Assembly (NCBI GenBank): GCA_005882115.1
Contig: VBEG01000042.1
Coordinates: forward strand, 1-33,982
Source: Chloroflexota bacterium
GTDB taxonomy: Bacteria > Chloroflexota > Dormibacteria > Dormibacterales > Dormibacteraceae
Length of the DNA: 33,982 nt
Reading direction: 5' to 3'
In this document: positions 1 through 33,982 of the stretch, one piece after another
Numbering within the stretch: position 1 is the first letter of the stretch
Layout of the letters: each line of letters begins with the position of its first letter
Made by a program: the position numbers and the translations under genes
Notes under the pieces: generated by a model
Told to the model about the DNA's origin: nothing
The model's input: the letters and a program-made list of their open reading frames with translations, nothing else
The model's database searches: none

Positions 1-366
1 GACGACGCTCGCCACGGATTTCAGGGTCGTCGTCGCGCCCAGCTCTGCCTTGCAAGCGGAAGGGTTGGCTGTGAAGACAGATATCGCGCCCGCCCGGGCG
101 CCGTGGCTCAGCAGCTCATCCCATTCGGCGCTGAGGCGACTCGCCAGGGCGGCGTCCGAGTTGGCGAGCACGGAAAGATAGACATCGAGTGGCCCGGATC
201 CGAGACATGGGTTGACCGTGGCGGGCACGTCGGCGGATTGAAGGATCGCCGCGGTCGGAGCCGCATGCGGTGATGGGCTCGGCACAGGGCTGAAGACCAC
301 ATGAGTTTCGTTCTGGCATGCGCCCAACAGCACGATGGCCGCGATGCACGCCGCGAATCGGGTCAC
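1..366 (-). CDS. Putative lipoprotein, C-terminus beyond the window
   Basis: The frame is open from a GTG at 366-364 to the left edge (122 codons, no stop). The N-terminus is a short lipoprotein signal: a basic residue, a hydrophobic stretch and a lipobox LLGAC with the acceptor Cys at about residue 17. A Ser/Pro-rich linker typical of surface-tethered proteins follows, then a soluble domain of unknown fold containing two more cysteines. The likely role is an exported, lipid-anchored protein on the outer face of the membrane; the function is unknown. No strong Shine-Dalgarno precedes the GTG. It is divergent from the tRNA gene, whose promoter must overlap its 5' end. Confidence 0.72.
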   Translation of the reverse strand, partial: MTRFAACIAAIVLLGACQNETHVVFSPVPSPSPHAAPTAAILQSADVPATVNPCLGSGPLDVYLSVLANSDAALASRLSAEWDELLSHGARAGAISVFTANPSACKAELGATTTLKSVASVV

Positions 367-399
367 GGGGGGCGCAGTTTAGACTGGGTAAGACCTATC

Positions 400-475
400 G
401 CGCCTGTAGCTCACCGGACAGAGCGTTCGGCTCCGGACCGAAAGGCAGCAGGTTCGATTCCTGCCAGGCGCACCA
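400..475 (+). tRNA. tRNA-Arg (anticodon CCG)
   Basis: A complete cloverleaf can be drawn. The 7-bp acceptor stem is 400-406 with 465-471. The D stem is GCTC/GAGC (409-412, 421-424) with GG in the loop. The anticodon stem is TTCGG/CCGAA (426-430, 438-442) around loop CTCCGGA, with anticodon CCG at 433-435. The variable loop is 5 nt, and the T stem GCAGG/CCTGC surrounds TTCGATT. Discriminator A472 is followed by an encoded CCA (473-475). It reads CGG codons. A TAGACT sequence at 380-385 could be its -10 box. No duplicated 3' end marking an att site was found in the window. Confidence 0.97.
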
Positions 476-619
476 ACAAGTCGTATTCGAACCGCCACAG
501 TCGATCGGTCGCCGGCGCCCGAAACGGCCAGCCGGATCACAGCCGGATCACAGATTCCTGCGGAGCGAGGAGGTCATGCAATCCCGTTCATTCCCCCGTC
601 CCCTGGCGACGACGACTCA

Positions 620-1435
620 TTGCATGATCCGGTGACGCCGCCGGACTTGGACGCTGAAAACACGGATGGAGTTCGGCTGCACGCTTTGATCAAGCAACCA
701 AAAAGCGTCGCTGGTCGTCTCCCGCCTGCGCCCATCCGCGATCGGTTCGTGGCGAAGCTGGACGAGGCGAACACGGCGACCGCTGGCTCGCCGATTGCGA
801 ACGCGCTGTTGCAGGGGGCCTTATCCATCGCGGGACCTGTGGGTGCTGCCATCAGCGGCGCGCTAAGCGGCCGGGCAGCGCAATTGGCCGAGAAGAATAC
901 AAAGCAGCTTTTCTTGACGGTGGGCGAATACACCCGACGATTAGACGAGACGAAGATCGACCGTGAGTTCCTTGACTCAGACGAGTTCACCAGCTTGCTG
1001 ATTGACATCTTGACGATGAACGCCAAGAGCTACGAGAAAGAGAAAATCGACCTATTCAGCAGAATATTCATCAACGCCGCGATGCGCGATCCGATAGCCA
1101 CCCCCAAAGAGGGCTTCGTGAGGATCATCGGGGACCTGAGCACGGACCACATCAGAGTGTTCCAGTTCGTATGCGTACGGACGAAGAACCCGGACCCGCA
1201 GGAGGCAGAGCAGACTGTTGGCCGGGTTCTGGGGCCGGACATTGCCTCCTCCACCGGGCTGCCCGAGCACCGTGCGATCGCCTACGGGTACGAGCTCGTG
1301 CGCTATGGCGTACTGAGGGACTGGGGTCTTGGCACGTTCGACTACGAGCCAGGCGCCTTCGCACTCACCGACTATGGCGAGGAGTTCGCGGCGTTTCTTC
1401 GTGACCCTTTGGAAGAGCACAGCGCCGAAAATTAG
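620..1435 (+). CDS. Unrecognised protein with C-terminal winged-helix-like segment
   Basis: About 271 residues. A Gly/Ala-rich, mildly hydrophobic segment (about 64-90) is followed by a charged helical region (about 112-155) of the type in which an acidic helix leads to a pattern like EKIDLFSRIF. The last 50 residues (about 218-262) have the look of a winged helix: a helix ending in LVRYGVL, then a strand ending FALTDYGEEF. I associate this architecture with Abi-alpha/DUF4393-like proteins of accessory regions, but the family is not secured. The start is uncertain: TTG at 620 is listed, GTG at 632 is in frame, and a perfect GAGGAGGT at 567-574 lies too far upstream of either. It follows tRNA-Arg, and its central part looks AT-richer than the neighbours, which is compatible with acquisition. 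Confidence 0.78.
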   Translation: MHDPVTPPDLDAENTDGVRLHALIKQPKSVAGRLPPAPIRDRFVAKLDEANTATAGSPIANALLQGALSIAGPVGAAISGALSGRAAQLAEKNTKQLFLTVGEYTRRLDETKIDREFLDSDEFTSLLIDILTMNAKSYEKEKIDLFSRIFINAAMRDPIATPKEGFVRIIGDLSTDHIRVFQFVCVRTKNPDPQEAEQTVGRVLGPDIASSTGLPEHRAIAYGYELVRYGVLRDWGLGTFDYEPGAFALTDYGEEFAAFLRDPLEEHSAEN

Positions 1436-1954
1436 ATGCGGACGCGAACGCCTCGACGTCGTTGACCCGATGCGCGATTCGAAAGTGTTTGATACCAGGC
1501 TTGGTCGCGTTATCGCTCTCCGACTGCCTTTGCCTCTGCGACTGATGCGAGCCTGGCCCAACTGAGCAGCGACCCGAATCGCGCGGCTGCGTTTGCCCGC
1601 ATCTTTGGCGTCACGTGCGCGTAGAGCTCGCCAACGCGAGGCGCCGGAGTCGAGCATTCGCCTGCGTCGCGACCTCAGCCAAGCGCAAGCGCCACTCTGG
1701 AGCCGGCCGAATGGCGCGCGCGATGGGTGGAGCGCTTTTAGCCGGACGACTCGCACCCGATCTCGTCCAGGTCTGCGTCATTGCTCACAGCCGGGGCAGG
1801 AGGTTCGTCGCCGCGACTGGCCGCGGATACCGCTGCTTCCGCGCCCAGTTCGGCCGTGCAGCTCGCGTGGCTGGAATGCGACGTTCGAGTGGGTACGAGC
1901 GGAGCGTCGACAGGTTCCCAAATCAGCGAGGGGACCGACCCGCTCAGTCTCTTC
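1436..1954. other. Gene gap with no convincing coding sequence
   Basis: About 520 nt between the unrecognised protein and the leader of the Arg-rich small gene. Open frames exist on both strands, but their translations are low-complexity Arg/Ser/Ala mixtures without a recognisable pattern or good ribosome site. I see no tRNA, transposase or repeat. It may be decayed coding DNA. Confidence 0.5.
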
Positions 1955-2000
1955 GCCCCTTCAGGGGCAGCTTTGCCTATGGAGTGGGCAAAGATGGAGG
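1955..2000 (+). promoter_or_regulatory. Two tandem hairpins directly before a strong ribosome site
   Basis: Hairpin A pairs GCCCC (1955-1959) with GGGGC (1964-1968) around loop TTCA. Hairpin B pairs CTTTGCC (1971-1977) with GGCAAAG (1987-1993) around a 9-nt loop. Two nucleotides later comes GGAGG (1996-2000), 6 nt before the ATG of the small Arg-rich gene. The loop of hairpin B carries ATGGAG, which is repeated at the ribosome site itself. The arrangement could control translation. I could not match it to a named riboswitch class, so regulation is inferred from position only. Confidence 0.45.
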
Positions 2001-2006
2001 CAGATA

Positions 2007-2201
2007 ATGCGCGGCACGATGGAACGCAGGACCACCGAGCGGCGGTCGGGAGCGGATCGTCGCCGCGCCGAACGGAGGTCTGGTACAGAGCGTCGAGTCG
2101 GTCTAACGCGCAGCGACGCAGTCGATGCCAAAGAGCGCAGAACAGCGCTGCGTCGCAAGGAATATCGCCGCAGTTTGTTTAACCGTCGCGCGGCGACATA
2201 G
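2007..2201 (+). CDS. Small Arg-rich protein with ERRSGxxRR-type repeats
   Basis: 64 residues. The ATG at 2007 has an ideal ribosome site (GGAGG at 1996-2000, 6-nt spacer), which is the best evidence that the gene is real. Residues about 6-31 contain repeated units such as ERRSGADRR and ERRSGTERR. The C-terminal half is again basic (KERR, RRKEYRR, NRR). There is no signal peptide or membrane segment, and the predicted charge is strongly positive, so nucleic-acid or polyanion binding is possible but not shown. It stands alone, with about 590 nt of apparently non-coding DNA downstream. A longer in-frame extension upstream is open but has no coding character. Confidence 0.62.
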   Translation: MRGTMERRTTERRSGADRRRAERRSGTERRVGLTRSDAVDAKERRTALRRKEYRRSLFNRRAAT

Positions 2202-2792
2202 ACGGCCGGACCCTCAGGCCACTCGCGGCCGTCCTGATCGCTCTTGTGATGGGTTGTGCGCGGTGCCGCCCTTCCACCACCGGGCGCCGATCGCCCCGCG
2301 CGTAGACATCCACCGGAGTGGCCTTCGCTCGTCAGCCCTGACGATTCCGAGCCGGGATCACATCGCCAGTCGGCTGGACGGGTGCTGCTGTCGTTCGGTG
2401 GCCGCTCAGTCTTCCGCGCGGCAGGCGAGGATTTGTAGCCAACCCTTCGGATGTTTTGTTGGGGGCGACGTGTGGGCCGGACGCCCCCACCCGGACCTTA
2501 TGCCGGCGATCGCGGCCCCGACAATCCGACCCGTTAACTAAAACCGACATGAACCATCGCTTACTCAAATGCCCACGACTGAGTGGCTTGTCACGCCTGA
2601 ACAACAGGCGGCCAAACCGCCCAAGCCGCTCGCCAGTCCCGAGGGCTGCCACCCACGTGGGTACATCTCCGAAGTTAAGGGGCGGCGAACGTTGGCGTGT
2701 TGGCCAGCAAGCAGATTTCGGGCGTCTTAACAACTCCGCGAAGGTTCTTATTGTGTAAGGCTGGGTGCAAATCAAATCGGGGGCTTGTGACA
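2202..2792. other. Gene gap of about 590 nt
   Basis: No convincing gene on either strand. It contains a perfect 7-bp inverted repeat, GGGGGCG (2461-2467) with CGCCCCC (2482-2488), which lacks a T-run on either side and so is not an ordinary intrinsic terminator. A minus-strand open frame over 2332-2793 gives an Arg-rich translation I could not assign. The right end presumably carries the promoter of the hydrolase gene. Confidence 0.45.
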
Positions 2793-3587
2793 ATGCAGAC
2801 CAAGACGAACCTGGCTCGCGTGAACGGAATCCAGCTCGGCTACCAGGAATTCGGCAACGGCAAGCCGCTCGTCCTCTTGCACGGCGGTTTCGGATCGGTC
2901 GAGATGTTCGGGCCGAATATCGAGCTCCTCGCTGCGGGCAATCGCGTCATCGGTGTGGACCTTCAGTCCCATGGCCGCTCTCCGGCCGCGGATCGACCGA
3001 TGAAATTCGAGGCCATGGCCGACGACATCGCCGCCTTGATCGAGAAACTTGGCCTCGAGCGAGTGGCGATCATGGGCTTCTCGCTTGGTGGCGCGGTCGG
3101 ACTGCGGACGGCGATCCAGCACCCAGACCTCGTCGACCGCCTAGTCCTCGTGTCGACTGTGTTCAAGCGGGATGGTTGGTATCCGGAGATGACCGCCGGC
3201 ATGGACGCGATGGGCCCGGAGACCGCTGAATTTCTCAAGCAGAGCCCGATGTATCAGGCGTACGAGCGGATAGCGCCACGAGTAGAGGATTGGCCGGTCC
3301 TGGTCCACCAGCTGACGACCGCGTTGAAGGTCGACTACGACTGGTCGGCAGAAGTTTCTGGCCTGCAGATGCCGGTCATGATCGTGATCGGTGACGCCGA
3401 CGGTTTACCGCCCGCGCACGCTGTCGAGTTCTTCCAGCTTCTGGGTGGAGGCTTGCGGGACGCCCACTGGGACGGCTCGGGCATGACTCATCACCGGCTG
3501 GCAATCCTGCCTGGCTTGACGCACTACGACATCAATGTCGCGCCGGCCCTCTCCGCGGCCGTGATCCCGTTCCTCGACGGCGCGTAA
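2793..3587 (+). CDS. Alpha/beta-hydrolase fold protein
   Basis: 264 residues from ATG 2793; GTG 2787 is in frame two codons earlier. It has the hallmarks of the alpha/beta-hydrolase family: HGG oxyanion segment (30-32), nucleophile elbow GFSLG with Ser97, a probable catalytic acid at Asp201 or Asp203 (VIGDAD), and His244 in GLTHYD. The segment before the final His contains a small insertion, with His residues also at 233-234. The substrate cannot be told; related enzymes cleave esters, lactones or C-C bonds. It is cytosolic, with no signal peptide. The ankyrin gene starts 3 nt after its stop, so the two are likely cotranscribed. Confidence 0.9.
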   Translation: MQTKTNLARVNGIQLGYQEFGNGKPLVLLHGGFGSVEMFGPNIELLAAGNRVIGVDLQSHGRSPAADRPMKFEAMADDIAALIEKLGLERVAIMGFSLGGAVGLRTAIQHPDLVDRLVLVSTVFKRDGWYPEMTAGMDAMGPETAEFLKQSPMYQAYERIAPRVEDWPVLVHQLTTALKVDYDWSAEVSGLQMPVMIVIGDADGLPPAHAVEFFQLLGGGLRDAHWDGSGMTHHRLAILPGLTHYDINVAPALSAAVIPFLDGA

Positions 3588-3590
3588 AGC

Positions 3591-4145
3591 GTGGATCAGG
3601 CCACTCAGGCGGTGGTCGACGAGCTGGTCGGCAACGCGCACGGCAACCTCGAGCGTGTGCAAGAGATCGTCGTCAGGCAGCCCGACCTCATGAACGCCAA
3701 AGCCTCGTGGAACGAGACGCCGATCGAGGCCGCCACGCAGATGGGCAATCGCCCGATCATCGAGTTCCTGCTCGATCACGGCGCGCAGATCGATTTCTTT
3801 ACCGCGCTCGCTCTCGGGCGCCTCGATGAGGTCGACAACGAGCTGAAGGCACATCCCGACCGCGTGCATGAGCGCGGCATTCACGATCTTCCGGCGCTTT
3901 ACTTCGCCGCCATCGGGGGCAACCTCGGGGTCGCCGAGCGTCTGCTCGAGGCCGGCGCCGACGTCAACGCGCGGGCGCAGGCCGCCGCGCCGATCCACGG
4001 CGCGGTGATGGGTGGCAGTCCTGACATGGTGCGTCTACTCCTGGACCAGGGCGCCGATCCCTCACAGACTGACTACGCCGAACGCGACGCCCGCGGCCTC
4101 GCGTTGGCGATCAACCGGTCCGACATCGCCTCGCTTTTCGACTGA
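3591..4145 (+). CDS. Ankyrin-repeat protein
   Basis: 184 residues, GTG start 3 nt after the hydrolase stop. At least three ankyrin units are visible: around residues 42-72 (ETPIEAATQ ... LLDHGAQID), 98-128 (ALYFAAIGGN ... LLEAGADVN) and 131-160 (APIHGAVMGG ... LLDQGADPS), plus a degenerate one at the C-terminus. Between the first and second units an irregular repeat (FFTALALGRLDEV) fits an ankyrin helix pair. Ankyrin stacks bind proteins. There is no catalytic domain, signal peptide or membrane segment. The gene order suggests the hydrolase as cotranscribed neighbour, not necessarily as partner. Confidence 0.9.
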   Translation: MDQATQAVVDELVGNAHGNLERVQEIVVRQPDLMNAKASWNETPIEAATQMGNRPIIEFLLDHGAQIDFFTALALGRLDEVDNELKAHPDRVHERGIHDLPALYFAAIGGNLGVAERLLEAGADVNARAQAAAPIHGAVMGGSPDMVRLLLDQGADPSQTDYAERDARGLALAINRSDIASLFD

Positions 4146-4152
4146 TCGGCGC

Positions 4153-4695
4153 GTGTCAGACGTTGACGCCAACCGCGCCGGGCACATCACGGCGCGGCAG
4201 CGTTTCAGGTTGCTTCGCGGAGTTGGGTCCCTTCTGTTCATGACCGGCATCGGACTGGTCATCGCGATTGCCTTGGGTCCGAACCTGCTCAACGCATTCG
4301 GCGACCTGGGCATCTTCGGCGGCTTATTGGTGACGATCTTCTTTCTGCTGTGCGTCGCCATGACGGTCGGCGGCGGCCTGGGCGTCGTCTTCGTGCTCGG
4401 CGACGCGGTTTTGGGGAGGGTCAGCTCGGTGACAGGCGCACCCACACTCAGGCGCCTCGCAGTGAGGACCAACTCTCTCGCAAGGCCGTTTCCGAGCACT
4501 TACGCGTACCCAGACCAGTACAAGTACGACCAGTACAAGTACAAAGTGATGGTCGGCGACAAGGAGTTCGACATCGACCCCAAGCTCGCCGACCACCTTG
4601 GGCGCGACTCCCAGAAGGTCCGCGTCTACTTTGCCGCCTACTCGGGCAAGTTTCTGAGCCTCGAGCCTCTGGCGGCTACCGCATCAGGCGGCTAG
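4153..4695 (+). CDS. Small membrane protein with C-terminal soluble domain
   Basis: About 180 residues from GTG 4153, 7 nt after the ankyrin stop. Two long hydrophobic segments span residues about 25-48 and 53-90; the second may be two helices. A Tyr/Lys-rich stretch follows, encoded by a perfect 15-nt tandem duplication. The C-terminal part, ending in KVRVYFAAYSGKFLSLEPL, has alternating beta-strand character like a small beta-barrel domain. I do not recognise the family. Its TAG stop shares the CTAG at 4692-4695 with the convergent gene. Confidence 0.75.
   Translation: MSDVDANRAGHITARQRFRLLRGVGSLLFMTGIGLVIAIALGPNLLNAFGDLGIFGGLLVTIFFLLCVAMTVGGGLGVVFVLGDAVLGRVSSVTGAPTLRRLAVRTNSLARPFPSTYAYPDQYKYDQYKYKVMVGDKEFDIDPKLADHLGRDSQKVRVYFAAYSGKFLSLEPLAATASGG
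4513..4542 (+). repeat. 15-nt perfect tandem duplication inside a gene
   Basis: The unit GACCAGTACAAGTAC occurs twice (4513-4527 and 4528-4542) and encodes DQYKY twice. The copies are identical at every base, including silent positions, so the duplication is recent or maintained. It lies at the linker between the membrane part and the soluble domain. Confidence 0.9.
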
Positions 4696-4904
4696 TTGGA
4701 CTCGGGTACGTCGAGCCGGTCGAAGGTCTCCTTGTTCACGAACTTGTACAGCTGCAGCGGCTTCCCACCCTCGTGGACTTCCGCGATCACGGCGTAGCGC
4801 TCCTGTCGCTTGCCGCCGCTCGTGGTCCGCACGCTGCGTCGCTTCTTCAGCTGGTTGTCTGGAATTTCGACTTTCTGCTTCGTCTTGAGGTTGAAAAACT
4901 CCAC
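4692..4904 (-). CDS. Small conserved-looking protein of unknown function
   Basis: 70 residues. The GTG start at 4904-4902 is chosen because a perfect AGGAGG (complement of 4910-4915) lies 5 nt upstream; the open frame continues further but without a ribosome site. The protein begins EFFNLKTKQKVEIP and is rich in Lys, Arg and Glu, with a middle QERYAVIAEV and a C-terminal LYKFVNKETFDRL. It resembles a compact alpha/beta protein of about 7-8 kDa, cytosolic, with no cysteines. I do not recognise a family. It is divergent from the aldo/keto reductase gene, 79 nt apart, so promoters for both lie in that gap. Confidence 0.7.
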   Translation of the reverse strand: MEFFNLKTKQKVEIPDNQLKKRRSVRTTSGGKRQERYAVIAEVHEGGKPLQLYKFVNKETFDRLDVPESN

Positions 4905-4983
4905 TGCGGCCTCCTGTGAATTGAACTGACGCCGACCCACGATACACACTCGCAAGGCGCCGCCGCATTCGGAGTAAGTTGAA

Positions 4984-5844
4984 GTGGTGATCTCGAAGGC
5001 CGACTTCGGTCGCACCGGCCACAAAAGCACGAGGGTGATTTTCGGCGCCGCGTCGCTGGCTCATGTCTCGCAAAAGGTCGCCGATCAGACTCTCGAGGTG
5101 CTGCTGCGTCACGGCGTCAACCACATCGACACCGCTGCGAGCTACGGCGATTCAGAGCTGCGGATCGCGCCGTGGCTGAAGCGCGAGCCGGGGCGGTTCT
5201 TTCTCGCGACCAAGGTCGACAAGCGGGACGAGACGGGGGCACGCGAGCAGCTGAATCGATCGCTCGATCGCCTCGGAGTCGATCACGTCGACCTCTGGCA
5301 GATGCACTCGCTGGCGGATCCCATCGAGTGGGACCAGGCGCTCAGTCCTGGCGGAGCGCTCGACGCGGCGCTGACCGCGCGCGAGGAAGGTCTGATCAAA
5401 TGGATCGGCGTCACGGGCCACGGCACGCAGATTGCCGCCACACACCGGCGAAGCCTCGATCGATTCGACTTCGATTCGGTGCTGCTGCCTTGCAACTTCA
5501 TCACGATGCAGAACGTGTACTACCGCGAGAACTTCGACGCATTGACGAAGCTGTGCGAGGAGCGACATGTCGCGGTCCAGACGATCAAGTCGATCGCCAT
5601 GCGGCCGTGGATGGAGAGCGACCACACTCGCACCACCTGGTACCAGCCACTCGAGCAGCCAGACGATATCGACCTGGCGGTCTGGTGGGTGCTGGCGAGG
5701 CGAGGCATTTTCTTGAACAGCGTCGGCGACGTCGACCTGCTCCCGCTGGTCCTCGACGCAGCGAGCCGTTTCCACCAGCTGCCCCAAGACCAGGCCATGG
5801 AAGCGCTCCTCGAGCGGTCCCACTCCGTCCCTCTGTTCGTCTAG
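4984..5844 (+). CDS. Aldo/keto reductase family oxidoreductase
   Basis: 286 residues; GTG 4984 or GTG 4987 (adjacent codons) is the start. The TIM-barrel NAD(P)H-dependent family is shown by [12 protein letters not shown] (Asp49 and Tyr54 of the catalytic tetrad), Lys77 in FLATKVDK and His108 in LWQMHS, so the tetrad is complete. DHVDLWQMH is the typical strand after the LDRLGVD helix. The enzyme reduces carbonyls or runs the reverse reaction; the substrate is unknown. It is cytosolic. It is convergent with a PNPOx-like gene, and the two stops share CTAG (5841-5844). Confidence 0.92.
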
Positions 5845-6281
5845 GCCCGCTCGGTCATGCGATAGCCGCGGGCGGGTTTCCAGGACTCGATCACGAGTCG
5901 GTCGCGCGCCTCGTTCAGCCGCGTGATCACGACCTCATCGATGTCGATCCAAAACGCGTGCGCATCTCCTTCGGCCGGTGTCTCCAGGGCACGGCCCGCA
6001 ATCTTCGCCTCGCCCCGCCAGCTCCCGCTTTTCACGGGATCGTGCGTTGGCCCGTGAATCGCGATGCGCCCATCGCGGAGCAGGTCCATCGCCTTCACCG
6101 CCCCCGGCATCGACCCAATGGTGAGCTGACCGCCGGCGAACTGGACCTCGGTGCCGCTGATCCTGGGCGACCCGTCGCGCCGCAGGGTCGCCATCGTCAG
6201 ATGCTTGCGCGAGCGCATCAGCTTGCGCACGCGCGACGCAAACTCAGGCTGTTGCGCTTCGAAGTCTGCCCAGCCAGCCAT
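5841..6281 (-). CDS. Pyridoxamine 5'-phosphate oxidase-like (flavin/F420 split-barrel) protein
   Basis: 146 residues from ATG 6281. The order of strands ([22 protein letters not shown], broken by a turn, then QLTIGSM) is that of the split-beta-barrel PNPOx-like family, which binds FMN, F420 or haem. The Met-Ala-Thr-Leu-x-x-Asp-Gly-x-Pro pattern is typical. C-terminal residues carry [12 protein letters not shown] and a Lys-Pro segment. The enzyme may act on an unknown substrate or be a reductase; the cofactor cannot be told. No clear ribosome site is seen. Its start is 28 nt from the divergent methyltransferase start. Confidence 0.85.
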
Positions 6282-6309
6282 TCGGAAAGAAACTACGCTG
6301 GAGGCGCCC

Positions 6310-7053
6310 ATGGCAGAGCTCGGCCCGCCGGCCGCGAGCGCTGAGAACGCCTTCGCGGCGCATCTCTTCGAGGATCTGCCCGCGAGGTACGACCTCCTCG
6401 CCGAAGTGCTTTCTCTCGGCCAGAACGCGAACTGGCGCCACGAGCTGGTCCAACACATCGCGCGCATGAAGCCTCGCCGTGTACTCGATGTGGCGACCGG
6501 CACCGCGAGCGTGGCGATCGCCCTCGCCAGAGCGACCGGCGCCGACATCGTCGGGATCGACATCAGCGAGCCGATGTTGGAGGTTGGCCGGAAACGGGTT
6601 GACGCCGCCGGGCTGGACCGCCGGATCAGGCTGCAGCACGCGCGAGCCGAGCAGCTGCCATTTCCGTCGGCTTCATTCGACGCGGTCAGCTTCACGTACG
6701 TGCTGCGCTACGTGGCCGACCCCGCGGCGACCCTGCGAGAGCTGGGCCGCGTGCTCCGCCCGGGCGGCGCCATGGCCGGCCTCGACTTCTACGTTCCGCC
6801 CGGCGCGCTCTGGCGGATGAGCTGGCGGCTTTACACTCGCGCCCTGATGCCGGGGGCGGGATTCGTGCTCGGCGGCCGCGCCTGGTGGAAAGCAGGCCGC
6901 TTTCTGGGCCCCAACATCGAGGCGTTCCACCGGCGCTGGCCCATGGACCGCCTCTTCGAGGCGTGGCGCGAGGCAGGAATGGTCGACGTCGAGGATGAGG
7001 TGATGAGCCTTGGCGGCGGGCTTGTGATGTGGGGCCAGAAGCACCATGCCTGA
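6310..7053 (+). CDS. UbiE/MenG-like SAM-dependent methyltransferase
   Basis: 247 residues. The ATG at 6310 has TGGAGG at 6299-6304, spacer 5 nt. Class I methyltransferase motifs are present: motif I VLDVATGTAS (58-67), acidic Asp84 in VGIDIS, LPFPSASFDAVSFTYVLRYV (motif II region) and RVLRPGG (post-II). The N-terminal FEDLPARYDLLAEVLSLGQ is like that of demethylmenaquinone methyltransferases (MenG/UbiE), where a YD-N-LS segment leads in. It probably methylates a quinone or other lipid head group at the membrane. It overlaps the next gene by 8 nt, and that neighbour is UbiA-like, which supports a lipid-quinone role. Other menaquinone genes are absent here, so the symbol is withheld. Confidence 0.88.
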   Translation: MAELGPPAASAENAFAAHLFEDLPARYDLLAEVLSLGQNANWRHELVQHIARMKPRRVLDVATGTASVAIALARATGADIVGIDISEPMLEVGRKRVDAAGLDRRIRLQHARAEQLPFPSASFDAVSFTYVLRYVADPAATLRELGRVLRPGGAMAGLDFYVPPGALWRMSWRLYTRALMPGAGFVLGGRAWWKAGRFLGPNIEAFHRRWPMDRLFEAWREAGMVDVEDEVMSLGGGLVMWGQKHHA

Positions 7054-7789
7054 GGAGGCTCGGATCCTCGGGCCGGCGTATTACGCGACGCGGGCGAGAG
7101 GGTGGAGGCGCGACGTGTGGGCAGTCCTGCACCCCCCATATACCGCGTGGCATCTCTCGTATGTCGTAATCGGTGCCGGCCTGGCGCCGTCGCTGGACGT
7201 GAAGCGGCTCGCCGCCACTGTCCTCGCTTTCTTCCTCGCGGTGGGGATCTCCGCGCACGCGCTCGACGAGCTTCGTGGGCGGCCGCTGCAGACCGATCTT
7301 CCGGCGAAAACGCTGTGGGCGGCGGCGATCCTCGGCCTCGTCGGGGCGGTCGGGCTTGGTCTGGCTGGAGTCTTTGTCGTGGGACCTGGCTTGCTGCCGT
7401 TCATCGCCGCCGGCGTTCTGTTCGTCTTCGCCTACAACCTCGAGCTGCTGGGCGGCCGCCTGCACGGCGACTTCTGGTTCGCCCTGTCATGGGGCGCGTT
7501 CCCGGTCCTCACCGCGTACTTCGCCCAAACCGGGCGCCTTTCCTTCGCTGCGGTGGCCGTTGCGGTTGCCGCCTACGCGCTTTCGTTCGGCCAGCGGGCC
7601 CTGAGCACGCCCGCGCGCCTGCTGCGCCGCAAGACGAGGTCGGTCACCGGCACGCTGACCCTGCTCGACGGGTCGGAGACGAACCTGGACGAGCACGCGC
7701 TGCTGCGACCCCTCGAGGTCGGATTGAAGGCATTCGCCTGGGGCGTCGTTGCCCTCGCGGTCGGGCTCGCCGCCATGCGCCTCTTCTAG
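7046..7789 (+). CDS. UbiA-like integral membrane protein
   Basis: 247 residues, ATG overlapping the end of the methyltransferase gene. About six to seven hydrophobic helices are visible. A segment HALDELRGRPLQT (about 71-83) between helices 2 and 3 resembles the first Asp-rich loop of UbiA prenyltransferases, which place NDxxDxxxD there, but only part of the acids is kept. FVFAYNLELLGG matches the helix after it. A second Asp-rich loop is not obvious; the corresponding region reads RALSTPARLLRRK. So it is UbiA-like by fold, with doubtful catalysis. Gene order suggests it acts with the methyltransferase on a polyprenylated compound. The stop shares CTAG with the carboxylase gene. Confidence 0.8.
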   Translation: MPEEARILGPAYYATRARGWRRDVWAVLHPPYTAWHLSYVVIGAGLAPSLDVKRLAATVLAFFLAVGISAHALDELRGRPLQTDLPAKTLWAAAILGLVGAVGLGLAGVFVVGPGLLPFIAAGVLFVFAYNLELLGGRLHGDFWFALSWGAFPVLTAYFAQTGRLSFAAVAVAVAAYALSFGQRALSTPARLLRRKTRSVTGTLTLLDGSETNLDEHALLRPLEVGLKAFAWGVVALAVGLAAMRLF

Positions 7790-9306
7790 ACCGGGAACAC
7801 CCCGTGCTTGCGGTCGACGCGATGTGCCACGCGTGTCGAGTAGGCGCGGAAGCGAGCGATCAAAGTCTCGCGCAGGTGCTCGGGCTCGACCACGTCGTCG
7901 ACGATCAGATTCGAGGCAAGTTTGTAGAGGTCGACGTCCTCGCGATACTTGTCCTCGAGCTCTTTGCGCTTTGCCGCGCGCTGGTCCTCGGGTAGCTCGG
8001 CGAGCTTGTTGTAGAAGACCGCGTTGACGGCGGGCTCGGGTCCCATGACCGCGATTTGCGCCGACGGCAACGCGATGACGGCGTCCGAATCGAAGGCTGG
8101 TCCGGCCATCGCGTAGAGCCCGGCGCCGTATGCCTTGCGAACGATGACCGAGATCTTGGGAACGGTGGCTTCGGAGACCGCGCTGATCATCTTCGCGCCA
8201 TGGCGGATGATGCCCCGCTTCTCGACGTCGGTTCCAATCATGAAACCGGGGACGTCGGCGAGAAAAAGGAGAGGGATCTCGAACGCGTCGCACAACCAGA
8301 TGAAGCGCGCCGCCTTGTCCGCGGAGTCATTGAACAGCACGCCGCCTTTTTGCATCGGCTGGTTGGCCAAGATGCCGACTGCCTGTCCGTCGAGACGTGC
8401 GAATCCGGTGAGCAGCTCCTTCGCGAAGAGCTTCTTGATCTCGAGCCAGCTGCCTTCGTCGATGATCGCGTCGATCAGCTTGCGCATGTCGTAACCGCGG
8501 TTCGGTTCATCGGGGATGAGCTCTGCGATCGGCTTCGACGGAGCGCGCGCGGGCTTCGCATCGCAGGATCGTGGTTTTTCACCGGCGCGTTGCGGCATGT
8601 ATCGGAAATAGGCTTTCGCGAATTCGATCGCTTCTTTGTCGTCCGCCACGAGCGCATCGCCCAGCCCGCTTTCGGTGGCGTGCATTCGTGCCCCGCCCAG
8701 CTCTTCCAGCGAGACCTTCTCCCCGACCACGACCTCGACCATGCGCGGCGACCCGAGGTACATCGAGGCGTTGCCCTCGACCATGACCACGACATCGCAA
8801 AAAGCGGGAATGTAGGCGCCGCCGGCCGCTGACGGACCAAACAGCATGCAGATCTGGGGCACCGCGCCCGACAGCTGCACCTCGTTGAAGAAGATGCGCC
8901 CGGCATGGCGGCGGCCGGGGAACATCTCGATCTGGTCGGTGATGCGGGCGCCGGCCGAGTCGACCAGGTAGAACAGCGGGACGCGAAGCCGTGCCGAGGT
9001 CTCCTGGATGCGGATGATCTTCTCGACTGTTCGCGCGCCCCAGCTTCCTGCCTTCACAGTCGGGTCATTGGCCATCACGGCGATCTGGCGGGCCTCGATC
9101 GTGCCCAGGCCGGTCACCACGCCGTCGGCCGGCAGCTCGTTCGCGATCACGTTCGCGAACAGGCCGTCCTCGACGAACGAGCCTTCGTCGAGCAGGAGAT
9201 CGAGCCGTTCGCGGGCGGTCAGCTTGTTCTGCTCGCGCAACTTGGGCAGGTAACGAGTCCCACCCTTCAGAGCTTTGTCGCGCAGCTCGCGCTGCCGGGA
9301 TGTCAC
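7786..9306 (-). CDS. Acyl-CoA carboxylase, carboxyltransferase (beta) subunit
   Basis: 506 residues, GTG start overlapping the crotonase stop (GTGA). It has both crotonase-fold halves of biotin-dependent carboxyltransferases. The N-terminal half carries KLTARERLDLLLDEGSF, the acyl-CoA site GPSAAGGAYIPAFCD and EELGGARMH. The C-terminal half has KGGVLFNDSADKAARFI, DVPGFMIG and YGAGLYAMAGPAF. It transfers CO2 from carboxybiotin to an acyl-CoA (propionyl-, methylcrotonyl- or related); the substrate cannot be fixed from sequence alone. The biotin carboxylase/BCCP partner is not in the window. Coupling to a crotonase fits leucine or odd-chain acid degradation. Length is normal. Confidence 0.93.
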   Translation of the reverse strand: MTSRQRELRDKALKGGTRYLPKLREQNKLTARERLDLLLDEGSFVEDGLFANVIANELPADGVVTGLGTIEARQIAVMANDPTVKAGSWGARTVEKIIRIQETSARLRVPLFYLVDSAGARITDQIEMFPGRRHAGRIFFNEVQLSGAVPQICMLFGPSAAGGAYIPAFCDVVVMVEGNASMYLGSPRMVEVVVGEKVSLEELGGARMHATESGLGDALVADDKEAIEFAKAYFRYMPQRAGEKPRSCDAKPARAPSKPIAELIPDEPNRGYDMRKLIDAIIDEGSWLEIKKLFAKELLTGFARLDGQAVGILANQPMQKGGVLFNDSADKAARFIWLCDAFEIPLLFLADVPGFMIGTDVEKRGIIRHGAKMISAVSEATVPKISVIVRKAYGAGLYAMAGPAFDSDAVIALPSAQIAVMGPEPAVNAVFYNKLAELPEDQRAAKRKELEDKYREDVDLYKLASNLIVDDVVEPEHLRETLIARFRAYSTRVAHRVDRKHGVFPV

Positions 9307-10094
9307 TTTCCCTTGAAGTCCGGTTCGCGCTTCTCGAAGAAAGCCTTGATCCCCTCGCGCGAATCCTCTGTCTGCGAGACGAGCAGGAACTGGCCGTGCA
9401 GGTAATGGAGCGCGGCGCGGAAGTCCATGTCCTGCTGGCGGTACAGCGAGTCGCGTCCGAGTCGCATGGCCACGGGCGATTTCTTGGCCAGCGCCTCCGT
9501 GATCTCGTTCACCGTCGAGTCCAGGTGCTCATGCGCGACCACGCGATTGATCACCCCGAGCGATTGCAGCTGCGTCGCGGTCCATCGGTCGCCCAGCATC
9601 TCCATCTCGAGAAGGACTTTGCGCGGGATGCTGCGAGACAGGATGGCCTGGATCATCATCGGCCAGATTCCGACGTTGATCTCGGGCGTGCCGAAAGTCG
9701 CAGTGTCAACGGCGATCAGCAGATCACATGAGCACGCGAGTCCGAGCCCACCCGCGAGCGCGTGGCCGTTGATTCGGCCGACGATCGGTTTGCCGAGCTC
9801 CGCCATCAGGATGAAGAGGTCGACGAACAGGTCCCGGCTGCGGAACTTCTCCAGGCTGGTGGTGTCTCCGTCGAAGCTCGTCAGGTCGGCGCCCGCGCAG
9901 AACACGCGGCCGGCGCCGGTCAGGACGACCACCCGGACTTCGGGCTCCTGCTGGCACCAGCGGAAGGCGGCCGCCAGGTCGCGCAGCATCGTCGCCGAAA
10001 GCGGGTTGCGCTGGTCGGGTCGGTTCAGCGTGACCGCCGCGATGTGGCCTGCGGTGGTGAGCAGCACTTGCTCGAGAGCTGGTTTTTCGGCCAC
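9303..10094 (-). CDS. Enoyl-CoA hydratase/isomerase family (crotonase)
   Basis: 263 residues, GTG start 4 nt after the MntP-like gene's stop. The family is shown by LNRPDQRNPLS near the N-terminus, oxyanion segment FCAGADL (65-71) and GHALAGGLGLACSCDL (110-125). The second catalytic Glu is kept (TPEINVG, Glu138). The first one, normally in GGGxEL, is Gly118 here. A single retained Glu is known from enoyl-CoA isomerases and some specialised crotonases, so plain hydration is not assured. With the downstream carboxyltransferase it may serve branched-chain acyl-CoA breakdown, like the liu/methylglutaconyl-CoA pair, but that is inference. Confidence 0.9.
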   Translation of the reverse strand: MAEKPALEQVLLTTAGHIAAVTLNRPDQRNPLSATMLRDLAAAFRWCQQEPEVRVVVLTGAGRVFCAGADLTSFDGDTTSLEKFRSRDLFVDLFILMAELGKPIVGRINGHALAGGLGLACSCDLLIAVDTATFGTPEINVGIWPMMIQAILSRSIPRKVLLEMEMLGDRWTATQLQSLGVINRVVAHEHLDSTVNEITEALAKKSPVAMRLGRDSLYRQQDMDFRAALHYLHGQFLLVSQTEDSREGIKAFFEKREPDFKGK

Positions 10095-10098
10095 GGGA

Positions 10099-10653
10099 CT
10101 AGCCTAGAACTCCGAGCCCGATCGCGACCCCGACCAGGATGAGCACGCCGCCGCCGATCTCCTCACTCCACTCCGCGGCCCGCTTGCCGAGAAAATGCCC
10201 GACCTCGAGCCCGACCAGGGACATCACGATGCTCACCACCCCGAAGGTGACAGCCGCCAGCCAGATGTCGACGGGATAAACGGCCAGCGCAAATCCCACA
10301 GCCAGGTTGTCGATGCTGAGCGCTAGCGCTGTGATCAAGAGGCTGCGGGCGGTCATCTCGGTGTGCTGGGTCTGGTCTTTCTTGATAAACCGCTCTTGGA
10401 AGATGGTGTAGCCGCCGGTCAGGATCAAGATGGCGCCGCCTACATACTTCCCGTAGCCGCCGAACAGCCACGCCACCTGGTGCCCCAGGAGAAGGCCGAG
10501 CGCCGGCATCAAGGCCTCGAAGAAGCCGAACGCCAGCCCCACTCGAATCCGTGTTTTGACGTCGATCCCGCTGAGGCCTATCCCGATGGCCCCGGCGAAG
10601 TTGCTCAGCCCGACCGAGACGCTGACCAGGCCCAGACTGAGGATCGCGTGCAC
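10099..10653 (-). CDS. MntP/YtaF-like cation efflux protein
   Basis: 184 residues, all membrane helices, with the inverted two-fold layout of MntP (DUF204): first half about 1-85, linker FIKKDQTQHTEM, second half from about 100. The usual acidic helix motif is kept in the second half (SIDNLAVG, Asp115). In the first half, the expected Asp of SMDAFA is Ser17 (GLSNFAGAIG). MntP exports Mn2+; function here is therefore likely but altered. The GTG start is inferred, with no strong ribosome site. It lies 4 nt upstream of the crotonase gene on the same strand. A 195-nt leader/intergenic region separates it from the HspR-like gene; I saw no clear yybP-ykoY motif there. Confidence 0.85.
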   Translation of the reverse strand: MHAILSLGLVSVSVGLSNFAGAIGIGLSGIDVKTRIRVGLAFGFFEALMPALGLLLGHQVAWLFGGYGKYVGGAILILTGGYTIFQERFIKKDQTQHTEMTARSLLITALALSIDNLAVGFALAVYPVDIWLAAVTFGVVSIVMSLVGLEVGHFLGKRAAEWSEEIGGGVLILVGVAIGLGVLG

Positions 10654-10848
10654 GCGGGAATTGTATGGAGGCTATAAAAAGGGGCCTGGCGACAGTCGGT
10701 TAGGCGATATGACCGCACTCCTTAACAAAAATACTTTGCTTGCCCCATTTGGGCCTTCCACAATTGCACCGAACCTGCCACCGATCCTGTCACCCAAAGT
10801 TAGGCCCGCAATCGCTTAAAGCACACAACCCGCCCGCCCCAGAAAGAA

Positions 10849-11214
10849 ATGAAGGTCAAGTCCCGCGATCTTGTGGCGACCTCGCTCGCCAGCAACCACG
10901 ACTCGTCGATGGATCTCGACAAGCCGATTTTCACGCTCAGCGTCGCCTCGGAGATCCTCGAGGTACATCCCCGCACTTTGATGATGTACGAGCACTTGAG
11001 CATGATTCAGCCCAAGCGCACCGTTACCAATCGAAGGCGCTACTCGCGCCGGGACGTGATGAAGCTACAGGCGATCCAGACCCTGACCCGAGAGCATCAC
11101 GTCAATCTCGCTGGCGTTCGCTACATCCTCGCTCTGCTCAAAAGGCTGCAGAACGCTGGAGTAGACCCCCCGGAGGACCTGAAGAACCTGGACGTGACGC
11201 AGCTCGACGTCTGA
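10849..11214 (+). CDS. MerR-family regulator, HspR-like
   Basis: 121 residues. The DNA-binding wing-helix reads SVASEILEVHPRTLMMYEHLSMIQPKR then RRRYSRRDVMKLQ, followed by QTLTREHHVNLAGVRYIL, which matches the HspR subgroup of MerR repressors (HPxTLRxYExxGL, RRYSxxD, GVNLAGIxxIL). ATG 10849 is listed; ATG 10909 is the alternative and would remove a poorly conserved 20-residue lead. No ligand domain is seen beyond a short helix. HspR normally represses dnaK and clp operons at HAIR sites, but no chaperone gene is in the window, nor did I find a HAIR palindrome upstream. A zinc-ribbon gene follows 39 nt downstream. Confidence 0.88.
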   Translation: MKVKSRDLVATSLASNHDSSMDLDKPIFTLSVASEILEVHPRTLMMYEHLSMIQPKRTVTNRRRYSRRDVMKLQAIQTLTREHHVNLAGVRYILALLKRLQNAGVDPPEDLKNLDVTQLDV

Positions 11215-11253
11215 GCAACCACCTGGTTTGAAGGAAAGGCAACAAAGAGGCAA

Positions 11254-11448
11254 ATGTCAAAGAAGAGAAGGCGCTTAGAGATCAAGGTCGATCCGATTCC
11301 GGCGATGTACATGGAAGAGACTGCTTCGTGCCCCGTCTGCGGCCGCGACGCACAGGCGATCGGGCGCCGGCACGTTCAGATCGTGTTTCGCTGCGACGGC
11401 TGCAAGGTCGTCTTCAAGCGAAATCGCCACTGGCCATACATCTACTAG
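11254..11448 (+). CDS. Small zinc-ribbon protein
   Basis: 64 residues from ATG 11254, with an AGAGG about 4 nt upstream. Two cysteine pairs, CPVCG (about 26-30) and CDGC (about 47-50), fit a compact zinc ribbon binding one Zn2+. The N-terminus is basic (KKRRRLEIK) and the C-terminus ends in RNRHWPYIY. Such ribbons bind nucleic acids or proteins, so a role in gene control or translation is possible. It lies directly behind the HspR-like gene, so the two are probably one transcript. The stop shares CTAG with the convergent membrane protein gene. Confidence 0.82.
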   Translation: MSKKRRRLEIKVDPIPAMYMEETASCPVCGRDAQAIGRRHVQIVFRCDGCKVVFKRNRHWPYIY

Positions 11449-12029
11449 GACTTCGCTGCAGGCGGTCGGTTTTCCGTGCTGCGCTCGCGCCTGCGTTGCA
11501 GCGCGGCCGCCAGAAACCCGTACCAGCCCAGACGCGGCGCGCCGAGGAGCTCCCAGGCGCGCCCGAGGCCGATCGCATAGGCGCCGAGGAGCAGCTCGAG
11601 GAGACCCGACAGCGCGCCCGTGTCGGATGGAACGAGCCACATGCGGATGCCGATCGCCATCTCGTAGCCGTAGATCAGCGCGCTGACCGAGAACAGGATC
11701 ACGCCACGCCGGACGGCGTTTTCCGCACGCCAATGGGGGATGAGCAGCAGCAGCCCAAGTGTTTGCAGCATCGACGGGACCGCTATCACTGCGACCACGG
11801 GACCGATCGCAATACCAGGGATCAAAGCCGCGAGCGAGATGAAGAAGATGTTCGCGAGCGCGCTGAATGCGCTCAGCGCCTGGGCCTGTCGGGCAGACTC
11901 GGCGTTGGGCCCGAAGATCCGCTCAGGGTTGATCGAGATGGAAACGAACAGCAGACCGATGAGCGCGGAGCTCACGGTGGCGCTCGTTACAAAGAAGCTC
12001 TCGAACTGCGCCGGCACCATCAGGCGCAA
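11445..12029 (-). CDS. Multi-pass membrane protein, unknown function
   Basis: 194 residues with about five hydrophobic segments (around 15-32, 53-76, 80-97, 108-125, 141-156). TTG 12029 is preceded by GAGGG about 7 nt upstream and is preferred; ATG 12020 is in frame three codons later without a ribosome site at good distance. The N-terminal part, SAALIGLLFVSISINPER, matches a modest-modulus family of small bacterial membrane proteins I cannot name with certainty. The C-terminus is basic and polar. There is no catalytic motif. It is divergent from the zincin gene, only 37 nt apart. Confidence 0.78.
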   Translation of the reverse strand: MRLMVPAQFESFFVTSATVSSALIGLLFVSISINPERIFGPNAESARQAQALSAFSALANIFFISLAALIPGIAIGPVVAVIAVPSMLQTLGLLLLIPHWRAENAVRRGVILFSVSALIYGYEMAIGIRMWLVPSDTGALSGLLELLLGAYAIGLGRAWELLGAPRLGWYGFLAAALQRRRERSTENRPPAAKS

Positions 12030-12066
12030 GTTTGAGCCCTCGACACTCGTAGGCTTTGGTAGAGAG

Positions 12067-13149
12067 ATGAGGCGATCTGTAGGGCGTTCAGCCTTCTACG
12101 GCGTCATGTTGGGCCTGGCCACGGCCGCGGTGGCCGAAGCTGTTCGGCCGCGTGGCGGAACCACCCTACTTCTCGACTGGGAGGAGGTGCGCCGAACAGC
12201 GAGGGCTCGACTCGATAATCCGGCCCTCGACCGCGGCCAGCTCGCGTCCGCGGCAATGGGTTACCGCGCCCTCGCGGACAAGCTCGAGAGTCCACTACTC
12301 AACTTGGTCGGCGGGCTGCCCAAGGGGGCGTCGTTCCCACAATTCGAGGCGATCGACCGAGAGGGTTGGATCGACCTCAATCTCACGATCTTGCGCCGTG
12401 CCGTCGACCCGGTTCTCGAAGCCGGACGAATGCCGAACTCGCTGATCGTCGAGGTAGGCAAGGCGGGCGTGGATCGTTACGTCGGGTCTATGCTCGCCTT
12501 CCTCGGCCGCCGTGTCCTGGGTCAGTACGATCCGCAACTCATGGCCGCCGAGCCGATGGGCGGAGAAGGGTTGTACCTCGTCGAGACGAACGTCGTCGAC
12601 TGGCAGCGCCACGCCAACCTCCCCGAAGAAGACCTCCGGCGCTGGTTGATCCTTCATGAGATGACGCACGCGTGGCAGTTCGCCGCACACCCCTGGCTGC
12701 GGAGATACATGGAAGAGTCGATGAGGGTGTTGATCGAGTCGGTGACGAAGAAAGGCCCAGCCATCGCCCGCTACGCCGCCTTCGTCGGAGTCTTGCCGGC
12801 GCAGTGGCGCGTGATGCGAAGGGTGCAGGGCACGATGTCGGTGGTCGAGGGCTACAGCAACCTGGTCATGAACCAGCTGGGTCGCAAGCTGCTTCCCGGA
12901 TTCGATCGCATCGAGCAGGCATATCGCGAGCGAAGCACCGGCAAGAGCGCGCTCGAAGTCTTGATCTGGAAGCTGACCGGGCTCGACCTCAAGCTGCAGC
13001 AGTACCAGCGCGGGGAGGCGTTCTGTCGGGCGGTCTTCGACCAGCATGGAATCCAGATCCTCAATCGCGTCTGGGACGGCCCCGATTCGATGCCGCGGCT
13101 GAATGAGCTGGCGAACCCTGGAGCCTGGTACCGCCGAACCTCTGCTTAG
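12067..13149 (+). CDS. Zincin-like metalloprotease, DUF2342 type (F420-associated family)
   Basis: 360 residues from ATG 12067. A HEMTH motif (197-201) gives two His ligands and a catalytic Glu, and Glu261 in VVEGYSN is the likely third ligand. LHEMTHAWQF and the segments LAFLGRRVLGQYDP and WQRVMRR-like helices fit DUF2342 proteins, described as zincin-like and often found near coenzyme F420 genes in Actinobacteria. The N-terminus has a hydrophobic segment (about 8-26), which could be a signal or membrane anchor. The natural substrate is unknown. The two-hairpin repeat begins at the stop codon (13147-13149). Confidence 0.85.
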   Translation: MRRSVGRSAFYGVMLGLATAAVAEAVRPRGGTTLLLDWEEVRRTARARLDNPALDRGQLASAAMGYRALADKLESPLLNLVGGLPKGASFPQFEAIDREGWIDLNLTILRRAVDPVLEAGRMPNSLIVEVGKAGVDRYVGSMLAFLGRRVLGQYDPQLMAAEPMGGEGLYLVETNVVDWQRHANLPEEDLRRWLILHEMTHAWQFAAHPWLRRYMEESMRVLIESVTKKGPAIARYAAFVGVLPAQWRVMRRVQGTMSVVEGYSNLVMNQLGRKLLPGFDRIEQAYRERSTGKSALEVLIWKLTGLDLKLQQYQRGEAFCRAVFDQHGIQILNRVWDGPDSMPRLNELANPGAWYRRTSA

Positions 13150-13187
13150 CCGCCGCGCGGCCACCTCCTCCATAACCGGGGAGGAGT
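13147..13187. repeat. Two-hairpin dispersed repeat, diverged copy 1
   Basis: It begins at the TAG of the zincin gene and fills the 46-nt gap to a convergent gene. A GC-rich first block (CCGCGCGG) is followed by CCTCC, a 12-nt gap and GGAGG, then AGTT. The second block matches the ends of copies at 15584 and 27241. No T-run follows, so it is not a classical terminator, though hairpin-based termination is possible. Confidence 0.55.
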
Positions 13188-13195
13188 TCGAATCC

Positions 13196-13645
13196 CTAGT
13201 CGCGCAGCTCTTCCTGCGCAGTTTCCTCGCTGATCGGCATCACGGCCACCGGCAGATCGCTGATGTCGAAGTAGCGCACCGACTTGTTGAGCCGCTTGGC
13301 GATTCCGACCTGCACCTTCACGCCCAGCGACAGCCTCCCGAACACCCACACCTCGTCCGATCTCGACAGCAGGTTGTTCATCGCCTCGCGCACCACGTCC
13401 TTGTCGACCGTGTGCATGAGGTAGTAGTCGAACAACATGAACGGGCTGACCGGGACGAGGCCGGAATCCAGAACGAACTTTTGGATGTGGGCGCGCCAGT
13501 AGAAGCTCTTGTTGGACATCGCGACGTAGACCAGCCGCTTCGGATGCCGCAGCGTTTCCTCAGCCTGGTCTCGGGCGCTGGGCTTGGTGGTGGGCTGAAA
13601 AATGCGCTCGAGGATGTCCTCGGCCGCCTTGCCGGTGATCGCCAT
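13196..13645 (-). CDS. Nucleoside 2-deoxyribosyltransferase-like / DUF4406-like protein
   Basis: 149 residues from ATG 13645, with GGGG 4 nt upstream. The pattern LVYVAMSNK near residue 38-46, a middle LVPVSPFMLFDYYLM and the C-terminal SDEVWVFGR ... GVKVQVGIAKRLNKSVRYFD is the Rossmann-like layout of nucleoside 2-deoxyribosyltransferases and of DUF4406 proteins. A signature Glu in the helix before KSVRYF is not clear, so base-exchange activity is doubtful. It may act on nucleotide derivatives. It stands between the convergent zincin gene and a divergent SDR gene, with 27 nt to the latter's start. Confidence 0.8.
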   Translation of the reverse strand: MAITGKAAEDILERIFQPTTKPSARDQAEETLRHPKRLVYVAMSNKSFYWRAHIQKFVLDSGLVPVSPFMLFDYYLMHTVDKDVVREAMNNLLSRSDEVWVFGRLSLGVKVQVGIAKRLNKSVRYFDISDLPVAVMPISEETAQEELRD

Positions 13646-13672
13646 CTAACCCCTAGTCGAAAAGATGATTAA

Positions 13673-14464
13673 GTGGCGGCTATCGTATCAGCCGTGCCCG
13701 CAAGCTCCCGTTTCGACCTGTCCGGGCGCGTTGCCCTTGTCACGGGCGCCAGCCGCGGCATCGGAAGCGCGATCGCCGAGTCACTGGCCGAGCACGGAGC
13801 CCAGGTCGTCCTCTCGAGCCGGAAGCAGGCCGACCTCGACACCGAGGCCGAGCGCATCAACGCCCTCTACGCCGAGCGCGCCACGGCCATCGCCGCCCAC
13901 GCTGGGCGTCCGGAAGACCTCGAGCGCCTCGTCCACGCGGTCATGGAGCGCTTCTCGCGGATCGACATCCTCGTCAACAACGCGGCCACCAATCCCTACT
14001 TCGGGCCGGTGATCGGCGCCGAGCTCAGCGCTTGGGACAAGACCTTCGAGGTCAACTTGCGCGGCGTGTTTGTGCTGACCAAGCTCGTCTACGAAGCCTC
14101 TATGGAGGCACACGGAGGCGCGATCGTAAACGTGGCCAGCATCGGCGGCCTGCGACCTGGAATCGGACTCGGCGTCTACAACGTGACGAAGGCGGGTGTG
14201 ATCATGCTCACGCGGCAGCTCGCGCGCGAGCTTGGCGGCAAGGTCCGCGTCAACGCGGTCGCCCCCGGCTTGGTCAAGACTCGTTTCGCGGAAGCGCTGT
14301 GGGGCAACCAGGCGATCCTGGACCGGGTGCTCGCTCAAAATCCGATGAGGCGGATCGGGCTGCCCGAAGAGGTCGCCGGCGCCGTCCTGTTCCTGGCCTC
14401 CGACGCCGCTAGCTACGTGAACGGTGAGGTGCTTGTGGTGGACGGGGGCGGCGGCGAGGTTTAG
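13673..14464 (+). CDS. Short-chain dehydrogenase/reductase, FabG-like
   Basis: 263 residues. The classical SDR motifs are complete: TGASRGIG (24-31), NNA (102-104), Ser156 in NVASIGG, Tyr169 and Lys173 in YNVTK, PG(L) after the active site and GEVLVVDGG at the C-terminus. The enzyme reduces or oxidises a keto/alcohol group with NAD(P)H; the substrate is not shown by sequence. GTG 13673 is listed; GTG 13694 is an alternative that would trim a non-conserved lead. Its 3' end overlaps the convergent extended SDR gene by 56 nt. Confidence 0.93.
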   Translation: MAAIVSAVPASSRFDLSGRVALVTGASRGIGSAIAESLAEHGAQVVLSSRKQADLDTEAERINALYAERATAIAAHAGRPEDLERLVHAVMERFSRIDILVNNAATNPYFGPVIGAELSAWDKTFEVNLRGVFVLTKLVYEASMEAHGGAIVNVASIGGLRPGIGLGVYNVTKAGVIMLTRQLARELGGKVRVNAVAPGLVKTRFAEALWGNQAILDRVLAQNPMRRIGLPEEVAGAVLFLASDAASYVNGEVLVVDGGGGEV

Positions 14465-15557
14465 CGTCGGGCTCGCTCTCCACGAGAGCCCCGTCGACTT
14501 CGCCCTCTCCGTTCGATGAGGCGACCTGGCGGCTGTGGATGAAGTCTTCGAGCTCCTTCTCGTACTGGTACACGCGGTGGTCGGGCTCATAGCGCAGCAC
14601 GCGCCGGTGTTGGATGAAGTCCTCGAAAGCGGCGCGCGTGTCCCGTGCCGCGCGGAATCCGAGCTCGCGGGCCGCTTTGGTGGTGGAAAGCGTCCGTCCC
14701 CAGCGCAGCAGGTCCAGCAGTTGTGGTGACAGGAACGCGATGCCTGCCTGGCGGATGGCGAACGCGGCGAGGCCAAGTCCCATCGGCGGCAGCAACGGGG
14801 CGTGCAGCTTGCCGGCGGAATCGAGAAGCGTCGACAGCGGCTCGTTCCCGGCGGGGGCGATGTTGTAGGCGCCACCCGGCCCGCGCTTGGTCGCTAGCAC
14901 CATTGCCTCGATGGCGTCGTCGCGGTGAATCAGCTGGAGCGGCGGGTCGTAACCGATCACCGTGGGCACCACCTCCAGGTCGAGGTAGCGCGCCAGCGGT
15001 TGAGGCTCGTCGGGGTTGAGGCTGTTGCTGAACCGCAGGGCGAGGATCGTGATGTTCGGGTTCCGCACCGCAAAGTCGCTCACGTAAGACTCGACCTCGA
15101 CGATGTCGCGCACGAACTGGTGACGCGAGTTGCTGTCGAGCCGGTGATCTTCGCGGAGGCCGGTCGGCAGGTCGAAGCGCGACCCGTAAACGTGACCTGA
15201 GGACTTGAGAACGAAACGGCGCACCGGGCTGCCCGTGCCGGCGCAACCCGCCAGCAGGTTCAACGTGCCGATGACGTTCATCTCGTGAGCGCGCGCGGGG
15301 TCCATGTCGAAGGAGTCGATGCGCGTCAGGGTGTGTACCACGGTGTCGATGCCGACCGCGCGGACGAGTTTGCCGATGAGCGAGTGCCTGATGTCGAGCT
15401 TCAGGTAATCCGCGCGGCCGAGGTCGTGGCGGGGCTCGCGGATGTCGATGCCGATGACCTCGGCCACGTCGGGGTCCTCGACCAGCCTCTGGACCACGAG
15501 CGCGCCCCACCATCGCGCGACGCCGGTGACCAGGATTCGTCTCTTTCGCGACGGCAC
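14409..15557 (-). CDS. Extended SDR / NAD-dependent epimerase-dehydratase family protein
   Basis: 382 residues from GTG 15557. The N-terminal NAD(P)-binding segment reads ILVTGVARWWGALVVQRL, with only part of the GxxGxxG glycines kept, followed by VIGIDIREP and VVHTLTRID. SSGHVYG (about 120-126) resembles the catalytic Ser region. The YxxxK dyad is not evident: the aligned stretch reads FVRDI. The protein is thus epimerase-like, with doubtful classical catalysis. The last about 18 residues (a Pro/Arg-rich tail) are encoded antisense to the SDR gene and look like an unselected extension. A helicase gene follows on the same strand after a gap with a dispersed repeat. Confidence 0.85.
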   Translation of the reverse strand: MPSRKRRILVTGVARWWGALVVQRLVEDPDVAEVIGIDIREPRHDLGRADYLKLDIRHSLIGKLVRAVGIDTVVHTLTRIDSFDMDPARAHEMNVIGTLNLLAGCAGTGSPVRRFVLKSSGHVYGSRFDLPTGLREDHRLDSNSRHQFVRDIVEVESYVSDFAVRNPNITILALRFSNSLNPDEPQPLARYLDLEVVPTVIGYDPPLQLIHRDDAIEAMVLATKRGPGGAYNIAPAGNEPLSTLLDSAGKLHAPLLPPMGLGLAAFAIRQAGIAFLSPQLLDLLRWGRTLSTTKAARELGFRAARDTRAAFEDFIQHRRVLRYEPDHRVYQYEKELEDFIHSRQVASSNGEGEVDGALVESEPDAKPRRRPRPPQAPHRSRS

Positions 15558-15583
15558 TCTTCCAGTTTATGGGCCTGCCGACC

Positions 15584-15632
15584 AGCCCCTCCGTCGGCTT
15601 CGCCGACACCTCCCCATGAATGGGGAGGAGTT
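15584..15632. repeat. Two-hairpin dispersed repeat, copy 2
   Basis: It sits between the extended SDR start (15557) and the helicase stop (15638). Block one: AGCCCCTCC then stem GTCGGC (15593-15598), loop TTC, GCCGAC (15602-15607). Block two: CCTCCCCA, loop TGAA, TGGGGAGG, then AGTT. It matches the copy at 27241 except for compensated changes in the first stem. Similar sequences are common as dispersed elements in many GC-rich bacteria (memory, not a search). Confidence 0.75.
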
Positions 15633-15637
15633 CAACT

Positions 15638-18055
15638 TCAATATGTGCGTTTGATGACGTCGCGTTCCATCAGGGCCACCGCCTTCGACACGGTTTCGAG
15701 CAACGGGGATTTCGCCTGCCGCAGCGCGAACTCGAGCTGGCGCAGCAGCGAGTACAGCGCCTTCATCGCCTTGATCGCGTCGCCGATGTCGACGTTCGCC
15801 GGAAGTGGGATGCGATCCAGCGGCTCGCCCGCCGACCAGCGGTAGGCAAAGTCGATGTAGTCGTGCGATGGAGCTCGCAGGTTCGGTTCATCGAGGTCGC
15901 TCTCCATGTCGGCGAAACGGAAATAGAGGGAGCGGACCAGCCGGGCGGTCTGCGCGATCGCGGGAGTGGGGTACCGGCGCTGCCCGCGTGACTGACGGTC
16001 TCCCCTTCGTTCGCGGTCCTCGGCGGCCAACATGACGATCACCGCGCACAGCTCTTCGGGGGTCAGCCCTTCGAGCCAGCCCAGCCATACCGCTTCGGCC
16101 ACCAGGATCGTGTTCTCGCCGTATACGCGCGCGGCGAACAGCCCCTTGTCGGTCGGCTTGTTGCTCTTCAGAAAGCCGGTTTCGGACAGGATGGCGGAGA
16201 GCCGGCGAAGCTTGCGCGGGTACTCGTCCATCTGGCCCGTGGCCTCGCGCTGCCCGCGGTCCAGCTCCTGCTGCAGGGTGCGGATCTCGCCGTAACGCTG
16301 CAGCAGCTCGCCGAACCGCGGCGAGCGAACCACTTTGAGCTTGCGCTGCCGGTCGAGCAGGCCCTTGGCCTCGACCTCCAGCCGCTGCGCGATGCGCTGG
16401 GGGCCGCTCATGGCCCGCGTGCGGCGCCCGCCGCGCCCTCGGCGCTGCGCGCCTGCCTCGCGCCGGAGCCGCTTCAGCTCGATCCGGATGGCTCGTCTCC
16501 GTTCCTCGATCTTGAAGTACTGCGCCACGTCCTCGAGAGAGATCTCGGGGTCGTCCCACATGCGCCGGGCGTCCGCGAGCTGTTCCCGGACATTGGCCAG
16601 CCGCTCGCCGGCGTCGGAGGCCGCGAGGCGCTTCTGGAACTGTCCGAACGACCGCTGCATGAGTGCCTCGGCCTCCGCCGGCGTGTACACGCGCAGCAGG
16701 TTGAGGGCCATGTTGTAGCTCGGCAGAAACTTGGATTCGACCACAAGCGTCGGGCCCATCGCCACCTCGTAGATCGTCCCAACCTCGACGTCGGCTTCTT
16801 TGAGGATCGCGCCGTGCCCGATGACGTCGATTCCGCGCCGTCCCGCGCGACCCATTAGCTGCGTCAGCTCTCCAGTGGTCAGCGTGGAGAAGTTGACGCC
16901 GTCGAATTTCGTGAACGACGAGACCACCACACCGCGTGCCGGCATGTTGATGCCCAGCGACAACGTCTCGGTCGCGAACACGACCTTGATCAAGCCGCGC
17001 TGGAAAAGCTCCTCGACCATCTCCTTGTGGTAGGGCAGGAGGCCGGCGTGGTGCTCGGCCAACCCGCGGCGCAGCAGCCTGGCGTCGACCATGCGGCGGA
17101 ACAAGGCCTCTTCGTCCTGGTCCTTCAGACCCTGCAGCCGTTCGGCGGCGACGCGATCGATCGCCTCTTTCTCGGCGGCCGTCGTCAGGTCGAGCTCGTG
17201 GTAGGCGCATCGCTGCAGCGCTTCCCTGCAGCCGCGCCTGGAGAAGATGAAGTAGATCGCCGGCAGCATCTCGAGGCCGCGCAGCTGCTCGATCACGTGC
17301 AGCAGGTCATTCGACGGCAGCCCGCGGTAGCCGCCGATCCTGTACGAGGCCTCCTCTTCCTGTGCCGCCTTGCTCCAGGTCCGCTGATCGATGCCACCGT
17401 CTGACTTGAAGAGCGGATAGAACCGGTTGTTGATCGCGAGCCACATCTTCAGCTCGACCGGGCGGACGTTGTGGAACACGGTCTCCATCCCGCCGCGGTT
17501 CTCGGCCATCCAATCGGCGATCTCGCGGTAGTTGCCGATCGTGGCCGACAGGCCGACGAGCTTGATCGTCAGCGGCGCCTGGATGACGATCTCCTCCCAC
17601 ACTGAGCCACGAGGGAAGTCGTCGATGTAATGGACTTCGTCGAGCACGACGTAACGGACGAGGTCGAGACGTCCGGGATCCTCGTAGATCAGGTTGCGCA
17701 AGATCTCGGTAGTCATCACGACGACGGGCGCGTCGTCGTGGATCGTGTTCTCGCCCGTCACCAGGCCGACCAGCGATTCGCCGTAGGCGCGGACGAAGTC
17801 GTGGTACTTCTGATTGCTCAGGGCCTTGAGAGGTGTCGTGTACAGGACCTTCGCCCCTTCGCGCAGGGCGCGAAAGATCGCGTACTCGGCGACGATCGTC
17901 TTGCCGCTCGAAGTCGGGGCGCTGACCAGCACGCCGCCCCGGCCGCGATCTAGCTTCTCGATGGCCTCGCGCTGAAACGGGTCGAGGCTGAAGGGCAGGG
18001 TGCCCTCGAATTCGGCGATCAGTGGGCCGGAGGCCTCCTCGCGTACGGCGTTCAT
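15638..18055 (-). CDS. Ski2/Mtr4-like DEAD/DEAH-box RNA helicase
   Basis: 805 residues, ATG overlapping the DUF503 stop (ATGA). The superfamily 2 motifs are complete: Walker A APTSSGKT (46-53), motif Ia TTPLKALSNQK, DEVH (139-142), SAT (170-172), motif IV IFSRRGC, motif V ETLSLGINMPA and motif VI QLMGRAGRRG (399-408). The C-terminal region contains helical arms and ends like a DSHCT domain. It unwinds structured RNA with ATP, in the cytosol, as in actinobacterial HelY. Length is shorter than HelY (about 900). Translational coupling with the ribosome-linked DUF503 family hints at RNA or ribosome maintenance. Confidence 0.93.
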   Translation of the reverse strand: MNAVREEASGPLIAEFEGTLPFSLDPFQREAIEKLDRGRGGVLVSAPTSSGKTIVAEYAIFRALREGAKVLYTTPLKALSNQKYHDFVRAYGESLVGLVTGENTIHDDAPVVVMTTEILRNLIYEDPGRLDLVRYVVLDEVHYIDDFPRGSVWEEIVIQAPLTIKLVGLSATIGNYREIADWMAENRGGMETVFHNVRPVELKMWLAINNRFYPLFKSDGGIDQRTWSKAAQEEEASYRIGGYRGLPSNDLLHVIEQLRGLEMLPAIYFIFSRRGCREALQRCAYHELDLTTAAEKEAIDRVAAERLQGLKDQDEEALFRRMVDARLLRRGLAEHHAGLLPYHKEMVEELFQRGLIKVVFATETLSLGINMPARGVVVSSFTKFDGVNFSTLTTGELTQLMGRAGRRGIDVIGHGAILKEADVEVGTIYEVAMGPTLVVESKFLPSYNMALNLLRVYTPAEAEALMQRSFGQFQKRLAASDAGERLANVREQLADARRMWDDPEISLEDVAQYFKIEERRRAIRIELKRLRREAGAQRRGRGGRRTRAMSGPQRIAQRLEVEAKGLLDRQRKLKVVRSPRFGELLQRYGEIRTLQQELDRGQREATGQMDEYPRKLRRLSAILSETGFLKSNKPTDKGLFAARVYGENTILVAEAVWLGWLEGLTPEELCAVIVMLAAEDRERRGDRQSRGQRRYPTPAIAQTARLVRSLYFRFADMESDLDEPNLRAPSHDYIDFAYRWSAGEPLDRIPLPANVDIGDAIKAMKALYSLLRQLEFALRQAKSPLLETVSKAVALMERDVIKRTY

Positions 18056-18357
18056 AGTTGGATCAGCTCGGTCGTGACGTCGGTGATCCGCGCCCCGTCA
18101 CTGTTTGCTTCGATGAAGGACAGCGCCGCGGCGAGGACCCTGTCGGCCTGGCGGCCGTCCCCGCTGACCGTGGCGATGGCCAGCTCGGCGAGCTGCCACC
18201 GGTCGAGCTCGCCGACCTCGGCGGCGGTCACCTTCAGCTCCTGGCGGAGTCGGCGGAGCAGCCCGCTGACCACCTGCCGCTTGGACTTGAGCGATCCGGA
18301 GTCCGGCAGGTGCAGCACGACACGGGCGACGCCGATCGCCACGTTGCAGGCCATCAC
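18052..18357 (-). CDS. DUF503 (YlxP-like) protein
   Basis: About 101 residues. It carries the DUF503 layout: VARVVLHLPDSGSLKSKRQVVSGLLRRLRQEL, a strand-turn-helix in which LKSKR is characteristic, followed by AAEVGELDRWQLAELAIATVSGD. YlxP/RbfA-like small proteins of this family are ribosome-associated. The first codon is GTG at 18357, with ATG at 18354 one codon later; ATG is the likelier start. There is no clear ribosome site. It overlaps the helicase gene by 4 nt and is divergent from the peptide importer, sharing a 97-nt promoter gap. Confidence 0.9.
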   Translation of the reverse strand: MMACNVAIGVARVVLHLPDSGSLKSKRQVVSGLLRRLRQELKVTAAEVGELDRWQLAELAIATVSGDGRQADRVLAAALSFIEANSDGARITDVTTELIQL

Positions 18358-18366
18358 GATTTGTTT

Positions 18367-18394
18367 TTGACCATTTACCGCTACTACTCATAAT
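18367..18394 (+). promoter_or_regulatory. Sigma70-type promoter for the peptide importer operon
   Basis: The -35 box TTGACC (18367-18372) is separated by a 16-nt spacer from -10 box CATAAT (18389-18394), close to the consensus TTGACA-N17-TATAAT. Transcription would start near 18401, giving a leader of about 54 nt before the ATG at 18455, which is served by GGGGAGG at 18442-18448. This is the clearest promoter I found in the window. Confidence 0.6.
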
Positions 18395-18454
18395 CATGGC
18401 TTGACGCTTTGCAGCGGCCCGTCGCTCAAGGCGGGCGCTCAGGGGAGGTAGTAG

Positions 18455-20182
18455 ATGAGCCGAGATGAGGATCCACAAGACGGCGGTTTTGCTCAATTCG
18501 AGCGGTTCCTGGAGGAGTGGTCCCGCCGCGACTTCCTGAAACGCACCGGTGGCGCGGCAGCTTACCTGGCCTTTATGGCCGGCGGCGCAGAGCTCCTGGC
18601 GGCGTGTGCCGGCGGAGGCACCACGAGCCAGACCCCCAAGAAGGGTGGTCATGTCGTGGAGGGCAACTTCAGCGACATCCGGACCCTCAACTCGATGCTC
18701 AGCAGCGACACGGCGTCCAACCAGGTCATCGGCCTGATGTTCGATGGTCTGCTGAACCAGAAGAAAAACGGTGACCTGATCCCCGCTCTGGCCTCGAAGC
18801 TGCCAGACACGTCGAGCGACGGCCTGACGTACACCTTCAAGCTCCGCTCGAACCTCAAGTTCTCGGACGGCCATCCACTGACGTCGGAAGACGTCAAGTT
18901 CACCTACCAGATCGCCTTCGACCCCCAGTACAAGGCCTTTGCCTCCCCTCGCCGTGGCGACCTCGAGAAGTACATCGCGAGCGTCGACACACCCGATCCG
19001 CTGACCGTCGTCATCAAGACGACGCAGGTGTTCGCGCCGTTCCTCGGCGCGCATGCCGAGTACGGGATCCTGCCCAAGCACGTACTCGGCAGCCTGGACG
19101 GCGCGGCGCTCAACTCGGCGGACTTCAACAGCGCGCCTACGGTCACCAACGGCCCCTTCAAGTTCGTCAAGTGGGACAAGGGTCAGCAGGTCACGCTGGA
19201 GCGCAACGACAACTACTGGGCCGGCGCGCCCTACCTTGACCAGTACATCTACAAGGTCCTGCCTGACTCGGTGGCCGTGACGAACCAGTTGAAGACCGGG
19301 GAGATCGACATCGGTCCGGTCGACCCAGGACAGTACGACGCCCTCAAGACGACCGATTCGGTCGTGCTCACTGAGTTCCCTACGCCTACCTTCACCTTCT
19401 ACGCCTACAACCTCGACCCCGCCAAGCCGGCAGGCAAGCTGTTTGCCGACAAGGCGGTTCGCCAGGCCCTGCTCTTCGCACTGAACCGCCAGCAGATCGT
19501 CACCGCTGTCTTCTTCGGCCACGGCCAGGTCGCCAACTCGGTAGAGCCGCCAACGTCTTGGACGTACAAAGAGAAGCCGAAGGTTCTCTACACGTTCGAC
19601 AAGGCCATGGCCGAGTCATTGCTCGACGGCGCCGGCTGGGCCAAGGGCCCGGACGGAATCCGGGCCAAGAACGGCGTGAAGCTCAAGTTCACGATGATCA
19701 CCAACGCAGGCAACAAGCAGCGTGAGTCGATGCTCCAGGTCATGCAGCAGTCATGGCATGACATCGGCGTCGACGCCACGCCGTCCCTCATCCAGTTCCC
19801 GCAGCTGGTCACCCAGATCGTCGACACCAGGACGTTCGACGTGTTCCTGGTCGGCTTCAACTGGAGCGTCGACCCGGATGAGGCGCCGCTCTACCACTCG
19901 CGCAACACCGCGCCTGGCGGCTTCAACGGTGCCTTTTTCAAGAACGACCAGGTGGACCAGATCCTCGACCAGGCGCTCGGTACGCTGGACAGGAGTAAGC
20001 GCAAGGAGCTTTACGGGCAGTTCCAGGACATCATGTCCGACGAGGTGCCGTCGCCGGTCATCCTTTTCAACACCGGCATCTGGGGCGTCAACAAGCGCGT
20101 CCAGGGCACGGACTTCGGTCCGTTCAACCAGTTCCAGTTGCGGGCCTGGACCAACAAGATCTTCGTCACGGACGGCAAGTAA
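18455..20182 (+). CDS. Peptide/oligopeptide ABC transporter substrate-binding lipoprotein
   Basis: 575 residues of the SBP_bac_5 (DppA/OppA) family. It begins with a Tat signal, SRRDFLK (23-29), with a twin Arg and a long polar lead, a hydrophobic core, and a lipobox LAAC with Cys51. So it is folded before export and lipid-anchored outside. The mature part has the typical FDGLLN, SDGHPLTSEDVKFTY and GPFKFVKW segments, and a conserved aromatic YWAGAPYLD. It delivers peptides to the permeases that follow. The start is set by GGGAGG 8 nt upstream. Tat dependence rather than Sec is unusual for most DppA proteins but common in high-GC groups. Confidence 0.95.
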   Translation: MSRDEDPQDGGFAQFERFLEEWSRRDFLKRTGGAAAYLAFMAGGAELLAACAGGGTTSQTPKKGGHVVEGNFSDIRTLNSMLSSDTASNQVIGLMFDGLLNQKKNGDLIPALASKLPDTSSDGLTYTFKLRSNLKFSDGHPLTSEDVKFTYQIAFDPQYKAFASPRRGDLEKYIASVDTPDPLTVVIKTTQVFAPFLGAHAEYGILPKHVLGSLDGAALNSADFNSAPTVTNGPFKFVKWDKGQQVTLERNDNYWAGAPYLDQYIYKVLPDSVAVTNQLKTGEIDIGPVDPGQYDALKTTDSVVLTEFPTPTFTFYAYNLDPAKPAGKLFADKAVRQALLFALNRQQIVTAVFFGHGQVANSVEPPTSWTYKEKPKVLYTFDKAMAESLLDGAGWAKGPDGIRAKNGVKLKFTMITNAGNKQRESMLQVMQQSWHDIGVDATPSLIQFPQLVTQIVDTRTFDVFLVGFNWSVDPDEAPLYHSRNTAPGGFNGAFFKNDQVDQILDQALGTLDRSKRKELYGQFQDIMSDEVPSPVILFNTGIWGVNKRVQGTDFGPFNQFQLRAWTNKIFVTDGK

Positions 20183-20189
20183 ATGAAAT

Positions 20190-20205
20190 GGAGGTAGTAG
20201 AAGAG
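20190..20205 (+). repeat. Near copy of the binding-protein ribosome site with its start codon lost
   Basis: GGAGGTAGTAGAAGAG here matches GGAGGTAGTAGATGAG at 18444-18459 except for one base, which turns the ATG into AAG. It lies 7 nt past the stop of the binding protein and 26 nt before the permease start. It is a good ribosome site with no start codon at the right distance. It may be a copied leader or may help load the permease message. Confidence 0.6.
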
Positions 20206-20231
20206 CCGCCGGGCTTTACAGGTAAGAGCTG

Positions 20232-21203
20232 ATGCTCGCCAAGTACATCGCCCGGCGGTTCCTCGCCTCCGTCATCGTCGTGCTGGGCGTGACCGTGATC
20301 ACGCTCCTGCTCATGAACTCGACCCGCGGCAGCTACGTCCCCGGGATCGATCTGAACCCGGCCCTGCGTCCTGAGGACATAGCGAGGCTACGCGCGAACC
20401 TCGGCCTCGATAGGCCCTTCTACGAGTGGTACATGTCGTGGATCTGGGCGGTGCTCCACGGCGACTTCGGCCGGTCGATGATCGACGGCAGCCCGGTGAT
20501 GAGTCACATTCTCGACCGGCTCCCGAACACCCTCGAGCTCACCGGCACCGCGATCGTGATCGGTGTCCTCATCTCGGTCCCGCTGGGCGTCATCGGCGCC
20601 CTTCGTCGGGGCAGCAAGACCGACCACGTGTTGACGGTCGTGTCCGTGGCGGGATTCGCGGTACCTCAGTTCTGGATGGGACTGATGCTCATCCTGATTT
20701 TCTCAGTCACGTTGCAGCAGCATGGTCTTCCGTGGCTGCCGTCCAGCGGGGCGTTCAGCGCGTATGCAGGTGGTGACATTCTCGACCGGATCCTTCACCT
20801 GATCCTGCCGGCAACGGTGCTGTCTTTCTTCTATTTGTCGGTGTGGTCGCGGTTCATTCGTTCGAGCATGTTGGAGGTGCTGTCGCAGGACTACATCCGC
20901 ACCGCGCGAGCCAAGGGAATGAGTGAGCGGCGGGTTGTCTACCTGCACGGCCTCCGCAACGCGCTCATCCCTCTCATCACCCTGATCGGTCTCGAGCTGC
21001 CCGGTCTTGTCAGCGGCGGCCTGGTCGTGGAGGTGGTGTTCGGGTGGCCGGGGATCGGCAAGCTGGCGTTCGAGCGGGCGCTGCAATACGACTACTCGAC
21101 GGTGATGGGCGTCACCTTCTTCGCCACCCTGCTCGTGATCGCGGGCAACCTGCTGGCCGACCTGCTCTACGGCGTGCTTGACCCCAGGATCCGCTACTCA
21201 TGA
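20232..21203 (+). CDS. Dipeptide/oligopeptide ABC permease, DppB/OppB type
   Basis: 323 residues, six hydrophobic segments, starting MLAKYIARRFL, which is the standard DppB beginning. The cytoplasmic EAA loop is at DYIRTARAKGMSERRVVYLHGLRNAL, ending in PLITL. LGLDRP and GDFGRS are the usual family signatures of the periplasmic/outer loop. It forms the channel together with the next gene product. It starts at ATG 20232, 49 nt after the binding protein gene, with a weak local ribosome site. Confidence 0.95.
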   Translation: MLAKYIARRFLASVIVVLGVTVITLLLMNSTRGSYVPGIDLNPALRPEDIARLRANLGLDRPFYEWYMSWIWAVLHGDFGRSMIDGSPVMSHILDRLPNTLELTGTAIVIGVLISVPLGVIGALRRGSKTDHVLTVVSVAGFAVPQFWMGLMLILIFSVTLQQHGLPWLPSSGAFSAYAGGDILDRILHLILPATVLSFFYLSVWSRFIRSSMLEVLSQDYIRTARAKGMSERRVVYLHGLRNALIPLITLIGLELPGLVSGGLVVEVVFGWPGIGKLAFERALQYDYSTVMGVTFFATLLVIAGNLLADLLYGVLDPRIRYS

Positions 21204-22126
21204 TCGGCCCGAGCCGCGTTGCCGAGCTCGACGTTCCGGCCGCCGGAGTCGAGACCGGTGCGGCGCGTCCGGCGCAAAGCTACTGGAACGAATCGTGGGA
21301 ACGCCTGCGCGCGAACCGCGTCGGGATGGCCGCGGGCCTGCTGATCGTTGTCTTCGCCCTGATCGCGCTCCTGGCGCCGCTGTTTTCGCTCGTGGTGACA
21401 CACGTCCAGCCGCAAACCATCAACCTCGATGACACCTTCTTCCGACCTGGTCTCCGCCACCTGCTGGGTACGGACGAGCTGGGACGCGACACGTTGACCA
21501 GGCTGATCTGGGGCGCGCGCGTCTCCCTCGGGGTCGCCTTCCTTACGGTGGCGATGTCGTTGAGCGTGGGCACGACGGTGGGCATGGTGGCCGGTTACTA
21601 CGGCGGCTGGATCGATGACGTCTTGATGCGCTTTGTCGACATGGTGCTTGCGATCCCCGCCATCTTCCTCTTCATCCTCATGTCGATCCTGTTCCGCCCC
21701 AATGCCATCACGCTGGCGGCGATCGTCGCCTCGGTAGGTTGGGGCAGCGTCGCGCGACTGGTGCGAGGCGAGGTGCTGTCGGTCAAGCAGCGCGACTTCA
21801 TCCTGGCGACGAGGTCGATCGGCGCCGGTGATGCGCGTTTGATGGTTCGACACCTCCTTCCCAACGTGCTGCCAGTGCTGATCGTCGCGGCCAGCCTGGG
21901 CGTCGGCCAGATCATCCTGATCGAGGCCGCGCTGGACTTCCTGGGCCTCGGCATCCAGCCACCGACACCGAGCTGGGGCAACATGCTGACGAACGCGCAG
22001 AGCTACTTTTTCCGGTCTGGATTCCTGGTTGCGTTTCCAGGCATCACGATCTTCATAACCGTGCTCGCCTCGAACATCTTCGGCAACGCCGTCCGCGACG
22101 CCTTCGACCCGAGACTGAAGTCCTAG
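21200..22126 (+). CDS. Dipeptide/oligopeptide ABC permease, DppC/OppC type
   Basis: 308 residues; the ATG overlaps the previous stop (ATGA). The N-terminal cytoplasmic arm is longer than usual, then comes NRVGMAAGLLIVVF (first helix). The family segments HLLGTDELGRDTLTRLIWGAR and the EAA loop QRDFILATRSIGAGDARLMVRHLLPN are present, followed by LDFLGLGIQPPTPSWGNML, strongly typical of DppC. It pairs with the DppB-type protein. The tail is short and ends at DAFDPRLKS. Confidence 0.95.
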   Translation: MIGPSRVAELDVPAAGVETGAARPAQSYWNESWERLRANRVGMAAGLLIVVFALIALLAPLFSLVVTHVQPQTINLDDTFFRPGLRHLLGTDELGRDTLTRLIWGARVSLGVAFLTVAMSLSVGTTVGMVAGYYGGWIDDVLMRFVDMVLAIPAIFLFILMSILFRPNAITLAAIVASVGWGSVARLVRGEVLSVKQRDFILATRSIGAGDARLMVRHLLPNVLPVLIVAASLGVGQIILIEAALDFLGLGIQPPTPSWGNMLTNAQSYFFRSGFLVAFPGITIFITVLASNIFGNAVRDAFDPRLKS

Positions 22127-22130
22127 CGCG

Positions 22131-23112
22131 GTGACGCAGCCGCTCCTCGAGGTCCGGGACCTGCACACGGTCTTCTCGACCAAAGAAGGCACGGTGAAAG
22201 CGGTCGACGGAGTTTCCTTCGACCTGACGCCTGGCGAGACGCTAGGCATCGTCGGGGAGTCCGGTTGCGGCAAGTCCGTGACTGCTCTCAGCGTCATGCG
22301 TTTGCAGCGGCCCGGCAAGATCGTGAGCGGCAAAGTGATGTTCAAGGGCCAGGACCTCACCAAGCTCAGCGAATACGAGATGCGGGAGATTCGGGGACGG
22401 GAGATCGCGATGATCTTCCAGGACCCGATGACCTCGCTCAACCCCGTGTTTCAGGTCGGCTGGCAGGTCGGCGAGCCGACCCGGTTGCATCACGGGTGGG
22501 GCGCCAAGAAGGCGCTGGCATCGGCAGTAAACATGCTGAGCAGGGTCGGTATCCCTTCGGCGGAGTCGCGCGCCAACGACTACCCGCACCAGTTCTCGGG
22601 CGGCATGCGGCAGCGCGCGATGATCGCGATGGGGCTCACCACTACGCCGCAGGTCCTGATCGCCGACGAGCCGACCACCGCGCTCGACGTGACGATCCAG
22701 GCTCAGATCCTGGACCTCCTCCGCCACGTGAACCGCGAGTTCGGGACAGCCACGATCCTGATCACCCACAACCTCGGCGTCGTCGCGGGTATGTGCGAGC
22801 GGATCATCGTGATGTACGCGGGCAAGGTCGTCGAGTCCGGGCCTACGAAGGACGTGTTCGCCCATCCGACGCACCCGTATACGTGGTCGCTGCTGCGTTC
22901 GATCCCGCGGCTGGACGCGGAGAAGCACGAGCCGCTGAAGCCGATCGAGGGCGTGCCGCCCAACCTGGCCGATCTCCCGACCGGCTGCGCCTTTCACCCC
23001 AGGTGCGTGTTCCGCGTCGACCGATGTACGCGCGATGTCCCAGCCTTGCTGCGAGTCGGCGAGTCACAGCTCGCGGCGTGCTGGGTCACCCAGGCGGGGG
23101 GTGAGCTGACAG

Positions 23113-23120
<8 letters not shown>
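22131..23120 (+). CDS. Oligopeptide ABC ATPase, DppD/OppD type
   Basis: 329 residues from GTG 22131. Walker A GESGCGKS (about 42-49), Q-loop [12 protein letters not shown], signature FSGGMRQR, Walker [15 protein letters not shown] and His switch LITHNL are complete. The C-terminal oligopeptide/dipeptide domain carries the cysteines ([16 protein letters not shown] ... AACW) that in some family members bind an Fe-S cluster. It forms a heterodimer with the next ATPase and powers the importer. It overlaps the next gene by 8 nt. Confidence 0.96.
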
Positions 23121-24132
<1,012 letters not shown>

Positions 24133-24171
24133 GGCGGTGGTGGCAATCCCCACGAATTCCGAGGCTGCGCC

Positions 24172-24717
24172 GTGAATTCGCGGGAGCCCCTCACCAAGGG
24201 GCGGGAGGCTCTGGCGCGGGAGCTGGTCAAGGCCTCTTATCTGAAGGGCGACTTCGTGCTGCGGTCGGGCCGGCGTTCCAACCGCTATTTCGACAAGTTC
24301 CTGTTCGAGACCGATCCGGCGCTCCTGAAAGAGCTCGGCCGCCACCTTGCCGAGCTGGTTCCCAAAGAGACGCAGCGCCTTGCCGCGCCTGAGCTTGGGG
24401 CGGTCCTACTCGGAGGCGCGGTCTCGATGGAAACCGGACTCCCCCTCGTGCTCGTGCGCAAGGAACCCAAGGGCTACGGCACGGCCAAGCAGCTCGAGGG
24501 ACGGTTCGAGAGCGGCGATCGGGTCACCGTGATCGAGGACGTCGTCACCACGGGAGGCGACTCGCTTCGCTCCGCGCAGGTGCTTCGCGATGCAGGCCTC
24601 GAGGTGATCCATCTAGTCGTCGTGCTGGATCGCGGAGAAGGTGGCGAGGACAACATCCGCGACGCGAAGATTCCTTACACGCCGCTGTTTCGCGTGCAAG
24701 ACCTGCAGCTTGACTGA
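24172..24717 (+). CDS. pyrE: Orotate phosphoribosyltransferase
   Basis: 181 residues from GTG 24172. The PRPP-binding motif VIEDVVTTGGDS (120-131), the catalytic loop RKEPKGYGTAKQLEG (96-110) and the orotate-side segment FDKFLFETDP mark OPRT. It joins orotate with PRPP to make orotidine 5'-phosphate, the fifth step of pyrimidine synthesis. The motif APELGAVLLGGAVS is also diagnostic. It overlaps the dihydroorotase gene by 8 nt, so the consecutive pathway steps are coupled. It shares the importer's transcription unit by spacing. Confidence 0.94.
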   Translation: MNSREPLTKGREALARELVKASYLKGDFVLRSGRRSNRYFDKFLFETDPALLKELGRHLAELVPKETQRLAAPELGAVLLGGAVSMETGLPLVLVRKEPKGYGTAKQLEGRFESGDRVTVIEDVVTTGGDSLRSAQVLRDAGLEVIHLVVVLDRGEGGEDNIRDAKIPYTPLFRVQDLQLD

Positions 24718-26074
24718 GCTTCTGTTCCGGGGCGGGACGGTCCACACGGCGGATGGTCCCAAGCAGGCCGACGTCCACGTCACCGACGGGGTGATCACCC
24801 GCGTGGAGCAGCGCCTTCCAGTCCAAGGCAGGGTGATCGACGTGTCGGGGATGTACGTGCTGCCTGGCGGCGTGGATGTCCACGTCCATAGTCGCGACCC
24901 GGGGTTCCCCGACAAAGAGGATTTTGCAAGTCTTACCGCCGCTGCTGCCGCCGGAGGGATCACCGTCGTGCTCGACATGCCGAACACGGTCCCGGCGGTC
25001 GACACCGCCGGCATGCTGGAGTCGAAGGCCGCGATGGCGCGCAGCAAGGCGCGCGTCGACTTCGGCCTGTGGGGCCTCATCCGGTCGAGCACCAAAACGG
25101 ATCAGCTCGAGGCGATGGCTGCCGCGGGCGCGATCGGTTTCAAGGCTTACCTGGCTTACTCGTTCAGCGTGAGCCGCAAACAGGTCCTTTACTCGCCGGG
25201 CACCGACGACCCGGACCTGGAGCCGCCCGCGGACTATGGCACGCTCGCCCAGCTGGCGCCGGCGGTGGCCCACCTTGGCCTTCCCCTGGCGATCCACGCC
25301 GAGGACCCCACGGTACTGGCTGCGTTCCGGCGGCCCATCTCGAGCTACGAGGACCTGCTCGCCTCGCGTCCGCCCGAGGCTGAAGCTGTCGCCGTCTCGG
25401 CCGCCGCGGCGGTGGCGCGAGAATCCGGCGCCCATCTGCACATCGCGCACCTGTCCAGCTCGTTGGGCCTCCAGGCGGCCGAGGACGCGATGCGGATAGG
25501 AACCACCTTGACCCTAGAAACGTGCCCTCAGTTCCTGCTCCTGACATCAGACGACTTCGATCGCGTCGGATCGGCGATGAAGATGCTTCCGCCGATACGA
25601 ACCGCCGCTGACCGCGAGGCGTTGGTCGATGGCCTCGAGCGCGGCGCGATCACGATTGTCGGCACCGATCACGCGCCCCATACGGATGAGGAGAAGTCGC
25701 TGCCCTTCGAAGATGTGCCTGCCGGCAGTCCGGGTGTGCAGACCCTCTACCTCAGCTGCCTGCAGATCGCCAAGGACCTCGGTGACGTCTGGCTCGCGCC
25801 CCGCTGGGTCAGCGAGGCACCGGCTCGTCTTGTGGGCCTGGAAGGGCACAAAGGCGCCATCGCTCCCGGCTTCGACGCCGACCTCGTGATCGTCGATCCC
25901 AAGGCGAAAACGCGCGTGCACGCGGAGCAGATGCGTTCGCGGCAGCGCCACGGCGTGCTCGAGGGCATGGACTTCGATTTCGCGATCAAAGACGTCTACC
26001 TGCGAGGAGAGTCGGTCGCGAACGGGGCGCCGGCTAGGGGGCGCATGGTTCGACCCGCGATGGTTGTCGGATGA
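24710..26074 (+). CDS. pyrC: Dihydroorotase (amidohydrolase superfamily)
   Basis: 454 residues from TTG 24710, which overlaps the pyrE stop. Amidohydrolase zinc ligands are all visible: DVHVHSRDPG (His58, His60), GFKAYLAYS (Lys145, the likely carboxylated lysine), His196 in AIHAED, His244/His247 region in HIAHLSS and Asp320 in GTDHAPH. The enzyme closes carbamoyl-aspartate to dihydroorotate. Allantoinase is a close relative, and the AYLAYS/HAED spacing is shared, but gene order next to pyrE supports pyrC. It is cytosolic. The lipoprotein gene overlaps its stop (ATGA). Confidence 0.88.
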   Translation: MTELLFRGGTVHTADGPKQADVHVTDGVITRVEQRLPVQGRVIDVSGMYVLPGGVDVHVHSRDPGFPDKEDFASLTAAAAAGGITVVLDMPNTVPAVDTAGMLESKAAMARSKARVDFGLWGLIRSSTKTDQLEAMAAAGAIGFKAYLAYSFSVSRKQVLYSPGTDDPDLEPPADYGTLAQLAPAVAHLGLPLAIHAEDPTVLAAFRRPISSYEDLLASRPPEAEAVAVSAAAAVARESGAHLHIAHLSSSLGLQAAEDAMRIGTTLTLETCPQFLLLTSDDFDRVGSAMKMLPPIRTAADREALVDGLERGAITIVGTDHAPHTDEEKSLPFEDVPAGSPGVQTLYLSCLQIAKDLGDVWLAPRWVSEAPARLVGLEGHKGAIAPGFDADLVIVDPKAKTRVHAEQMRSRQRHGVLEGMDFDFAIKDVYLRGESVANGAPARGRMVRPAMVVG

Positions 26075-26538
26075 GTTTTCGGGTTATCGCGCTCGCGGGT
26101 CTGGTGCTCCTCGCCGGTTGCACGAGTGGGGGTGGGAGCGCGGGCTCGTCGCCGTCCACGACGCTCAGCCCGGAGCCTTCGCCTCTCGCAAGGCCGTCAG
26201 GTCAGCTGGACGCCGAGGTCTCCATGCCACCAGGCTTTCCATCCGACGTCCCGATCTACACAAAAGCGCGGCTCACGGCGAGCGCCTCGTTCGTCTCCAG
26301 CGGCCAGGTTTCGTGGGGGATGGAGTGGGAGACGCTCGACAGCGTCGCGAAGGTGAAGACGTTCTACTCGGTCAAGCTGAACCAGGGCGATTGGACGATC
26401 TCGGTCACAGGCTCCGGGAGCAACACCTTCGCCGCGACCTTTTCGCGCAAGAGCAACCCGCACGTCCTGGGCACGCTTGCGTCGAACGGTTCTTCAGGGG
26501 TGACCAAGATCCTGATGAGCCTGATCGCCCCCGCCTAG
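26071..26538 (+). CDS. Small lipoprotein, unknown function
   Basis: 155 residues. The N-terminus is a lipoprotein signal with lipobox LLAGC (Cys17), followed by a Gly/Ser/Pro-rich linker. The mature part has PPGFPSDVPIY, a segment often seen in secreted lipoproteins of Actinobacteria, then alternating strands (GMEWETLD, GDWTISVTGSG). No catalytic motif. The start overlaps the pyrC stop (ATGA), so it is translated from the same message despite its external location. Its stop shares CTAG with the convergent MBL gene. Confidence 0.84.
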   Translation: MSFRVIALAGLVLLAGCTSGGGSAGSSPSTTLSPEPSPLARPSGQLDAEVSMPPGFPSDVPIYTKARLTASASFVSSGQVSWGMEWETLDSVAKVKTFYSVKLNQGDWTISVTGSGSNTFAATFSRKSNPHVLGTLASNGSSGVTKILMSLIAPA

Positions 26539-27122
26539 GCTCTCGCCCGCGCGCCTCCGAAGATCGGGTTTTGAGCCCACTCGCGCTCGAGGCTTGTCGC
26601 GGGGCCGTGGCCAGGATAGAGGGCGGTGGCCGGCGCCAGCCGCAGCAGCTTGGTTTGGATGCTAATCATCTGGCGCCGGAGGTCCGTCTCCGGCATCTGA
26701 CGGCCGATGCCGCCGGCCAGGATCGTGTCGCCGACGAACGCGTGGTTCGCGATCACGAAGCAGACGCTGCCAGGCGTGTGCCCTGGGGTGTGCAGGACCT
26801 CGACCTTGAACTCGCCGAAGTCGAGCTCGTCGCCGTCGATGAGGTAGCGGTCCGCCGAGCGGAGGAACTGCTTCGCGTCGGCGGAGTGGATCCCGGTCTC
26901 CCCGCCGGCGATTGACTTCAGGTCGTCTTTGCCACCGACATGGCCGGGATGCCCATGTGTGGCGAGGATGTACTTGATCGTCAGGCCACTGGCTTGCTCG
27001 GCGATCTTCTCCGCGGGCATGCCGGGATCGATGACCACGGCCTCTTTGGACCTGGCGTCCGAGACGACGTAGCAGTTGACCTCACGGTCGAGCTTGACCT
27101 TGACGATGGAAAGCTTTGCCAA
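26535..27122 (-). CDS. Metallo-beta-lactamase-fold hydrolase with an altered HxHxDH motif
   Basis: 195 residues from TTG 27122, the only usable start before an upstream in-frame stop. The fold is glyoxalase II-like: NCYVV at the N-terminus, THGHPGH (55-61), His115 in HTPGHTPGS, GDTI (Asp132) and LYPGHGP (His172). In the canonical THxHxDH motif the Asp is Gly60 here, so one ligand of the second metal is missing. Activity with a single metal or a changed substrate is likely. The gene's start is 18 nt from the start of a divergent 33-residue membrane peptide. Confidence 0.88.
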   Translation of the reverse strand: MAKLSIVKVKLDREVNCYVVSDARSKEAVVIDPGMPAEKIAEQASGLTIKYILATHGHPGHVGGKDDLKSIAGGETGIHSADAKQFLRSADRYLIDGDELDFGEFKVEVLHTPGHTPGSVCFVIANHAFVGDTILAGGIGRQMPETDLRRQMISIQTKLLRLAPATALYPGHGPATSLEREWAQNPIFGGARARA

Positions 27123-27140
27123 CAGTCACTATTTACCGCA

Positions 27141-27242
27141 ATGGAGCGCACGGCGGTGGTCGGATTTGCGGTCGTACTCCTGCTTGTATGTCTTTTCTGG
27201 ATCTACGGGTACATCAGGCGCCGGTCGAAAAAGCGCTACTAG
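27141..27242 (+). CDS. 33-residue single-pass membrane peptide
   Basis: It reads as one hydrophobic helix (about 5-24) after a short polar start, then a strongly basic tail ending RRRSKKRY, a typical inside-positive orientation for a small bitopic membrane protein. There is no ribosome site in the 18 nt before the ATG, so a leaderless message is likely if it is expressed. The TAG stop coincides with the start of a dispersed repeat. The small size makes the call uncertain. Confidence 0.5.
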   Translation: MERTAVVGFAVVLLLVCLFWIYGYIRRRSKKRY

Positions 27243-27285
27243 CCCCTCCGGCCCTTCGGGCCGCCTCCCATGAATGGGGAGGAGT
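27241..27285. repeat. Two-hairpin dispersed repeat, copy 3
   Basis: It abuts the stop of the membrane peptide, as copy 1 abuts the zincin stop. Block one: AGCCCCTC then stem CGGCCC, loop TTC, GGGCCG (27249-27263). Block two: CCTCCCA, loop TGAA, TGGGGAGG then AGT. The first stem differs from copy 2 (GTCGGC/GCCGAC) by paired changes that keep the hairpin, a sign that RNA or DNA structure is conserved. Confidence 0.75.
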
Positions 27286-27298
27286 GGCTTAGCTACCC

Positions 27299-27595
27299 TT
27301 ACTGGTCGACGACTGCCTGGATCTTCTGCCGCAGCCCGTCTAGCGTGTCGAACCTGTCCAGCGCCGGTTTCGCGCGCGCTCGGTCGGGATACTTGGCGAT
27401 CTGCACGGCTTCGAGCAGCAGCTCGATCTCCTCAGGCGTGAAGTTCAAAGTCTTGATGACGACCTCTTGGGGCCGGCTCCCCGGGCGGTCGACCGTTTCT
27501 TTGATCACATCGTCGGTGTCGGTGACCACTTGAGGCCGCGTCGGTCGGAACAGATCTTCGGAACCGACGAGAGATGCGCGCTTGAAATTCGGCAT
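27299..27595 (-). CDS. Small partner of the ParA-like ATPase, unknown family
   Basis: 98 residues from ATG 27595, with AAGGGG upstream at the end of the ParA gene, 11 nt after its stop. The first 50 residues are polar and probably loose (FRPTRPQVV, TVDRPGSRPQE); the C-terminal half is helical (TPEEIELLLEAVQIAKY and LRQKIQAVV). ParA/MinD-type ATPases are often encoded beside a short adaptor that links them to a cargo, and this gene's place fits that. No ParB features (no ParB box, no CTPase motif) are seen. Confidence 0.75.
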   Translation of the reverse strand: MPNFKRASLVGSEDLFRPTRPQVVTDTDDVIKETVDRPGSRPQEVVIKTLNFTPEEIELLLEAVQIAKYPDRARAKPALDRFDTLDGLRQKIQAVVDQ

Positions 27596-27606
27596 TGGTG
27601 AACCCC

Positions 27607-28380
27607 TTAATCCGGTACCCGATGATCTTCCATGACTTTGACCGCCAGCGCGCGATACGCCTTCGCACCGTCGGACTCGCGGGCGTACGTAAGGATCGAT
27701 TGACCCGCCAGCGGTGTCTCGGCAAAGCGGATCGAGTCGGTCACCCAGAAGTCATACACCTTGTCGCCATATTTTTCTCTCACCGCTGCGAGCACTTCCT
27801 GCGAGTGCAGGGCTCGGTGCTTGTACAGTGTCGGCAGGATTCCAATCAGCTCGAGCCGCGGGTTTAGCCTGCGCTTCACACGTTCCATGGTGACGAGCAG
27901 CTCTTGCATTCCTTTCAGCGCAAGGAACTCGGCCTGCAACGGGACGAGTACCTCGTCCGCGGCGACAAGCGCGTTGATGACGATGAGGTCGAGCGACGGC
28001 GGGCAGTCGATGATGATGAAGTCGTAGCGGCGCTGCACGGGGTCGAGCTTGTCGCGCAGGATGCTTTCCCGGCCGATCTCGTTGATCAGCTGGTTTTCGG
28101 CGCCGGCCAGCTCGATGTCCGCCGGAATGTAGTGGACGCCCATCTGGGCTGCTTCCTGGACAACGTCCGTAACGGTGGTCTCCGGGTCCACCAGAAGGTG
28201 GTAGATGGTCTTCTCCAGCTCGCCCGACGGCTTCATGTACAGGGTCAGGTGACCCTGGGCGTCGAGATCGATGAGTAGGACGCGTTGGCCCAACTCGGCG
28301 AGAGCGGCGCCCAGGTTGACGGCGGTGGTCGTCTTGCCAACCCCGCCCTTCTGCATCGCTACGGCGATCGTTCGGGCCAA
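27607..28380 (-). CDS. ParA/MinD-type ATPase
   Basis: 257 residues from TTG 28380. A deviant Walker A QKGGVGKTT (10-18) with signature Lys11, the A' motif LIDLDAQGHLT (with the switch Asp), and Walker B FIIIDCPPSLD are complete, as in chromosome/plasmid ParA and cargo-positioning relatives. No N-terminal helix-turn-helix is present. The protein forms ATP-dependent dimers that bind DNA non-specifically and move or place a cargo. No parB or parS is seen nearby, and only a small unrecognised gene follows, so this looks like an orphan positioning ATPase rather than a replicon's partition system. Confidence 0.92.
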   Translation of the reverse strand: MARTIAVAMQKGGVGKTTTAVNLGAALAELGQRVLLIDLDAQGHLTLYMKPSGELEKTIYHLLVDPETTVTDVVQEAAQMGVHYIPADIELAGAENQLINEIGRESILRDKLDPVQRRYDFIIIDCPPSLDLIVINALVAADEVLVPLQAEFLALKGMQELLVTMERVKRRLNPRLELIGILPTLYKHRALHSQEVLAAVREKYGDKVYDFWVTDSIRFAETPLAGQSILTYARESDGAKAYRALAVKVMEDHRVPD

Positions 28381-28475
28381 AAGTCGATGCGAGTCTAACT
28401 GAATACGGCCGGTTTGACCCGTGCGGCTTAGCTGGGGGAGGCGACGTACCCGTCCTCTAGAATGCTGCCCGACCC

Positions 28476-29279
28476 GTGATCATCGACATCGTCATCGTCC
28501 TGGTAGTGGTGGTCGCGTTGATCACCGGTTTTCAGCGCGGCGTCATTCAGCCGCTGATGGCGGAGATCTTTTTCTTCGGCACGCTCCTCGCCGTGTTCCG
28601 ATTCCACGACCAGTACACGACCGAGATGCAGAAGCTGCTGCACCTCACGCCGGTTCTCAGCGTCTTCCTCGCGCTCATCATCGCGGTGGTTCTGGGCGCG
28701 ATCGGCGGCGCCATCGGCGGCATGTTCCATCGCATGGAGGCGATCCGAGGCGTGGATGGTCTCCTTGGGGTATTCGTCCACGGCGCGGTCACGGTGGTCG
28801 TCATCTACCTCGCCGTCTCTGCGCTCGTCACCCTCGACAACGCGTTTCAGCCTACGTTGAAGAGCGCCAACCTCACGTTGACGCAGGTGAACCAGCTCGA
28901 GAACCAGATCCTTTCGAATCCGATCACCGCTGCCCTGGTGTCCAAGTCTGACCTGGCGGCGCTCAAGGCGGCGGCGGCCAAAAACAACGCAGCCCACCTC
29001 GACTCGGTCGGCGGAATTCACCAGCTGCAGCAGATCTACACCGACTTCTTGCAGCCGCAGCTGCATGGGTCACGGATCGTTCCGTTCATCCTGGGCTTCG
29101 GCAAACATCTGCCGTTCATCGGGCGCGTCGGGCCCGAAGACCTCAAGCCGGTTCCGACTCCCAGTCCAGTGACGTGTCCATCTCCGTCCGTAAAGGCCAC
29201 GGCTTCACCGAAGCCCACTACCTCGCCCAAGACGACGCCTACGCCGGTGCGCTGCCCGACTCCGAGCCCGACGAAGTAA
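28476..29279 (+). CDS. CvpA-family membrane protein with Pro/Thr-rich tail
   Basis: 267 residues from GTG 28476. The first half has about four membrane helices in CvpA style (IDIVIVLVVVVALITGFQRGVIQPL at the start, then LALIIAVVLGAIGGAIGG). The middle is a soluble, helical domain (TQVNQLENQIL). The last about 45 residues are a Pro/Ser/Thr-rich tail with two cysteines, like a linker to the cell surface. CvpA proteins have been linked to colicin export and envelope stress, but the true job is unclear. TAGAAT at 28458-28463 could be a -10 box. The acyl-CoA dehydrogenase follows 9 nt later. Confidence 0.82.
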   Translation: MIIDIVIVLVVVVALITGFQRGVIQPLMAEIFFFGTLLAVFRFHDQYTTEMQKLLHLTPVLSVFLALIIAVVLGAIGGAIGGMFHRMEAIRGVDGLLGVFVHGAVTVVVIYLAVSALVTLDNAFQPTLKSANLTLTQVNQLENQILSNPITAALVSKSDLAALKAAAAKNNAAHLDSVGGIHQLQQIYTDFLQPQLHGSRIVPFILGFGKHLPFIGRVGPEDLKPVPTPSPVTCPSPSVKATASPKPTTSPKTTPTPVRCPTPSPTK

Positions 29280-29288
29280 CTTAGACAG

Positions 29289-30488
29289 GTGCTCGAGCTG
29301 GGGCTGACCTCCGATCAGGAGCAGCTTGTCGACACGGTCCGGGTTTTCTGCGCCCGCGAGTTCGCGCCCAACATCGCAGCCAATGACCGCGCCGGGCATC
29401 ACGACCCCGAGATCTTCGCCAAGCTGGCGTCGCTCGGTCTGCCGGGCGTGTGCTTCCCGCAGCGTTACGGCGGCTACGGCCTCGACTACCTCTCGTTGGG
29501 CCTGGTATGCGAGGAGCTGGAGTACATCGACACCGTCTACCGGACGGTGCTCTCCGTGCACGTCGGTCTCGTCGGCATGGGGCTCTACACCTGGGCCACA
29601 GAAGATCAGAAGCAGCAATGGCTCGTCCCGATGGCATCGGGCAAGAAGCTCGCCTGCTACGGGCTGACCGAGCCCAACGCGGGCTCAGACGTGGCCTCGA
29701 TGCAATCGACCGCCAAGCGTCGTGGCGATGGCTACGTGCTCAACGGGCAGAAGGTCTGGGTCTCCGACGCTGACACCGCGGACTTCCTGCTCGTGTTCGC
29801 GAAGACGGATCCGAAAACCGGCTATCGTGGCGTCTCGGCGTTCATGCTCGACCGCGAGGCCTGCGGCAAGGCCTTGCGCACCGAGCCGATCGAGGATCGT
29901 CTGGGAATCCGCGCCGGCGATGTGGGGTCGATCTTCATGAGCGATGTCGAGGTGCCCGAGGCGAATCGAATCGGCGACGAAGGCGACGGTTTCAAGATCG
30001 CGATGAGCTGCCTCGACAACGGGCGCTACACCGTCGCGGCGGGCGCAACCGGCACTGTCCGTGCCTGCCTGGATGCGTCGGTCAAATACGCGCGTGAGCG
30101 GAAGACCTTCGGCCAGGAGATCGGGCGCTACCAGCTCGTCCAGCAGATGATCGCGCGCATGTCGCGCGACTACGAGATCTGCCGGCTCCTTTACTTCAAG
30201 GTGGCCTGGATGAAGAACACCGGCGCGCGGCACACGCGGCAGGTTTCGATGGCCAAGCAATATGCGACCGACGCCGCATTCAACGCCGCACACGACGCGG
30301 TCGAGGTGCATGGCGCGTACGGATACTCGGCCGAGTATCCTGTCGAGCGTTTTCTGCGGAATGCGCGCGCCCCGATCATCTACGAAGGCACGCGCGAGGT
30401 GCACACGATCCTCCAGGGCGAGTACGCCCTGGGCTATCGCGAGGACCGACCGGTCAAGAAGTCGCTGCCGCCGTACCAGCCCGATTGA
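29289..30488 (+). CDS. Acyl-CoA dehydrogenase
   Basis: 399 residues from GTG 29289. The family's FAD-binding segments CYGLTEPNAGSD (123-134) and GQKVWVSDADTADF, the dimer/FAD motif RKTFGQEI and the base Glu366 in IYEGTREVH are present, so the enzyme should be active. It oxidises an acyl-CoA to the enoyl-CoA and passes electrons to ETF. The chain-length specificity cannot be told; the position of the Glu is as in short/medium-chain and glutaryl-CoA types. It is cytosolic. The stop overlaps the MFS start (TTGA). Confidence 0.94.
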   Translation: MLELGLTSDQEQLVDTVRVFCAREFAPNIAANDRAGHHDPEIFAKLASLGLPGVCFPQRYGGYGLDYLSLGLVCEELEYIDTVYRTVLSVHVGLVGMGLYTWATEDQKQQWLVPMASGKKLACYGLTEPNAGSDVASMQSTAKRRGDGYVLNGQKVWVSDADTADFLLVFAKTDPKTGYRGVSAFMLDREACGKALRTEPIEDRLGIRAGDVGSIFMSDVEVPEANRIGDEGDGFKIAMSCLDNGRYTVAAGATGTVRACLDASVKYARERKTFGQEIGRYQLVQQMIARMSRDYEICRLLYFKVAWMKNTGARHTRQVSMAKQYATDAAFNAAHDAVEVHGAYGYSAEYPVERFLRNARAPIIYEGTREVHTILQGEYALGYREDRPVKKSLPPYQPD

Positions 30489-31825
30489 CCATCGCGGCGG
30501 TCGCCGCGCCGCAGCGTCGACTCAACCACCTCGACTTCATCGTCCTGTCGCTCTACTGGGTGGCGATCGGTTACCTCTGGAACAGCCTGACCGCTCTGAT
30601 CCTGCCGGACATGATCATCCAGTTCGTCGGCCGCGAGCACGAGGGAGTCGCGGCGAGCCTGCTCAAGGGGATCGGCACCGCGATGGCCATCATCTGGCAG
30701 CCAATCGTTGGAGGGATCTCCGACCGCACGGTCACGCCATGGGGCCGCCGGCGCCCGTTTATCGCCGCGGGGACGATCGGCGACCTGCTCTTTCTCACGG
30801 GAATCGCGCTGGCCGGCAGCTACTGGTGGCTCGTGCTCTTTTACTTCCTGCTTCAGTTCGCATCCAACACGGCACAGGCTCCATACCAGGGACTGCTGCC
30901 TGACGTCGTGCCCGGCGCGCAGCGTGGCGAGGCGTCTGGTTACTACGGAGTCGCCAACCTGGTTGGCATCGCGAGCGGCACGATCGGCGCCGGTCTCCTG
31001 CTGTCGCACTTCGGCCGCACCGCCGCCATCGCCTCTATCGGAGTGGTCCTTTTGACGACGATGCTCGCGACCGTGCTCGCGGTACCGGATCGCGTCCACC
31101 CGACCGAGTCGCAATACCGCAGCCTCAGACAGCTCCTGAGCACGACTTTCGGCGTCCCGCTGCAGCACCGCGCATTCCTGTGGCTGATGGCTTCAAGGCT
31201 GCTGATCTTCATGGGCTTCGGCGGCCTGCAGAACTTTGCGTTCTTCTACTTCGACAACGTGTTCTTCCCACACGAGCCGAAAGCGACCGCCGCCGCGACG
31301 TCGACGCTGCTCGGCATCTCGATCGCCGTCGCCGCGCTGGTGACCTGGCCGGCCTCCCGCCTGTCCGACCGCGTGGGCCGCCGTCCGCTGATATTCGTGG
31401 CCGGGCTGGTTGGAGCAGTCGGCACCCTCGTGCTCGTCTTCAGCCACTACCAATGGGTGCCGGACTCGGTCGTTGGCCCGCTTGCCAGAGCCCTCCGTGT
31501 GCCGGACCTCGCCGCGCAAGCCACGCTCACCGGCCTCGTGATCGGCATCGGCCTGGGGATGTTCTTCTCCGTGGACTGGGCCTTCATCCAGGACATCATC
31601 CCGGCCGACCAGGGCGGCCTCTACATGGGGTTCTCGAACATCGCGACGGCCGGCGCGGGCATCATCGCCGTGTTCGTCGGCGGGCCATTACTCGACGCCT
31701 TCAACGCAGGCCCGAAAATTCTTGGCCTGCCGGGCGGATTTCCGGTGATCTTTGCGGTTTTCGTCCTTTGGTTTGTGATCGGGTCGCTTAGCATCCTCAA
31801 GGTGCCCGAGAGGCGAGTGGTGTGA
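30485..31825 (+). CDS. MFS transporter, SLC45/GPH-like
   Basis: 446 residues, about 12 membrane helices. The segment GGISDRTVTPWGRRRPFIAAG (split around 79-98) is the RRRPFI signature of the SLC45/sucrose and GPH-cation symporter groups. TTG 30485 overlaps the preceding stop. The second half has SRLSDRVGRRPL, the matching loop. It likely imports a small neutral or charged organic molecule with H+ or Na+; the substrate is unknown, but it lies between an acyl-CoA dehydrogenase and a ureohydrolase. The stop overlaps the next start (GTGA). Confidence 0.9.
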   Translation: MTIAAVAAPQRRLNHLDFIVLSLYWVAIGYLWNSLTALILPDMIIQFVGREHEGVAASLLKGIGTAMAIIWQPIVGGISDRTVTPWGRRRPFIAAGTIGDLLFLTGIALAGSYWWLVLFYFLLQFASNTAQAPYQGLLPDVVPGAQRGEASGYYGVANLVGIASGTIGAGLLLSHFGRTAAIASIGVVLLTTMLATVLAVPDRVHPTESQYRSLRQLLSTTFGVPLQHRAFLWLMASRLLIFMGFGGLQNFAFFYFDNVFFPHEPKATAAATSTLLGISIAVAALVTWPASRLSDRVGRRPLIFVAGLVGAVGTLVLVFSHYQWVPDSVVGPLARALRVPDLAAQATLTGLVIGIGLGMFFSVDWAFIQDIIPADQGGLYMGFSNIATAGAGIIAVFVGGPLLDAFNAGPKILGLPGGFPVIFAVFVLWFVIGSLSILKVPERRVV

Positions 31826-32730
31826 ATCTGGACGGACTTCGCCCATGGGCGGGGCTGGTGGGAGGGACACCTCCTGATGTCGTCGTCGCGGGCATCGCTT
31901 ACGACGGCTCGGCTGTCTACCGGAAGGGCGCCGCTTTGGCGCCGCAACGGATTCGCGAGCTGTCAGCGGTGATGCCTCCGGTCACGGAGGAGGGTCATCT
32001 GCTGACGGGCCTCCACGTTCAGGACATCGGCGACCTGGACCCGGGTCCCGACATCGAGTCCGGTTGGATGACACCTATGCAGCGGCTCGCCGCCGTACCG
32101 GCCGAGTCGTTCCTGACGGTGCTCGGCGGAGACCACTGCACGGCAATCTCGACGTTGAGCGCGCAGATGCGCCGGCACCCTGGCCTGTTCGTGCTCTGGG
32201 TCGACGCGCATCCCGACCTGTGTGACTTCTCGCGTGGCGGTCGCTGGACCTGCGGATGCGCGTTGCGCCGCGCGCTCGAAGCCTCCGGCATCGAGCCATC
32301 TCGGATCGTGATCGCCGGCGGCCGCGACTACGACCCCGAAGAACTCGACTTCATCGCCAAGAACGGCGTGCTGCTGGTGTCGGCCGTCGAGATCGCACGC
32401 GACCTGCCGGCTGCGGCGGGCAAGATCGCGGAACGGCTGGCCCGCCACAAGGTACACGTCTCGTTTGACATCGACGCTCTCGATCCCGCCTACGCGCCGG
32501 GCACTGAGATTCCATCCGCGGGCGGCCTGTCGAGCCGCCAGGCGCTGGAGCTGCTGCGCGGCGCGACGGAGCGGTCGCGCCTGGTCGGCTTCGACGTGGT
32601 TGAGGTCTCTCCGCCCTTTGACCACGGGGACATCACCACCCTCGCCGCGCTAAAGCTGATCTTCGAGGTGTGGGGCATGGTGAAGAGCGCGCGCGAAGCC
32701 GGCGCGTACGAGATGCGTGGAAAGCGCTGA
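31822..32730 (+). CDS. Ureohydrolase (agmatinase/arginase superfamily)
   Basis: 302 residues from GTG 31822. All Mn2+ ligands are in place: GGDH (His105), DAHPDLCD (Asp128, His130, Asp132) and SFDIDALDP (Asp216, Asp218). The substrate loop reads APGTEIPSAGG where the GTGTP of agmatinases is usual, and DLCD carries a Cys in place of the common residues, so the guanidino substrate may differ (agmatine, guanidinobutyrate, formiminoglutamate or other). It releases urea or formamide. It overlaps the FAD oxidoreductase gene by 14 nt, so the two are likely consecutive steps. Confidence 0.9.
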   Translation: MNLDGLRPWAGLVGGTPPDVVVAGIAYDGSAVYRKGAALAPQRIRELSAVMPPVTEEGHLLTGLHVQDIGDLDPGPDIESGWMTPMQRLAAVPAESFLTVLGGDHCTAISTLSAQMRRHPGLFVLWVDAHPDLCDFSRGGRWTCGCALRRALEASGIEPSRIVIAGGRDYDPEELDFIAKNGVLLVSAVEIARDLPAAAGKIAERLARHKVHVSFDIDALDPAYAPGTEIPSAGGLSSRQALELLRGATERSRLVGFDVVEVSPPFDHGDITTLAALKLIFEVWGMVKSAREAGAYEMRGKR

Positions 32731-33859
32731 TGTAGTCATCGTGGGCGGCGGCGTCATGGGTTGCGCCCTCGCCTACCAGCTTGCGAAGCGGAACGTCGAC
32801 GTCGTCCTCCTCGAGCGCGCGACCCTCGGGTCTCAGTCGACCGGCAAATGCGCCGGCGGTGTGCGGCAGCAGTTCTCGATGGAAGCCAACGTACGGCTGC
32901 AGCGCATGTCGGTGCGGATGTTCGAAAACTTCGAGTTCGAGACCGGACATCCGGCCGACTTCCGTCAGATCGGCTACCTCTTCGTGCTGACCCTGCCGCA
33001 GCACATCGAGGACTTCCGCCACAACGTGGAGATGTGGCAGCGCGTCGGCTTGACCGAGGCGCGATGGGTCGACCCTGACGAGGCGGCGCGCATGGTGCCG
33101 GCGCTAAACGTCGAAGACGTGCTCGGTTGCACGTTCTGTCCCAGCGACGGCATCGCGAGCCCGGCCGATGTGACCGCGGGTTACGTGTCGTCCGCTCGCC
33201 GCCACGGCGCCCGGCTCAAGGAAGGGGTGGAGGTTACCGGCATAGACCTCGCCGGCGGGCGGGTCCAGGGCGTGCGAACGTCGGCCGGCGACATCGCGAC
33301 GCGCCTCCTGTTCAACTGCGCCGGCGCGTGGGCATCATCGATCGGGCGGATGGCGGGCCTCGAGATCCCGGTGCTGCCCTACCGTCGCCAGGTCGCGGTC
33401 ACCGGCACGTTTCCGACTGTGCCGCGCACTAATCCGATGACGGTGGATTTTCAGACGTCGTTCTACTTTCATCCCGAAGGCGACGGCGTGCTCATGGGGA
33501 TGAGCGACCGCAGCGAGCCGCCCGGGTACGTCACCGAGGTGAACTGGGACTTCCTGGAGAAGATGTTTGTCCAGGCGGAGCGTCGCGCCCCGCCGTTGGC
33601 GGGCGCGGGGATCAAGACGGCGTGGGCGGGGCTGTACGAGACCACTCGGGATCACCAGGCGATCCTTGGGCCCGTGCCCGAGCTCGAGGGCTTCTGGTGC
33701 GCCGCGGGGTTCAGCGGGCATGGGTTCATGCAGGCGCCGGCGGCCGCGCTGCTGCTGACGCAGCTACTGCTCGATCAGCGCTCCGAGGTCGACATCAGCC
33801 CGTTTGCCTTTACCCGGTTCGCGAAGGGCTCACTCGTCCATGAGAAGAATGTGATCTAG
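32717..33859 (+). CDS. FAD-dependent amine/amino-acid oxidoreductase (DAO family)
   Basis: 380 residues from GTG 32717. Dinucleotide fold VVIVGGGVMGCALAYQLA (6-23), FAD-ribose Glu33 in LLER, and C-terminal GLYETTRDHQAILGP with GFSGHGFMQAPAAA, the FAD-closing signature of sarcosine/glycine oxidases and D-amino-acid dehydrogenases. A CAGGVRQQFS loop near residue 45 is typical of the sarcosine oxidase beta group. It oxidises secondary or primary amines. Context: follows a ureohydrolase and MFS transporter. Confidence 0.92.
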   Translation: MESADVVIVGGGVMGCALAYQLAKRNVDVVLLERATLGSQSTGKCAGGVRQQFSMEANVRLQRMSVRMFENFEFETGHPADFRQIGYLFVLTLPQHIEDFRHNVEMWQRVGLTEARWVDPDEAARMVPALNVEDVLGCTFCPSDGIASPADVTAGYVSSARRHGARLKEGVEVTGIDLAGGRVQGVRTSAGDIATRLLFNCAGAWASSIGRMAGLEIPVLPYRRQVAVTGTFPTVPRTNPMTVDFQTSFYFHPEGDGVLMGMSDRSEPPGYVTEVNWDFLEKMFVQAERRAPPLAGAGIKTAWAGLYETTRDHQAILGPVPELEGFWCAAGFSGHGFMQAPAAALLLTQLLLDQRSEVDISPFAFTRFAKGSLVHEKNVI

Positions 33860-33982
33860 CGGATACCCCACCCGGCCGCCCCATCCCCGGCTCCGCCGAG
33901 TACTTCTCTGTGAGACTGGTTTGGCGCCAGTGACCCGAGGATGTGGCTCAGTACTTCCTGGGCGCTCCCAGCGAGCTGCCTT
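33860..33982. other. Right-edge gap, possible weak fourth repeat copy
   Basis: 123 nt past the last gene with no coding frame of note. Directly after the TAG stop lies a C-rich block, CCCCATCC, then stem CGGC-TCC-GCCG and ACTTCTC-TGT-GAGA. The order and stop-adjacent place resemble the two-hairpin repeat, but the match is loose, and the sequence runs off the window. Confidence 0.35.

Follow-up and report, generated by a model that had tools for sequence, protein, structure and literature searches.

A promoter-like box and hairpin in front of genes for two small proteins, one arginine-rich and one membrane-bound, in Chloroflexi

Two unrelated genes, one for an arginine-rich small protein and the other for a membrane protein of about 75 amino acids, carry the same kind of leader in a Chloroflexi genus and its near relatives: a promoter-like box and then a conserved hairpin. 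The comparison of these leaders suggests that they are a shared control element for the two proteins. Leader RNAs that are common to unrelated genes indicate a common signal or partner, and the leader described here ties together two unnamed small proteins of uncultured Chloroflexi. The second target was found by a covariance model, and co-regulation is now directly testable.

The arginine-rich gene lies in a stretch of 33,982 nucleotides (contig VBEG01000042.1 of assembly GCA_005882115.1), which was analysed at its full length and is referred to below as the window. An earlier note on this DNA had described the gene and two hairpins directly ahead of it. The region that it described begins too late, as the most conserved hairpin, H1, is at 1926-1956; the main leader element, which is common to the second gene, lies just 5' of that region and was missed by the earlier reader. 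The features of the window are as follows.

1891-1898, + strand: -35-like element GGGTACGA, with GGT at a fixed distance from the box (Arg-family promoters)
1912-1919, + strand: -10-like box, AGGTTCCC in the window, which deviates from the consensus RCGTTNTC by a G for the usual C (leader comparison)
1926-1956, + strand: H1, 13-bp leader hairpin with the loop CCCGC (1939-1943), the shared element (fold, pair counts, model R3)
1955-1968, + strand: the earlier reader's first hairpin, GCCCC-UUCA-GGGGC, weak (in the closest relatives L002, L007 and L008 only, by eye)
1971-1993, + strand: H2, the earlier reader's second hairpin, conserved in Arg-gene leaders and outside the element common to the membrane gene
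1996-2000, + strand: Shine-Dalgarno sequence GGAGG, six nucleotides ahead of the ATG
2007-2201, + strand: gene for the arginine-rich small protein, 64 amino acids (translation, family searches, dN/dS)

The arginine-rich gene and its family

The 64-codon frame is present as the earlier note had it, with its ATG start and its ribosome site, and it is solitary, in that no second convincing gene was seen between the end of the upstream coding sequence (1435) and the ATG of a hydrolase gene (2793). It encodes a real protein, from a family that is multicopy in one genus of Chloroflexi and its near relatives. Its own genome (3.36 Mb, 147 contigs) holds three clear members, which have different neighbours (ORF lists, read by eye). 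A search with the single protein gave a match at E <= 0.001 in 14 of 61 genomes, and a profile search, in which about ten weaker places were left unread, gave a match at E <= 1e-4 in 20 of the 110 genomes of the class. These 20 are 15 of the 17 genomes of the genus, four others of the family, and G101, which is outside the family. The proteins follow the pattern ERRsxxRRsGxDRRxxERR, a variable middle and then ERRxxLRRxEYRRSLFNRRA, and 13 arginine columns are invariant across 23 aligned sequences. Values of dN/dS ranged from 0.22 to 0.72 and were below 1 in all 56 within-group pairs (a simple count over non-independent pairs, without a neutral control), and over the 19 N-terminal codons of 12 pairs there were 37, 21 and 63 substitutions at codon positions 1, 2 and 3, respectively.

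Counts of loci below refer to 31 distinct Arg-family loci with upstream sequence; a 32nd, L056, is a true member that ends at a contig edge and stands outside the count. Weak own-genome matches (L004-L006) were left out, as were the repeats L058 and L059 (on the contigs of L009 and L010) and L044, and L018 is absent from alignment A1 because its sequence is incomplete. The repeat L044 belongs to G101 and is 99.6% identical over 2056 nt, at the Arg-family gene, to L018 of the genus genome G003, which reflects either recent transfer or contamination. Five of the 31 frames (L013, L015, L021, L022 and L041) have no start codon (ATG, GTG or TTG) ahead of the conserved core as far back as the preceding stop: at the position of the ATG in relatives such as L010, L015 has TCG and the other four have ACG. 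The four of these that were tested, with L041 excluded, also have dN/dS below 1. Immediately 3' of a gene for a type II/IV secretion ATPase (T2SSE, E 5e-59 and 2e-57, respectively), L046 (about 1490-1695) and L057 (about 1500-1725) have small Arg-Arg-rich ORFs, which possibly form a related subfamily linked to a Tad-like locus.

Known-family searches gave no match in Pfam (four members), NCBIfam (three members) or PHROGs (23 members), and none to PDB sequences for the window protein; with the PHROGs search empty, a phage origin of the family is unsupported. The AlphaFold2 model of the protein is a single helix over residues 2-63, with a mean pLDDT of 75 and the second half better. The earlier note had proposed that the protein binds RNA, DNA or polyphosphate, any of which is compatible with one predicted Arg-rich helix, and RNA binding would also be compatible with the DEAD-box RNA helicase gene (Pfam DEAD, E 4e-48) that lies beside 4 of the 20 Arg-gene regions searched, a set that includes the window, which has none. 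The helicase gene follows on the same strand within 0.2 kb in G010 and G006, is convergent and 0.14 kb away in G005, and lies 2.3 kb downstream in G004.

L178 2031-3287; L179 278-1465; L180 4508-5659; L172 4105-5286: DEAD-box helicase genes in four genus genomes

The window's own genome has two close helicase homologues, on contigs without any of the three Arg-rich genes. This neighbourhood hints at RNA metabolism, and it may be one old arrangement, since all four genomes belong to one genus. Two other features lie upstream of the gene in the window. One is a tRNA-Arg (CCG) at 400-475, 1.5 kb 5' of the Arg-rich gene; a link between the two was rejected, as a tRNA was found at 1 of 22 scanned loci (L014) and no tRNA-Arg at the other scanned loci, with the scan rows L122 and L123 overlapping L002 and L003. 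The other is the adjoining ORF at 620-1435, which has a weak resemblance to Abi_alpha (18.1 bits against a cut-off of 29).

The leader and its second gene

At 13 of the 31 Arg loci the box RCGTTNTC is followed after 5-7 nt by the 13-bp CCCGC-loop hairpin, about 70-110 nt before the ORF, and 8-13 of the 13 pairs form in each of these leaders. H1 is absent at the remaining 18. The box word occurs within 175 nt at 9 of these 18 loci, where about 5 would be expected by chance, and by itself it is weak evidence; three of the hairpin-less loci (L014, L015 and L018) have the box word together with GGT at the right distance. A third subgroup of Arg genes (L017, L021-L027 and L041) has a different upstream motif, roughly CACTTGACTCGAAC...GGGTCACAGTGA, without a hairpin. 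In the window, comparison of fold stability with shuffled sequence gave z -2.48 for H1 (2 of 200 shuffles as stable), z -2.21 for 1920-2009 (5 of 200) and z -1.65 for 1935-2030 (11 of 200), the last of which is unremarkable alone.

Both hairpins that had been noted earlier, GCCCC-UUCA-GGGGC and CUUUGCC...GGCAAAG, appear in the predicted fold, and the ATGGAG of the ribosome site (1994-1999) does recur in the loop of the second (1979-1984). The second is kept in relatives, whereas the first is kept only in the closest of them. Over the 13 Arg leaders the inner 6 bp of H2 are 92% paired, compared with 67% when the arms are reshuffled (0 of 1000 as high), although the arms were positioned by hand, which favours pairing. 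The idea of an expressed gene behind a structured leader was to be given up if neither protein nor hairpins proved conserved; in the relatives compared, the Arg-rich gene and its structured leader are both kept, and so that outcome does not arise.

A covariance model of the 13 Arg-gene leaders (R1), run on 110 genomes, found a second place in 16 of the 17 genus genomes, beyond its 13 training loci. In a separate list of 92 places, 30 had loci; three further R1 places (24 bits) were left out of the locus reading. Among the loci of the second kind that were read, 20 of 21 precede a gene for a membrane protein of about 75 amino acids; L113 does not and is probably a false match. A protein profile of the membrane protein reaches the same genes by a different route, through the protein and not the leader, with a strong match in 25 of the 110 genomes and two weak further matches. 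All 25 strong genes have the box and the hairpin, with 10-13 of 13 pairs, and the distance from the end of the hairpin to the ATG is 9-32 nt in 24 of them and 63 nt in one. Of 38 copies of H1, 37 have CCCGC as their loop. Seven of the 25 genomes that have the membrane gene with H1 (G009, G015, G018, G024, G026, G033 and G106, which are 70-94% complete) show no Arg-family match at E <= 1e-4.

The membrane protein has no match in Pfam, and its structure is modelled as two helices (mean pLDDT 68.5). Weak matches to AmaP (NCBIfam NF033218) were obtained for 4 of 12 members, the best at E 0.015, but with 15.1 bits against a cut-off of 55 the protein is not filed as a member of AmaP. In the window's own genome an ECF sigma factor gene (L120, 340-948) is located about 3.5 kb upstream of the membrane-protein gene.

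Pairing, specificity and the promoter-like boxes

The aligned leaders show covariation in the H1 stem, for the most part between one gene family and the other. Across 30 leaders (28 distinct), 90.4% of the H1 cells are paired and the covariation score is 0.326, compared with 0.169 +/- 0.017 in shuffles (0 of 500 as high) and 0.025-0.095 in slid registers. Six pairs have changed on both sides, which 9 of 500 shuffles match, but much of this double change separates one family from the other and so counts few events. In the Arg leaders alone (n=13), two pairs have changed on both sides, a number reached by 415 of 500 shuffles, and the covariation score is above the shuffles (1 of 500 as high).

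A model built from 15 membrane-gene leaders alone (R3) gave its best score in the window to 1908-1957 (23.5 bits, E 5e-4; runner-up 11.9). Among the 31 loci it recovered, at E <= 0.008, 12 of the 13 Arg leaders, all but L016. Its independence is incomplete, because R1 had picked its training rows. As a control, 29 own-genome loci holding the word GACCCGCTC, from which the own-genome Arg copy L074 was excluded, gave nothing above 13.3 bits. In the 17 genus genomes the joint model R2 found 26 places of at least 35 bits, 16 of them membrane and 10 Arg, and the remaining places were all at 25.1 bits or less. A search for further targets in 301 genomes of the phylum gave matches in 10, all of the family except G126, and the G126 match is taken as false because it sits in a frame that is open through the element. 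What these sequence comparisons establish is that the element is shared, that it pairs, where it lies and that, within the searched genomes, it is confined to the two families.

A -10 role is possible for the box. GGT starts 21-19 nt 5' of it in 13 of the 19 promoters of the Arg family, namely 10 of the 13 that have the hairpin and 3 of the 6 that do not; the other 3-nt windows, taken from -60, have it in 0-2 of 19. The data that drew attention to this spacing are also those on which it was counted. Among the membrane promoters GGT is found at that distance in 6 of 25, against 0-3 in other windows, and TGTTCA occupies this distance in 15 of the 16 from the home genus. It is thus uncertain that a single sigma factor serves both genes, because the membrane promoters are mostly without GGT and nearly all those of the home genus carry TGTTCA instead. 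When the promoter pair was sought with a strict pattern, 17 genomes gave one match, at neither gene, and the search was uninformative. The reading of the two boxes as a promoter is our inference, as are the start site, the sigma factor and a post-transcriptional role for the hairpin. ECF-type sigma factors read promoters in which GGAAC is followed, after about 16-17 nt, by CGTC or CGTT. The two boxes of the leader stand at about that distance and the -10-like one has CGTT, whereas the -35-like part is GGT or TGTTCA and the sigma factor is putative. Ordinary ECF spacing would put the start of transcription at the hairpin's foot.

What the hairpin may do

The explanation that we prefer, and to which we give an even chance, is a two-family regulon whose mRNAs would begin with the conserved hairpin, with a promoter and start site as read from the boxes and a putative trans factor. 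A sigma factor, probably of the ECF type, would read a promoter made of the -35-like GGT and the -10-like RCGTTNTC, and transcription would start at the foot of the 13-bp stem with its almost invariant CCCGC loop; given a start there by the usual spacing, the mRNA would begin with the hairpin. The gene for the membrane protein of about 75 amino acids carries this box and hairpin immediately ahead of its start codon. Once transcription has started, the hairpin would most likely act either as a 5' stabiliser or as a target whose loop a trans-acting protein or RNA recognises, and would in this way co-control both small proteins. Most weight is placed on the shared promoter and the 5' hairpin with a putative trans factor because, as noted, 7 of the 25 genomes with the membrane gene have no Arg-family match.

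Rather unlikely, in our judgement, is that the hairpin is a generic 5' stabiliser with no specific partner. H1 at the inferred 5' end and the many Arg members without it would suit such a role, but plain stability does not require the near-constant loop.

The earlier note had supposed that the leader switches translation on a signal, and in that case H1, H2 and long-range pairs would cover or expose the ribosome site. The Shine-Dalgarno or start region is indeed paired with upstream stretches in the minimum-energy folds of several leaders, and the 3' arm of H1 pairs alternatively with the Shine-Dalgarno region (window centroid; L002). When the 13 Arg leaders were each compared with 100 shuffled leaders, however, 6 to 73 of the shuffles hid the ribosome site equally or better, so that no leader was significant singly; in 10 of the 13, occlusion was a little stronger than the mean of the shuffles (p 0.09 by sign test). 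Start codons were assumed for this count, and L045 was scored 3 nt off its ATG. The occlusion data give no support for a translational switch so far, and a weak effect remains compatible with them. As H2 also lies outside the element common to the membrane gene, we regard a switch as improbable.

An equally improbable reading makes H1 a DNA palindrome for a dimeric transcription factor and not an RNA element. Operators are typically inverted repeats and H1 is close behind the promoter-like pair, yet the outer arms differ by gene family while pairing is kept (native arms form 11.9 of 13 pairs on average, and arms exchanged across the families 9.6), 14 of 28 leaders have CG and 13 have GC at one of the pairs, and the constant part is a loop that is not palindromic. 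That the helix of the Arg-rich protein itself binds H1 and controls both its own gene and the membrane-protein gene is very unlikely: the single predicted Arg-rich helix, the presence of H1 before both genes, the binding of hairpins by arginine-rich peptides such as that of phage lambda N, and the helicase neighbours at 4 of 20 copies all speak for it, but H1 accompanies the membrane gene in the seven genomes without an Arg-family match and is missing at 18 of 31 Arg loci.

Other classes of regulator were also considered. The common element is a single hairpin with a 5-nt loop, whereas a riboswitch pocket needs more than one helix. A terminator or attenuator was rejected, with at least five T within 12 nt found in 1 of 25 membrane leaders and none in the window. 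CsrA was considered because GGA stands in many H2 loops, and its control is unsupported, since CsrA was found in none of 21 genomes, the window's own included, by a search whose control detected it in 3 of 14 known genomes.

To return to the regulon with its 5' hairpin, a wider proposal can be made tentatively: an undescribed Chloroflexi RNA element, the 5' CCCGC hairpin with a putative trans factor, would join the Arg-rich single-helix protein family and the membrane protein; at its boldest, the proposal would make the Arg-rich protein, as a partner in RNA metabolism, the H1-binding regulator of both genes.

The leader resembles the RNA families of Rfam 15 in being a conserved, pairing RNA ahead of genes. 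A known Rfam cis-regulatory RNA was rejected, as no leader match exceeded a curated cut-off: in the window only the tRNA at 400-472 passes, two chance matches at E up to 5 (E 3.9 and 4) are both off the leader, and L101 and L091 have no match up to E 1. Lambda N and boxB are a pair of an arginine-rich peptide and a hairpin. The leader is like them in combining an Arg-rich helix with a short hairpin, with a five-base loop, 5' of its gene; binding here is only proposed, and H1, unlike boxB, is also present where no Arg-rich protein is detected. The ompA mRNA of E. coli has a stabilising stem-loop at its 5' terminus, and H1 is similarly placed at the inferred 5' end of the mRNA; unlike the ompA stem-loop, H1 has a near-invariant loop and is common to two unrelated genes.
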